From an uncultured Mycoplasmatota bacterium (GTDB taxonomy: Bacteria; Bacillota_I; Bacilli_A; RF39; UBA660): 48,259 nucleotides of DNA. Where the stretch lies: the NCBI GenBank assembly GCA_946414095.1, contig CAMKNB010000008.1:1-48259 (forward strand), given 5' to 3'. Under the pieces are notes generated by a model. It worked only from the letters and a program-made list of their open reading frames with translations. It was not told the DNA's origin and did no database searches. Both the position numbers and the translations under genes were made by a program. This document shows positions 1-48,259 of the stretch, in pieces; the stretch's first letter is position 1, and each line of letters opens with the position of its first letter.

Positions 1-55
1 ATATGATACAAACAATAATAAATGAACCATTAGTATTAACAAGTAATTCAAGCCC
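1..55. repeat. Terminal overlap repeat, left copy
   Basis: These 55 bases are identical to 48205-48259. An exact overlap of 55 at contig ends is what a k-mer assembler (k=55) leaves on a circular or circularly permuted molecule. It is therefore most likely an assembly closure signal and not a physical terminal repeat. The gene starting at position 3 takes its ribosome binding site from the far end of the window (AAAGGAGAG near 48193). Confidence 0.93.
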
Positions 56-476
56 AATAGTATTTAATACAACAAATATAAGAACAAGATGTGCATATTG
101 TAGCAATGGTGGTTGGTTAGATTATCAAGATGGCAACCCAATATTTAAAATATTTGGTAATGGGTACAATGGTTATTATAATGCTAATTTTATAGGTACT
201 ATAAGTTCTGCAACTGCTGGTGTGGTGTCAGTAGGTTTATATGAAGATGGAATTTTACTTCCTGACACTGTTAGAAGTGTAACTCTTGCTGCTGCTGATG
301 ACGTTGCAACTGTTTCAATTAATAGAAAATTAAGAATTTGTCCTAGAGGAACTTCATCTATAACAATAGGTGCTGTTCCAAGTGTACCAACACCAACTGA
401 TCCTACAACACCAATTACAACTCAAATACCAATAATAGTAAGTGGTACATTTAATCTTTCAAGAACTAATAATTAA
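3..476 (+). CDS. Putative virion-associated beta-sandwich protein
   Basis: 157 residues starting at ATG; because the genome is circular, the strong Shine-Dalgarno sequence lies at 48193-48201. I do not recognise a named family. The sequence is rich in Thr, Ser, Asn, Gly and Ile, has no charged helices, and looks like a beta-sandwich core (about residues 10-115) with a Cys pair (CAYC, about residues 31-34). A Thr/Pro-rich tail follows (PTPTDPTTPITTQIP). This composition is common in phage decoration or fibre-tip proteins. It follows the gene at 47143 and precedes the Tyr/Gly-rich gene at 479, so all may be accessory structural proteins. Function is inferred only. Confidence 0.7.
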   Translation: MIQTIINEPLVLTSNSSPIVFNTTNIRTRCAYCSNGGWLDYQDGNPIFKIFGNGYNGYYNANFIGTISSATAGVVSVGLYEDGILLPDTVRSVTLAAADDVATVSINRKLRICPRGTSSITIGAVPSVPTPTDPTTPITTQIPIIVSGTFNLSRTNN

Positions 477-478
477 TT

Positions 479-1168
479 ATGTATAGCTCAATAGATATAA
501 CTTCACTATTTTTGCAGTTATATAACCTTGTTTTATTAATGCAAGATTATAAAAATACTGATTTAATGAATGAATTACAAAAGCAAGATAGTGAATATTT
601 AGAAAAAATTATTGAGCAAAACAAACAAATTATAAACCTTTTAAGAAAGGAGGACAAAGATATGGAAGAAAAAGTAATAAAAAAAGTAGAAGAAAAAATT
701 AAAGAAATTATAGATGATGATATAACACCACAAAATGTTGATAATCTATATAAATTAAGCAAAATTAAACACATGGCAAAGGAGGATGAAGCAATGAATT
801 ACGGAAATTATTATGGAAATAACTATGGAAACTATGGTGGAAGAAGAGCTGGTTATGATTCTTATGGTAGAGATAGTTATGGAAATTATGGAGAAAATTC
901 TTATGGAGAAAACTATGGTAGAGGAAATTATGGACGCAGAGGTGTAGATAGCAAGTATCGTGGAGAAGAACAGCTAGATAGAGTACATAATGAATATGGA
1001 AGATATATGGAATCTCGTAGTAGATATGGTGCTGGAGAAGAAACTGATAAAAGTTTTCATTATATGGTAAAATCTCTTGAAGATTTTGTAAAATATTTAT
1101 TTGAAGATGCTGAAAACGAACAACAGAAGCAAATGTTAAGAGAAACATTACAAAGAAGTATGATGTAG
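479..1168 (+). CDS. Tyr/Gly-rich protein with internal translation starts
   Basis: An open frame of 229 codons with three sections. Residues 1-61 are a helical, glutamine/glutamate-rich segment. A second ATG at 662 sits behind a very strong ribosome binding site (AAGGAGG, 650-656). A third ATG at 794 sits behind AAAGGAGG (779-786). Residues about 106-155 are a low-complexity tract of YGN, YGR and SYG units; the C-terminal 55 residues are helical. The first ATG (479) has no good Shine-Dalgarno sequence. The frame may make two or three nested products, or two ancestral genes may have fused by losing a stop. In my recollection similar Tyr/Gly-rich proteins occur in other Bacillota phages without known function. 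Confidence 0.7.
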   Translation: MYSSIDITSLFLQLYNLVLLMQDYKNTDLMNELQKQDSEYLEKIIEQNKQIINLLRKEDKDMEEKVIKKVEEKIKEIIDDDITPQNVDNLYKLSKIKHMAKEDEAMNYGNYYGNNYGNYGGRRAGYDSYGRDSYGNYGENSYGENYGRGNYGRRGVDSKYRGEEQLDRVHNEYGRYMESRSRYGAGEETDKSFHYMVKSLEDFVKYLFEDAENEQQKQMLRETLQRSMM

Positions 1169-1169
1169 T

Positions 1170-1526
1170 ATGTATAAATACTATAATAACAACCCACATA
1201 ATAGACACATAGACGATTGTACTTTGAGAGCATTGTCTTTATTAACAAATAGAAGTTGGAATGAAGTTTACGAAGAATTGAGTTATTTAGCAAATCAAGA
1301 TAGTTTAATGATGGATAGTGTTGTTTTTATAGAAGATTATTTAGATGATAGATACCCAAGAGAATGTCATTATTCAAAAACTATTGGAGAGTTTGCAAAT
1401 GAATATCCTTATGGGAAATATGCAGTAACAACCAACGGACACATAACAGCTATTATTGATGGAATTATATACGATACATTTGATCCAAGTAATAGAATTA
1501 TGAGATGTGCTTGGAAAATAAAATAG
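1170..1526 (+). CDS. Papain-like fold small protein, possible cysteine hydrolase
   Basis: 118 residues; the ATG lies one base after the stop of the upstream gene, so translation is probably coupled. An early Cys (HIDDCTLRAL, about residue 17) is followed by a helix. A late beta-rich part holds a His (NGHITAIIDG, about residue 90) and an Asp (DTFD). Order and spacing are those of the Cys-His-Asp arrangement of papain-like or C39-like small peptidases. Catalysis is inference from residue order; a structural relative without activity is equally possible. A 7-bp hairpin (1524-1544) covers the stop codon, immediately before the tRNA. Confidence 0.65.
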   Translation: MYKYYNNNPHNRHIDDCTLRALSLLTNRSWNEVYEELSYLANQDSLMMDSVVFIEDYLDDRYPRECHYSKTIGEFANEYPYGKYAVTTNGHITAIIDGIIYDTFDPSNRIMRCAWKIK

Positions 1527-1548
1527 AGTGTTTAAAGCACTCTAAAAT

Positions 1549-1622
1549 GGGCGTGTAGCCAAGTGGTAAGGCAAAGGTCTGCAACACCTTTATCGTTAGT
1601 TCAAATCTAATTACGCCCTCCA
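1549..1622 (+). tRNA. tRNA-Cys (GCA)
   Basis: Cloverleaf by eye: acceptor GGGCGTG pairs with TACGCCC. The anticodon stem AAGGT/ACCTT closes the 7-nt loop CTGCAAC, giving anticodon GCA. The T arm has the loop TTCAAAT. The discriminator is T1619, the expected identity base for tRNA-Cys, and the CCA end is encoded (1620-1622). It lies between a hairpin at the end of the upstream gene and a bidirectional terminator, so it is probably co-transcribed with 1170-1526. It is the only canonical tRNA I found. Cys codons are rare in most genes here but clustered in the product of 47143. Confidence 0.93.
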
Positions 1623-1632
1623 ATATAAAAAT

Positions 1633-1658
1633 AAAAGAACTATTTATTTAGTTCTTTT
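1633..1658. terminator. Bidirectional intrinsic terminator
   Basis: A perfect 9-bp stem (AAAAGAACT/AGTTCTTTT) with an 8-nt A/T loop. It has an A-run on its left and a T-run on its right, so it can stop rightward transcription leaving the tRNA and leftward transcription leaving recU. It sits exactly between the convergent genes. Confidence 0.8.
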
Positions 1659-2152
1659 TAATATTCTTCTAACCATTTTTCTATATTATATCTATAATTT
1701 GTTCTTAATTTAAAGGTTACAATTTCTTTGGCATTATTTTCAAAATATTCTATTGGTATAGACTTTCTATCACAAGACTTTATAAAATTATTAACATCTT
1801 CAATATCTAGTGCATAACATTTTTCAGCATCACTAAAGAATACTACTAACATAGGTCTTACCCCTGTTTTTTTACTTGCTTCTGTCATTTCTTTTAACTG
1901 ATTATCTCTAATACAATTTAAAGGCAATGATTTTCCTTTATGTGATTTAAACTCTAAAATAAACAGATATGATAAAAAATTACCATTATAAAACATAATA
2001 GAATCAGCAATATTGTTTTGTGAAAATCTTAAATTGTCATTTCCACCATAATAAGAAGTTGCAGTATCTTTCAAACGATAATAATATATTTTATCACTTA
2101 TAGGAATAGACTTCCTAAATGCTTGTTCAAATTGCTTCCCTAGATTTTTCAT
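1658..2152 (-). CDS. recU: Holliday junction resolvase RecU-like
   Basis: 164 residues. RecU proteins are Mg-dependent nucleases that cut four-way DNA junctions; phages use them to resolve branched DNA before packaging. Visible motifs: G-x-x-FE at the N-terminus (GKQFEQAF), Asp at about 50 (IADSIMF), the E-x-K catalytic pair (LEFKSHKG, about 67-69), and the following S-L-P-L-N-x-I signature. Length is near the usual 170-200. It reads on the minus strand, opposite to the structural genes, overlapping the small gene at 2127-2336 by 26 bases. Start ATG at 2152. The family call is firm from motif order. Confidence 0.88.
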   Translation of the reverse strand: MKNLGKQFEQAFRKSIPISDKIYYYRLKDTATSYYGGNDNLRFSQNNIADSIMFYNGNFLSYLFILEFKSHKGKSLPLNCIRDNQLKEMTEASKKTGVRPMLVVFFSDAEKCYALDIEDVNNFIKSCDRKSIPIEYFENNAKEIVTFKLRTNYRYNIEKWLEEY

Positions 2153-2336
2153 TATTTATTTTCTCCTTCATCTTTATTTTAAATCTTATTTTTTCAATTT
2201 CTTTTTTAGTTTTATCTAATTCATTAAATAAAAAAGTTCTTCTTTTTCTATCAAAATATTGTATATCTAAATTAATTTTTATATCTTCTTCTTTCTTTTG
2301 CAAGTCATATAATTCTTCATATAAACTATTTTTCAT
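2127..2336 (-). CDS. Small coiled-coil protein upstream of recU
   Basis: 69 residues, start ATG at 2336 behind GGTGAT. Longer in-frame extension upstream runs into the promoter region and is not believed. The sequence is almost entirely charged helix (KNSLYEELYDLQKKEED, KTKKEIEKIRFKIKMKE) and likely forms a coiled coil. It overlaps the recU start, implying translational coupling and perhaps a shared role. No family recognised. Confidence 0.7.
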   Translation of the reverse strand: MKNSLYEELYDLQKKEEDIKINLDIQYFDRKRRTFLFNELDKTKKEIEKIRFKIKMKEKINNEKSREAI

Positions 2337-2359
2337 AACATCACCATAATTATAGTTAA

Positions 2360-2388
2360 ATTTTAGCATAAATTGACTAAAAATGCAA
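2360..2388 (-). promoter_or_regulatory. Leftward promoter for recU operon
   Basis: Read on the minus strand: -35 TTGCAT (plus 2383-2388), 17-base spacer, -10 TAAAAT (plus 2360-2365). The predicted start is about 2353, just before the gene at 2336. It interleaves with the rightward promoter at 2373-2401. Confidence 0.65.
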
Positions 2389-2401
2389 ATTATGATAATC
2401 T
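2373..2401 (+). promoter_or_regulatory. Rightward promoter for terminase operon
   Basis: -35 TTGACT (2373-2378), 17-base spacer, -10 TAATCT (2396-2401). It lies directly upstream of the GTG start of the small terminase gene at 2425, and its -35 falls inside the spacer of the opposing promoter, so the two should compete. Confidence 0.65.
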
Positions 2402-2424
2402 TTTTATAGTTTAGGAGTGATAAA

Positions 2425-3114
2425 GTGAATAAAACTAAACATAACAATTATGAAATACAAAAACAAAATCAAAATGATTTAAGAGAATTAGAACAATTTT
2501 ATGTTGAAGGTAAAGTAGATAATATGCTTGATACTATAAAAGAAAAAAAAGAAGAATTGGTACAAGACATGATTAAATATGCCAACGAACATAAGAAACC
2601 AGTTAAATGGAATAAAGATGGAATACCTATTGGAGAAAAGGTAGTAGTAAATCCTTTAATAATAAATAATTACTTTTTTAAACCAATAGTGCCAATAGGT
2701 TGCCAAGAACCAGTATATAATGCTGAAAAGTTAAGTATGGTATTTGACTATTATTGTGATATTCTTGCAGAAGTAAATGATAAAATAGGGTATTATCCTA
2801 GTTCTTTAACTTCTTTTTGTAAATTATGTGGAATTACTTTAAATACATTAAGAACTTATAGAAATAGTGAAGATTATAATATGAGAGTTATTGCTGAAAA
2901 GATATACGATCAAATAGGTGATGAAAATGTAACTATGTCGCAATTAGGAAACGTTAAAGAAAGAAGTACATTATTTAAGTTAAAATCTCAAAATGAAATG
3001 GTTGAAAAAGTACAACCACAAGTAAAAGTAAATGTAGGTGTTGAAGTTGATTTGAATAAAATACAAGAAAAACTTGATAAATATAAACGTTTTGCAAGTA
3101 AAAAGGACAAATAA
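2425..3114 (+). CDS. terS: Terminase small subunit
   Basis: 229 residues from a GTG start with TAGGAGTGA ten bases upstream. TerS recognises phage DNA and delivers it to TerL. A central helix-turn-helix-like part (SSLTSFCKLCGITLNTLRTY, about residues 130-150) is followed by helical segments and a basic C-terminal tail. Sequence conservation in this family is weak; the call rests on the HTH and on the position two bases before the large subunit gene. Confidence 0.78.
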   Translation: MNKTKHNNYEIQKQNQNDLRELEQFYVEGKVDNMLDTIKEKKEELVQDMIKYANEHKKPVKWNKDGIPIGEKVVVNPLIINNYFFKPIVPIGCQEPVYNAEKLSMVFDYYCDILAEVNDKIGYYPSSLTSFCKLCGITLNTLRTYRNSEDYNMRVIAEKIYDQIGDENVTMSQLGNVKERSTLFKLKSQNEMVEKVQPQVKVNVGVEVDLNKIQEKLDKYKRFASKKDK

Positions 3115-3116
3115 GT

Positions 3117-4886
3117 ATGAAAGACAAACAAATATATAAAACAATAGATGAAATACTTACTATACTTGAAAACAACTTTAGATATAAATTTGGTGATAAA
3201 ATATCTTACCAAGATATATTTGATATGATGAGTGATTTATATGCTTTGTTGCAAAACTATGAAAGTAATATAGAAAAATGTGGAGAAATATCTATTAAAA
3301 GATATATTCCTTTACTTGATTTATTAATTAAATTAGACAACAATACTAATCATTTAGTAGAATACGAAAAAATGCTTAAATATGCTTATAAATTGGGTGC
3401 TAGAATTAGTTTAGAGCATTATTTTGTGTATAGAGAGTGGGAAATACCTGATAAAGACAAGTTTTTTGCTCCTAGATTCCCTGCAATATGTGGTTATATT
3501 CATTTTTTACAAGAAATTGTATTAAACCCAAAATTTACTGATTTAATATTTAATGCTCCTGCTGGTTTTGGTAAAACATTTCCTGAAAAGATATGTGAAG
3601 CGTGGTCTTTTGGCATTGATTCAAGTGGTGCAATACTTTCTTTATGTTCTAACGATACAGTTGTTAAAAATGGAAGTGCATTAGTTAGGCAAGAAATTAA
3701 AAGCGATGCTTTTGGGGAAGTTTTCCCTAAAATGAAATATGATAAAGAAGATAAAGATTATTTTCTTAAAGAAACTGATGGGGATTGGAAATTAAGAGAT
3801 TGTAAATTAGGTGCAAGTTATAACGCAGCAACTTGTAATTCAAACGTAATAGGTCAAAGAGCAAATAAATGGATTCATGTTGACGATTTATACAAGGGTT
3901 ATAAAGAAGCTATGAATAAAGAACTTAACTTGCAATATTACAATGATTGTCAATTATCATGGAGAACTCGTTATGTATTAAGTGCTATTCCAAAAATGGT
4001 TATAACAGGAACATTGTGGGCTAGTGGTGATTTTATTGATATGGAAACTAAAAGGCAAATGAAAGAACATAAATTTGTAAAACACCCTAAATACCCATTT
4101 ACTTTAATAAGTGAAGATGGTAGCTGTGCAATAATTAGATTACCAGCACTTGATGAATATGGTAATAGTGTATTCCCTGAACTTAAATCAACACAAGATT
4201 TATTAAAAATAAAAAGTAGAATACAAGAATATCTTTGGGAAAACAACTATATGCAAAACTCAACTGATCCAGAAGAATTTATATTTAGCTATTCTAGTTT
4301 AAGAACTTATGAAAATATACCTGAAACTGATTATAAGGGTGCTTATGCCGTAATAGATGCTAATAGGAAAAGTGGTAAAGACTTCTTTTCTATGCCAATA
4401 TTTAAAAAGGTAGAAAACGATAATGTGTTTGATTATTATTTAAGAGATTGCATTTTTACTAAAACAGCAACAAAAGATTTATATGAAGATATTGTAAATA
4501 AAATAATAGAGCATCATATAATATTACTTGTAATAGAAAGTAATGTTACAAGTGAATTAAAACAAAATATAGAAAGACTATTAAATGGGAAGGGTTATAA
4601 TTTTTGTGAAATTATAGAAAAATGGAATGAAGAAAAAAAATCAGTAAGAATTGTTGGTGAACAAGGTATAATTAAAAGACAATTAGTATTTCCCAAAAGA
4701 GATATGTATGGAATAAATACTGATATGGGTAGATTTATGGATAACCTAACAACATATAATTCAACAGGAAGTAATGTTAATGATGATGCTCCTGATAGTT
4801 TGGCTTTATTTGGAAGTGAAATAATAGAAGAAAATAGTCAACCACAAATAGCTGAACCATTAGATTTTGTAAGGCAATATATGTAA
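3117..4886 (+). CDS. terL: Terminase large subunit
   Basis: 589 residues. TerL powers DNA entry into the prohead and cuts concatemers. Residues 1-140 are an N-terminal extension. The ATPase has Walker A APAGFGKT (147-154) and Walker B IHVDD (253-257), and a TGT coupling motif (ITGTLW, about 296-301). The C-terminal RNase H-like nuclease shows AVIDANRKSG (Asp 414), a central LLVIESN, and a final acidic DDAPDSLALFG. Followed by a T-run and a promoter before the portal gene. Confidence 0.95.
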   Translation: MKDKQIYKTIDEILTILENNFRYKFGDKISYQDIFDMMSDLYALLQNYESNIEKCGEISIKRYIPLLDLLIKLDNNTNHLVEYEKMLKYAYKLGARISLEHYFVYREWEIPDKDKFFAPRFPAICGYIHFLQEIVLNPKFTDLIFNAPAGFGKTFPEKICEAWSFGIDSSGAILSLCSNDTVVKNGSALVRQEIKSDAFGEVFPKMKYDKEDKDYFLKETDGDWKLRDCKLGASYNAATCNSNVIGQRANKWIHVDDLYKGYKEAMNKELNLQYYNDCQLSWRTRYVLSAIPKMVITGTLWASGDFIDMETKRQMKEHKFVKHPKYPFTLISEDGSCAIIRLPALDEYGNSVFPELKSTQDLLKIKSRIQEYLWENNYMQNSTDPEEFIFSYSSLRTYENIPETDYKGAYAVIDANRKSGKDFFSMPIFKKVENDNVFDYYLRDCIFTKTATKDLYEDIVNKIIEHHIILLVIESNVTSELKQNIERLLNGKGYNFCEIIEKWNEEKKSVRIVGEQGIIKRQLVFPKRDMYGINTDMGRFMDNLTTYNSTGSNVNDDAPDSLALFGSEIIEENSQPQIAEPLDFVRQYM

Positions 4887-4910
4887 ATATTGTCTTTTTT
4901 TATGTAAAAG

Positions 4911-4939
4911 TTGACAAAAATGTAAAATAAATGTATAGT
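4911..4939 (+). promoter_or_regulatory. Promoter for portal/head operon
   Basis: TTGACA (4911-4916), 17-base spacer, TATAGT (4934-4939); one base from consensus. The predicted start is about 4946, giving a leader of roughly 28 bases with GAGGAGTTGA before the portal ATG at 4974. Confidence 0.75.
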
Positions 4940-4973
4940 TTGTGCGAAAAAATTGAATTGAGGAGTTGATTTA

Positions 4974-6536
4974 ATGAAAACTTATGGGCGTACAACCATT
5001 TATGCTAATTATACTGAACAACAACTTCTTGAAGGTACACCAGAAGAAATAGATAATAAAGTTTTAGATATACTAACAAATAGTATAGAAATACATAACA
5101 AAAATAATGAGGAAAGTGAATATTTACAAAATTATCTATATGGCGACCAAGATATTAAAAATAAAGTTAAATATACAAGAACTGAAATTAATAATGTAGG
5201 TGTTGAAAATTGGGCTTGGGCTTTTCAAGAATGGAAAAAAGCATTTCTTTTGGGAAAACCAATTCAATATGCTCCACTTGATGATAATGCTAATGAAGAA
5301 ATTACTAAATTAAATAATTATACAATTTATGAAGATAAAGACCAAAAAGACCAAGATATATATGAAGATATATTCACAGTAGGACGTGGTTTTAGGTATA
5401 TAGATTATACAAAAACAACAGAAGATGATGAATCACCTTTTGAAATATTAAATCTGGATGTATTAAATACAGAAGTTGTATATTCAAGTTCTATTGAACA
5501 CGAGCAATTATTATCTTTTGTAAAAACAAGTAAAAAATACATAGTACAACAAGTTAATCCTAAAACAGGGAAACCTGAAAATATGCCTAAATATTATGAT
5601 GAATATACTGTATATACTAGAAATTTAAAATATGTAATAAACAATAAAATAGGTAATTTGCAAATAATTGAGCAAGAAGTTAATGGTGAAAAACTTAAAA
5701 GAGTTCCAATTATACATAGCGTTCATTTAATTACTGAATATTATTTTAATAGAAAAAGAATGAGTTTTCTTGAAATATGCAAAGATATATTTGATGATTT
5801 AAACTATGTTGAAAATCTTGATAAAGATGATATAGAAGCCTTTGTTAATAGTATTATGGTATTTACTAATGCAGAAGTTGATGAAAAAGGTATGGAAAAA
5901 ATTAAAAAGTTTGGTGCAGTATCTATTAAATCAACTGATCAAAAGAAAGCAAGTGTTGAATTATTGCAAAGCAGATTAAAAGCATTAGATACACAAATAT
6001 ACTATTTAAGAAAATTAAGTGCATTACATAGTATATTAAGTGTTCCAGAAGCAACAAGCAATGGTAATGTTGCAAATGCTGAAACTGGTAAAGGTTTTTT
6101 AACAGGTCAAGGTTTTACAAGTGCAAGTATTAGGGTAGGTAATGAAGAAAAAGCATTTAAAAAATGCGATAGAAATTCTTTAAAAGTTATTCTTAAAATA
6201 TGTAGAAATGCTAGTGATAGTCAAATTAAAAATCTTAAAGTTAGTAATATAGACATTAAATTTAGTAGAGATTTAAGTGATAACTTACTTGTTAAGACAC
6301 AAGCATTAATGAATTTACAAAATGCAAATATTCCACCACAAGTTGCTAATGCAGTTATAGGTTTGTTTAGTGATCCTGTGGCAGTTACAAAACTTCAAGA
6401 AGCATATATACAACAAAAGCAAAAACTTCAAAATGCTATAAACGAACAAAAAGGCAATAATTTTAATGATAATAAAATAAATGAACAAAACAATAATATA
6501 CAAGATAATATTGAAAATAATAATCAAGAGCAGTAA
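4974..6536 (+). CDS. Portal protein, SPP1 Gp6-like
   Basis: 520 residues. The portal forms the dodecameric ring at the capsid vertex through which DNA moves. N-terminal section: helical, with YLYGDQDIKNK then NNVGVENWAWAFQEWKKAFLLGKPIQY. This is the usual start of the SPP1-type portal family, where a short DNA-tail stretch leads to a conserved GxP segment. The middle alternates beta and acidic parts, the C-terminal third is helical (stem/crown), and the tail is a disordered Asn/Gln-rich stretch. Length matches the family. Placement between TerL and scaffold supports the call. Confidence 0.9.
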   Translation: MKTYGRTTIYANYTEQQLLEGTPEEIDNKVLDILTNSIEIHNKNNEESEYLQNYLYGDQDIKNKVKYTRTEINNVGVENWAWAFQEWKKAFLLGKPIQYAPLDDNANEEITKLNNYTIYEDKDQKDQDIYEDIFTVGRGFRYIDYTKTTEDDESPFEILNLDVLNTEVVYSSSIEHEQLLSFVKTSKKYIVQQVNPKTGKPENMPKYYDEYTVYTRNLKYVINNKIGNLQIIEQEVNGEKLKRVPIIHSVHLITEYYFNRKRMSFLEICKDIFDDLNYVENLDKDDIEAFVNSIMVFTNAEVDEKGMEKIKKFGAVSIKSTDQKKASVELLQSRLKALDTQIYYLRKLSALHSILSVPEATSNGNVANAETGKGFLTGQGFTSASIRVGNEEKAFKKCDRNSLKVILKICRNASDSQIKNLKVSNIDIKFSRDLSDNLLVKTQALMNLQNANIPPQVANAVIGLFSDPVAVTKLQEAYIQQKQKLQNAINEQKGNNFNDNKINEQNNNIQDNIENNNQEQ

Positions 6537-6547
6537 TGCTCTTTATA

Positions 6548-6592
6548 TCGAGTGAGCTAGTGCGTAAGTTGGTGCAATTCCAACTCTCTCGA
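6548..6592 (+). other. tRNA-minihelix-like structure after portal gene
   Basis: A T-arm look-alike (GTTGG, loop TGCAATT, CCAAC; 6568-6584) stacks directly on an acceptor-like stem: CGAGTGA (6549-6555) with TCTCTCG (6585-6591), one U-U mismatch. Together they make the 12-bp coaxial helix of the top half of a tRNA. Base 6592 (A) and the following CCT resemble a discriminator plus CCA. Only 12 bases replace the D and anticodon arms, so it is not a normal tRNA. It could be an RNase P or RNase Z substrate, or a decayed tRNA. Confidence 0.5.
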
Positions 6593-6605
6593 CCTATTCA
6601 AGTTT

Positions 6606-6643
6606 TAACATTTGAACTTCACAAATGTTAGATATATTTTTTC
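6606..6643 (+). terminator. Hairpin with T-run, possible partial terminator
   Basis: Perfect 9-bp stem TAACATTTG/CAAATGTTA with a 7-nt loop, followed after a short A/T stretch by TTTTTT (6637-6642). The gap between stem and T-run makes it a weak terminator at best; it may attenuate between portal and scaffold genes or define an mRNA end. Confidence 0.45.
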
Positions 6644-6694
6644 TAGGGTTGGTAGTGCCTGTATTAATAACTACTGTAAGGAGGAAATAGAAAA

Positions 6695-7288
6695 ATGACT
6701 AGAGATGAAGCAAAAAAAATATTAGGAGAAGGAGCAACAGAAGAAGTAATTACTAATTTTCTTGACAATTATCATATTGAAGAAAGTGCTAAAATTAAAG
6801 ATTTAGAAACAAAAGTAAACAATTTGACACAAGAAAATAACAAATATAGTGATTATGATACTATTAAAAAGCAATTAGATGACATTAACAAGGCTAATAT
6901 GACAGAGCAAGAAAAACTTGAACAACAAAAGAAAGAAATTGAAAAAAATCTTAAAGATTCAAGAATAATTGTTAATACTGCAAAAGCAAAAGATTTGTTG
7001 GCTGGTTTAAATGTTAATGACACAATAATTGCTAAATTAGTAAGTGAAAACGAAACTGAAACTATAAATTCTGTAAATGAATTAAAAACTATGTTAGAAA
7101 CTCAAAAAGAACTTATTTCAAAGCAAACAAAAGAAAGTTTAACTAATGTTGACCTTAAACCTACTATTTCAAATGTTAATCAAAATGAAAACAATCAAAT
7201 GACACTTGATAAGTTTGGCAATATGAGTGCAGAAGAACAAAACAAGTGGCTACAAGAAAACCCTAATGGGTTACAAAATCTAAATTAA
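6695..7288 (+). CDS. Capsid scaffolding protein
   Basis: 197 residues with TAAGGAGGAAATAG upstream. Nearly all helix: a coiled coil (DLETKVNNLTQENNKYSDYDTI, split here by register changes) across about residues 33-95, a middle helical region, and a polar Gln/Asn-rich C-terminus (MSAEEQNKWLQENPNGLQ). This is the GP20-type scaffold pattern of Bacillota siphoviruses. Scaffold guides major capsid protein into proheads and then leaves. The call relies on composition and the invariable position immediately before the capsid gene. Confidence 0.82.
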   Translation: MTRDEAKKILGEGATEEVITNFLDNYHIEESAKIKDLETKVNNLTQENNKYSDYDTIKKQLDDINKANMTEQEKLEQQKKEIEKNLKDSRIIVNTAKAKDLLAGLNVNDTIIAKLVSENETETINSVNELKTMLETQKELISKQTKESLTNVDLKPTISNVNQNENNQMTLDKFGNMSAEEQNKWLQENPNGLQNLN

Positions 7289-7314
7289 AAAAGAAAAGGA
7301 GAGATTAAAAGAAA

Positions 7315-8349
7315 ATGGAAAAATTTAGAGATAAGATATTTAATGAAGAAGTATTTGAAACTTATCGTAAAACATTACAAAGTACAAAAGAAAATTCATT
7401 AATTAAAAACGCTTTATTTACTAATGTAAATAAATACAAAGAAAAAATGAGTGAACAATCAGGTGGTTATCAAGTAAAAGAACCAATTAAAGGAAGAATT
7501 GGTGGTAACCCAGTAAATTATGATGGGAACACTAATATTCCAAAAGGAAGCGAAAGAGATACTTTCTATCAAAACAAAATATGTTATGGTAGAGCAAAAG
7601 CATGGGGAGAATATGATTTCTCTAGTGATATAACTGGTGCAAATTTCAAAGCAGAAGCACAAGAAGTTAATGAATATTGGGATGAACAAAGACAATCAAC
7701 AGTATTAGCAATTCTTGAAGGTATCTTTGGAATGACAGGTGGTGTAAACGGACAATTTGTTTCAAAACACACTTACGATATTACTGCTACTGCTAATCCT
7801 GAATTAAGTGCTGATGCTTTAAATAGAGCAGCTCAAAAAGCATTAGGAGATAAAAAAGCAAAATTAGATGTTATTTTTATGCACAGTGCAGTATCTACTA
7901 ATTTAGAAGGATTAAACTTAATTGAGTTCTTAAAATATACTGATGAAGCAGGTATTCAAAGAGATTTAACAATTGGAACATTTAATGGTAGATTAGTTGT
8001 TGTAGATGATGAAATGCCAGTAACAAGTGATAGTACAGGAGATATTTATACTTCTTATGTATTCCAAAAAGGTTTCTTTGAATATGAAAACATTGGTGCA
8101 GAAGTACCAAGTGAAATTGCAAGAGATCCATACGATAAAGGTGGTAAAACTGACCTTATTACTCGTGTAAGAGAAATGATAGTACCTACATTAATTTCTT
8201 ACAAAGGAACAGGAACTGTATCACCTGAAAACAGTGATTTTGCAACTGGTTCTAACTGGGAATTAGTAAACAATGACAAAACTTCAACAGCAAAAGTATA
8301 TGTTGATGACAAATTAATTCCAATTGCTCGTATTATTTCAAGAGGATAA
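7315..8349 (+). CDS. Major capsid protein (HK97-fold)
   Basis: 344 residues, ribosome binding site AAAGGAGAG. The N-arm is charged and helical; then comes a flexible GGYQVKEPIKGRIGGNPVNYDG loop region, a spine helix (EAQEVNEYWDEQRQSTVLAI, about 113-132), and an A-domain with VIFMHSAVSTNLEG and RLVVVDDEMPV. The last two motifs are typical of the HK97-fold capsid proteins of Bacillota phages. A C-terminal extension (about 300-344) is beta-rich and may be decoration. Surrounding scaffold and connector genes confirm the assignment. Confidence 0.9.
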   Translation: MEKFRDKIFNEEVFETYRKTLQSTKENSLIKNALFTNVNKYKEKMSEQSGGYQVKEPIKGRIGGNPVNYDGNTNIPKGSERDTFYQNKICYGRAKAWGEYDFSSDITGANFKAEAQEVNEYWDEQRQSTVLAILEGIFGMTGGVNGQFVSKHTYDITATANPELSADALNRAAQKALGDKKAKLDVIFMHSAVSTNLEGLNLIEFLKYTDEAGIQRDLTIGTFNGRLVVVDDEMPVTSDSTGDIYTSYVFQKGFFEYENIGAEVPSEIARDPYDKGGKTDLITRVREMIVPTLISYKGTGTVSPENSDFATGSNWELVNNDKTSTAKVYVDDKLIPIARIISRG

Positions 8350-8371
8350 TTAATAAGAAAGGAGAAAACTT

Positions 8372-8752
8372 ATGGAAAGTGAAACAACACAATTAGATTT
8401 ATTGAAAGAAAGAATTGAATATGATGAAAAGATTTTTAGTGACAATGAAACTTATGAAAAGGTGTTAAATAGATTACTAGAAGATAGTAAATATATTGCA
8501 CTTTCTTTAAGATTTCCTTACAAAGATTATTCAAACATAGAATTACCAAAAAAGTATTACAATTGGCAATTAAGATGTAGTCAAGAAATATATCAAAGTA
8601 TAGGTAGTGTAGGAATCAAATCTTATGCAGAAAATGGTTTAAGTTGGACTAGAGATAGTGGTTATATATCTTATGAACTTCGTGGTGAAATAGAACCAAT
8701 GGTAGGTTATATTGATGATGAAGTGCAAGAAGAAAGTGATGACAATGGCTAA
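8372..8752 (+). CDS. Head-tail connector (adaptor) protein
   Basis: 126 residues, all-helical in the first 100. Of the gp6/gp15-like adaptor class that binds under the portal ring: LLKERIEYDEKIF, YEKVLNRLLEDSKYIAL, and YYNWQLRCSQEIYQSIGSVG, where the last forms the usual long helix before a short SY(A)ENG segment. The acidic C-terminus overlaps the start of the next gene. Position right after the capsid gene supports the call. Confidence 0.78.
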   Translation: MESETTQLDLLKERIEYDEKIFSDNETYEKVLNRLLEDSKYIALSLRFPYKDYSNIELPKKYYNWQLRCSQEIYQSIGSVGIKSYAENGLSWTRDSGYISYELRGEIEPMVGYIDDEVQEESDDNG

Positions 8753-9146
8753 TTTTAATCCTAAAAATGATATATTTACAAATTGGAACAAAGATATATA
8801 TATAGCAACTAAACAAAAAGAAGTTGATATAGATGATTATGGAAACGAAATTGTTAAATATAATGAACCATTTTACTTTGGTAAAGTTAATTATCAACCA
8901 TTAACAACAAAACAACTTGAAGCATATATAAAACAATATGGTGAAACAAATGCAAATATAGTAAGTTGTTTAATTGATTATAATGATAAAGATACTTTTA
9001 GACAATTTGACCTTGCATATTTATACGGTTCTACACCTGAAAATGAAAATCAATATGGAGATAATGCAAATTACATTGTAAGAGCATTTAAACCCCAAAA
9101 TACTAAAATAATGGTAATTTTAGAAGAAATGATAAAGGAGGAATAA
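8739..9146 (+). CDS. Head closure (stopper) protein
   Basis: 135 residues from ATG 8739; ATG 8745 is an alternative, and a longer in-frame extension to 8712 lacks a ribosome binding site. The sequence begins with a short leader (NPKNDIFTNWNKDIYIA) and is then beta-rich with VDIDDYGNEIVKYNEP and FGKVNYQPLTTKQLEAYIK. In SPP1-like phages the second small gene after the capsid gene encodes the stopper that closes the connector and receives the tail. The family is divergent, so the assignment is mostly from order. Confidence 0.68.
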   Translation: MTMANFNPKNDIFTNWNKDIYIATKQKEVDIDDYGNEIVKYNEPFYFGKVNYQPLTTKQLEAYIKQYGETNANIVSCLIDYNDKDTFRQFDLAYLYGSTPENENQYGDNANYIVRAFKPQNTKIMVILEEMIKEE

Positions 9147-9150
9147 TAAA

Positions 9151-9318
9151 ATGGAAAAAGTTAAAATTAAAGACATAAATACTGGTGCTATAAAAGAAGT
9201 TAAGAAATCTTTAGCTGGTGATTATGTTGGAACTCATCAATTTGTGCTTTTAGATGAAGAAAAAGAAACTAAAAAAGAAGAAAAAAGTTTTGTATCTAAA
9301 AAAGATGAAGAAAAATAA
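9151..9318 (+). CDS. Small Lys/Glu-rich structural-region protein
   Basis: 55 residues, ATG at 9151 behind AAAGGAGGAATAATAAA. The first half looks like one beta-hairpin domain (KVKIKDINTGAIKEV, then LAGDYVGTHQFVL); the second is a run of Lys and Glu. Fits exactly between its neighbours with two bases before the next ATG, so it is a real gene. No function recognised; small proteins of this kind are common between stopper and gp10-like genes. Confidence 0.75.
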   Translation: MEKVKIKDINTGAIKEVKKSLAGDYVGTHQFVLLDEEKETKKEEKSFVSKKDEEK

Positions 9319-9320
9319 TT

Positions 9321-9884
9321 ATGGCATTTAGTATAAATGTTAAAGTTGATAAACTTAACGATTTAAAAAAATATGTTGATTATGTTAATGGTTTATCTAA
9401 AATGCGAAATGATACAAGGTTTCAAAAATTTATACAAGATAAATGTCTTGAAACAGTTAGGAGAATAACCGATCAAAGATTAACAGGTGGAACTACAAAT
9501 GATGATTTAATAGGGGAATATAAAGCAAGACATAAGATTAGAAAAGAATCAAATGGGTTTGTTTTATATAACGATACTATATTACCTAGTTCAATGATTT
9601 CTACTCAGCATTTACAAGATTACCCAAATGGATTTAGTGTAGCTTTGGCATTTGAATATGGTGTAGGAATTGTAGGTCAAAACAATCCTGTTGCAGGTGC
9701 TTGGGAATATAACCTAAAAGATTATAACTTTGGTTGGTATTATCAAAATTATGGAGAGGTATTCCACACTTACGGTTATAGTGGTTTTGAAATATATCGT
9801 TATACTGCTGCTGAAATTGAAGATAAATTACCAAAATGGGTAAAAGAATATATGAAAAAAGAAAGAGGTGTAAATAATGATTGA
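9321..9884 (+). CDS. HK97 gp10-like tail/head-completion protein
   Basis: 187 residues. Opening helix (VDKLNDLKKYVDYVNGL) and a second helix (RFQKFIQDKCLETVRRITDQRL) are followed by loops with conserved-looking FEYGVGIVGQ and a terminal amphipathic helix (KLPKWVKEYMKKER). The phrase EYG near the centre and overall order suit the gp10 family between stopper and tail terminator. An 8-base overlap with the next gene implies coupling. Confidence 0.75.
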   Translation: MAFSINVKVDKLNDLKKYVDYVNGLSKMRNDTRFQKFIQDKCLETVRRITDQRLTGGTTNDDLIGEYKARHKIRKESNGFVLYNDTILPSSMISTQHLQDYPNGFSVALAFEYGVGIVGQNNPVAGAWEYNLKDYNFGWYYQNYGEVFHTYGYSGFEIYRYTAAEIEDKLPKWVKEYMKKERGVNND

Positions 9885-10299
9885 TAAATATGAATTAATA
9901 TTTCAAGATTTAAAAAAATATGTTGAAAGTAATTCACAATACAATGCTAGAGTTGTCAAAAACAACACAAACACCTCTTCCTATTTTCCTATTGTAGTAT
10001 GTCAATTAAGCAATATAACTGATACAGAGTTTTGCACAATAGATAAAGTAGAAAATCATAGAGAAATGTATTTAACTAATGATGTTTATACAAAAGACAA
10101 AACAATTAATAACGAAAAAATTGCTTCACAAGTAATAAATGATGAAATTACAAAATTAATTATTAAATATTTTGAAAATATAAATATGAGAATGACAGGG
10201 TGTAATCTTACACCAAACCTTGATACAAGCATATTAAGAAGAACAATACATCATCAAGGTTTAACAAGTCTATCTCGAAATATAATGGTAAGGAGATGA
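9877..10299 (+). CDS. Tail terminator / tail completion protein
   Basis: 140 residues. N-terminal helix (YELIFQDLKKYVESN), then beta strands (FPIVVCQLSNI), a central charged loop, a helix (ASQVINDEITKLIIKYF) and C-terminal strands ending RNIMVRR. This is the alpha/beta pattern of tail terminator proteins (SPP1 gp17 class) that cap the tail tube. Gene order (just before the major tail protein) is the main support. Confidence 0.72.
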   Translation: MIDKYELIFQDLKKYVESNSQYNARVVKNNTNTSSYFPIVVCQLSNITDTEFCTIDKVENHREMYLTNDVYTKDKTINNEKIASQVINDEITKLIIKYFENINMRMTGCNLTPNLDTSILRRTIHHQGLTSLSRNIMVRR

Positions 10300-10306
10300 T
10301 TTAAAA

Positions 10307-11020
10307 GTGTTTAATAGTATTGAAGATAGAGCATTAAGCGAACATCGTGGTAGTGCTTTATTATCAAAAAAAGCAAATGGTAAATATTCACTATTTTTAC
10401 CAGTAGAAGGAACAGGTGAAAATGGAAGTACACCTGCTCAATTAGACAAAACAGCAATAGGAAATAGACAAGCAACAAGTGTTGAAGGAAGAAAAGAAAA
10501 CCCACAAAAAACTTTACCTTTCTTCTTACATAGAGATAATATTAATGCAATTGAAGCTGTTGAAGGACAAACAATTGATTTCCTAAGATTACTTCCAGAC
10601 TTTACAGGATTTAAATATAGTGGAAAAGTTAGTTATATGGCTAACAACACTGATGTTGGATCATTAGAACAAGGACAATTAACAATTACACCTGAAACAA
10701 GTGACGAATATGTAGAAGATTGTTATAGTTTAGTAGAAGATACAGTTGTATTTACAAGTGCAATAGATGAAGTTATTGAATTATCAGCAACTTCAAGTGA
10801 TCCAAATCATACAAAAACATATTCATTATCAACAGCTCCTGCTGATGCAACTATAACAGCAGCAAGTGGAAGTACAGGAACAGCAACAGCAACTTATACA
10901 AGTTCAACAAATTCACTTTTAATAACAGCAGTTGCAGCAGGAAGTTCAATTGTAACATTAACTGCATCAAAATCAGGTTACAATTCATTTAAAAGAACAA
11001 TTCTTGTAATTGTAAAATAA
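10307..11020 (+). CDS. Major tail tube protein with C-terminal Ig-like domain
   Basis: 237 residues from a GTG start preceded by AAGGAGATGA. Residues 1-145 form the tube domain, including an N-terminal segment that reads like other Bacillota tail tubes (HRGSALLSKKANGKY). Residues about 155-237 are a bacterial Ig-like (BIG2-type) domain: alternating Ala/Thr/Ser strands and a final TLTASKSGYNSFKRTILVIV. Such domains decorate the tail exterior and may bind host surface glycans. A stable hairpin follows before the tail chaperone genes. Confidence 0.85.
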   Translation: MFNSIEDRALSEHRGSALLSKKANGKYSLFLPVEGTGENGSTPAQLDKTAIGNRQATSVEGRKENPQKTLPFFLHRDNINAIEAVEGQTIDFLRLLPDFTGFKYSGKVSYMANNTDVGSLEQGQLTITPETSDEYVEDCYSLVEDTVVFTSAIDEVIELSATSSDPNHTKTYSLSTAPADATITAASGSTGTATATYTSSTNSLLITAVAAGSSIVTLTASKSGYNSFKRTILVIVK

Positions 11021-11058
11021 AAAAGATTAATTGAATAATCATATATGCCTCCAAACAA

Positions 11059-11127
11059 GTCAATATACGAAGATTAGCACAATTTAGTATATTTATATTA
11101 AAAAGTTGCTAATCCTTGTGTATCGAC
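11059..11127 (+). other. Long imperfect RNA hairpin after major tail gene
   Basis: Left arm 11059-11079 pairs with right arm 11106-11127 over about 20 bp with two mismatches and a few G-U pairs; the inner part ATTAGCA/TGCTAAT is perfect. The loop is about 25 bases of A/T. No T-run follows, so it is unlikely to be a terminator. It occupies the only sizable gap (11021-11170) in the tail operon and could protect the highly expressed tail-tube mRNA or reduce read-through. Confidence 0.55.
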
Positions 11128-11170
11128 CTAAAAGGTGGCAATAAAAGGAAAATAGGAGAAAGATATATAT

Positions 11171-11626
11171 ATGAAAAAAAATGAAATAATAGAATTAAAT
11201 GGTGTAGAATATACACTTGAATTAAATAGAGATAGTTTTGTACAAATAGATAGGGCGTGTAATTATCAAAAAACAATGGAAACAATTTATAAAAATATGT
11301 ATGAGTTTTATGATGATAAAGAGTTTGATGATAATTTTGATCCTGAAATGCTTATTGTAAAAGATGAAGATATAGATAAACAAATTGAATTAAAAAATCA
11401 AGCATTAGAAAAATTGGTTAATAGAGCATATTTGATTTGGTTATATCCTAATCACAAATTAAAACCTAATGAGGTTAAAGAATTATTAAAACCTTATTTA
11501 GAAGATGATAAGAAAGCTGAATGGCTTATGACTAAAACAGGAGAGTTTTTACAAGAATGTATTGCTATAAGACAACAATACAATGAAGAAAGAAAAAACT
11601 TGAAAGCCCAAATCAACAAAAAGTAG
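11171..11626 (+). CDS. Tail assembly chaperone, gpG-like
   Basis: 151 residues in the zero frame. Tail assembly chaperones coat the tape measure protein during tail growth. The protein starts with a compact beta part (IIELNGVEYTLELNRDSFVQ) then helices; this opening is characteristic of Gram-positive tail chaperones. The last codons run over a slippery A-rich sequence (11593-11599), after which a -1 shift gives the longer product described separately. Terminates at TAG 11624-11626. Confidence 0.82.
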   Translation: MKKNEIIELNGVEYTLELNRDSFVQIDRACNYQKTMETIYKNMYEFYDDKEFDDNFDPEMLIVKDEDIDKQIELKNQALEKLVNRAYLIWLYPNHKLKPNEVKELLKPYLEDDKKAEWLMTKTGEFLQECIAIRQQYNEERKNLKAQINKK

Positions 11627-12117
11627 AAGAACAAGAAGAAGATATATTTAAAAAATACAATAATTCTTATTATGAATACTTTTGTAATTATCTTTTTCCA
11701 CAAGCAATAGAGTACGGTATGAGTGCAGAAGAATTTTGGGAAGATGATCCTCAATTGTTCGTTTCATATCGTACTTCTTTTATTAATAAGAAAAAAAGAG
11801 AAATGGAAGAAGTAGATTACAAATGTTGGTTACAAGGGCTATATGTACATGATGGAAATGGTAAATTATTCACTTCTTTAAAACAATTTATAAGTAATAT
11901 GTTGGCAGGTATGTTTAAAGGCAAGAAAGATAATACAAAAATAGATACATATCCTACTAAACCTTATGGAGAACTTGAAAAAGAAAAAGAAGAAGATAGA
12001 AAACAACAGCAAAAGAAACAAAAATATGAAGATTTCCAAAAAGATTTGGTATATTTTGGAACTTTAAAACAACAATTTGAAGAAAAAATAAGAAATAAAC
12101 AAAAGAAAGGAGAGTGA
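11171..12117 (+). CDS. Tail chaperone frameshift product, gpGT-like
   Basis: A -1 slip at 11593-11599 joins 143 codons of the upstream frame to 172 codons of the -1 frame (11599-12117), predicting about 315 residues. The second frame is open without a stop from 11587, and its first internal ATG (11719) has no ribosome binding site, so independent initiation is unlikely. The T part contains YNSYYEYFCNYLFPQAIEYG-like segments, typical of the extension that contacts the tube protein (MSAEEFWEDDPQLF), and a charged coiled-coil tail. In lambda and many siphoviruses this shift fixes the G:GT ratio. Confidence 0.82.
11593..11599 (+). promoter_or_regulatory. -1 ribosomal frameshift site (A AAA AAC)
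   Basis: In the upstream frame the codons read AGA AAA AAC, giving the heptamer A AAA AAC in exact register. After slipping, reading continues CTT GAA AGC, which is the open -1 frame. This heptamer is among the most efficient bacterial slip sites. Confidence 0.85.
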
Positions 12118-12127
12118 ATAATAGGAA

Positions 12128-15100
12128 ATGGATAATGAAACTAAAATTAGATTACAATTTAATAATTCAGTAAATGGTTCTAAAAAAATTGAAGAATACT
12201 CTAAAAATCTTGAAAGATTGTATGGTTTAGTTTCGGCTTTAAACAAAGGACAAATTGCACAACTAGAATCAAATGTTGGTGAAATAAATAAACAAATTAA
12301 AACAACAACAAAAGAAACAACAAATCTTGGAAATAAGTTTAGTTCAATATTTAATATTGCTAAAATTGGAGCATTAACAAAAGGTATCGAAAAATTATTT
12401 AGTTCATTAACAAGTGCATCTAAAAAAAGTAGTGAATATATCGAAAATGTAAACTTGTTAGAAGTTGCTTATAAAAATGCTAATGAAACAATAGAACAAT
12501 CTTCTCAAAGAATTGAAACATTTATTGATAAAATGGCAGAAGTATATGGACTTGATGAAAGCCGTTTAACAAGACAATTTGGTATATTTAAACAATTAGC
12601 AAATGCTATGCAATTACCTGCTGAAGAAGGTGAACGATTAAGCGAAATTATGGTTAAAATGACTAATGACGTAGCTTCTTTGTACAACCTTGATTTAGAA
12701 AGAGCAAGTAATGCGTTGCAAAGTGCTTTAGTAGGACAAACGCGTCCCATTAACTCGAGTGGGCTTACATTGAAAAGTGTAATGAATAAAATTGTGAACA
12801 CAAGCAAAAGTGGTGTAAGAGTAATAACAATGTTATTTAAGCAGGAAATGGCTTATTAATACTCTTGCTAACGGGGGAAATCTAAAACTTAAAAATTGAC
12901 AATTAGTGGTTAAACTGGTACAATATAAGTGGTGATAAATATGGAAGGAAGAATATATTGTTATCATTCTCCTAGTAATAAATATTATGTAGGGAAAACT
13001 TATTGTACTGATAAAAAAAGACAAAAAGACCATAAATATTGTGCTTATACAAAAATGGGAGAATATCCTTTTGCAAAAGCAATAAGAAAATATGGTTGGG
13101 AAAACATTTTAAAAACATATCAAATATTAGAAAAAGTATATGCTGATACAAAAGAGGAATTAAATTATAAATTAATAGAAAAAGAAAATTATTATATGGA
13201 TACAATGAATACATTAGTTCCTAATGGTTATAATGTGCAACATAGTAATCATATAGAAATACCACACAACCCTAATAAAGAAGAAACTTATAAAAAAATA
13301 TCACAAAAATTAAAAGGCAAAAATAACAACCCTTTAATATCAAATAGAGTTATGTGTGTAGAAATGGGAATTATATACCCATCGGTAAGAGAAGCAGAAA
13401 GACAAAACAATTATCCTAAAAATGCGTTAGGTAATTGCTTATATGGTAAACAAAAAACTGCTCAAGGTTTTCATTGGAAATATGTTGATAAGGAAACACC
13501 TAAATATGACATTGAAAAAGCAAGAAAAAAAACTATAAAAGGTTATAATCCTCAATGTATAGCAGTAATATGTTTAGAAACTCGAAAAGAATATAAATGT
13601 ATAAATGATTGTGCAAGAGATATGTTTAAAAATGTTTGGTATAAAAGAGGTATAAGTAAATCTTGTAAAACAGGTTGTGCTTATCATAATTACCATTTTA
13701 AGTTTTTAAGCCAAGACAATCCTGTGCCAAGCCTTAATAATAATTAAGGAAGGTGCAACGACTATTCCGTAAGGAAGTAGAGTTGAGATTAGCACAACTC
13801 GAAGTGCAATTATTCCTAAATGGAATATGATATAGTCTAATCCCTTATTTGAAATAAAATAAGTTAAAATACTAGGAAACTAGGGGTACAAAAATGAAGA
13901 GGTGCAACTGGAGCTGATATAACTGAAAAAACTTTACAAAATACAGTAGATGCTTTAGGTTTAGATAGAGAAATAAATCAATTATCATTTGTAGAAAAAA
14001 GGCTTGTAATGGTAATTTCATTAACTAATCAATTAAAAGTATCACAAGGCGACTATGCTAGAACAATAGAAAGTGCCTCTAACCAAATTCGTATAATGAA
14101 AGAACAATGGGATAGATTATCAAGAGCAGTTGGTAATGTATTTTATCCTATTTTGCAAAAGATTTTACCATATATAAATGGTGTTTTAATGGCATTAACT
14201 GAAATATTTAATTTATTAGCTTCTTTATTAGGCTTTGAAATGCCAGAGTTTGATTATAGTGGTTTATCAGTAACAAGTGATGCAGCATTAGACCTTATGG
14301 ATAATCTAGATGGTGCCGGGGAAAGTGCTGATAAATTGGCTTCTAAAATGAAAGGATTAAGAGGTTTTGATAAATTAAATGTTATAAACACACCTTCAAG
14401 TGGTGGAGGTGGAAGTGTTTCTGGTGGTGGCGGTTCTTTTGTAGATCCAAAAATAATGGATGCTTTTAATAAAACATTTGAGCAATATAATGACTTGATG
14501 GATAGTGTAAGAATGAAAGCACTTGATATTAGAGATGCCATAATGGAATGGTTAGGTTTTACTAAAAAAATAAACCCATTAACAGGAGAAATTAGTTGGG
14601 AATATGAAGGAATAGGTAAAACACTATCAAATATGTGGCAAAGTTTTAAAAAGCTTAATCCTCTTGCTAAATTGTTTGTTGCTTATGGTGTATGGAAAGC
14701 AATTAAAAATATATGGACTTGGGGAACTAAAGCAGCAAATGTATTAGGAATTGGTGGTTTAGGAAAATCAATTAAAAATGTTTTAATTGACAACATACAT
14801 ATTTTAAATGATGAAGCAGCAGACACAGCAAGTAATATGGATAGATTAAAAACAGCAGTAGTAGGAATAGGTTTTGGCGTTGCTGGTATTAATTTATTAA
14901 AAGATTCACTTGAAAGAGCAGATAGAGAAGGAAAATCATTAGCAACAACATTAGAAGGAGCTGCTGGTTATTTATCTACTATTGGTGGTTTTGCATTATC
15001 TGGTTCTGCATTCGGGCCTTGGGGTGCAGCAGCAGGATCAGCTATTGGAGCAGTAATATCAATGATAACTATTCTTACACAAGAACATAAAAATTATGTA

Positions 15101-16576
15101 GATTACTTTTTAGAAGATAGTGCAAAAGCATTAGAAGATTTTTCAAATAGTTTTGCCGAAGAAATGAAAAATATACAAAAAAATGCAGAATTTGATATGA
15201 CTAAAATAACTATAACTGAACAGTTAATAGATGAATTAGATAGAATTACTGACGCAAATGGTAGAGTTAAGGCTGGGTATGAAGATAGAGCAAAGTTTAT
15301 AATTAATGATTTAAACAAAGCGTATGGTCTTGAAATACAAATGATAGATGGTGTTATTCAAAAATACCCAGAAGAAATAAATAACTTGAAAAAAGTAATT
15401 GAACTAAAAAAAGCTGAAATTTACTTAAATCTTGCAGAAGAACAATACACTGCATCACTTAAAAGGAGAGCAGAAGCTGAAAGAATTTTATCTAACATTG
15501 AAGTTGAAAGACAATTAGTTATGCAAGATTCAACAAAAAGTGAAAAAGAAAAAATGGAATTATTTGCTGAAATTGATGAAAGAGAAAAAAAAGCAAAAAA
15601 CGATTTGTTGCTTATTGAAAAAGCAAAAGTAAATTACGAAAATATGTCAACTGCAATATTAACTGAAAACACTAATGATATTAAAGCAAATACAAAAGCA
15701 ATAGATCAATACTTTAAAGATTTAGATGCTGCAACAAATGAAAGCAATGAAAATTTATATGAAACTTCATATATAACTTGGAGAAAAATAGGTGCCGATT
15801 TAGCAAACAATTTTGATGTAATGGTAGAAGCAACTGGCAAAAGTTTTAATGAAATGAATGAGCAAGAACAAGCAGCATATACTCAAATGTTTGATGACTT
15901 AACTGACACAACAGCTAAAATGTTAGGTGAAGTTGGAGAACTTCAAATTGGTATGGGAACTAAATGGCAAGCCATAGGAGATACAAGTACAGAAGCATTT
16001 TTAGCAGCATTAGATAAAATACCTGCTGATTTAAGACAATTAGCAATTGATAAAATATATCCACAAGGTAAAGGAATGAGTGAGGAATTGCAACGTGGAA
16101 TAAACGAAAAATTCCCTGAACTTGTTGTAAAACCTAAACTTGAAATGCCAACCAATATTTATCAATATGCTCAAAATTTAGCAAGTAAAGTTTCTGGATG
16201 GTTTAATGTTACTCCAAACAAAACTGCTGCAACAGGTGGAATATTTGTAAATGGTAAATGGCAAGATGTAGCTCAATATGCTAGTGGAACAGTAAATGCT
16301 CCAGTAGGCCAAATGTTTGTGGCAAGAGAAAGAGGCCCTGAACTTGTAGGAACTATTGGAGGACATACAGCAGTAATGAACAACGATCAAATAGTAAGCA
16401 GTGTAGCAAGTGGGGTATATCAAGCAGTAAAGAGTGCAACTTCGCAACAAACATCAAGTCAACCACAAGTATTTAACATATATTTAGACAAAAACAATAA
16501 AATAGCAACATATATGTTAGATAAGTTTGATGATATGGCAAAATCAAACGGAAAACCAATAGAGATAGGAGGTTAA
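12128..16576 (+). CDS. Tape measure protein, split by a group I intron
   Basis: Exons 12128-12750 and 13897-16576 join in frame to 1100 residues. The splice joins AT (12749-12750) with A (13897) as an Ile codon, restoring GQTRPI-RGATGADITEKTL, a stretch conserved in Bacillota tape measures. Without splicing the frame runs to a stop at 12857-12859. The tape measure sets tail length and helps DNA entry. Features: N-terminal coiled coil, hydrophobic segments (LLASLLGFEMP; a Gly/Ala-rich membrane-like stretch around STIGGFALSGSAFGPWGAA), long charged helices, and a C-terminal GGIFVNGKWQ...VARERGPELVG domain. Codon use is uniform across both exons. Confidence 0.9.
12896..12924 (+). promoter_or_regulatory. 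Intron-internal promoter for homing endonuclease
   Basis: TTGACA (12896-12901), 17-base spacer, TACAAT (12919-12924). The predicted start (about 12931) is only some ten bases before ATG 12941, leaving just GGTGAT as ribosome binding site. It would allow early expression of the endonuclease independent of late tail transcription. Confidence 0.7.
12941..13747 (+). CDS. GIY-YIG homing endonuclease with NUMOD repeats
   Basis: 268 residues from ATG 12941 (GTG codons at 12929/12932 are in frame but lie at the promoter start). The enzyme nicks or cuts intronless alleles so the intron is copied in. N-terminus: the GIY-YIG module reads GRIYCYHSPSNKYYVGKT, with a later catalytic-region Arg/His (KRQKDHKY) and the terminal Glu/Asn helix (EKENYYMDTMNT; YNVQ). 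Middle and C-terminal parts hold two DNA-binding NUMOD/IENR1-like units, around residues 135-180 (CVEMGIIYPSVREAER...GFHWKYV) and 205-258 (CLETRKEYKCINDCAR...YHFKF). Intact and probably active. Confidence 0.9.
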   Translation: MEGRIYCYHSPSNKYYVGKTYCTDKKRQKDHKYCAYTKMGEYPFAKAIRKYGWENILKTYQILEKVYADTKEELNYKLIEKENYYMDTMNTLVPNGYNVQHSNHIEIPHNPNKEETYKKISQKLKGKNNNPLISNRVMCVEMGIIYPSVREAERQNNYPKNALGNCLYGKQKTAQGFHWKYVDKETPKYDIEKARKKTIKGYNPQCIAVICLETRKEYKCINDCARDMFKNVWYKRGISKSCKTGCAYHNYHFKFLSQDNPVPSLNNN

Positions 16577-16580
16577 TTGT

Positions 16581-17003
16581 ATGAATTATAAATATTCAAA
16601 GTTATATTTAAGACCATTAGGAAGTAGTGGTGCATATAGTGAATTTCCTTATGAAATAGATGGAAGAAATGGTATGCCAGAACATGATGTATCTCAAAAT
16701 GACGTAGATTTAGATGCTTATACAAACACAAAAGGAAGAACAATAAGAAATAGAGTAAGACATGATGTTACAAGTTTAGACTTTAATGTTCCAACAATGA
16801 CAGGAAGTGAATTACATAATTTTTTTGAATATACAAAAGACCAATGGTTTGATTGTTATTACTTTGATGAAAGTTCTTGGAGTTTTGTAAGTAAAAAAAT
16901 GTATAGAAGTGGAACTGTTAAATATCATAGATATTACATAGATGACAATGATCCAACTAAAAATCAATACACACAAATACAATTTAGTTTTATAGAAGAA
17001 TAG
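16581..17003 (+). CDS. Distal tail-region protein, DUF6711-like
   Basis: 140 residues directly after the tape measure gene, RBS ATAGGAGGTTAATTG. Beta-rich, with a notable VRHDVTSLDFNVPTMTGSE segment and aromatic WFDCYYFDESSW. From memory this resembles the small DUF6711 family found in Bacillota siphoviruses between tape measure and Tal. It probably helps join tube to tail tip in place of, or together with, a Dit domain. Precise role unknown. Confidence 0.7.
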   Translation: MNYKYSKLYLRPLGSSGAYSEFPYEIDGRNGMPEHDVSQNDVDLDAYTNTKGRTIRNRVRHDVTSLDFNVPTMTGSELHNFFEYTKDQWFDCYYFDESSWSFVSKKMYRSGTVKYHRYYIDDNDPTKNQYTQIQFSFIEE

Positions 17004-17018
17004 GAGGTATTATTAAAT

Positions 17019-20000
17019 ATGGCATATACAAATTTTCAACATTGTACTGCAAACGAATATAAAAACATAATATATAATCAAGAAACAAACAACAAAATCA
17101 AAATATTATTTAATAATGTAGAACTTGAAGATGCAGACGAATATTGTGAATCATTTGAAGTTGTGAGTAGAGTAATACCTAATGGAAGTAAAATATTTAT
17201 GTTAGAAAATCTTGTATCGCAAGAAGCAACATTAGTTTTGCATAATATAGATACAAGTATAATACAAGATCAAGTATCAATTTCGATAGGAACACTTGTA
17301 AGTGAAAATACTTATGAGTATGTTCCTATTGGAATATACAATTTACAAGAAATACCAACTACTGATAATGGTAAAACAACAATTAAATTAAGAGATAATA
17401 GTGTTAAATTAGATTTTAATTACAATGCTAAACCATTAATAGATGAACATGGTGGTACTGCAACAAAACTTCAAATATTACAAGATATATGTAGTCAAGC
17501 AAATATTACTTGTAATGTAGCATCTTTTATTGGAAGTAGTGATTTAATAGGAATCTATGACAATACAATAACAGGTAGGCAATATGTATCCTATTTAGCT
17601 GGAAGTGCTGGTGCAATACCAATTATTACAAGAAGTGGTGCATTAGACTTTAAATATTTAAACAACTTATCAATTATACAAATACCAATAGAAATAGTAG
17701 AACAATATAGTAATGCAGAAAACTTTAAAATATCAAGAGTAGTATATGAAGATGCGATAAGAAAATATGAAAGTGGTAATGAAACATACGATACATTGTT
17801 TTTAGATAGTGCAAACCCTTATATATCTAGTCAAGAACAAGTTGCTAGTATTTATAATATTGTAAATAATTTCGAAATCAATTCATTTACAACAGGAAGA
17901 ATATTAGGAAACCCTGCAATAGATAGTTACGATCTAATACAAATAACTGATTATGATGGAACAATATTTAAAACATTTGCAAACAATACATTAAGATATA
18001 ATGGAAAAATGATAAATACATTTGCAAGCGAAATAAGTTTTGAAAGAAAAAAAGAAAATGTAAGTTTAAAAAGTGGTGCAACATTTAAAAAATGGGCTAA
18101 AACTGAAATAGACAATGCAAATGCACAAATTACAATACAAGCAGGTCAAATTGAAGAAATAGAGCAAGAACTATCATCACCAACATCAATAAAAGAGAAT
18201 AAATACTTTGACCTAGAAGATGCACTAGATAGCCCATTAATAGACTTTTCTATGGAAGGACAAACTGAACAAGATAGTACAACAGGAAAGAATTTGTTAA
18301 GAAATGATTTAACTTCACAAACGATAAATGGTTTAACAATAACAATTAATGATGATAAAACAATTAAAATAAATGGAACTGCAAGTGCTAATACTTGGCT
18401 AACTATTAATGGTAGTTTAAACTTTGAAAGTGGTAAAACTTATATATTAAGTGGTTGTCCTCAAAACGGAAGTTTAGCAACATATTATATGTATGTAAAT
18501 GGACAAAGTATGCAAGATGTTGGTAGTGGTGTTTCAAAAACATTTAGTGAAAATATAACAACTGACATATTAATAAAAATAAGCAAAAATGCAGTTTTAA
18601 GTAATTTGATATTTAAGCCAATGTTAAGATTATCAAATACAACTGGTGAATACGAGCCATATACAAATGGAGCAAGTCCAAACCCTGACTATCCACAACC
18701 TATTCACAATGTAAGTGGAGATAATACAATAGAGATATGTGGGAAAAATTTATTTAATAAAAATAATACTAATATAGTTTATAATGCAAGACTTTATGCA
18801 AATGGTAATTATGGAACTGATGCAGACGCAAATGGATATTATGTAAGTGATTATATTAGAGTAAAATCAAACGAAAATATTGCTTTTAGTGAAACTATGA
18901 ATTATCCAAAAGCAGTATGTTTATATGATAAAAATAAGACACATATTATTAGATATCAAGGTTCTGGTTTAACAACGATTAATACAGGGAATGCTTATTA
19001 TATAAGATTTGGCGGTAAAACATCTTCAATAGATAATATGCAAGTAGAATATGGCACAACAAGTAGTGAATACGAAGCCTATACAGGACAAAGCCAATTA
19101 ATTAGTTTAGGTGTAGAAAATCAAATAATAAGTTTAAATAAAACTGGTAATTCTATATATTTTAATGGGGCTACTACACAAGAAAATTATCAATTTAAAG
19201 CAGGAAAATACACAATAAGTTATGAAAATACAAATACTGTTTCAGTATATATTAGAACTGCAACAACAAGTGGGACAAGTTTAGGAACAAGGAAAACAAT
19301 AACATTTTCATCAAATGAAGATTTTAATATATGGTTTTATAGAAGTGGAATAACAATTGAAGAATTTAGTAATGTAAAAATGACAACAGGAGACCATATA
19401 CAATACATAAGTGATAACCCAATAGAACTAAACAAAATAAGCACATATCAAGATTACATATACAAAGAAAATAATATATGGTATTTACATAAAGAGATAG
19501 GGAAAGTTGTGCTAGATGGAACAGAGATTTGGTCAAACGCTGTAAATCAAGTAGGAACAAGCAACTTTTACAGATTTAGTTGTAGTGATTTTCAAGATAC
19601 AACTAAATATATGGCTAATACACTATATATTAGTGATAATTTTACTTATGCAACTAATACTTTACAAGAAAAAAATGTTATTGGAAACACTGCAACTGCT
19701 GATTTGAATAGATTATATATAACAATAGATACAACATTAGTAGGTGGAACGACAACAAGTGATTTTAAGACTTGGTTATCAACACATAACACAATAGTCA
19801 ATTATGTACTAGATACACCTACTGATACTGAAATAACTGATACTACTTTATTAGAGCAACTTAATAGATTAATGACACTACCTTTATACAAGAATATGAC
19901 ACATATCACTTTAACACCTAACGATTTACAACCTACTATGAAGATAGAATATTATAGAGATACTTCATTAAATAATACTTTTGTACCTAAAACTGAAATG

Positions 20001-20483
20001 AATAAATATTACACTAAAACTGAAACAATTGCACAAATACAAATAGGTAATAGTAGTATTCAACAAAATGTAGCAGAGATACAAACAACATTAGATAGTA
20101 CAGGCAATGCTATTAATACAATATCAAATCAAGTACAAACATTACAAAGTTCTACAAGTTTACAAATAAGTGCTATAAATACACAATTAGAAAATGGTGT
20201 TGAGAAATTAACTAATTCACTTGTTAAGATAGATGCAAATGGTATTAATACTTCAAAACAAGGTGAAACATTTAACACACAAATCACTAACAAAACATTT
20301 GAAGTAAGAGATGGTAATAAAGAGTTAGCATTTATAGGTTATAACAATGAAGAAAAAAGAACAATAGCAAGAATGGATGACCTAGAAAGTAAAAGAGCAA
20401 TAATAGGTGTACATAGAACCGAAGTCATAACAAGACAAGGAAGAAAAAGAACGGCAGGATTTTATGTTGGAGGTGATAACTAA
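17019..20483 (+). CDS. Tail tip / receptor-binding protein (Tal-like) with glycan-binding modules
   Basis: 1154 residues with TAGGAGGTATTATTAA upstream. Residues 1-370 are the conserved hub part of Tal/prophage-endopeptidase-type tail proteins (QEATLVLHNID, VPIGIYNLQEIPTT, IPIITRSGALDFKYL). Residues about 420-960 contain repeated carbohydrate-binding-like beta modules, each introduced by a phrase such as GKNLLRNDLTSQ or GKNLFNKNNTN with an adjacent YTNGASPNPDYPQPIHNVSG. The C-terminal 200 residues are a coiled coil (NSSIQQNVAEIQTTLDS). No peptidase motif was seen, so adsorption and not wall cutting is the likelier job. Confidence 0.82.
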   Translation: MAYTNFQHCTANEYKNIIYNQETNNKIKILFNNVELEDADEYCESFEVVSRVIPNGSKIFMLENLVSQEATLVLHNIDTSIIQDQVSISIGTLVSENTYEYVPIGIYNLQEIPTTDNGKTTIKLRDNSVKLDFNYNAKPLIDEHGGTATKLQILQDICSQANITCNVASFIGSSDLIGIYDNTITGRQYVSYLAGSAGAIPIITRSGALDFKYLNNLSIIQIPIEIVEQYSNAENFKISRVVYEDAIRKYESGNETYDTLFLDSANPYISSQEQVASIYNIVNNFEINSFTTGRILGNPAIDSYDLIQITDYDGTIFKTFANNTLRYNGKMINTFASEISFERKKENVSLKSGATFKKWAKTEIDNANAQITIQAGQIEEIEQELSSPTSIKENKYFDLEDALDSPLIDFSMEGQTEQDSTTGKNLLRNDLTSQTINGLTITINDDKTIKINGTASANTWLTINGSLNFESGKTYILSGCPQNGSLATYYMYVNGQSMQDVGSGVSKTFSENITTDILIKISKNAVLSNLIFKPMLRLSNTTGEYEPYTNGASPNPDYPQPIHNVSGDNTIEICGKNLFNKNNTNIVYNARLYANGNYGTDADANGYYVSDYIRVKSNENIAFSETMNYPKAVCLYDKNKTHIIRYQGSGLTTINTGNAYYIRFGGKTSSIDNMQVEYGTTSSEYEAYTGQSQLISLGVENQIISLNKTGNSIYFNGATTQENYQFKAGKYTISYENTNTVSVYIRTATTSGTSLGTRKTITFSSNEDFNIWFYRSGITIEEFSNVKMTTGDHIQYISDNPIELNKISTYQDYIYKENNIWYLHKEIGKVVLDGTEIWSNAVNQVGTSNFYRFSCSDFQDTTKYMANTLYISDNFTYATNTLQEKNVIGNTATADLNRLYITIDTTLVGGTTTSDFKTWLSTHNTIVNYVLDTPTDTEITDTTLLEQLNRLMTLPLYKNMTHITLTPNDLQPTMKIEYYRDTSLNNTFVPKTEMNKYYTKTETIAQIQIGNSSIQQNVAEIQTTLDSTGNAINTISNQVQTLQSSTSLQISAINTQLENGVEKLTNSLVKIDANGINTSKQGETFNTQITNKTFEVRDGNKELAFIGYNNEEKRTIARMDDLESKRAIIGVHRTEVITRQGRKRTAGFYVGGDN

Positions 20484-22261
20484 TGGCATATATAACAACA
20501 AGAATAAATGGAACTACAAGTGCAAATAATTATGGTTATTATGCAAATGTAATAGTAAATGATGCAATAAACTCTAACAATACATTTACAGTAGATGTAA
20601 ATACTTATTTAGTAAATAATGGAACTCGTACAAATAGTAGTGGTTGGGATGTAAATACAAGAATAGATGGTGTTGATAGCGAAACATTAACAAATCAAAC
20701 AGTAAATACAACTGGGGTTGCAAAAACTGGTGGAGAAATATTAATACATTCTAAAACATTCTTTGTACCAGTATCTTATGGAACTATGTTTGTTGCAGGA
20801 TACTTAACGAAATCAAGTTATACATCTTACGACCCTGGTGCTTGTTATTTTAGTGCAGTAATATCTTTACCAAGAGTACAATCAACTTGGGCATCATCTT
20901 TACTAAATATACCAAATATAGAAAATGCTTTTACATTACCTATAAATAAATATGTCAGTAGTTATTACAATGTAGTAGAAGTAAGAAACTCTAACAATAC
21001 ACAATTAATAAAAACGATAAATGATGCAGTAAATGGAACAAGTATAACTTTTACATCTAGCGAATTAAACTCAATATATGCAATTGACAACAATACAAAT
21101 CAATTGCCTTTGGTTTTCTATTTAGATTTAAAAACATTTACTGATAGTTCAAAGACAACACAAATAGGAACAACACAAAGATTAAAGTGTGAGGCTTACA
21201 TAGTAAATGGTGAGCCAACAATTAATAGTTATACAATACAAGAAACAAATCAAGCAGTAATAGATGTACTAGGTGATAATCCTGACACAGTTTTACCAAA
21301 TTTTAGTGAATTACTTTATACAATAGATGTATCTACAAAAAATGGTGCAACTGTTAAGAGTGTTAAAGTAAACAATGAAAGTGCAGAACTAGATGGTAAT
21401 GTTTATAAGATAACAGTAGTACCAATTAGTGAATTTAGTGGAATAACTGTGACTGATAGTAGAAATTTAGTTGCAGATGAAGATGTATATTTATATACTT
21501 GCCCTTATGTATTACCTAAAATTAATACAGGATGGACTGTTGAAAGAGTAAGCCCTATATCTAGTGATTTAGTATTAAATGCTACAATAGATGCTTACAA
21601 CGATTATATAAATCAAGAACATATAAATAGTGTCACAATACAATATTCATTAGATAATGAAAACTGGACTACAATACCAAGTTCAAGTTATACATATAGT
21701 GATTATTTAATAACAATAAACGATTTAACTTTAAGTAATTTAATACCTTATAACCAAGAAGGAAGATTTTATTTAAGAGCAGTAGATTTATTTACCGAAA
21801 GTAATGATAGTTTTAGAGTATCAAAAGGAATAGAAACTTATTCTTGGGGAGAAAATGACTTACAAGTAAATGGTGAAATATACATAGCCGATGAAGAGGG
21901 AGAAAACGAGCATCCAATAAGAGAATATATAATAGAAGAAAGTGGAAATGGATATATAAAATTTGCAAATGGTACAATGATATGTTATGGAATACAACAA
22001 CCTACAACAAGTGTAAGTTCTTCTTATGGAAGTTTATATGCTTCTGGTTTAATAACAGGAAGTAATTTTGCAAAAGAATTTACAACAATTAATTCAGTAG
22101 TATTAACACCATTAAGAGGTGGTACATTTTGGTTAGGAACAGCAGAAACAGGAACAACAGTATCAAAAGTTAAAATACCAAACTATTATATATTGTCAGG
22201 CTCAACATTAGGTAGTCAAACTTTTACAATAGGCTATACTGCGATAGGTACTTGGAAATGA
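20483..22261 (+). CDS. Tail fibre / baseplate protein, DUF859-like
   Basis: 592 residues; ATG overlaps the last base of the preceding stop. Residues 1-150 form a beta domain with YGYYANVIVNDAINSNN, NSSGWDVNTRIDG and a SLPRV boundary, which I recognise as the DUF859 pattern of siphovirus structural proteins. Later segments are Ig-like (about 245-420) and end in a fibre head with a repeated Gly/Thr composition (GTFWLGTAETGTTVSKVKIP). Probably a host-binding fibre attached to the Tal hub. The stop TGA overlaps the ATG of the next small gene (ATGA). Confidence 0.8.
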   Translation: MAYITTRINGTTSANNYGYYANVIVNDAINSNNTFTVDVNTYLVNNGTRTNSSGWDVNTRIDGVDSETLTNQTVNTTGVAKTGGEILIHSKTFFVPVSYGTMFVAGYLTKSSYTSYDPGACYFSAVISLPRVQSTWASSLLNIPNIENAFTLPINKYVSSYYNVVEVRNSNNTQLIKTINDAVNGTSITFTSSELNSIYAIDNNTNQLPLVFYLDLKTFTDSSKTTQIGTTQRLKCEAYIVNGEPTINSYTIQETNQAVIDVLGDNPDTVLPNFSELLYTIDVSTKNGATVKSVKVNNESAELDGNVYKITVVPISEFSGITVTDSRNLVADEDVYLYTCPYVLPKINTGWTVERVSPISSDLVLNATIDAYNDYINQEHINSVTIQYSLDNENWTTIPSSSYTYSDYLITINDLTLSNLIPYNQEGRFYLRAVDLFTESNDSFRVSKGIETYSWGENDLQVNGEIYIADEEGENEHPIREYIIEESGNGYIKFANGTMICYGIQQPTTSVSSSYGSLYASGLITGSNFAKEFTTINSVVLTPLRGGTFWLGTAETGTTVSKVKIPNYYILSGSTLGSQTFTIGYTAIGTWK

Positions 22262-22425
22262 TAGATTTATTAATAATAGAACGAAAAATAGTAGGTCATA
22301 AAAAGGCAATAGAAGATAGTAAAGGGAAACATTGCTTTAAATTAAAAATAAAATTGTGGTGGTATGAAAAAAAATATAAAAAAATAAAAAATAAGCTAGA
22401 AGATACAAGATTTTACAAAAAATAG
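22258..22425 (+). CDS. Small basic protein coupled to fibre gene
   Basis: 55 residues, ATG sharing ATGA with the fibre stop. Lys-rich (IERKIVGHKKAIEDSKG, KLKIKLWWYEKKYKKIKNK), one Trp pair, no hydrophobic segment long enough to be a membrane span. Coupled translation and position before the holin make it a likely real gene of the lysis region. Not recognised. Confidence 0.6.
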   Translation: MIDLLIIERKIVGHKKAIEDSKGKHCFKLKIKLWWYEKKYKKIKNKLEDTRFYKK

Positions 22426-22464
22426 AAAAAATGATATATTTAAAATATAAGGAGGAAAATTAAA

Positions 22465-22746
22465 ATGAAAGATTTTTCACAATTAATTGTAGTTGCAATA
22501 TTGGTTGAAGCTATTTGGGAAAATATCAAAATGATCTATCAAGATAAAAAGTTTTCTATATCTATGATAGGATCATTGTGTATTTCAATATTAATTTGTA
22601 TTTTAGCAAATATGAATATATTTGAAATGGTTGGTATCGAAATGAAAGTTCCAATTATATGCAACATATTTACAGGAATCATTTGTTCAAGAGGAGCAAA
22701 TCTTGTAAGTGATTTATTTACTAAAATTAAGAAAGGAGAAAAGTAA
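22465..22746 (+). CDS. Holin
   Basis: 93 residues, RBS AAGGAGGAAAATTAAA. At least two membrane segments: about 29-50 (FSISMIGSLCISILICILANM) and 56-76 (GIEMKVPIICNIFTGIICSRG), with a shorter hydrophobic N-terminus (LIVVAILVEAIWENI). Ends in a charged tail (TKIKKGEK). Size, topology and its place ahead of the endolysin fit a phage holin that opens the membrane at lysis time. Confidence 0.82.
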   Translation: MKDFSQLIVVAILVEAIWENIKMIYQDKKFSISMIGSLCISILICILANMNIFEMVGIEMKVPIICNIFTGIICSRGANLVSDLFTKIKKGEK

Positions 22747-22747
22747 T

Positions 22748-22873
22748 ATGGAAGAATTAAAACAAGAAGATTGGGAAGTACAAACAACAATGAATGAATT
22801 AGACATCGATGAAGTGTTAGAAGTTGGTGGTGATGAAGGTGAAACCACAGACAACATTACCGAACAAGAATAA
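22748..22873 (+). CDS. Small acidic protein overlapping the endolysin start
   Basis: 41 residues; ATG two bases after the holin stop, behind AAAGGAGAAAAGTAAT. Very acidic (MEELKQEDWEVQTT, LDIDEVLEVGGDEGE). It overlaps the endolysin gene by 41 bases in another frame, so its translation passes over the endolysin start. It may act through coupling, delaying or tuning endolysin synthesis, and not through its product. No homologue recalled. Confidence 0.6.
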   Translation: MEELKQEDWEVQTTMNELDIDEVLEVGGDEGETTDNITEQE

Positions 22874-23738
22874 CCCTTTTTATAACACAACTTCAAATAA
22901 TGGGTACTCTTGGTGTATCGTAGGAAAACCAACAGTGGAAGGACTTAATGTATTAGACAATTGTGTTGGTTGGTCTTGTGGTAGATTTAATGAAGTTTAT
23001 TCTACTGAAACAGGTTATAAAGGTATGAAATATCCTCAATTAAATTGTAATGCAGAAAACTTTATAGAAAGAGCAACATCTATTGGCTTATCATATCAAT
23101 ATGAGCCAATTGTTGGTGGAATAATGGTATGGGAAGGAAAAGGTAGTCTTGCAGGACACGTTGCTAGTGTAGAACAAAACAATAGTGATGGAAGTGTCTT
23201 AACAAGTGAAAGCGGATGGAAACATTTTGATTTTAGAAACTACACAAGATATAAAGGTGACGGGAATTGGGGGTTGAATAGCAACTTTAAATATTTAGGT
23301 TGTATCATAAATCCGTCAAAACCTAAACCAGAACCAACCCCACCACCAAGCCCATACCCATTTAATGGAATAGTTAAAAAAGGAAGTAAACTATATGCAG
23401 AAAATGGAAACCAATACAAAAACCCTGCTAGTGCTGATAGACCTGTAACAGTTAAAGGAGAATTAAATGGGCGTTATAAAGTTTATGGAAGTACATTTAA
23501 TCCTCATATTGTTTATGTAAATAAAGGAGATGTAATACCACAAAGCCAATATCCATTTAATGCCGTAGTAAAAAAAGGCACATTGTTCTATAACGAAAAC
23601 GGGCAAAGGTATCCAAGTTCTGCAAAGAGTAGTTTTCAAGTTCAAGTACAAGGAGAATTAAATGGAAGATACAAAGTATATGCATCTAGACTTAATCCAA
23701 ATATAGTGTATTGCGATAAAAGTTCAATAATAAGATAG
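22833..23738 (+). CDS. Endolysin: CHAP domain plus two SH3-like wall-binding repeats
   Basis: 301 residues from ATG 22833 (TTG 22824 is an in-frame alternative). CHAP enzymes are Cys/His amidases or endopeptidases that cut peptidoglycan. Here the catalytic Cys is in DNCVGWSCGR (about residue 43) and the His in GHVASVEQ (about 107), followed by a Glu/Asn-type residue after TSESGWKH. A Pro-rich hinge (KPKPEPTPPPSPYP, about 162-178) leads to two similar ~60-residue repeats, each starting YPFN(G/A)(I/V)VKKG and containing GELNGRYKVY. They should bind wall polymer. A GNRA-loop terminator overlaps the stop codon. Confidence 0.92.
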   Translation: MKVKPQTTLPNKNNPFYNTTSNNGYSWCIVGKPTVEGLNVLDNCVGWSCGRFNEVYSTETGYKGMKYPQLNCNAENFIERATSIGLSYQYEPIVGGIMVWEGKGSLAGHVASVEQNNSDGSVLTSESGWKHFDFRNYTRYKGDGNWGLNSNFKYLGCIINPSKPKPEPTPPPSPYPFNGIVKKGSKLYAENGNQYKNPASADRPVTVKGELNGRYKVYGSTFNPHIVYVNKGDVIPQSQYPFNAVVKKGTLFYNENGQRYPSSAKSSFQVQVQGELNGRYKVYASRLNPNIVYCDKSSIIR

Positions 23739-23756
23739 GGAAACCTATCTTTTTTT
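23732..23756 (+). terminator. Intrinsic terminator after lysis genes
   Basis: 8-bp stem AAGATAGG/CCTATCTT closed by a GAAA tetraloop and followed by a T-run to 23756. It ends the late (structural plus lysis) transcription unit. Confidence 0.9.
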
Positions 23757-23785
23757 ATTTTGTGTAAAATTTTATAATTTAGGTA

Positions 23786-23814
23786 TTGACTTAATACAAA
23801 ATTGGTATTAAAAT
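23786..23814 (+). promoter_or_regulatory. Early promoter, replication operon
   Basis: TTGACT (23786-23791), 17-base spacer, TAAAAT (23809-23814). Directly downstream of the late terminator and 26 bases before the AbrB-like regulator start, so it probably drives the first early operon. Confidence 0.7.
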
Positions 23815-23840
23815 GTAATTATGTTAGGAGGGATAAGAAA

Positions 23841-23996
23841 ATGGAACAACCAATATTAAGATTTCAAAAAAATGTTGATAAAACATTAAACAAAATGGTA
23901 ATACCAAAGTTTTTTGTAGAAAAACACGGAAGAAGTTTCTTTATGGAAATCTATAAAGACAAAATAGTTTTAATACCTATTAAGAAAGGAGAATAA
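23841..23996 (+). CDS. AbrB/SpoVT-like small DNA-binding protein
   Basis: 51 residues, ATG 23841 behind GTTAGGAGGGATAAGAAA; an upstream in-frame extension covers the promoter and is dropped. The pattern NKMVIPKFFVEKHG followed by FMEIYKDKIVLIPIKK matches one swapped-hairpin AbrB module (R/K-x-V-x-IPK...L...G...V.V....D.I.I.P). Such proteins dimerise and bind AT-rich DNA as regulators. First gene of the early operon, two bases before the replication initiator. Confidence 0.75.
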   Translation: MEQPILRFQKNVDKTLNKMVIPKFFVEKHGRSFFMEIYKDKIVLIPIKKGE

Positions 23997-23997
23997 T

Positions 23998-24726
23998 ATG
24001 GCACAAAAAAGAATGTTTGACAAATCTATAACAAATAGTGATAAATTTTTAGAAATGCCAATAGGTTCTCAAAATTTATATTTTCATTTATCCATGAATG
24101 CAGATGATGATGGTTTTGTAGATAATTGGAAAAGCATAATAAGAATGGTTGGTGCAAAAGAAGATGATTATAAAGTATTAATAGCTAAATCTTATATAAT
24201 ACCATTTGAAAGTGGTGTAATTGTTATAAAACATTGGAGAATAAATAATTTTTTAAGAAAGGATAGGCATAATCAAACTAAATATATTGATGAATACAAT
24301 TCTTTAATTATAAAAGATAATGAAGAATATGAGTGGTTAACCAATGGTCAACCTAGTATAGATAAGAATAGTATAGTAGAGAATAGTATAGAATATAAAA
24401 AAGAAATAGATAATAATAAATTATTATCTACAAAGAAAAAGTTTATACCACCAACATTAGAAGAAATAGAAGAATACTGCAAAGAAAGAAAAAACAATGT
24501 TGATTCAAAAGCATTTTATGATTACTTTAATGAAGGTAATTGGGTAGATAGTAAAGGAAACAAAGTTAAAAATTGGAAACAAAAAATTATTACTTGGGAA
24601 AAAAATAATACTCAATTAAAAAAGAAAACAAGAGAACAAGAATATCGAGAACAACTTGAAAGAATGAGAAAAAAAGATTTGGAGGAAGAAGAAAATGAAA
24701 AGAGAAGAAATAACAAAACTATTTAA
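23998..24726 (+). CDS. Replisome organizer (DnaD/DnaB-like)
   Basis: 242 residues. The N-terminal winged-helix part reads RMFDKSITNSDKFLEMP, QNLYFHLSMNADDDGFV and KHWRINNFLRKDRH, the recognised opening of Bacillota phage replisome organizers. These bind the phage origin and recruit helicase loader and helicase. A low-complexity linker (about 115-135) is encoded by 15-bp tandem repeats (see 24354-24398). The C-terminal part (FIPPTLEEIEEYCKERKNNV, FYDYFNEGNW) is the DnaD-like tail with conserved aromatic residues. Overlaps the next gene by 32 bases. Confidence 0.85.
   Translation: MAQKRMFDKSITNSDKFLEMPIGSQNLYFHLSMNADDDGFVDNWKSIIRMVGAKEDDYKVLIAKSYIIPFESGVIVIKHWRINNFLRKDRHNQTKYIDEYNSLIIKDNEEYEWLTNGQPSIDKNSIVENSIEYKKEIDNNKLLSTKKKFIPPTLEEIEEYCKERKNNVDSKAFYDYFNEGNWVDSKGNKVKNWKQKIITWEKNNTQLKKKTREQEYREQLERMRKKDLEEEENEKRRNNKTI
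24354..24398 (+). repeat. Three 15-bp iterons, candidate replication origin
   Basis: TAGTATAG begins at 24354, 24369 and 24384, exactly 15 bp apart, each followed by an A/G-rich filler (ATAAGAA, TAGAGAA, AATATAA). A pure A/T-rich stretch (ATAATAATAAATTATTAT) follows at about 24410. Origins embedded as iterons in the linker of the initiator gene, next to an unwinding region, are known from lambda and several Gram-positive phages. The repeat is also a 5-codon repeat in protein (NSIxx), so a protein cause is possible. Confidence 0.55.
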
Positions 24727-25198
24727 TAGAATTAAAAATCATTACAATACATTTACAACAGGAGATGAAAAAGTAGATGAGTGGCATAGATTCTTAAAAG
24801 ATTATTCAAGTGAAGATATAAATAAAAGATTAGATGAATATTTAAGCTATGAATATGAGAATGCACCTCTTTGTATGTCTTTAACAAAAGGAATAGAAAA
24901 AATTAAAAAAAATGACGAAGAAACTAAATGGACTACTTGTTGTGATATATGTAAAGAAAAAATAACTATTTATGACAATGACATGACTTACTATGAAAAA
25001 CATAGAAGAAGATGCTCTGAAATAGACTTTATAGATAGAATTGTTTTTAGATATAAAGGACAACATATAGCAAGTGTTAAGTATTATCAAATGAATGATG
25101 AAGAACTTGAAGAAAATTATCAAAGGACTTTGAAGTATTATAGAGAACATAGAGATTCAAAACCACCAATATTAAAAGAAATACCAGAAGGAGATTAA
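24695..25198 (+). CDS. Helicase loader, G39P-like N-terminus with zinc finger
   Basis: 167 residues. Residues 1-60 (EEITKLFNRIKNHYNTFTTG, DEWHRFLKDYSSEDINKRLDEYL) match the G39P-type loader/inhibitor of phage replicative helicase: helices with a conserved aromatic and W-x-x-x-L-x-D-Y. Residues about 85-113 hold a zinc site (CCDICKEKI ... HRRRC). Its job would be handing the host or phage helicase to the origin-bound organizer encoded just upstream. Overlap of 32 bases with the organizer gene implies coupled, matched synthesis. Confidence 0.72.
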   Translation: MKREEITKLFNRIKNHYNTFTTGDEKVDEWHRFLKDYSSEDINKRLDEYLSYEYENAPLCMSLTKGIEKIKKNDEETKWTTCCDICKEKITIYDNDMTYYEKHRRRCSEIDFIDRIVFRYKGQHIASVKYYQMNDEELEENYQRTLKYYREHRDSKPPILKEIPEGD

Positions 25199-25201
25199 GA
25201 T

Positions 25202-25534
25202 ATGACAAAATTAGAACAAGAACAATTTGAAAAACAAGTATATGAAAACCAAGAAAGCTTGTTAAAAATAATGGAAGAAAATATAGAATTAAAAAAACAT
25301 AAAGGCAGCTATAAACTTGGAGAAGAAGATTTAAAAAACTTGGAAAAAGTAAGAGAAATTACAATTACTGATTATAAAACCGATGAAGAAGGTTATATGA
25401 GTGGTGAAGATATGTTTTGCATTATAGATGATTTGGTAAGAGAAATTGAACATTGGGAAGAAGAATACAATGATTTAAAAAATAGAATGGAAAGTTATTA
25501 CGAATTAAAAAAAGAATGGAGGGAAGATTATTAA
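25202..25534 (+). CDS. Acidic coiled-coil protein, unknown
   Basis: 110 residues, RBS AAGGAGATTAAGAT. Two helical heptad regions (EQEQFEKQVYENQESLLKIM; DDLVREIEHWEEEYNDLKNR) flank a short beta part (TDEEGYMSGEDMFCII). Resembles the small helical proteins common in phage replication operons, but I cannot name a family. Confidence 0.7.
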   Translation: MTKLEQEQFEKQVYENQESLLKIMEENIELKKHKGSYKLGEEDLKNLEKVREITITDYKTDEEGYMSGEDMFCIIDDLVREIEHWEEEYNDLKNRMESYYELKKEWREDY

Positions 25535-25818
25535 TGTTAGAAAAAGAAATAAAGAAATATCAAAAATATTCAAAGATAAAAAGCAAAAATAAAGTTAATT
25601 GGTTTAATCGAATTAGATTTTGGAAATATTTAAGAGAAGATTATATTAATGCAACAAAAGATAATTATAAAAAGCAAGATAAAATTAACATTTTAAAAGA
25701 AGAATTATCAGCTACACAAATATCTTTAAATATTGCTTGTGAAAGAATAGAACAATTAGAATACGATTTAAAGCAAAAAGAGAAGAAAACTAGAAAAGTA
25801 AAGAAACAAATTAAATAA
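25534..25818 (+). CDS. Basic coiled-coil protein, unknown
   Basis: 94 residues from ATG 25534, which overlaps the upstream TAA (TAATG) and has GGAGGGAAG ten bases before it; an in-frame ATG at 25516 lacks a good site. Lys-rich N-terminus (EIKKYQKYSKIKSKNKVNW), then a leucine-zipper-like helix (LSATQISLNIACERIEQLEY) and a basic tail. Unrecognised. Confidence 0.65.
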   Translation: MLEKEIKKYQKYSKIKSKNKVNWFNRIRFWKYLREDYINATKDNYKKQDKINILKEELSATQISLNIACERIEQLEYDLKQKEKKTRKVKKQIK

Positions 25819-25822
25819 TATA

Positions 25823-25910
25823 CCCTTAAAACTAATTTTAAAGGGGCATACACGAAGATTAAATACAAAATAGTATAAATTATCAAGGAAGATAAAAAAG
25901 CGCGTGTATG
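25823..25910 (+). other. Structured leader before the C5 methyltransferase gene
   Basis: Two helices in the 129-base gap 25819-25947: a hairpin CCCTTAAAA.../...TTTTAAAGGG (25823-25845, one mismatch) and a perfect 8-bp pair CATACACG (25847-25854)/CGTGTATG (25903-25910) closing a 48-nt A-rich loop. No T-run follows. It may be a processing site or a translational control element; possible binding by the methyltransferase itself is speculation. Confidence 0.5.
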
Positions 25911-25947
25911 GGGTTAAAAATAGCAAATAAGAAAGGAACAATAAAAT

Positions 25948-27267
25948 ATGCAAGGAGAACAAATGTCTTTGTATGATATAGAATATGACAAGTTTAAAAT
26001 AGATAAACCTATAAGACTAATAGAAATGTTTTCTGGTTATGGTAGTCAAGCATTAGCATTAAAATATTTAGGAGTATCATTTGAGCATTGGAAGATATGT
26101 GAATGGGCTATTAAAAGTATTCAAGCATATAAAGATATACATTTTACAAATGAAAATATAGAACTTAATTCTAAAAGAACAAAAGATGAAATGGTAAAGT
26201 TTTTATACCAAAAGGGAATATCAAGTAATTATAATAATCCAATGACTAAAGAACAAATAAGCAGGTTAAGTGAAGAACAACTAAAAACAATAATAAAAAA
26301 TATAGCAATAACACACAACTTGGTAAATATACAACAAGTTAAAGGAAAAGATTTAGAAATAAAAGATACTGATAAATATGATTACATATTAACTTATTCA
26401 TTTCCTTGTCAAGATTTATCGCTTGCAGGAAAAGGTAAAGGAATGAGTGATACTTCAACAAGAAGTGGAATGTTATGGGAAGTAGAAAGAATATTACAAG
26501 AATGTAAAGATTTAGGAGAACTTCCACAAGTGTTATTAATGGAAAATGTACCACAAGTTCATTCTGTTGATAACCTTGATGATTTTAACAAATGGAAATT
26601 AAGATTAGAAGAACTTGGCTACAATAATTACTTTCAAGATTTAATCGCAACTGACTATGGAATACCACAAACAAGAAATAGATGTTTTATGATTAGTATT
26701 TTAGGAGAATATAGTTATTCATTCCCTAAACCTATACCACTTAAATTAAAACTAAAAGATATGTTAGAAGAAAATGTAGATGAAAAATACTATATTAGCG
26801 ATGATTTAATGAAACATATTTTAAAGACAAAAGAAGAACATGAAGAATACACACAGTACGATAGATATAATGGACATTTTGAGCAATTATGCAGAGTATG
26901 GAAAGATAAATCACCGACATTACATACCAAAAGCAAAGATATACAAATATATGTAAAAAATGCAACTGCAAAAGGTTATTTAGAAGCAACTGATGGAGAT
27001 GAAATAGATATATCAAGTAGAATGGAACACCATAGGGGAACAGTACAAAAAGATAAGATACAAACACTAACTACTCAATGTGAAAGGGGTGTAGTAAATA
27101 GTGATTTAAGAATAAGAAAACTAACACCAAAAGAAGCAGGACGTTTGATGGGCGTAAAAGATGAAGATATAGACAAAATATCATTAAGTGATAGTGCAAA
27201 GTACCATATTTTTGGCGACGCCATTGTAGTAAATGTACTTATGGCAATATTTAAGGAAATATTATAA
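25948..27267 (+). CDS. dcm: DNA (cytosine-5) methyltransferase, orphan
   Basis: 439 residues. Transfers a methyl group from AdoMet to C5 of cytosine. Motif I EMFSGYGSQ (26-34); motif IV FPCQDLSLAGKG with catalytic Cys 154; motif VI MENV (198-201); motif VIII QTRNRCFMI (241-249). The variable target-recognition region covers about 255-370, followed by motif IX (LTPKEAGRLMGV) and motif X (GDAIVVNVLMAIF). All needed motifs are present. No restriction enzyme gene is nearby, so it likely protects phage DNA from host enzymes. The spacing between motifs I and IV is long, with an inserted helical segment (residues 68-140). Confidence 0.93.
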   Translation: MQGEQMSLYDIEYDKFKIDKPIRLIEMFSGYGSQALALKYLGVSFEHWKICEWAIKSIQAYKDIHFTNENIELNSKRTKDEMVKFLYQKGISSNYNNPMTKEQISRLSEEQLKTIIKNIAITHNLVNIQQVKGKDLEIKDTDKYDYILTYSFPCQDLSLAGKGKGMSDTSTRSGMLWEVERILQECKDLGELPQVLLMENVPQVHSVDNLDDFNKWKLRLEELGYNNYFQDLIATDYGIPQTRNRCFMISILGEYSYSFPKPIPLKLKLKDMLEENVDEKYYISDDLMKHILKTKEEHEEYTQYDRYNGHFEQLCRVWKDKSPTLHTKSKDIQIYVKNATAKGYLEATDGDEIDISSRMEHHRGTVQKDKIQTLTTQCERGVVNSDLRIRKLTPKEAGRLMGVKDEDIDKISLSDSAKYHIFGDAIVVNVLMAIFKEIL

Positions 27268-27284
27268 AGAAAGGAGAAAAAAAG

Positions 27285-27614
27285 GTGAAAGACTTTATAT
27301 ATGAACTAATACCAAAAGACAGGTATATAACAAGAAGTGAATTAGTAGAATTAACTAAATTAAGTGATAGACAAGTAAGGGATTTTATAAGTGCAATTAA
27401 GCAAGAACATACAATTATAAGTTCTTCAAGAGGCAAAGGTTATCGTAGAACTCGATCTAGTGAAGAAATGACAATTGATGAAATGATAGAAGAAATTGAT
27501 ACTTTAAAACATTGCATAAATGAAATTAATAGTAGAAAGAAAGTTTATAACAAACAATTAAGACAATATATTGCAAATTTAAAGGTATTGCAAAAATGTG
27601 TTGACAATACATAA
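27285..27614 (+). CDS. Winged-helix DNA-binding protein
   Basis: 109 residues from GTG 27285, RBS AAAGGAGAAAAAAAG. N-terminal HTH-like part RSELVELTKLSDRQVRDFIS (about 18-37) then SSSRGKGYRRTRS, a wing. The second half is a coiled coil (EMIEEIDTLKHCINEINSR). Small phage regulators or accessory replication proteins look like this. Its last codons contain the -35 element of the next promoter. Confidence 0.7.
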   Translation: MKDFIYELIPKDRYITRSELVELTKLSDRQVRDFISAIKQEHTIISSSRGKGYRRTRSSEEMTIDEMIEEIDTLKHCINEINSRKKVYNKQLRQYIANLKVLQKCVDNT

Positions 27615-27629
27615 TAATAGTATTATAAT
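27601..27629 (+). promoter_or_regulatory. Full-consensus promoter for recombination operon
   Basis: TTGACA (27601-27606), 17-base spacer, TATAAT (27624-27629): perfect match at both hexamers. The -35 lies inside the end of the previous gene. Predicted start about 27636, leader about 18 bases with GGAGGTGG before ATG 27654. Confidence 0.88.
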
Positions 27630-27653
27630 TTAATTATAGTGGAGGTGGAAAAA

Positions 27654-28463
27654 ATGAATAATGAATTAATAGTATTAGAGCAATTGCCTGTTATAAGGGC
27701 AAAATTAGAAAACATTTCAAAAGAAATTAAAGAAAAGGTAGATAATGCAACAAGTTTAATTGTAAATGAAGATACAGTTAAAGAAGTAAAACAAGTAAGA
27801 GCAAATCTTACAAAAGAGTTTAATGAATTAGAAACACAAAGAAAGCAAGTAAAACAAGCGATTATGTCTAAATATGATGAGTTTGAAGATATTTATAAAG
27901 AAAATGTAAGTAATCTTTATAAACAAGCAGATGTTGAACTTAAAGAAAAAATTGATAATGTTGAAAATGAGTTAAAGGTAGAAAAAGAGTTGGAATTAAG
28001 AGAATTTTACAATCAACATTATCAAGCAAACAATATTTACATTACATTACCATTTGAAAGAATGAATCTAAATATAACATTAAGTGCTAGTATGAAATCA
28101 CTAAAGGAACAAATTAAAGAGTTTTTAGAAAAGGTTAGTAGTGATTTAAAGCTAATAGAACTTGAAGAATACAAAGATGAAATATTATTTGAGTATCAAA
28201 ATACATTAGATTTCGCTAAATCTAAAATGACAGTTATAGAAAGAAAAAAACAACTTGAAGAATTAAAAACTAGACAATTAACACAAGAAGAAATTGACAA
28301 AGCAAATGAAATAATTGTTGAAAAAGTAGAAGAAATTACTATTCCAAAAGAGGTAATTGAAGAAGATGAGTTGTTAAAGGTTACATTTACACTTGAAACA
28401 ACTAAACAAAATATAATAGAACTTAAAAAATGGCTAAATGAAAGAGGTATAAAATATGAGTAA
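27654..28463 (+). CDS. DUF1351-like recombination accessory protein
   Basis: 269 residues from ATG 27654 behind GTGGAGGTGG (a GTG at 27639 is that same binding site). Almost fully helical coiled coil with the family-like phrases LEQLPVIRAKLENISKEIKE, VRANLTKEFNELETQRKQVK and a late TFTLETTKQNIIELKKWLNE. DUF1351 proteins usually sit immediately before recT in Gram-positive phages, as here, and are thought to assist annealing-type recombination. Overlaps recT by 8 bases. Confidence 0.78.
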   Translation: MNNELIVLEQLPVIRAKLENISKEIKEKVDNATSLIVNEDTVKEVKQVRANLTKEFNELETQRKQVKQAIMSKYDEFEDIYKENVSNLYKQADVELKEKIDNVENELKVEKELELREFYNQHYQANNIYITLPFERMNLNITLSASMKSLKEQIKEFLEKVSSDLKLIELEEYKDEILFEYQNTLDFAKSKMTVIERKKQLEELKTRQLTQEEIDKANEIIVEKVEEITIPKEVIEEDELLKVTFTLETTKQNIIELKKWLNERGIKYE

Positions 28464-29295
28464 TGAAGAAAGTAAAACAAAAAATGAATTAGTACAAAAA
28501 GAAGAACAAAATTATATCAAAATTGTAAATCAAAGTGGTGTAGAGCAAGGTATTGAAAGTTTGATTATGAAAAACAATGCTTTATTGCCTAGTGATGTAT
28601 CTATTGAAAGAATTAAAAATAGTGCAGGGTTTTATATTTCAAATAGAAAAGATTTAATGGATTTAGATAATACTGGTAAACTTCAAACATTATATGGCGT
28701 TTTAAAAGAAGCAATGGTAGGTTGTGAAGCTGGAACCGATTATGATATTATTCCATTTAAAGGTAAACCTACGATCATAAGAAAAAAAGAAGGTTGGTTT
28801 AAGATTATAGATATGATTAAACCTGCTGAAATAGTTAGATTTACTAATAATGTAGTATTTAAAGGTGATGAGTTTAGTTATAACCCAGTAACAGAAGATA
28901 TTAAACATACACCAAAGGTAACAAGTGATAAATATGAAGATATTGAATATGCTTATGCTTTTATTAGATTTTCAAATGGTTTTGAAAAAAGTATTGTATT
29001 AAGTAAAAAAGATTTAGATAGTATAAAGAAGGTATCTCCTAGTGGTTCAACTGCATTTAGTCCTTGGAATACAATGCCAGTTAAAATGGTTAAAACAAAG
29101 GTTGTAAAAGAATTAGCAAAAGAATTATTTACTTTATTTAGTGGTAGAGTAAATGCTGCATTAAGTCAAGCAATAAATAGCGATGAACAAGTAGTAAATA
29201 GGGTAGATAATAAGGGTTATATTGTAAATGATGCAACTATTTATGAAGAAAAAAAAGAACAACCTAAAGAAGTTAGTTTGGATGATGTAGAATAA
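28456..29295 (+). CDS. recT: RecT-family single-strand annealing protein
   Basis: 279 residues. Anneals complementary single strands in phage recombination and concatemer formation. Recognised core: NNALLPSDVSIERIKNSAGF, LYGVLKEAMVGCEAGTDYDI (RecT-type conserved helix around 75-95), EGWFKIIDMIKP, then a beta sheet and a final helix VKTKVVKELAKELFTLFSGR. Acidic tail (VSLDDVE) may contact SSB-like partners. No exonuclease (RecE/YqaJ) gene follows; the MBL-fold gene two positions downstream could fill a nuclease role. Confidence 0.9.
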   Translation: MSNEESKTKNELVQKEEQNYIKIVNQSGVEQGIESLIMKNNALLPSDVSIERIKNSAGFYISNRKDLMDLDNTGKLQTLYGVLKEAMVGCEAGTDYDIIPFKGKPTIIRKKEGWFKIIDMIKPAEIVRFTNNVVFKGDEFSYNPVTEDIKHTPKVTSDKYEDIEYAYAFIRFSNGFEKSIVLSKKDLDSIKKVSPSGSTAFSPWNTMPVKMVKTKVVKELAKELFTLFSGRVNAALSQAINSDEQVVNRVDNKGYIVNDATIYEEKKEQPKEVSLDDVE

Positions 29296-29297
29296 TA

Positions 29298-30239
29298 ATG
29301 GAAATTATACAAAGCCCACTATTTTATATGGGAAACAAATATAATTTGTTATCTCAATTAAAACCTTTGTTCCCACCAAATATAGATACTTTTTATGATT
29401 TATTTGGTGGGGGAGGGAGTATATCTCTTAATATAAAGGCAAACAAAGTAATTTACAATGAATTAAATACAAACGTTTATGAGTTGTTCAGCTTATTTAC
29501 AAAATATACTTATCAAGAGATAATAGAACATATAAATAAAAGAGTAAAAGAGTTTAGACTTCCTACTTTGTCTTGTGATGTAAGAACTAAACATTATCAA
29601 GAAGAATATAAACAAGAACATAATAAGAATTATTTAAAGTTTAGAAAATTTTATAATGAATCAAATAGAAATTATTTAGACTTATATACTTTAACTTTTT
29701 TTAGTTTTTGCAACTTGATTAGATTTAATTCTAAAAATGAGTTTAATATGCCTTTTGGCAATAGGTGTTATTTGAAAGAACATGATTATCAAATAGCTAA
29801 TGCTTGTTATAGAATAAGTAAACAAAATATTGAAACTAAAAATGAAGATGCTTTGAATTATATTAAAAACAATTTTTACAAGTTTAAACAAAATGATTTT
29901 ATATATCTTGATCCACCATATCTTAATACAACAGCGGTATATAATGAAAAAGGAGCTTTTGGTGGGTGGAGTATAGATGATGATTATAGACTTTTTAACC
30001 TTTTAGAATTGTTAAATGCAAGAGGAATTAAGTGGGGATTGTCTAATGTATTTAAAAACAAAGAATACACAAATGAGCATTTAATAAAATGGTGTGAAGA
30101 TAATAATTGGAATGTAAATCATTTAGACAAAGAATATGCAAGTTTAGGTAAAGGAATATCTAATACAGATGAAGTATATATTTGCAATTATGAAACACCT
30201 AAACAAATGTCTATATTTGATTATGGAGGTGGTGAATAA
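29298..30239 (+). CDS. dam: DNA adenine methylase, D12 class
   Basis: 313 residues. N6-adenine methyltransferase. AdoMet motif YDLFGGGGS (33-41), catalytic LDPPYLN (204-210), and N-terminal SPLFYMGNKYNLLSQL, the usual Dam/D12 opening. The target-recognition part lies between (about 70-190). C-terminal segment EVYICNYE is also typical. Together with the C5 methyltransferase it gives the phage two base-modification specificities and no matching nucleases. Confidence 0.93.
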   Translation: MEIIQSPLFYMGNKYNLLSQLKPLFPPNIDTFYDLFGGGGSISLNIKANKVIYNELNTNVYELFSLFTKYTYQEIIEHINKRVKEFRLPTLSCDVRTKHYQEEYKQEHNKNYLKFRKFYNESNRNYLDLYTLTFFSFCNLIRFNSKNEFNMPFGNRCYLKEHDYQIANACYRISKQNIETKNEDALNYIKNNFYKFKQNDFIYLDPPYLNTTAVYNEKGAFGGWSIDDDYRLFNLLELLNARGIKWGLSNVFKNKEYTNEHLIKWCEDNNWNVNHLDKEYASLGKGISNTDEVYICNYETPKQMSIFDYGGGE

Positions 30240-30490
30240 TGTCATTAATAAAAGAAATACCAGAAGAAGTAATATTTGATATAGAAATGGAAAGTTATAT
30301 GCGATATAACTCTCGAATTGCTAATATGTATGATTGGTTAGGAGAAATATATACAAGAAAAGACATTAAAGAAATGGAAAAGGCACGAAAAGACTTTGAA
30401 GAACAATGTAAAAAAGATTATCTTAAAGGTAAAAGAATATATAGTGAGGAAGATTTACAAAAAATAAGAGAAAGTTGGAATATTAAATGA
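30239..30490 (+). CDS. Small helical protein, unknown
   Basis: 83 residues; ATG overlaps the dam stop (TAATG). Charged helices with two Tyr/Trp-rich spots (YMRYNSRIANMYDWLGEIY). Ends by overlapping the MBL gene start by four bases. Presumably expressed with its neighbours in the recombination operon. Confidence 0.68.
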   Translation: MSLIKEIPEEVIFDIEMESYMRYNSRIANMYDWLGEIYTRKDIKEMEKARKDFEEQCKKDYLKGKRIYSEEDLQKIRESWNIK

Positions 30491-31146
30491 ATTATAATAT
30501 AATTGGTTCTTCATCAAAAGGAAACTGTATAATAGTAGAAGATGTGTTAATGCTTGATGTTGGTGTAAGTTATAGTAAGATTAAAAAATATTTAAGCAAA
30601 GTAAAGTTAATATTTGTGAGCCACATACACAAGGATCATTTATTACCTAGTACAATAAAACACATAAGTTTTAACTTTCCAAATATAAAATATGTATGTG
30701 GAAGTGAAGAAGTAGTTAAAAAATTGGTAGAGTGTAATGTTAATAAGAAAAACATATATATACTTAAAAATGGCATTAAATACGATTTAGGGCTTATTAA
30801 AGTTAGATTAATAGATTTATACCACGATGTAGAAAACTATGGTTTAAAATGGGAATTAAATGGTAAAAAAGGCATATATATAGTTGATACTGAAAGAATA
30901 GACCATATTGTTGCACAAGATTATGATTTATATTTAATAGAAAACAACTATCAAGAAAAGGTGCTGCAAGAACATATAAACAAAGCAATAGAAGAAAATG
31001 ATGAAAATAAGTTATTTTACCTTCAAAGAGTTCCGCATACTCATTTGTCTAATGAGCAAGCTAATTCATTTTTAATAGAAAATATGGAAAAAAATAGTGT
31101 ATATGAATATATACACAAAAGTAATTATAATTACAAGGAGGAATAA
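30487..31146 (+). CDS. Metallo-beta-lactamase-fold hydrolase
   Basis: 219 residues. Motif HIHKDH at 46-51 is the H-x-H-x-D-H metal site. Before it is the strand LMLDVG and after it a YHDVENYG His (about 114) and a YIVDTERID Asp region (about 134). N-terminal IIGSSSKGNCIIV is shared with the YycJ/WalJ-type group of MBL nucleases. In many Bacillota phages such a protein sits close to recT, suggesting a DNA end-processing or DNase role; this is inference from context. Confidence 0.82.
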   Translation: MNYNIIGSSSKGNCIIVEDVLMLDVGVSYSKIKKYLSKVKLIFVSHIHKDHLLPSTIKHISFNFPNIKYVCGSEEVVKKLVECNVNKKNIYILKNGIKYDLGLIKVRLIDLYHDVENYGLKWELNGKKGIYIVDTERIDHIVAQDYDLYLIENNYQEKVLQEHINKAIEENDENKLFYLQRVPHTHLSNEQANSFLIENMEKNSVYEYIHKSNYNYKEE

Positions 31147-31147
31147 T

Positions 31148-31453
31148 ATGAGTAATTTTTTAAGTAAATTTAGAAAAGAAAAGAAAGATTATAAAACTTT
31201 GTATGAAACTGAACTAAACAATAGAAAGTTAATTGAATTAAGATACAAAGAACTAAAAAAAGAAAACATAGAACTACAAAAAGGAACTGGTTTAGCAGAA
31301 TTAAGAGTTAAGTTTAACAAAGCTCTTGATGAGATAGAAATGTTAAGAAAAGATAGAGCAACATTATATGTACAAAGAGAAGATTTACAAAACGAATTAG
31401 ATTTATTAAAAGGTAAAAAGAAAGGTAGAAATAAGAAAGATGGAAAACAATAA
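31148..31453 (+). CDS. Coiled-coil protein, unknown
   Basis: 101 residues from ATG 31148 (RBS AAGGAGGAATAAT); a longer upstream reading overlaps the MBL gene and is not used. Long parallel heptads (YKTLYETELNNRKLIELRYK; LNKALDE-type helix around 58) and a basic tail KGKKKGRNKKDGKQ. Probably oligomeric and nucleic-acid-associated. Unrecognised. Confidence 0.66.
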   Translation: MSNFLSKFRKEKKDYKTLYETELNNRKLIELRYKELKKENIELQKGTGLAELRVKFNKALDEIEMLRKDRATLYVQREDLQNELDLLKGKKKGRNKKDGKQ

Positions 31454-31670
31454 GAAAGAAGAAAAATATTATATTCGTTCAAATGGCGAACAAGTTGCTA
31501 TTTCAACAATGAATACTGAGCATATCTTAAATGCACTAGGAAAGAAACAAAGAGATATATTTAATTGCCAAAATAAAGATGAAGCAAGTAAAATGCTAAA
31601 AGAAATTAATGACTTAAAAGAAGGTTATTACTCAAAACTTAACGAGTGGTATGACAAATTGGGTGATTAG
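31440..31670 (+). CDS. Small helical protein, unknown
   Basis: 76 residues, starting inside the last codons of the preceding gene. Contains YYIRSNGEQVAISTMNTEHI then helices. Reads like the small partner proteins that precede single-strand binding genes, but no family is recognised. Confidence 0.62.
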   Translation: MENNKKEEKYYIRSNGEQVAISTMNTEHILNALGKKQRDIFNCQNKDEASKMLKEINDLKEGYYSKLNEWYDKLGD

Positions 31671-32069
31671 ATGGAACAAGAAGAAAAGAAACCTATTATT
31701 TATCATAAAATAGAAGCAGGAAAGAAGATAAGAGTTTTTAAGTCAACATATCAAGAAAAAACATTTTATAAAGTACAAGTTACACAAACAAATTATGATA
31801 AAACACAAGATAAGTTTTATATAGGTGTTGTATTTAAAAAAGGTGTTGAATTAAATGATCCAGATGGTAAAGGAATAGATATAATAATAAAACAAGCAGT
31901 TGAAAATTTTAGAAAAAACCCTAAAGATGAATATAACCCTATTATGTATTTGATGATAACTGAATTTGAGATATGTGAAAGAGAAGAACAACAAATACAA
32001 CAAGCATACGATAATTTTAGAGATAATCTTAATCAAAATGAATTAAGTGATGAAGATCCATTTTATTAG
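31671..32069 (+). CDS. Candidate single-stranded DNA-binding protein
   Basis: 132 residues. Beta-rich first 75 residues (KKIRVFKSTYQEKTFYKVQV, KFYIGVVFKKGVEL) could be an OB fold; the last 15 residues are acidic and end in DEDPFY, similar to the acidic hydrophobic tip (DDDLPF-type) that SSB proteins use to recruit partners. It lies in the RecT operon where an SSB is expected and no other candidate is visible. The typical SSB motifs are not clear, so this is tentative. Confidence 0.5.
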   Translation: MEQEEKKPIIYHKIEAGKKIRVFKSTYQEKTFYKVQVTQTNYDKTQDKFYIGVVFKKGVELNDPDGKGIDIIIKQAVENFRKNPKDEYNPIMYLMITEFEICEREEQQIQQAYDNFRDNLNQNELSDEDPFY

Positions 32070-32088
32070 AAGAAAGGAGGAATAATAA

Positions 32089-32343
32089 ATGTACGAATTA
32101 TTTGAGTTTTTTAAGGCATTAGCTTTAATTATTGGTTGTGTAATATTAATATTAATTCTTTTTGCTATTGTAACTGCTCCAATTATGGCAAAAAAACAAA
32201 AGAAAAAAGAAGAAGAATTTAGCAATAAGTTTCAAAGTATTTTTTTAGAAACACTTGAAAAAAACATAAAAGAAGAAAATAATAAACCTAAAACTGCTAA
32301 AAAACCTAGAAAAACAAAGAAAACTGAAAAAGATGTAAAATAA
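32089..32343 (+). CDS. Single-span membrane protein with basic tail
   Basis: 84 residues, RBS AGAAAGGAGGAATAATAA. One long membrane segment at about 7-30 (FFKALALIIGCVILILILFA) then a highly basic cytoplasmic tail (KPKTAKKPRKTKKTEKDVK). Last gene of the recombination operon; its stop lies inside the loop of the terminator. Perhaps tethers a DNA complex to the membrane. Confidence 0.68.
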   Translation: MYELFEFFKALALIIGCVILILILFAIVTAPIMAKKQKKKEEEFSNKFQSIFLETLEKNIKEENNKPKTAKKPRKTKKTEKDVK

Positions 32344-32357
32344 TACATCTTTTTTTT
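32327..32357 (+). terminator. Intrinsic terminator, recombination operon
   Basis: 11-bp stem AAAAAGATGTA/TACATCTTTTT, 6-nt loop containing the stop codon of the upstream gene, T-run to 32357. Confidence 0.9.
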
Positions 32358-32367
32358 ATTATTTGTG

Positions 32368-32396
32368 TTGACATTATATTAAATATGTGGTATTAT
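32368..32396 (+). promoter_or_regulatory. Promoter for recombinase operon
   Basis: TTGACA (32368-32373), 17-base spacer, TATTAT (32391-32396), one base off consensus. It starts a new unit right after the terminator. Confidence 0.82.
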
Positions 32397-32427
32397 TTAA
32401 TTACAGTGAAGGGAGAAAGAAAGAAAT

Positions 32428-33327
32428 ATGAAGAACGAAGTAATTTTAAACAACAATGAATTACAAATTAATGATTTATTAGAAAGGTATTTAAAGTATA
32501 TTGATGTTAGTGATAACACAACAAAAACTTATAATGTAGGGTTAAAACAATTTATTCAATACTTACATGACAATAACATTAAAACACCTACAAGAGAAGA
32601 TATTATTAATTTTAGAGAATATCTTAAAGAAGAACACAAACCTAATACAATTAATGCTTATTTAATTGCAGTTAGAAACTTTTATTCTTGGTTAGAGTAC
32701 GAAGATATTACAAAAGATATTTCAAAGAAAATTAAAGGTATTAAGTTAGAAAATCATCATTTAAAAAGAGGTTTAAGTCAAGAAGAAATAAGAAATGTAT
32801 TAGAAGTATGCAAAGACAAAAGAGAACAATTACTTATTAAAATAATGCTAACTTGTGCTTTAAGAATTAATGAAGTTGCTAATATACAATTAGAAGATTT
32901 TTACAACGATAAAGGTGTTATAATGTTAAAGGTATTAGGTAAGGCAAGAGATGGGTTAAAACAAGATTCTGTTAAAATTGATGATCGTATATTTGAACTT
33001 ATTAAAGAATATTGCCAAGAATACAATGTACAAGATTATTTATTCTATTCAACAAGTAATAACAACAAAGGTGGAAAAATGAGTACAAAGTGTTTAAGAG
33101 AGATTATTACTAACTTATTTAAAAGAGCAGGTTTAGATATGGGGAAAATCAGTAGTCATTCATTACGTCATTCTTCTTGTGAATTAGCATTAGAAAGTGG
33201 AATACCTTTACAAGAAGTTAGTCAATTCATGAGACATCGTAGCGTATTAACTACTACTATTTATTGCAAAGAATTAGAAATTAGAAAATCTAAAATTTCA
33301 AATACTTTGGGAAATTATGTATTTTAG
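32428..33327 (+). CDS. Tyrosine recombinase, XerC/D-like
   Basis: 299 residues, with AAGGGAGAAAGAAAGAAAT upstream. SAM-like N-terminal domain (about 12-95: TKTYNVGLKQFIQYLHD, NTINAYLIAVRNFYSWLEY) and full catalytic set: Arg146 (LRINEVANIQLED), Lys172 (LGKARDG), His244/Arg247 (HSLRH), His270 (MRHRS), Tyr279 (TTIYCKE). It is as short as chromosomal Xer proteins and lacks the AP2-like arm-binding domain of lambda-type integrases. It could use a dif-like host site, or resolve phage multimers. No excisionase or CI repressor is evident. Confidence 0.9.
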   Translation: MKNEVILNNNELQINDLLERYLKYIDVSDNTTKTYNVGLKQFIQYLHDNNIKTPTREDIINFREYLKEEHKPNTINAYLIAVRNFYSWLEYEDITKDISKKIKGIKLENHHLKRGLSQEEIRNVLEVCKDKREQLLIKIMLTCALRINEVANIQLEDFYNDKGVIMLKVLGKARDGLKQDSVKIDDRIFELIKEYCQEYNVQDYLFYSTSNNNKGGKMSTKCLREIITNLFKRAGLDMGKISSHSLRHSSCELALESGIPLQEVSQFMRHRSVLTTTIYCKELEIRKSKISNTLGNYVF

Positions 33328-33336
33328 GAGGTAAAT

Positions 33337-33612
33337 ATGAAAATATTTGTTACATTAGGAGATATTATTGGAATAGTAATATTGGTATTATTTATTGTAG
33401 GTGGAATTATTTATGCACTAATTCAAGAATTTAAAAAAATAGGTAAAAAGAATTGTTATAAATGCAAATATTATAAATTATATGATGTTACAAGTTTTGG
33501 TGGTCATTGTAGAATGCAATGTAAAAAACATAATAGAATTGATAATACAACTGATATGAACAAACGAAAACATTACGAAAAATGTAAAGATTTTAAAAGT
33601 GAGGTGGAATAA
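33337..33612 (+). CDS. Membrane-anchored zinc-ribbon-like protein
   Basis: 91 residues, RBS TAGGAGGTAAAT. Membrane span at about 6-30 (LGDIIGIVILVLFIVGGII) then a cysteine-rich domain: NCYKCKYYKL, GGHCRMQCKKH and a final KCKDF, giving five Cys and several His that could bind one or two zinc ions. Orientation unknown. The stop overlaps the next ATG. Confidence 0.68.
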   Translation: MKIFVTLGDIIGIVILVLFIVGGIIYALIQEFKKIGKKNCYKCKYYKLYDVTSFGGHCRMQCKKHNRIDNTTDMNKRKHYEKCKDFKSEVE

Positions 33613-33818
33613 TGAAACAAATAATTAAAAGAGCTGATGGAATTGAATATGAAAGACGAGTGAACGATATACAATGCGATACTCATATTCACATTAGAAT
33701 TAATAGTGATACTTTAAATGAACTAAAAAGTATTTGTACTGAAAAAGGAATTAAGTATAGTGATCTAGTTAGAACTCTAATAGAAGATTATATAGGAGAA
33801 AACAAATGCAAACAATAA
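33612..33818 (+). CDS. Ribbon-helix-helix regulator
   Basis: 68 residues. The pattern THIHIRINSDTLNELKSICT then GIKYSDLVRTLIEDYI is an Arc/MetJ/CopG-type strand plus two helices (about 25-62). Such dimers bind short direct or inverted repeats in promoters. The 14-bp repeat pair at 37783-37847 is an attractive target, though no evidence links them. Confidence 0.75.
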   Translation: MKQIIKRADGIEYERRVNDIQCDTHIHIRINSDTLNELKSICTEKGIKYSDLVRTLIEDYIGENKCKQ

Positions 33819-33940
33819 ATGATAGTATAGAAGAACTAACAAAGCTAATGATAAAAGCCAACTTTGAAAAAGACTATAAGAAAGAAAAGCTGATAAGATT
33901 CTGTATAAAACTATTAAAGGTAATAAGAAACTATGAATGA
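33806..33940 (+). CDS. Small helical protein, 44 residues
   Basis: ATG 33806 overlaps the end of the ribbon-helix-helix gene, with TATAGGAGAAAACAA upstream. Amphipathic helices (DSIEELTKLMIKANFEKDYK, LIRFCIKLLKVIRNYE). Ends in TGA overlapping the next start. The chain of overlaps supports reality; function unknown. Confidence 0.62.
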   Translation: MQTINDSIEELTKLMIKANFEKDYKKEKLIRFCIKLLKVIRNYE

Positions 33941-34094
33941 ATTAGTAAAATACATAAAAAGAACAAAGCAACTAGAAAAGCAAGTAGATTATTTAAAATT
34001 TGTAAATAAGAAACAAGAAAAAGAGATACAAGAATTAAGTATATTACTACATAAGAAGATAAGATTTATGAAAGAAATGAGGAAAGTGAAATGA
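33933..34094 (+). CDS. Small coiled-coil protein, 53 residues
   Basis: ATG 33933 lies inside the preceding gene's last codons. One continuous charged helix (ELVKYIKRTKQLEKQVDYLK, KEIQELSILLHKKIRF) suggests a leucine-zipper dimer. Ends ATGA with the next gene. Unknown. Confidence 0.6.
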   Translation: MNELVKYIKRTKQLEKQVDYLKFVNKKQEKEIQELSILLHKKIRFMKEMRKVK

Positions 34095-34378
34095 GAGATA
34101 ATTTTATAATATATGCAATACAGAATGATAATGAAACATTAGTAGTAAATAATAATACACATTTGTATAGATGGAAAATAAATAATAAAGAATTTGATAA
34201 GTTTTTACTTACAGGGAACACTGATTTTATAAAAATAAAATTTGAAAGAGATTTTTTAGAACATACACTAAAAGAATTGCTAGACTTTAATGTAAAAACA
34301 GAATATACAAATGAAAAAGATTTATTGTCTTTACCAATAAGAGAAAAAAACGATAAATGGAAGTTAAAAGGAGCATAG
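34091..34378 (+). CDS. Hypothetical protein
   Basis: 95 residues, start coupled by ATGA. Beta-like opening (DNFIIYAIQNDNETLVV, LYRWKINNKEF) then helix (RDFLEHTLKELLDF). A compact alpha/beta protein of the early region; not recognised. Followed by AAAGGAGC for the next gene. Confidence 0.64.
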   Translation: MRDNFIIYAIQNDNETLVVNNNTHLYRWKINNKEFDKFLLTGNTDFIKIKFERDFLEHTLKELLDFNVKTEYTNEKDLLSLPIREKNDKWKLKGA

Positions 34379-34381
34379 GAA

Positions 34382-34780
34382 ATGATAAGTTATTATGAAT
34401 TATTAGGAATGATAAAAGAAGATAAAGCACCAAAGGAAATAATGGTACATTTAACAAAAAAGCCTAAAATGTATAAGGCAGTATATGATTTTGGAGATTT
34501 TAATTATTATGCATTATATGAAGAAGAAATAATAGATGATGATTATCATCATTATTTAGCAGAATGTTTTTTAGAAAGTGATATGTTTGATAAAAACATA
34601 GAGATATTAGATGAAAAGAAAATAGAAAAAATAAATAAAAGTTATAATATAAGAATACTTGATTTAGACAAGCCACATAAAATAAAAGATTATGATATGG
34701 AACAATTAATAGAAATGGTACAAGATATTTACGAAAAACAAGGAGAAATAATAGACAAACTAAATGAGGTGATTAAATGA
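34382..34780 (+). CDS. Hypothetical protein
   Basis: 132 residues. Begins YYELLGMIKEDKAPKEIMVH, a motif I associate with the N-terminus of a family of small early phage proteins (often xLLxMIKxGKxPKxI); then aromatic-rich beta strands (YDFGDFNYYALYEEE) and a final helix (MEQLIEMVQDIYEKQGEIID). The same kind of LLNKIANGEIEENI opening occurs in the next gene, suggesting the two are distant paralogues. Function unknown. Confidence 0.68.
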   Translation: MISYYELLGMIKEDKAPKEIMVHLTKKPKMYKAVYDFGDFNYYALYEEEIIDDDYHHYLAECFLESDMFDKNIEILDEKKIEKINKSYNIRILDLDKPHKIKDYDMEQLIEMVQDIYEKQGEIIDKLNEVIK

Positions 34781-35334
34781 AAGTAATAGATTTATTAAAT
34801 AAAATAGCAAATGGAGAAATAGAAGAAAATATCGAATATAAATTTTCAGATTATGATTATTGCACTATTAAGGAATTTTTTAATAGATATGTAGTTGATA
34901 AATGGAACTTGAATTTAGAAATAATAGAAGAAGATAAATTAAAAACTAAAGTTATGGTTGTAGATAAAGAAGGAAATGGGAAAGAATATCTTTTAGAATT
35001 AGGTGAAGGTTTAAAAGAAGGCGAAAAAATATTTAAAGCAAATAATGGTAATTGGTATGCACAAAAATTAATAGATAAAAAAAGTGAATTTTATAAATGG
35101 TTAGACGAATTTGAACCTACAATTTATTATTCTATGGAAGAAAAGAAAATACCTGAAAAATTAGAAGAATTTGGATTAATTCAATACAATCTAGGTTATA
35201 TTGACTATAAAAATATCGAAACATTAAAGGAATGGTTAAATAAAGATTTTCAAACAATATATGACACAATAGATTTAATTATTAAAAATCAAAATAAATT
35301 AATAGATTATCTTAAAAGCAAAGGAGATGAATAA
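34777..35334 (+). CDS. Hypothetical protein, paralogue-like to its neighbour
   Basis: 185 residues, ATGA overlap with the gene before. Opening VIDLLNKIANGEIEENIEYK mirrors the neighbour's LLGMIKEDKAPKEI. Mixed alpha/beta, and the C-terminal helix IDLIIKNQNKLIDYLKSKGDE also parallels it. The last codons (SKGDE) double as the next gene's ribosome binding site in a repeated linker (35312-35327). Confidence 0.66.
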   Translation: MKVIDLLNKIANGEIEENIEYKFSDYDYCTIKEFFNRYVVDKWNLNLEIIEEDKLKTKVMVVDKEGNGKEYLLELGEGLKEGEKIFKANNGNWYAQKLIDKKSEFYKWLDEFEPTIYYSMEEKKIPEKLEEFGLIQYNLGYIDYKNIETLKEWLNKDFQTIYDTIDLIIKNQNKLIDYLKSKGDE

Positions 35335-35337
35335 GAT

Positions 35338-35607
35338 ATGAAAAAATTATATAAAGTGGTAAGTGGTAAAAAATTATTAAAAATGTTTTATAAAGGCAAA
35401 ATTACAAATCAATTAATTGTTGAAGATGTAAGAGGAAATCATAGAATTGGTTTATATATTGGTAGTGAACATTATTCAACAGGCAGGTCATTATCATTAT
35501 ATGAATTATTAGGGAATAACACATTTTACATTTATGAAAATAATGAAGATAACTATGCTATGATAACTTCTAAAATTACGAAAGAAGATAATCAATATTT
35601 TAGATAA
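35338..35607 (+). CDS. Hypothetical protein
   Basis: 89 residues. Basic start (KKLYKVVSGKKLLKMFYKGK), then beta segments (QLIVEDVRGNHRIGLYIG) and an acidic end. Could bind nucleic acid or another small partner; unrecognised. Confidence 0.62.
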   Translation: MKKLYKVVSGKKLLKMFYKGKITNQLIVEDVRGNHRIGLYIGSEHYSTGRSLSLYELLGNNTFYIYENNEDNYAMITSKITKEDNQYFR

Positions 35608-35630
35608 TTTAAAAGCAAAGGAGAATAAGT

Positions 35631-35831
35631 ATGATAGTATTATTAATTTTATTTGCAGTAATAGTAGGTATTACTGAATTGTACAAAAGATATATTTCTA
35701 ATAATTTAATAGCATTAGCCAAGTATAAAGCGAATAATGGAAGTTTGTTGTTAGGAATATTAGTAATTACTGAATATGTATTAGGCGCAATTATAATAAT
35801 AAAAATTATTTTAAAAATTATGGGAGAATAA
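35631..35831 (+). CDS. Small membrane protein, two spans
   Basis: 66 residues; hydrophobic helices at 2-18 (IVLLILFAVIVGITELY) and about 40-62 (SLLLGILVITEYVLGAIIII). The start follows the repeated linker AAAAGCAAAGGAGA. Perhaps involved in superinfection or membrane tethering; no evidence beyond topology. Confidence 0.62.
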   Translation: MIVLLILFAVIVGITELYKRYISNNLIALAKYKANNGSLLLGILVITEYVLGAIIIIKIILKIMGE

Positions 35832-35833
35832 GT

Positions 35834-36052
35834 ATGAAAAAAATTAAAAAAGTAATTAAATTAGCATTAAGATATTTATTTCAATTATGTGCAACGGTTT
35901 ATCCTTATGGAACATTTTTAGAAATAACAAATGCAAAAGATGAAATAACAATACTAGGAACAATTTTAATGGTCGTTTATGTTATTGTAGCAATTAATTT
36001 ATTTGAATGGTGTTTTGATATAAATAATTTTAATAAAAGCAAAGGAGAATAG
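35834..36052 (+). CDS. Small membrane protein
   Basis: 72 residues, three bases after the previous gene. Basic N-terminus (KKIKKVIKLALRYLFQLC) then a span at about 38-58 (TILGTILMVVYVIVAINLF). Ends in NKSKGE, again encoded by the repeated linker with the next ribosome binding site. Confidence 0.6.
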   Translation: MKKIKKVIKLALRYLFQLCATVYPYGTFLEITNAKDEITILGTILMVVYVIVAINLFEWCFDINNFNKSKGE

Positions 36053-36054
36053 AT

Positions 36055-36132
36055 ATGGTTGAATTAGTAATTGGCTTTGGGATAGGAATATTCATAATGT
36101 GTTGTTTATATGTAAGTAGAGGTGATAAGTAA
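36055..36132 (+). CDS. 25-residue single-span membrane peptide
   Basis: ATG 36055 has AAAGGAGAATAGAT directly upstream. The peptide is one hydrophobic helix with a short basic end (LVIGFGIGIFIMCCLYVS, then RGDK). Its stop touches the ATG of the next gene (TAAATG). Tiny but well placed in the chain of coupled genes. Confidence 0.55.
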   Translation: MVELVIGFGIGIFIMCCLYVSRGDK

Positions 36133-36393
36133 ATGAATGAAAATAAAAAAGGAATATTACCAACATTAGCAATTTCTTGTGAAGATTTTGAAAAGATAAA
36201 TAATAGATTAGAGAAACAAGAAAAAGAAATAGAAAGACTAAATAAAGGTTTAGAATATATAGAACTATATTGGAGTAATAGAGAAGAATATGAGAAAAAT
36301 GAACTATTAAGACAAATAAGAGATAAAGATACAAGTATAGAATGGTTGGAAAGAGCAATAGAGGAGGAGAAAAAACGTGAAAGATTATATTGA
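36133..36393 (+). CDS. Coiled-coil protein
   Basis: 86 residues; no gap from the preceding stop. Short Pro-containing head (GILPTLAISCEDFEKI) then an unbroken charged heptad region (NRLEKQEKEIERLNKGLEYI). One of several small coiled-coil products between 36133 and 37254. Overlaps the next GTG start by 17 bases. Confidence 0.62.
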   Translation: MNENKKGILPTLAISCEDFEKINNRLEKQEKEIERLNKGLEYIELYWSNREEYEKNELLRQIRDKDTSIEWLERAIEEEKKRERLY

Positions 36394-36730
36394 AGCATTA
36401 AGAGAAATTAAAAAAGAAAATAAAGATTTTAAAATAACTTTATCAAGAAAAGAAGTATTAGAATTGGTAAATGAGTTTGATAGACTAAACAACATCATAA
36501 AAGAATTAAAATGGAAACCAATAGAAGAATATGATAAAGGTAATTATGATTGGGTATTAGTAAAATATTTTGATGGAGATTATGAGTGTATTCCGTGTGT
36601 AGCAGAAAAAAGATTTGGAAAATGGCATAGTATAGATGAAAAAGAAATTCAATTTGATGTTAAATATTTTATGGATATGCAACAAATAGACAAATTACAA
36701 AAACTAAAAGGAGATAGTAGTAATGAATAA
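36377..36730 (+). CDS. DUF551-like protein
   Basis: 117 residues from GTG 36377, RBS AGGAGGAGAAAAAAC. N-terminal helices, then KWKPIEEYDKGNYDWVLVKY ... GKWHSIDEKEIQF, which recalls the DUF551 pattern (W-x-P-I-x-E...VLV...W). The C-terminal KLKGDSSNE is identical to the end of the next gene: the coding bases include the following gene's ribosome binding site. Function unknown. Confidence 0.64.
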   Translation: MKDYIEALREIKKENKDFKITLSRKEVLELVNEFDRLNNIIKELKWKPIEEYDKGNYDWVLVKYFDGDYECIPCVAEKRFGKWHSIDEKEIQFDVKYFMDMQQIDKLQKLKGDSSNE

Positions 36731-36953
36731 AGTAATAAATATATCATCAAATGGAATAAAACAAGCAATAGATGATTTAGTAAATGAAAATGAAATGCTA
36801 CAAGATAAAGTGTATAAATTAGAAAACATCATAAATGAATTAGAAAAAATCATAATTAACGAAGAAAAAGAGTATGGTAAAATAGTATATATAAGTTCTC
36901 AAACATTATTAAATAAAATAAAGGAACTAAAAGGAGATAGTAGTAATGAGTGA
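36723..36953 (+). CDS. Coiled-coil protein, shared C-terminal linker
   Basis: 76 residues. Heptads DLVNENEMLQDKVYKLENII and a second short helix. Ends LKGDSSNE exactly as its upstream neighbour, because CTAAAAGGAGATAGTAGTAATGA is nearly duplicated at 36709 and 36930. Suggests recombination or duplication of gene-start cassettes. Confidence 0.62.
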   Translation: MNKVINISSNGIKQAIDDLVNENEMLQDKVYKLENIINELEKIIINEEKEYGKIVYISSQTLLNKIKELKGDSSNE

Positions 36954-37254
36954 AATAGTAAAAGTAGGAAATGCAGAAGTAGATAAAGCAAATTATGATT
37001 ATTTTTCATTACTATATTCTAAAATGCCAAAAGAATATGTTGTAGCAGATTTAGTTAGCAAGTGTGAAGATTATAATAGATTATTTAGTTCCTATCAAGA
37101 TTTAGAGGGTAAATTAAAACAAAAAGAAAACATCATAAAAGAAATAAAATCACAATTAGATTATTTAGAAACATATTCTAGTAAAGAAGATGTATTTGAA
37201 GATATGAAAAGAAGATTAAATAATATAGAAGAGATAATAAAGGAGAATAAATAG
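36946..37254 (+). CDS. Coiled-coil protein
   Basis: 102 residues, coupled by overlap. A small alpha/beta head (VKVGNAEVDKANYDYFSLLY) then a long helix (YQDLEGKLKQKENIIKEIKS). The NIIKEIK portion is also present in the two upstream proteins (NIIKELK, NIINELE), so the three share a short paralogous helix. Confidence 0.62.
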   Translation: MSEIVKVGNAEVDKANYDYFSLLYSKMPKEYVVADLVSKCEDYNRLFSSYQDLEGKLKQKENIIKEIKSQLDYLETYSSKEDVFEDMKRRLNNIEEIIKENK

Positions 37255-37482
37255 ATGACAGCAAAAGATATGTTTGAAAAGTTAGGATATGAAATAGAAA
37301 CTGATTTAGAAGATATTTTAATATATAAAAAAGAATATCCGTTGGGTGGAACACAAGAGTTTATATTTCATAAAGACAATGATGGAATGTATATTAAAAA
37401 TTCTATAAATGGAAGTGGAACAGATTTTTTATCATACAAAGAACTACAAGCAATAAATAAACAAATAGAAGAATTGGGGTAG
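37255..37482 (+). CDS. Hypothetical protein, common phage family
   Basis: 75 residues; ATG immediately after the previous stop. The phrases KDMFEKLGYEIETD, ILIYKKEY, EFIFHKDNDGMYIKN and ELQAINKQIEELG are familiar from small early proteins of many Bacillota phages, but no function is assigned to them as far as I know. Probably a compact beta domain with a closing helix. Confidence 0.68.
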   Translation: MTAKDMFEKLGYEIETDLEDILIYKKEYPLGGTQEFIFHKDNDGMYIKNSINGSGTDFLSYKELQAINKQIEELG

Positions 37483-37486
37483 AATA

Positions 37487-37792
37487 ATGAAACAACCGTA
37501 TAGATGGGATTACACCATAAGAGTAAAAACAAAAGAAGGAACATTTGAGTATGAAAAAGAAACACTTGATAATTTAGATTTACTATTAAAACAACATAAA
37601 GATTATGAAGAATTAAGAGCAACAAAGAATACACTACATTGTGATAAATGCAAAATACAATTAAGTGAAGTATTTATACAACGAAATGGTAATAGAACTT
37701 ATAGATTATGTAAAAATTGTAATAATTATTATATGAAACTTACGGGAAATGTAAAAAGGTTAAGTAGATCTAACAGTAAAAACTTAAAGTAG
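37487..37792 (+). CDS. Zinc-finger protein
   Basis: 101 residues. A basic beta start (QPYRWDYTIRVKTKEGTFEY), helix, then a four-Cys zinc site: CDKCK (about 54-58) and CKNCNNYY (about 79-86), with a basic tail (VKRLSRSNSKNLK). Likely nucleic-acid binding. Last gene of the long operon; its end overlaps the first copy of the 14-bp repeat. Confidence 0.7.
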   Translation: MKQPYRWDYTIRVKTKEGTFEYEKETLDNLDLLLKQHKDYEELRATKNTLHCDKCKIQLSEVFIQRNGNRTYRLCKNCNNYYMKLTGNVKRLSRSNSKNLK

Positions 37793-37847
37793 AACTATAA
37801 ATTGACATATATAAATACACATGATATACTTGTCTTAAAGTAGAACT
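37783..37847 (+). repeat. Pair of 14-bp direct repeats bracketing a promoter (candidate operators)
   Basis: CTTAAAGTAGAACT occurs at 37783-37796 and again at 37834-37847, 51 bp apart, about five helical turns, so both face the same side of the DNA. One copy is just upstream of the -35 and the other just downstream of the -10 of the promoter at 37802-37830. This is the expected layout for a repressor that loops or clamps a promoter. I did not find other copies elsewhere in the window. Confidence 0.6.
37802..37830 (+). promoter_or_regulatory. Promoter for basic protein gene
   Basis: TTGACA (37802-37807), 17-base spacer, TATACT (37825-37830). Predicted start about 37837, inside the second operator-like repeat. 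The leader to ATG 37956 is about 118 bases of very A/T-rich sequence and carries GGTGGTGAT before the start. Confidence 0.78.
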
Positions 37848-37955
37848 CTTATTATATTTTAATATTATATATAATTAATTAAGTAATTATATATAGAAAA
37901 TAATAATTAAAGTATAATAATTAGTATATTATATAAAGGTGGTGATTAAATATAT

Positions 37956-38201
37956 ATGGCAAAGACAACAGCAAAAAAGAAAAGCTATAACAAAAAATAT
38001 TATCAAAAGCACAAAGAAAAGATAATTGATGAAGTACAAGAAAAACAAAAGTCTAATAAAAAAGAATACAACAAAGACAAAAGAGAATATTATGCTGATA
38101 ATGAAGATTATCGTAAGTACAAAAGAAAATATGCAAAAGAATATAGAAAAAGAGAACCTATTAAATCAAAAGCTAGAAGATTAAGAAAAGCATACAAATA
38201 A
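37956..38201 (+). CDS. Highly basic repeat protein, nucleic-acid-binding candidate
   Basis: 81 residues; more than a third Lys or Arg. Short units with Tyr and Lys recur (YNKKYYQKHKEK, KEYNKDKREYY, DYRKYKRKYAKEYRK), and the tail is KARRLRKAYK. It resembles the Tyr/Lys-rich arms that precede some HNH endonucleases but lacks any catalytic part. May compact DNA or bind the adjacent AAAAGATT array, and is under its own, apparently regulated, promoter. Confidence 0.68.
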   Translation: MAKTTAKKKSYNKKYYQKHKEKIIDEVQEKQKSNKKEYNKDKREYYADNEDYRKYKRKYAKEYRKREPIKSKARRLRKAYK

Positions 38202-38202
38202 G

Positions 38203-38230
38203 AGAATCTTACAAAAGATTTTCTTTTTTT
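38203..38230 (+). terminator. Terminator of basic protein gene
   Basis: AGAATCTT pairs with AAGATT(TT)CT around a short ACAA loop, followed by seven T. It uses the first copy of the AAGATT repeat as its right arm. Confidence 0.7.
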
Positions 38231-38344
38231 ATACAAAAGATTACTTAAAAGATTATTCAAAAGATTAAAAAACTTCCCATAAGATTACAAAAGATTTCCC
38301 AGAAGATTTTATAGAAGATTAGCCAAAAGATTAGAAAAAAGATT
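38211..38344 (+). repeat. Degenerate 12-bp tandem array (AAAAGATT units)
   Basis: The core AAGATT starts at 38215, 38237, 38249, 38261, 38281, 38291, 38303, 38315, 38327 and 38339. Most steps are exactly 12 bp (others 10, 20, 22), with consensus like CAAAAGATTA plus two to four variable bases. All copies are on the same strand and stop codons interrupt every frame, so it is not coding. Candidate initiator-, partition- or regulator-binding array. It follows the basic protein gene and precedes a very A/T-rich region. Confidence 0.8.
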
Positions 38345-38366
38345 TATAATACAAAAAATATAATAA

Positions 38367-38404
38367 AAAAATGATGATAAAACTGGATCATTTTTCTTTT
38401 TTTC
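38367..38404 (+). terminator. Second rightward terminator
   Basis: 9-bp stem AAAAATGAT/ATCATTTTT with an 11-nt loop and a C-interrupted T-run (CTTTTTTTCT). It lies just after the 12-bp repeat array, shielding the downstream intergenic region from transcription. Confidence 0.75.
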
Positions 38405-38620
38405 TGTTCTAATTATTTCATGCTAAAAAAATAATAAAATAATAGTTAAATAATAATATAGTCTTAAAACTTACAAAAACGCCTCAATTTTTAATGTTTT
38501 AATTTTCTAGAATATTTATACTAATTTTATAATAATCGTTGTATTTTGCCTATTTATTGAAGTTATACGACACAATTACATTATAACTTTAATTAAATAA
38601 TAATTGAATATACTATTATT

Positions 38621-38660
38621 TTGCTTTTAATTGCCTTTAATTCGCTTTTTATTGTTCTTT
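38621..38660 (+). repeat. Four 10-bp units with phased T-tracts
   Basis: Consecutive decamers TTGCTTTTAA, TTGCCTTTAA, TTCGCTTTTT, ATTGTTCTTT. T-tracts recurring every helical turn should curve the DNA. Part of the 38405-38800 gene-free region, which otherwise holds only A/T-rich sequence and no believable ORF. Confidence 0.65.
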
Positions 38661-38690
38661 TAGTATAAATATATTAAATAATAAAAAAGT

Positions 38691-38720
38691 GCCTAAAAAC
38701 GCCTAAAAAGTGCCAAAAAA
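38691..38720 (+). repeat. Three 10-bp units with phased A-tracts
   Basis: Consecutive decamers GCCTAAAAAC, GCCTAAAAAG, TGCCAAAAAA. Together with the T-tract array 30 bp to the left they flank a short A/T spacer, consistent with a bent-DNA element. Confidence 0.65.
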
Positions 38721-38800
38721 TAGATATTAATATATTATATAATAAAATAATAGTATAATCTAATAGTATTATATAAATTAATAAATAATAATATATAAAT

Positions 38801-38831
38801 AAAAAAACTATATAAATAATTATATAGTTTT
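38801..38831 (-). terminator. Leftward terminator of the minus-strand operon
   Basis: 11-bp stem AAAACTATATA/TATATAGTTTT with a 6-nt loop; read on the minus strand it is followed by seven U (plus A-run 38801-38807). It overlaps the stop codon of the gene at 38830. Confidence 0.82.
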
Positions 38832-39027
38832 ATAATTTTATTACTTTTTTTGTAAACTTTTCAATTAGCTTTTTTCTTTTTCCTGTTTGTTCGTAAAGTT
38901 TTCCAGCTTTAATTGTTAAATTATATTGTAAATTTATGTATATTTCTTTTGCTATTTCAAAGTTGTTATATTCTAATTGATCTTTTTTATTGTTTGTTAT
39001 TTTATAAATTATTATATATTTTTTCAT
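38830..39027 (-). CDS. Small basic protein, unknown
   Basis: 65 residues, minus strand, RBS AAAGGAGTAAAAA. Beta-like opening (KKYIIIYKITNNKKDQL), helix (NFEIAKEIYINLQYN) and a very basic end (KRKKLIEKFTKKVIKL). Last gene of the five-gene minus operon. Not recognised. Confidence 0.65.
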   Translation of the reverse strand: MKKYIIIYKITNNKKDQLEYNNFEIAKEIYINLQYNLTIKAGKLYEQTGKRKKLIEKFTKKVIKL

Positions 39028-39039
39028 TTTTTACTCCTT

Positions 39040-39108
39040 TTATTTTTTTCTTAATTCTTTTATAACTCCGCTAGCTGCTGCTAATATTACTAATAAAATG
39101 TAAATCAA
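39040..39108 (-). CDS. 22-residue membrane peptide, TTG start
   Basis: TTG at 39108 has AGGAGG seven bases upstream and overlaps the stop of the preceding gene (ATTGA). The peptide is a hydrophobic helix with small residues (IYILLVILAAASG) and a charged tail (KELRKK), a layout seen in small toxins or membrane-protein regulators. It fills the gap between two operon genes exactly. Confidence 0.5.
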   Translation of the reverse strand: MIYILLVILAAASGVIKELRKK

Positions 39109-39299
39109 TGTTGATCCTCCTTATTTATAATTGAAATATAGTTTCTAATTATAAAATATAATATAATATAATATAGAAAAAATGCTCCATTGATACTATT
39201 TATATTACTTATTAAATATAATAATAATATAGATAATAATATTATAAGTATATAATTATATTTTGTTTTTAGTCTTAATTTTCTTTTTTTAGTTTTCAT
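39105..39299 (-). CDS. Small two-span membrane protein
   Basis: 64 residues, minus strand. Very basic N-terminus (KTKKRKLRLKTKY), spans at about 15-32 (YILIILLSILLLYLIS) and 38-55 (GAFFLYYIILYFIIRNYI). The positive-inside rule places the N-terminus in the cytoplasm. Could be a superinfection-exclusion type protein; no direct evidence. Confidence 0.65.
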   Translation of the reverse strand: MKTKKRKLRLKTKYNYILIILLSILLLYLISNINSINGAFFLYYIILYFIIRNYISIINKEDQH

Positions 39300-39315
39300 T
39301 CTATTTGCCTCCTAT

Positions 39316-39576
39316 TTAAAACTCTATTCTTATTGAATATGACTCTTTTGTTTTTTTATTTTCTAAAGATAAGCCACACTCGTCTTTAGAGTAATGTATT
39401 TTATATTCATTTTGCATATTCTTTATATTTTTTACTATATTGTCTAAAATATATTCTATTTCTATATAATTTTTTAAATTATCTCTTACAAAACCTATAC
39501 TATCAGAACAGTAATAGCTATATTTTTCTATTAATCTTTCTTTTTCTTCTTCACTTAATTTTTTAATATCTAACAT
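39316..39576 (-). CDS. Hypothetical protein
   Basis: 86 residues, RBS AAAGGAGAAAAAGAAA. Helical first half (DIKKLSEEEKERLIEKYSYY, NYIEIEYILDNIVKNI) and a C-terminal beta hairpin (CGLSLENKKTKESYSIRIEF). Unrecognised; in the minus-strand operon. Confidence 0.65.
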   Translation of the reverse strand: MLDIKKLSEEEKERLIEKYSYYCSDSIGFVRDNLKNYIEIEYILDNIVKNIKNMQNEYKIHYSKDECGLSLENKKTKESYSIRIEF

Positions 39577-39593
39577 TTTCTTTTTCTCCTTTT

Positions 39594-39929
39594 CTAAACT
39601 AAATTCTCGTCGTATTTAATAATATTGTTGTCTATTAATATTTGAATACTTTTCCTTTTATTGCTTGTTGCTAATGCTGACAATATATCTTCTTTTAAAT
39701 TACTCCAACTATGTCTAAACATCTGATCTAAAAATATGTATAAATGTTTAGTTGTTGTTTTTGAATAGTCCCAATCTTTTCCTAAAGTCAATACATCGTT
39801 TTCTTTGTCGTATATAGCTATTATGCTATTGTAAGATTGAAATATTGCTTTTTCTGATCCTTCCATTAAAAATTGATTTTTGTTTTCTAATTGTGTTACT
39901 TTTAAAACTTCATTCATTTTGTCTTTCAC
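39594..39929 (-). CDS. DUF8033-like protein
   Basis: 111 residues from GTG 39929; ATG 39917 is an alternative. The segment ENKNQFLMEGSEKAIFQSYN ... LTLGKDWDYSKTTTKHLYIF matches, from memory, a widespread phage/plasmid family now called DUF8033, found where small early genes are exchanged. It is the first gene of the minus-strand operon. Function unknown. Confidence 0.7.
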   Translation of the reverse strand: MKDKMNEVLKVTQLENKNQFLMEGSEKAIFQSYNSIIAIYDKENDVLTLGKDWDYSKTTTKHLYIFLDQMFRHSWSNLKEDILSALATSNKRKSIQILIDNNIIKYDENLV

Positions 39930-39959
39930 CTTTTCCCTTTCTTCATTTAAGACAATTAT

Positions 39960-39988
39960 AATATATCACATTATATATATATTGTCAA
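39960..39988 (-). promoter_or_regulatory. Promoter of the minus-strand operon
   Basis: On the minus strand TTGACA (plus 39983-39988), 17-base spacer, TATATT (plus 39960-39965). Start near 39953, about 24 bases before the GTG at 39929. An alternative TATAAT lies five bases further on but with too long a spacer. Confidence 0.7.
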
Positions 39989-39989
39989 C

Positions 39990-40647
39990 ACTTTATATGT
40001 AAAAAGTTAATATTTTTTTATATTTTACATTTTTACTATATAAATATACTATATTATTAAATAATTATATTATATATTATTAGCTATTATTATATAGATC
40101 TACTATATATTGATATTATTATATTAATATTAATATAGTCTAATTTATAGATATATATATATATATTATTTTATTATTAAATTATATTAATTATTTAAAT
40201 TAAATTATATATCATATAATTTTATATATATAGATAAATAGTAATATATATATTGATAGTATATTATTATATTATATATTTTATATTTATTTTTATAGTA
40301 ATATATATATTGTGCTATAAATAGTTATAATATTTTATATATATTATATTAATAAAAAAATGAATTAAAAAAACAATAAAAAAAATGATTTACTGTTCTA
40401 TTGTTTAATGATTCAATATCTGGAGTGTTTCAACGTTCAATATTATTGATTAATAAACGTTAAGACCTTAAAAACAATGATCTAGTGCTTACCTATCCCA
40501 CTATATAAAAACGAAAATTGCCCAAATTACCTCCTCATCCAACCCCAACAACATTTTCAAACTGAAAAACCTAGTAAAATTTTAATAAAACAAAGATAAA
40601 TGATATAATAAAGAAAAAAAGAGCTTAAACAGAAAGAAGGTAAAAGA
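39990..40647. other. Gene-free region: A/T-only tract then mixed sequence
   Basis: From about 40005 to 40360 the sequence is almost only A and T, with only isolated G or C, and contains alternating TATATA runs expected to melt easily. 40385-40560 regains C and G: it holds the inverted repeat at 40432-40461 and a CCTCCTCATCC segment resembling the 3' end of 16S rRNA (anti-Shine-Dalgarno). 40590-40647 has a TGATATAAT -10-like element (40604-40609 region) with no clear -35, probably serving the phosphoesterase gene. No believable ORF on either strand. Possible unwinding region or divergent control region. Confidence 0.6.
40432..40461. repeat. Imperfect inverted repeat around AACGTT
   Basis: AACGTT (40432-40437) and AACGTT (40456-40461) enclose TATTA and TAATA in mirrored order, giving arms AACGTT..TATTA/TAATA.AACGTT. 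As AACGTT is itself palindromic, this could be a dimer- or tetramer-binding operator. No associated promoter is certain. Confidence 0.4.
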
Positions 40648-41571
40648 GTGGAAAAGGAAATAAAGAACAAATTAAAGTATTTAATAAACAAGAAGAAAGA
40701 TTTGCTAACGATATGTGAAGAATTAGAGCTAAAAGATTATGAAGTAATAGGTTTAGTAGAATTAATGAAACAAGATGGAGAACTTGTTGATTATGTAGAT
40801 GGGCAAATAATAAAATTAAAGAAACCTTTAAAAAGTAATGATGTGTATAAGATACCTAACAATTTAGAAAGATTAAGACTATTATTAATAAGTGATACTC
40901 ATATATGCAGTAAATATGAAAGATTAGATATATTAAATTACTTATACGATAAAGCAGATAAAAAACAAGTAAACTATATATTACATAGTGGAGATTTAAC
41001 TGATGGTTTAAGTAATAGACAACAACAACTATATGAATTAAAAGAAATATCTTATGAAGGGCAAAGAGATTATACAATAGATAAATACCCTAAAAGCAAT
41101 ATACCTACTTATTTAATAGCAGGTAATCACGATTTATGGTGGGTAAAACAATGTGGAACTGATATATGTAAAGATATATGTAAGAATAGAGATGATTTAA
41201 TTTATTTAGGAAGTGATTGTGAAGATTTACAAATAGGTAAGTTAAAGATAAGACTATATCACGGCAAAGGTGGTGGGTATGCAAAGAGTTATAAATTACA
41301 AAAATATTTAGATGCAATACCAATAGAAGAAAGACCACATATATTACAAACAGGGCATATACATCAAGCATTTTATATGAAACAAGACAACACACATTGT
41401 TTTCAAACAAGTTGCTTACAAGATTTAACACCATTTGAAAGGTCAATGGGATTTAGTAATGACAAAAGTTGTTGGTGGGTAGATATAAACTTTGACAATA
41501 GAGGTAATGTATATTCAATAAATCAAGAACTAGAAACATTTGATAAGAAGTTAAAGAAAACACTCTATTAG
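40648..41571 (+). CDS. Calcineurin-like metallophosphoesterase
   Basis: 307 residues from GTG 40648, RBS AAAGAAGG. Residues 1-70 are helical, possibly a winged helix (TICEELELKDYEVIGLVELM). The phosphoesterase domain shows D-x-H (SDTHI, 82-86), GD (HSGDLTDG, 113-120), GNHD (159-162) and GHIHQ near residue 235, with a YHGKGGG loop. Metal ligands are all present. Such phage enzymes can act as nucleases, phosphatases or protein phosphatases; substrate unknown. It starts the right-hand accessory operon. Confidence 0.9.
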   Translation: MEKEIKNKLKYLINKKKDLLTICEELELKDYEVIGLVELMKQDGELVDYVDGQIIKLKKPLKSNDVYKIPNNLERLRLLLISDTHICSKYERLDILNYLYDKADKKQVNYILHSGDLTDGLSNRQQQLYELKEISYEGQRDYTIDKYPKSNIPTYLIAGNHDLWWVKQCGTDICKDICKNRDDLIYLGSDCEDLQIGKLKIRLYHGKGGGYAKSYKLQKYLDAIPIEERPHILQTGHIHQAFYMKQDNTHCFQTSCLQDLTPFERSMGFSNDKSCWWVDINFDNRGNVYSINQELETFDKKLKKTLY

Positions 41572-41597
41572 ACAAAAAGGAAAAGATATGTTAAAAT
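41569..41597 (+). promoter_or_regulatory. Possible promoter, HEXXH gene
   Basis: TAGACA (41569-41574), 17-base spacer, TAAAAT (41592-41597). The -35 overlaps the stop codon of the phosphoesterase gene. Moderate match only. Confidence 0.5.
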
Positions 41598-41624
41598 CAA
41601 GATATAGTTAGGAGGTAAAGAAAG

Positions 41625-42125
41625 GTGCAAAAGTTTAGAGTATATTTTTGGAAATATCTTCCTAAAGGGTATTTTAAAGAGATAAGAGAGCAGCATAAAA
41701 AAAGAAAAAACGATTATATGAATGTTTATATATGTGATACAAAAGAAGAAATGTACGATTTAGAAGATAAATTAGAAAAAAAACCGATAGAAAGAGATTA
41801 TGGAGCAAGAACTTGGTGTTATAGTAAAAACTTCTACGATATAGAAATAGGAGAATATGTAAAAACGAGTCCTTTATGCGGGCATATAGTATTTAATAAA
41901 GAGTATTTTTATATGAATAGCATAACACACGAAGCAGGACACGCAGTAATAGGTTATTACAATAGAAAATTAAGAGATTGTCAAAAAATATTTACAAAAT
42001 GTGATGATAAAGGCAATTTATTAGAACCCGATCTAAAACCCGAAGAAGATTTAGAAGAATTATTTTGCTATATGATAGGTAATATAGCAGACCAAATAGT
42101 TTGTAATTATAAGGAGGAAAAGTAA
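41625..42125 (+). CDS. HEXXH-type metalloprotein
   Basis: 166 residues from GTG 41625, RBS TAGGAGGTAAAG. SITHEAGHAVIGYYNRK gives an H-E-x-x-H zinc site at 102-106, and a Glu-rich helix follows (EEDLEELFCYMIGNIADQIV, about 142-160) offering the third ligand. The N-terminal 95 residues are basic alpha/beta. Family placement is uncertain: it is smaller than classic proteases and similar to ImmA-like or small phage metallopeptidases. If active, a substrate could be a regulator or host protein. Confidence 0.65.
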   Translation: MQKFRVYFWKYLPKGYFKEIREQHKKRKNDYMNVYICDTKEEMYDLEDKLEKKPIERDYGARTWCYSKNFYDIEIGEYVKTSPLCGHIVFNKEYFYMNSITHEAGHAVIGYYNRKLRDCQKIFTKCDDKGNLLEPDLKPEEDLEELFCYMIGNIADQIVCNYKEEK

Positions 42126-42416
42126 ATGAGCGATGCAAGTAAAAGATATAATACAAAAGTTGAAATACCAATTAGTGTTATTTTAGAAACTATATTTAGT
42201 AGTGATAATCATGATGTAGAAACATTAAGTAGATGGGCATTAAAATATGGCTTTGTTGATTTAAAAGAGAAAAAAGGTCATAAATATTATCAATTACAAG
42301 ACGATTATACAAAACAAAGTTTTTATGTATGGTTAGATAAAGAAGAAAGAAAACAATATGATTATGAAAATTATTTAATAGAAGAAATAGAAAAATTAAG
42401 AGGAAACAAAAAATGA
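42126..42416 (+). CDS. Hypothetical protein, possible winged helix
   Basis: 96 residues, ATG immediately after the previous stop. Helices VISVILETIF-like (PISVILETIFSSDNHDVETL) and SRWALKYGFVDLKEKKG followed by a KYYQLQDDY strand could be a winged helix. Ends by overlapping the next gene by four bases. Unrecognised. Confidence 0.62.
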   Translation: MSDASKRYNTKVEIPISVILETIFSSDNHDVETLSRWALKYGFVDLKEKKGHKYYQLQDDYTKQSFYVWLDKEERKQYDYENYLIEEIEKLRGNKK

Positions 42417-43207
42417 ATAAAATGAAATTAGTGTCATACTATGCGAATTATGGAAAAGAAGAATATTATGATGATAGAAGTGAAGTATATGCAATAACAG
42501 ATGACTTTGTAAATGATGAAAAGTATAAAAGTATTCCTAAAGAGAGAAAAATAGCGTTAATGATAGAGCCAAGAAGTTATTTACCAAAAGGATATGAATA
42601 TTTAGAGAAACATTATGATGAATACAAGTATATATTTACATTTGACACAGAGTTATTGAAGTTACCCAATGCTTTACCTATAATATATGGGACATATTGG
42701 TGTAGTAGTGATAATTTAAAGACAAAAGGGATATCAATGATAAGTAGTGAGAAAGAGTTATGTGAGGGGCATATAAAGAGAAAAGAATTGGCGAGAATAT
42801 TAGACAAGAATCCAAAAGTAGACGTAAAAGGTAATTGGAATGGAGGAGGGTATGTAGAACCTATTGAAGCATATAGTGATTATAGATTTAATATAGCACT
42901 AGAAAATGACAAACAGGATTATTATTTTACAGAGAAACTATGCAATTGTCTTGCCAATAAGGTAGTACCCATATATTACGGTGCTAATAAAGTAGGAGAT
43001 TTTTTTGATATGTCAGGGATAATATATGTAGAAAATAGGGAAGACATACCTAAAATAGTAGATAAATTAGATATATGTAAAGAATATGAGAAAAGGAAAG
43101 AAGCAATAGATAGGAACTACGAACTTGTAAAGCAGTATAGGACATTTGACGAATGGTTTTACAAAAAATATGAAAAGGAAATAGGTGGTTTATTTGAGCA
43201 ATATTAA
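42413..43207 (+). CDS. Glycosyltransferase family 10 (fucosyltransferase-like)
   Basis: 264 residues. The C-terminal donor-binding block YRFNIALENDKQDYYFTEKL followed by CNCLANKVVPIYYGA (157-191) is the hallmark of GT10 alpha-1,3/4-fucosyltransferases (FxxxxENS...YVTEK...A...VPVYxG). N-terminal acceptor part includes YIFTFDTELLKLPNALPIIYG. No signal peptide or membrane span, so it acts in the cytosol, presumably on nucleotide-linked sugar donor GDP-fucose or a related sugar. GT10 is unusual in phages. Overlaps the GT2 gene by 23 bases. Confidence 0.82.
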   Translation: MNKMKLVSYYANYGKEEYYDDRSEVYAITDDFVNDEKYKSIPKERKIALMIEPRSYLPKGYEYLEKHYDEYKYIFTFDTELLKLPNALPIIYGTYWCSSDNLKTKGISMISSEKELCEGHIKRKELARILDKNPKVDVKGNWNGGGYVEPIEAYSDYRFNIALENDKQDYYFTEKLCNCLANKVVPIYYGANKVGDFFDMSGIIYVENREDIPKIVDKLDICKEYEKRKEAIDRNYELVKQYRTFDEWFYKKYEKEIGGLFEQY

Positions 43208-43805
43208 GTGTAGTGTTATCATACCAGCATTTAATAGTGCTAAATGGATAGAAAAGTGTCTAAAAAGCATTCCTAAACGAGATGACATAGAGATTATATG
43301 TATAGATGATGGCTCAACTGATAAAACATACAATATTATCTTCAAATATATGTCTAAACACGACAAAAACATTAGAATTATAGATTATAAGAGCAATAAA
43401 GGCGTATCTTATGCTAGAAATCAAGGCATAGACAAATCAAAAGGTGAATATTTAATAATGTTAGACAGTGATGACTATATTGATGGAAAAGTTTTCAATG
43501 AAATTATAGATAATTACTTAAATGGTGAGTATGATATGGTGTTTTATGATATGGCAAATAACTTTAATTATAGATTTTGTTCTAATCAAAACAATTATCA
43601 AAGTAAATATGGGAATTTTAAGTTTATAAAAAGAGATTTTTTGGGGGATCTACGATATACAGTAGGGAAACAATATGCAGAAGATAAGGAATTACACTTA
43701 AAATTAATGGATAAATATCCTTATTGTTATTTTACAAAAGAAGTTATGTATTATTATAACTGGCCTCGAAAAGGAAGTTTAAGTGCAATACATGAAAATA
43801 GATAA
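43185..43805 (+). CDS. Glycosyltransferase family 2
   Basis: 206 residues from GTG 43185 (TTG 43194 also possible, behind AGGTGG). GT-A fold: SVIIPAFNSAKWIEKCLKSI, catalytic-region IDDGSTDKT (40-48), NKGVSYARNQGIDKSKGEY and LDSDDYID, the D-x-D metal site (94-97). Shorter than many GT2 enzymes and without membrane helices. Coupled to the GT10 gene: the two probably extend the same glycan, on a virion protein or host surface precursor. A promoter for the large RNA begins eight bases after its stop. Confidence 0.88.
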   Translation: MVYLSNIKCSVIIPAFNSAKWIEKCLKSIPKRDDIEIICIDDGSTDKTYNIIFKYMSKHDKNIRIIDYKSNKGVSYARNQGIDKSKGEYLIMLDSDDYIDGKVFNEIIDNYLNGEYDMVFYDMANNFNYRFCSNQNNYQSKYGNFKFIKRDFLGDLRYTVGKQYAEDKELHLKLMDKYPYCYFTKEVMYYYNWPRKGSLSAIHENR

Positions 43806-43812
43806 TATATAA

Positions 43813-43841
43813 TTGACAACACATTTAATAAGTGTTATACT
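43813..43841 (+). promoter_or_regulatory. Promoter of the large noncoding RNA
   Basis: TTGACA (43813-43818), 17-base spacer, TATACT (43836-43841): one base from consensus. Predicted start 43848-43850. There is no ORF or ribosome binding site downstream until 44679, so the product is an RNA. Confidence 0.85.
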
Positions 43842-43847
43842 TAATAT

Positions 43848-44632
43848 GTGATAGAAATATCGCTGCTATGCTAATAAGCAATTTACTTTTGTAAGTTGCT
43901 TTGAGTAGATAATGTAGTCAATATTGAATTAACTAGCAGATTGTATAAAGCCATTAGCCGTTTTTAGGATAACTACTGAGGTATGTTTTAACTAATCCCC
44001 TGATACAATCAAAAAGCAGATATAAAAAATGGGAGGCTAGTTCATCGCTGTTATCTATTCAAAGGTGCTTATAAAAGCATTAGTCAGGTGGCAGTAGCGG
44101 CTTAAACAATACTGATAGGAAAACTAATAAATCTAGTTTATAAGGAAGTTATATGAAGTCATTAGTTCCACTAATAGTAGTAATGTAAAGTCCTAATTTA
44201 AGTAGCAACTTTATAGGTTGCTTTATAGCATATTAAGTTAGAAGTGGTAAGACACTAGAAAAAATCTATCTTGCAAGTACAATATGCTATTTCTATACAT
44301 ACCAAGAGTATGATATAGCCTGAGTCACTCTAACGTATAAAGGAGTGAACCCGTACTTGGCACAATGCCAGTATACTATCTTAATTGATAGTATTGAGTA
44401 GATATATAAAACAAGAGTGAGCCTAAAGGTTTGTATTATATGATAAGTCACGTCGTATATATACAGGCTTGGACGACGCAGAAGTTGTAAGGAACAAGCA
44501 ACAGACCTTTATATCTACTCAATAGTATTTATTAATAATCTAAAGTCAATCTTTCACCTTCAAGAATATAAGATTGAAAACTTCATGGAAAAACTAGGTA
44601 CTCCTTTCTTCGTTCATTACCTAGTTTTTTGT
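43848..44632 (+). ncRNA. Large structured noncoding RNA (GOLLD/ROOL-like candidate)
   Basis: About 785 nt between a near-consensus promoter and a 12-bp terminator; no ORF, GC clearly above the flanking DNA. Helices by eye: 43877-43886/43891-43900 (10 bp, UUUU loop); 43939-43946/44003-44010; 44065-44070/44075-44080; 44204-44209/44217-44222; 44225-44234/44281-44290 (10 bp perfect); 44325-44330/44343-44348; 44358-44362/44366-44370; 44373-44380/44387-44394; 44393-44405/44511-44523 (13 bp perfect) enclosing 44428-44434/44501-44507 and 44451-44456/44473-44478; 44550-44556/44570-44576. Size, independent transcription and phage setting resemble GOLLD or ROOL RNAs, which assemble into large RNA-only multimers. 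I cannot confirm family from memory. Confidence 0.8.
44589..44630 (+). terminator. Terminator of the large RNA
   Basis: Perfect 12-bp stem AAAAACTAGGTA/TACCTAGTTTTT (44589-44600 with 44618-44629), 17-nt loop, T-run. One of the strongest terminators in the genome. Confidence 0.92.
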
Positions 44633-44660
44633 TGCATAATTTTAAATATTATGTTATATT
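44632..44660 (+). promoter_or_regulatory. Promoter of a tiny transcript
   Basis: TTGCAT (44632-44637), 17-base spacer, TATATT (44655-44660), followed by a second TATAAT-like word. It begins two bases after the T-run of the large RNA terminator, so it is a distinct unit ending at 44748. Confidence 0.65.
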
Positions 44661-44678
44661 ATAATTGGTGATGGGTAT

Positions 44679-44726
44679 ATGAAAGGTAAGCATTCACAAT
44701 TAAATAGAGTTTTAAAGAGTATATAA
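44679..44726 (+). CDS. Possible 15-residue peptide
   Basis: ATG 44679 with GGTGATGGG upstream; peptide MKGKHSQLNRVLKSI, basic and amphipathic. Its stop is in the left arm of the terminator at 44714-44748. The whole transcript would be about 80 nt; it may be a peptide gene, a small RNA, or a leader peptide attenuator for 44787. Confidence 0.4.
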   Translation: MKGKHSQLNRVLKSI

Positions 44727-44748
44727 GTCTTTTATATGCTCTTTTTTT
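44714..44748 (+). terminator. Terminator of the tiny transcript
   Basis: 13-bp stem (one G-U) 44714-44726 with 44732-44744, loop GTCTT, T-run TTTTTTT. It separates the tiny transcript from the gene at 44787. Confidence 0.88.
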
Positions 44749-44786
44749 GTTTATTTAATATAAAAGTATAGGAAGGAGGGAAAAGT

Positions 44787-45095
44787 ATGCTAATTCACGA
44801 GTTTATGGCTAAAATAGGGGATATGAAGTTTTTTGGAATAGAAGAATTATATAATAAGAAAGAAAAAGTAAGAGATCAATTTGACTTATTAAAAGCTGAC
44901 GAGAAATATGTATATAAATGGTTTTATTTCTTTCAAACTTGTCATTTAAACAGAAGATTAAAAGAAAATATGTGGAGTTATATTACTGGAATTATAAGTG
45001 ATGATAAAATAGAAAAAGAATACCAATTATATTGTGAAAACAAAGAAAAAGCAAGATTAAAGACAAAAGAAAGACAAGCGTTAAGTAATATTTGA
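44787..45095 (+). CDS. Hypothetical protein
   Basis: 102 residues, RBS AGGAAGGAGGGAAAAGT. Helical, with IHEFMAKIGDMKFFGIEELY and an aromatic stretch YVYKWFYFFQTCHLNRRL, ending in a basic helix. Unrecognised. Its promoter is not clear; it may depend on read-through of the terminator at 44714, making that a possible attenuator. Confidence 0.65.
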   Translation: MLIHEFMAKIGDMKFFGIEELYNKKEKVRDQFDLLKADEKYVYKWFYFFQTCHLNRRLKENMWSYITGIISDDKIEKEYQLYCENKEKARLKTKERQALSNI

Positions 45096-45120
45096 CAAAA
45101 AGGCATAAAAATAGTATATT
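45092..45120 (+). promoter_or_regulatory. Promoter for 45149 operon
   Basis: TTGACA (45092-45097) overlapping the upstream stop codon, 17-base spacer, TATATT (45115-45120). Start near 45127, leader about 22 bases with AAGGGAGAA. Confidence 0.78.
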
Positions 45121-45148
45121 TTTAACATTGAAAAGGGAGAATTACGAT

Positions 45149-45412
45149 ATGGAATTAACAATAGCATTAGCAATTAGTATATTAGGAGCAGTAATAAGCG
45201 TATCTACATTTGTATTAAATAGAAAAGACAAGTCTAATAAAGATACAAAAGAAGATAGTTATAAATGGGGGCAATTTGACACTAAACTTGATAATATAGA
45301 GAAAACATTAGCAAAAATTGAAAATAAATTAGATTCTTACGATAGAGAAGTGGAAGAAAAAATTGCTGATGCTATGAAACACCATATAAACGAATATCAT
45401 AAAGGAGAGTAA
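45149..45412 (+). CDS. Membrane-anchored coiled-coil protein, holin/XhlA-like topology
   Basis: 87 residues from ATG 45149. N-terminal span (LTIALAISILGAVISVSTFV) followed by a charged coiled coil (FDTKLDNIEKTLAKIENKLD) and a terminal helix. The topology is like XhlA or phage accessory lysis proteins, but the gene is far from the lysis cassette. A role in membrane attachment of DNA or in exclusion is also possible. Confidence 0.66.
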   Translation: MELTIALAISILGAVISVSTFVLNRKDKSNKDTKEDSYKWGQFDTKLDNIEKTLAKIENKLDSYDREVEEKIADAMKHHINEYHKGE

Positions 45413-45413
45413 A

Positions 45414-45752
45414 ATGAAGGAAGATATAAATATGGCAAAAAAAGAGTTGAAAGAATTAAAAGAACAAAGCAAAAATATGAATAGTAATTTTGATTTAGGG
45501 AAAACATTTAGAAATATTATTTATTTTTTAATACTATTAATAATAATATTAATAGGGGTTATTATATTTTTTATTATAAGGAATAATGAATTAGTAAAAG
45601 AAATTAGCGAATATACTTGTGAAACTGATATAATGGAACAAGAAGGAATATATAACTTTATAGATAGTGAAGGTAATATGATAACTACTGATGCAGACGT
45701 TTTAAATAAGTTTATTGAGGAATATTATGGCAAAGCAAAAGAAAACAACTAA
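45414..45752 (+). CDS. Single-span membrane protein with external domain
   Basis: 112 residues. Cytoplasmic helical head (MAKKELKELKEQSKNMNSN), strong membrane helix about 32-54 (IIYFLILLIIILIGVIIFFI), and an acidic C-terminal part (CETDIMEQEGIYNFIDSEG) likely outside. Pairs with the preceding membrane protein, one base apart. Unrecognised. Confidence 0.66.
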   Translation: MKEDINMAKKELKELKEQSKNMNSNFDLGKTFRNIIYFLILLIIILIGVIIFFIIRNNELVKEISEYTCETDIMEQEGIYNFIDSEGNMITTDADVLNKFIEEYYGKAKENN

Positions 45753-45813
45753 AAGAAAAGTAAAAGTAATTACAGTAAAAAAGTGTGCTAATTGTGGAAA
45801 ATTTGCAAAGTAA
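45727..45813 (+). CDS. 28-residue basic CxxC peptide
   Basis: ATG 45727 overlaps the end of the previous gene. MAKQKKTTKRKVKVITVKK then CANCGKFAK: a Lys/Arg-rich arm plus a single CxxC, half a zinc knuckle. Its tail overlaps the start region of the next gene. Small but with conserved-looking composition; confidence moderate. Confidence 0.45.
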   Translation: MAKQKKTTKRKVKVITVKKCANCGKFAK

Positions 45814-46063
45814 ATGGAAAAGATTAGATATAAGGAAATATACAATTCCTGAAATAAACATTATATTAGATTTAGGCAATTTTGATGATTTTACAAAAGA
45901 AGTCTTTAAAAGATTAAATAATGGTGATACTATTGTTAAAATATCGATGGACTTAACTGAAAAAGAAATATATGGTTATGTAAGCATAAAAAAGGTAAAT
46001 AAAGCAATAAAAGAAATTAAAAATAAAATTGTAAGATTAACATTATTGGGAAAATTAAGGTAA
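45785..46063 (+). CDS. Helix-turn-helix protein, possible late regulator
   Basis: 92 residues if GTG 45785 is used; GTG 45794 or TTG 45803 are alternatives, none with a strong binding site. The segment VFKRLNNGDTIVKISMDLTE...EKEIYGYVSIKKVNKAIKEI looks like a helix-turn-helix of sigma region-4 style. It sits just before the terminator and the structured leader of the next operon, where a late-gene activator would be expected. Function is inferred. Confidence 0.6.
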   Translation: MLIVENLQSKWKRLDIRKYTIPEINIILDLGNFDDFTKEVFKRLNNGDTIVKISMDLTEKEIYGYVSIKKVNKAIKEIKNKIVRLTLLGKLR

Positions 46064-46067
46064 TTTT

Positions 46068-46103
46068 AAAGGTATAAACTAGGTACGTTTATATCTTTTT
46101 TTT
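46068..46103 (+). terminator. Intrinsic terminator
   Basis: Stem AAAGGTATAAAC/GTTTATATCTTT (46068-46079 with 46087-46098, one G-U), 7-nt loop, eight-T run. Ends the accessory operon. Confidence 0.88.
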
Positions 46104-46104
46104 A

Positions 46105-46262
46105 TTGCATAATTGTAAGTGTGAAAAGGAATGTTGTGCATTTATTCACTTCCTTTTAAGACCTTTTCACAATATTACGAAAGGAGAAAACAAAACCTAT
46201 TAAATAAGTTTAAAACACTATTGAGGGGTATTAATTTGTTTTCTCTTTTTCTATTTTAGGAG
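46105..46262 (+). other. Structured leader with terminator-like hairpin before 46273
   Basis: Two elements between operons. First: 10-bp TGTGAAAAGG (46120-46129) with CCTTTTCACA (46162-46171), enclosing an inner GGAA.G/CTTCC pairing. Second: perfect 11-bp GAGAAAACAAA (46184-46194) with TTTGTTTTCTC (46235-46245), followed by a T-rich run. An AAAGGAG-like sequence lies in the left arm. This looks like an attenuator, or a protein-controlled leader. I see no clear promoter in the gap. Confidence 0.55.
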
Positions 46263-46272
46263 GAAATTAATT

Positions 46273-46461
46273 ATGAAAAAGAAAGAAGTTAAAGAAGAAA
46301 AACCTAATTTATTTGACACATCTTATTTACCTTTTGGTTTCGGTTATGAAAATGATAACACTTGGTTAATAGCTATATTAATGTTATTACTTTTAGACAA
46401 TCCAAAAGAAGAACATCAAAAAGAAACACCTATTATTAATATTTATTTAGGAGATGATTAA
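46273..46461 (+). CDS. Small protein with one hydrophobic segment
   Basis: 62 residues, RBS TTAGGAGGAAATTAATT. Charged start (KKKEVKEEKPNLFDTS), a PFGFGYENDNTW turn, one hydrophobic helix (LIAILMLLLLDN) and a short C-terminal strand (TPIINIYLGDD). First gene of the operon that wraps through the circle end. Similar small genes precede capsid-associated genes in gut phages, from memory. Confidence 0.62.
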   Translation: MKKKEVKEEKPNLFDTSYLPFGFGYENDNTWLIAILMLLLLDNPKEEHQKETPIINIYLGDD

Positions 46462-46463
46462 TT

Positions 46464-46955
46464 ATGTATGGGAATAATCCTTATATTCAAAATTATAGCC
46501 AACAAAGTTTAAATGACAAAATTGACAATGAAATAGCAAGGCTACAACAAATGAAGAATCATAATATAACACAACCTGCAATAAATCAAACATTTCAACT
46601 AGCTCCACAAAATAGTGGAATAAAACTTGTAAATAGTATTGAAGATGTTAAAAAAGAGTTTGCTATTGCAGATACACCTTTTATTAATATTGATTATTCA
46701 ACTTTGTGGATTAAAAATGCTAAAGGTGAAATTAGAACATTTAATATTCAAGAAATTAAGCCTAAAGATGAAAAAGACTTAATAATTGAAGATTTACAAA
46801 AACAATTAAATGAAATGAAAGGAAAAATGAGAAATGAACAACAATATTATAAAACAAGCGATGAATATGAGAGTAAACAATTTGATGAATCAATTAAAGA
46901 TGAGAAACCCTCAAATGTTTCAAATGTTAAACCAAGTAAACCAAAATCAAGGTAA
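46464..46955 (+). CDS. Putative virion-associated protein, common in gut phages
   Basis: 163 residues. N-terminal Asn/Gln-rich helix (NPYIQNYSQQSLNDKIDNEI), a central globular part with NSIEDVKKEFAIADTPFINI and DYSTLWIKNAKGEIRTFNIQ, then a coiled coil and a disordered Ser/Pro/Lys tail. The central motif is familiar from many Bacillota phages (N-S-I-x-D-V...ST-L-W-x-K-N-A) without known function. Its 3' end overlaps the next gene by 122 bases in another frame. Confidence 0.68.
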   Translation: MYGNNPYIQNYSQQSLNDKIDNEIARLQQMKNHNITQPAINQTFQLAPQNSGIKLVNSIEDVKKEFAIADTPFINIDYSTLWIKNAKGEIRTFNIQEIKPKDEKDLIIEDLQKQLNEMKGKMRNEQQYYKTSDEYESKQFDESIKDEKPSNVSNVKPSKPKSR

Positions 46956-47100
46956 TGCTATGGGTTTATTAAAACAAACAATAGGTAATTATACCCCTGA
47001 ACAAATGCAAAATTATTATAAAACAGCTCAACAGTTGGGTTTTCCTAATGAAGTATTGAGTGAAGTACAAAATCAATTAAATATTAACACTAAAAATTAG
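46834..47100 (+). CDS. Met/Asn/Gln-rich helical protein
   Basis: 88 residues from ATG 46834, behind AAAGGAAAA; ATG 46861 or 46867 would shorten the overlap with the previous gene. Composition is extreme: NQLKMRNPQMFQMLNQVNQN, then a C-terminal helical part (YTPEQMQNYYKTAQQLGF). Comparable small Met/Gln-rich proteins appear next to the same neighbours in other phages, supporting it as a real conserved gene. Confidence 0.7.
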   Translation: MNNNIIKQAMNMRVNNLMNQLKMRNPQMFQMLNQVNQNQGNAMGLLKQTIGNYTPEQMQNYYKTAQQLGFPNEVLSEVQNQLNINTKN

Positions 47101-47142
47101 TGTTGATATAGAAAAAATATTAAGAAAGGAGAGAAAAAACTT

Positions 47143-47994
47143 ATGAATGGAAGTTCAACAGGTGTTATCCCTACATTTGATATTTCTGGGAACAATGGAA
47201 ATAATGGTTGGGGTGGATCTATGGGTGAATGGATCATTGGTTTAGTTGCTTTAGGTATGCTAGGTAATGGTGGTTTATTTGGTGGCTTTGGTGGTGGCTA
47301 TGGTGGAATGATGTACGAGTTCCCTTGGTTATTAACAGGTCAAAATGGAATTAACAACAATGTTAATGATGGATTTGATAACTTACATTTAAGCAACCAA
47401 ATTGAAGGAACAAGAGATGCCGTAAATACTCTTGCAAATTCATTATGTACATCAACTGCAAGTATTAATAGCAATATAGCAAATGGTTTCTATAATAGTG
47501 AAATTAGTGCTAATAATAGAGCAATTAATCAAATGCAAGACACATTTGCTTTAAGCAGACAATTTGCAGATTGCTGTTGTGAAAATCGTTTAGCAACTTG
47601 CCAAACACAAAATATAGTTCAAAATGAAGGAAATGTTACTAGATTTGCAGATGCAAATAATACAAGAGATATTATTACTAATGCAACATCAAATACTCAA
47701 GCAATACTTGATAAGTTATGTCAATTAGAACTAGATGGTGTTAAGGCTCAAGTAGAAGCAAAAAATGATAGAATTGCTGATTTACAAAGAGAATTAACTA
47801 TGAAAGATTTACAAGCATCACAAATAGCTCAAAACGCATTTATTTCACAAGGTTTTGCTAACGAAGTAGATCAATTGTATAACAGACTTTCTAACTGCCC
47901 TGTACCAAGTACACCAGTTTATGGAAGAACACCTATATTCACTTGCCCTAACAACAATGGTTGTGGATGCAATGGGTATAACAATTTAATTTAA
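47143..47994 (+). CDS. Gly-rich, Cys-containing putative virion protein
   Basis: 283 residues, RBS AAGAAAGGAGAGAAAAAAC. Residues 1-70 are Gly-rich and hydrophobic (GEWIIGLVALGMLGNGGLFG), possibly membrane-interacting. Residues 80-240 are a long helical region with repeating Asn/Ala/Gln and a CCCENRLATC cluster near 145. The C-terminal 30 residues are Pro/Cys-rich (FTCPNNNGCGCNGYNN). A membrane-active internal virion protein or a head fibre-base is plausible; no certain family. The high Cys count makes the phage tRNA-Cys relevant. Confidence 0.68.
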   Translation: MNGSSTGVIPTFDISGNNGNNGWGGSMGEWIIGLVALGMLGNGGLFGGFGGGYGGMMYEFPWLLTGQNGINNNVNDGFDNLHLSNQIEGTRDAVNTLANSLCTSTASINSNIANGFYNSEISANNRAINQMQDTFALSRQFADCCCENRLATCQTQNIVQNEGNVTRFADANNTRDIITNATSNTQAILDKLCQLELDGVKAQVEAKNDRIADLQRELTMKDLQASQIAQNAFISQGFANEVDQLYNRLSNCPVPSTPVYGRTPIFTCPNNNGCGCNGYNNLI

Positions 47995-48001
47995 GCAAAT
48001 A

Positions 48002-48060
48002 GTAGATTACTACAAACTCGATTACGAGAACTTGCTAATTGATAAGGACATTATTGTCCT
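48002..48060 (+). other. Three small 3' UTR hairpins
   Basis: GTAG..CTAC-type pairing near 48002-48012, CTCG/CGAG (48018-48029) and AGGAC/GTCCT (48045-48060) occur in succession after the stop of 47143, before the terminator. They may stabilise the mRNA. Confidence 0.4.
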
Positions 48061-48064
48061 AACC

Positions 48065-48097
48065 AAGAGATAGGCATAGTTCTATCTCTTATTTTTT
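48065..48097 (+). terminator. Intrinsic terminator
   Basis: 9-bp stem AAGAGATAG/CTATCTCTT, 8-nt loop, ATTTTTTA run. Separates 47143 from the gene at the circle junction. The following 48100-48160 is A-tract-rich without a clear promoter. Confidence 0.85.
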
Positions 48098-48162
48098 ATA
48101 AATAAATGACAATATTTGCAATATTTTTGCAAAAAATGAGAAAAAAATGCAAAAAATAACAA

Positions 48163-48187
48163 AATAATTGTTTTTTTGGCAATTATT
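48163..48187 (+). other. Hairpin before the junction gene
   Basis: 8-bp stem AATAATTG/CAATTATT with a TTTTTTTGG loop, five bases before the ribosome binding site of the gene at 48207/3. Could limit or shield translation start. Confidence 0.4.
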
Positions 48188-48204
48188 ATTTGAAAGGAGA
48201 GATA

Positions 48205-48259
48205 ATATGATACAAACAATAATAAATGAACCATTAGTATTAACAAGTAATTCAAGCCC
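48205..48259. repeat. Terminal overlap repeat, right copy
   Basis: Exact copy of 1-55, including the first 53 bases of the junction gene (start ATG 48207). Its ribosome binding site TGAAAGGAGAGATA (48191-48204) is outside the repeat, showing that the true gene spans the circle closure. Confidence 0.93.

Follow-up and report, generated by a model that had tools for sequence, protein, structure and literature searches.

The locus and its ORF-less region

The window, i.e., the whole stretch of 48,259 nucleotides that was analysed, is one contig in an AT-rich bacterial genome bin (G000). The first-pass annotation had described approximately 785 nt without an ORF at positions 43848-44632, and the ORF scan bore this out for the + strand, where no ORF of 30 amino acids or more was present; the sole ORF, of 52 amino acids, was antisense. 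The region is flanked upstream by a GT10 and a GT2 gene, both already named in that annotation, and downstream by a 102-aa gene of unknown function. The only tRNA of this rumen or gut phage, which had been described as distant, is a tRNA-Cys at position 1549, some 42 kb from the region along the linear window. The promoter and the perfect 12-bp terminator stem that had been proposed as the borders of the RNA were both found:

43813-43841, + strand: promoter-like TTGACA-N17-TATACT, an 11/12 consensus match with TG before the -10
43848-44632, + strand: structured non-coding RNA, a putative modular array without a + strand ORF, with a fold z of -2.9 and homologous domains in viral loci
44589-44629, + strand: terminator-like stem, a perfect 12 bp (44589-44600 with 44618-44629) with a 17-nt loop, then U

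Promoter-like matches in the RNA region were not in excess (17 vs. 17.7 in shuffles), and a simple terminator scan of the window RNA called none, the 17-nt loop of the stem exceeding the scope of that scan. The predicted fold of the RNA was more stable than those of 20 of 20 dinucleotide shuffles. The analysis thus confirmed that 43848-44632 lacks ORFs, folds strongly, and is bordered by a near-consensus promoter on one side and a terminator-like stem on the other.

Elsewhere in the window, a GIY-YIG-like ORF (12929-13747) splits an apparent tape-measure gene into two halves (12128-12859 and 14009-16576). This is possibly an intron or an inserted homing endonuclease; no Rfam intron was found there. 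Two further ORF-less stretches, in which the GC content falls to approximately 12%, occur at 38202-38829 (628 nt) and 39930-40647 (718 nt), and parts of them are conserved in the phage of the viral locus L090.

The frame and its kissing loops in viral relatives

Relatives of the window RNA were sought by several routes. With the gene at 47143-47994, 2.4 kb downstream of the RNA, as bait, 80 viral contigs were obtained, two of which held pieces of the window RNA: L027 contained a 65-nt stretch with 89% identity, and L011 contained a 1.3-kb non-coding region ahead of the equivalent genes, with a domain resembling the 3' part of the window RNA. A search of the viral contigs with the M2 domain of the window RNA, described below, identified L090 and L091. 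Searches for two short recurrent motifs, which were biased to frames near the consensus, gave 67 and 55 stretches in the viral contigs, and in approximately 30 loci the two motifs occurred together, correctly ordered and 48-215 bases apart. The overall comparison covered approximately 100 viral loci, and the comparative set was metagenomic. When the window RNA was compared with GenBank phages by blastn, only short matches were returned (the promoter end, the terminator, and simple stretches); an exact 34-mer of the RNA was not found in the viral contigs, and the downstream 102-aa protein as bait found no relatives. Direct DNA similarity to 147 related genomes yielded short pieces only, one of which (G042/L003) was a module. 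No description of such a module was found in the open-access PMC literature, and an earlier description elsewhere is possible.

To judge from these loci, the recurrent unit is a module, not found in Rfam, that consists of a hairpin A, a stem P around a payload, and a hairpin B. Specifically, the 5' hairpin A, the 5' strand of stem P (11-13 bp), the payload (15 to approximately 170 nt), the 3' strand P', and the 3' hairpin B follow in this order and abut. Stem P is usually of the type TTGAGTAGATATA ... TATATCTATTCAA, with a second type, TACTGATGATATA ... TATATCATTAGTA. The first-pass annotation had allowed for a new class, which is consistent with the window RNA being an array of recurrent modules without an Rfam entry.

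The A and B loops were shown by comparison to be complementary and covarying, and P and A to be conserved as predicted helices. The A loop UUUAUAGG is complementary to the B loop CUUAUAAA, and further covarying loop pairs include UUUCAAGA with UUUUGAAA (L137), UUAAUUA with UAAUUAA (L104), UAAUAAG with CUUAUUA (L107), and CCAUAGG with CUUAUGG (L140). Among 69 modules picked by A, P, and B, with loop matching playing no part in the choice, cognate A/B loops scored 13.3, compared with 11.5 ± 0.25 for permuted loops, and none of 10,000 permutations reached this value. The same was true of the 28 modules with non-consensus A loops (12.7 vs. 9.3 ± 0.48; 0 of 10,000). In an alignment of 49 frames, made after the manual removal of approximately ten modules that were odd or antisense and of some additional near-duplicates, 96.9% of the cells were paired, compared with 84.0 ± 0.6% after shuffling, and sliding the partners by 1-3 columns lowered the pairing from 96.9% to 32-52%. 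Double changes occurred in 8 of 11 columns of stem P and 5 of 5 of hairpin A, although the percentages for A and P are inflated because both served in module selection. The kissing helix, with 93.6% pairing and 6 of its 8 columns changed on both sides, is the independent test, since kissing pairing had no role in the selection. Furthermore, a G-U pair at P column 33/52 was kept in 45 of the 49 frames. In DNA this pair would be mismatched, and RNA of the other strand would have a mismatched A-C in its place, so its retention favours RNA of this strand over DNA. In RNAs with several modules, cognate loop partners were favoured only modestly over cross partners (12.3 vs. 10.7). Covariation across homologues had been suggested as a check on the RNA, and both stems and loops were found to covary among the relatives. 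The region 43848-44632 was also judged not to be decayed coding sequence.

The window RNA itself appears to comprise two frame modules (M1 and M3), the domain M2, whose stem covaries, and a conserved ACCCG domain:

43876-43901, + strand: M1 5' hairpin A, loop CUUUUGUAAG at 43886-43895, a 10-nt complement to the M1 B loop
43901-43914, + strand: M1 stem P 5' strand (TTGAGTAGATAATG), pairing with 44049-44062; contains the consensus 11-mer
43915-44048, + strand: M1 payload of the GAATTAACTAGC ... GGCTAGTTC class, also found in L090 and, at another locus, in L103
44049-44062, + strand: M1 stem P 3' strand, partner of 43901-43914
44063-44081, + strand: M1 3' hairpin B, loop CUUAUAAAAG at 44068-44077, an exact match to pattern B and complementary to the M1 A loop
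44115-44224, + strand: 110-nt segment that takes in the M2 5' hairpin and is missing from the L090 RNA, which otherwise matches
44202-44222, + strand: M2 5' hairpin, loop CUUUAUA at 44209-44215; candidate pairing, from a single sequence, with UAUAAAG at 44336-44342
44225-44290, + strand: M2 stem and core, a 10-bp stem (44225-44234/44281-44290) around the conserved 46-nt GUUAGAAGUGGUAAGACAC..AUCUAUCUUGCAAGUAC
44322-44371, + strand: ACCCG domain, in which ACCCG lies between two hairpins, immediately ahead of M3
44373-44394, + strand: M3 5' hairpin A, loop UUAAUU, of a class common to L011, L104, and L154
44394-44406, + strand: M3 stem P 5' strand, a perfect 13 bp with 44510-44522
44407-44509, + strand: M3 payload (UAAAA ... 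AAAGG ... ACCUU), with like ends, by eye, in L011, L135, L163, L172, and L180
44510-44522, + strand: M3 stem P 3' strand, partner of 44394-44406
44523-44542, + strand: M3 3' hairpin B, weak; AUUAA at 44531-44535 could pair with UUAAU of A

The motif TTGAGTAGATA occurs three times in the window, in all cases inside this RNA, compared with 0.06 expected. A TTGAGTAGATA-type 5' strand of P with abutting A and B hairpins was found in M1 and M3, and the P stem of M2 has another sequence. In M1 (43876-44081), the predicted kiss between CUUUUGUAAG and CUUAUAAAAG comprises 10 bp with one G-U, and stem P comprises 14 bp with G-U included. In M3 (44373-44542), the kiss would comprise 5 bp only and is weak on its own, and the G-U conserved in the P stems of the family is a G-C. 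M2 (44202-44290) has no clear B partner; the UAUAAAG candidate partner of its 5' loop is itself the loop of a hairpin (44322-44348), again proposed from a single sequence. Among the four sequences available for M2 (the window, L027, L090, and L091), 7 of the 10 stem pairs were doubly changed, with 97.5% pairing, and the 46-nt core was almost invariant. L090 matches the window at 43885-44114 and 44225-44355, with only 4 nt between the two blocks. The ACCCG layout also precedes modules in L003, L090, L092, L103, L137, L160, L185, and L201. The two long-range pairings of 13 and 10 bp that had been noted earlier are real and correspond to stem P of M3 and the M2 stem. The AGCAA/TTGCT arms common to the hairpins at 43876-43901 and 44202-44222 are likewise real. 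Their interpretation as an alternative-pairing switch was dropped: the two hairpins are instead the 5' (A) hairpins of separate modules, and the M1 A loop matches the loop of M1's own B hairpin.

In searches with the covariance model R1, whose 49 training sequences included the window's two frames, the window's modules scored 16-19 bits, compared with 50-72 bits for typical modules elsewhere, with E values of 0.0005-0.003 in a 1.1-kb search with filters off and 0.28-0.43 in a 1-Mb search. These low scores are attributable to long payloads and atypical loops, and the window RNA thus appears to be an atypical member of the class, to which it is tied mainly by the near-identity of M1 to L090, the exact P motif, and the shared domains. 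A strict structure-only scan of the window returned one module, yet 5 of 60 shuffles also yielded one, so the case for the window rests on comparison and not on the single sequence.

Distribution, payload exchange, and tRNA-like payloads

In terms of transcription signals, an extended -10 was present within 110 nt upstream of 27 of 50 module loci (9.7 expected), and a terminator within 140 nt downstream of 26 of 50 (5.3 expected). Other modules were located inside late operons, often ahead of genes that, by sequence reading rather than by model, were scaffold-like or terminase small subunit-like. R1 found modules in 45 of 47 viral records, which had been chosen for having modules; several modules occurred in some records, and L101, L185, and L128 contained single-module RNAs. 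In the host family of the window, R1 matched at least 22 of 386 genomes and at least 20 of 150 genera, counts that are lower bounds, as R1 penalises long payloads. Among 296 genomes drawn from across the class, R1 matches were found only in members of this family. The exact frame motif was found in four named genomes, all of them bins from the gut, under the labels Bacilli, Erysipelotrichaceae, Clostridia, and Actinomycetes; the binning of phage contigs may be unreliable.

Comparison of orthologous loci showed that the frame is retained from phage to phage whereas its payload is exchanged or lost, one frame being associated with many payload types. In L105 and L147, the 150-nt flanks were 99-100% identical and the frame 100% identical, but alignment of the payloads, of 54 and 61 nt, was no better than for shuffled payloads (z = -0.4). 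The scoring was based on alignments of shuffled payloads, as BLAST coverage is misleading when alignments cross short unrelated stretches. Payloads were also unlike in L092/L103, L105/L184, L147/L184, and L090/L181 (z = -1.0 to 1.6), giving five pairs at three independent orthologous loci with an 87-100% identical frame and an unrelated payload; in contrast, three other pairs had matching payloads (z = 21-26). Meanwhile, the window and L090 shared 230 nt with 99.6% identity, whereas their phage genes were 65-78% identical in DNA and their GT10 proteins 43% identical, suggesting cassette transfer between phages. The M1-type payload also occurred at the different locus in L103, and a third payload type was recognised by eye in L109, L111, L138, and L166.

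Some payloads in the relatives resembled tRNAs. A five-pair T-arm was detected in 6 of 72 payloads, whereas shuffles gave 0.1 and the antisense strand gave none; in four of the six it abutted P' as in a tRNA. The T-arm stem was kept through changed pairs between L123 (ATTAGG..CCTAT) and L164 (AAAAGG..CCTTT). With the tRNA model, for which the cut-off is 29 bits, the payloads of L154 and L164 scored 28.8 and 23.6 bits, and that of L159 (L159:2854-2929, - strand) scored 41.4 bits as an intact tRNA, called tRNA-Glu by ARAGORN, whose acceptor stem is the P stem of the module. ARAGORN found no tRNA in any payload of the first 30 module loci. The window RNA (43848-44632) gave no tRNA or T-arm match, and tRNA-like payloads occurred in relatives only.

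Possible roles and relation to known phage RNAs

We tentatively favour, as a reading somewhat short of probable, a stand-alone modular RNA whose loops kiss, preferably between copies, and whose payloads are displayed as decoys or ligands. The RNA would be made from the phage's own promoter or within the late operon and assembled from copies of one frame (A, P, payload, P', and B), and the A and B loops would pair once the RNA is folded or assembled, possibly in cis. Trans kissing, in chains or rings, is favoured because the joints of 0-2 nt at the base of P would strain an 8-bp kiss within one module. A known RNA of similar shape is the pRNA of phage phi29, a phage RNA in which two hairpins and a stem meet at one point and which forms a ring via complementary loops. 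The module shares this arrangement and the complementary loops, and differs in its permuted strand order, the payload closing the stem, and in its variable payload; the Rfam pRNA models had no match in the window. Each payload, presented by P, may serve as decoy or ligand to a factor of the host, or of a rival phage, that varies between hosts. Such a target would explain the fast turnover of cassettes, the presence of several modules per phage, and the tRNA mimics, and the proposed decoy role rests on the minority of payloads that are tRNA-like.

The main rival is the same modular RNA kissing in cis, as a compact closed frame that confers stability through nuclease-resistant ends and forms no multimer. 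We consider this unlikely overall: the kissing partners do lie within the same module and single-module RNAs do occur, but, geometrically, joints of 0-2 nt would make it hard to fit a kiss of 7-10 bp between stems that are only 5-8 bp long. A cis element of the late mRNA, situated between head genes or ahead of the terminase small subunit gene and acting on processing, attenuation, or the control of translation, would suit those modules that are close to gene ends in the late operon, such as the one in L105, with a head gene ending 22 nt upstream and the next gene starting 40 nt downstream. This is very improbable, given the promoters and terminators at approximately half of the 50 loci, payloads that are unconstrained at a fixed position, and the unrelated genes around the window's RNA.

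A divergent ROOL or GOLLD nanocage RNA, the class that the first-pass annotation had in mind, is improbable in the extreme. The part of that proposal describing a large structured phage ncRNA stands, and size and phage origin agree with it, but the covariance models gave no GOLLD or ROOL match in the window, even at E values up to 10, and the only Rfam match in the whole window was the tRNA-Cys. As ROOL, the window RNA was rejected for giving no RF03087 match at the gathering threshold (99.1 bits); as GOLLD, it was rejected for lacking both an RF01998 match and a nearby tRNA island. The link is indirect: ROOL reached the RF03087 threshold in L011, L107, and L182, in each case sharing a non-coding locus with modules. 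The ROOL of L011, which is full-length and scores 149 bits, occupies the non-coding locus corresponding to the window's; a 27-bp stem closes it, and its flanks can pair over 11 nt, as if it were a payload itself; this resemblance is not clear in other ROOL loci. In L182 and L107, ROOL is a separate domain adjoining the modules. A ROOL-like sequence in L245, located by its conserved motif alone rather than by the model score used for the other three, lies beside nine tRNA genes in a row (6376-7098, - strand), with a module approximately 1 kb away. ROOL was found in 1 of 49 module-bearing records tested, making its association with modules occasional. ROOL resembles the window RNA as a large phage ncRNA from the rumen with kissing loops and nearby tRNAs, but it has one ornate fold, whereas in the window RNA small frames, with contents that can be exchanged, would follow one another in a chain. 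GOLLD is also a large phage ncRNA, and its disordered linker sometimes holds tRNAs (PMC12286853), recalling the L159 payload; however, the module is without the conserved 3' domain, and its tRNA sits in the frame stem as the acceptor. Finally, a mobile or recombining DNA cassette without RNA function (MITE- or attC-like inverted repeats) would account for exchangeable contents between inverted repeats and for one payload at different loci, but it has hardly any probability in view of the strand-specific G-U, the compensatory changes in P and the kissing loops, and the promoters and terminators outside the arrays.

Extending the favoured reading of a stand-alone modular RNA, rumen Bacilli phages might carry a self-assembling RNA display in which frames polymerise and payloads act as counter-defence decoys that spread as cassettes. 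This extension is doubtful; the candidate payloads would be tRNA mimics, aptamer-like domains, and perhaps ROOL. GOLLD and ROOL are large phage RNAs that form cages, and a constant frame with exchangeable, partly tRNA-like contents would lead to concrete hypotheses on what large phage RNAs bind. The natural payload swaps within near-identical flanks are ready-made experiments, and the display, if real, would give modular RNA nanotechnology a precedent in nature.

Two other Rfam RNAs, neither homologous to the frame, were neighbours of modules: a skipping-rope RNA (RF02924, 55.3 bits; L123:3656-3739, + strand) lies directly upstream of a module, and a GP20-b RNA (RF03003, 54.9 bits; L216:1905-1968, - strand) adjoins one.
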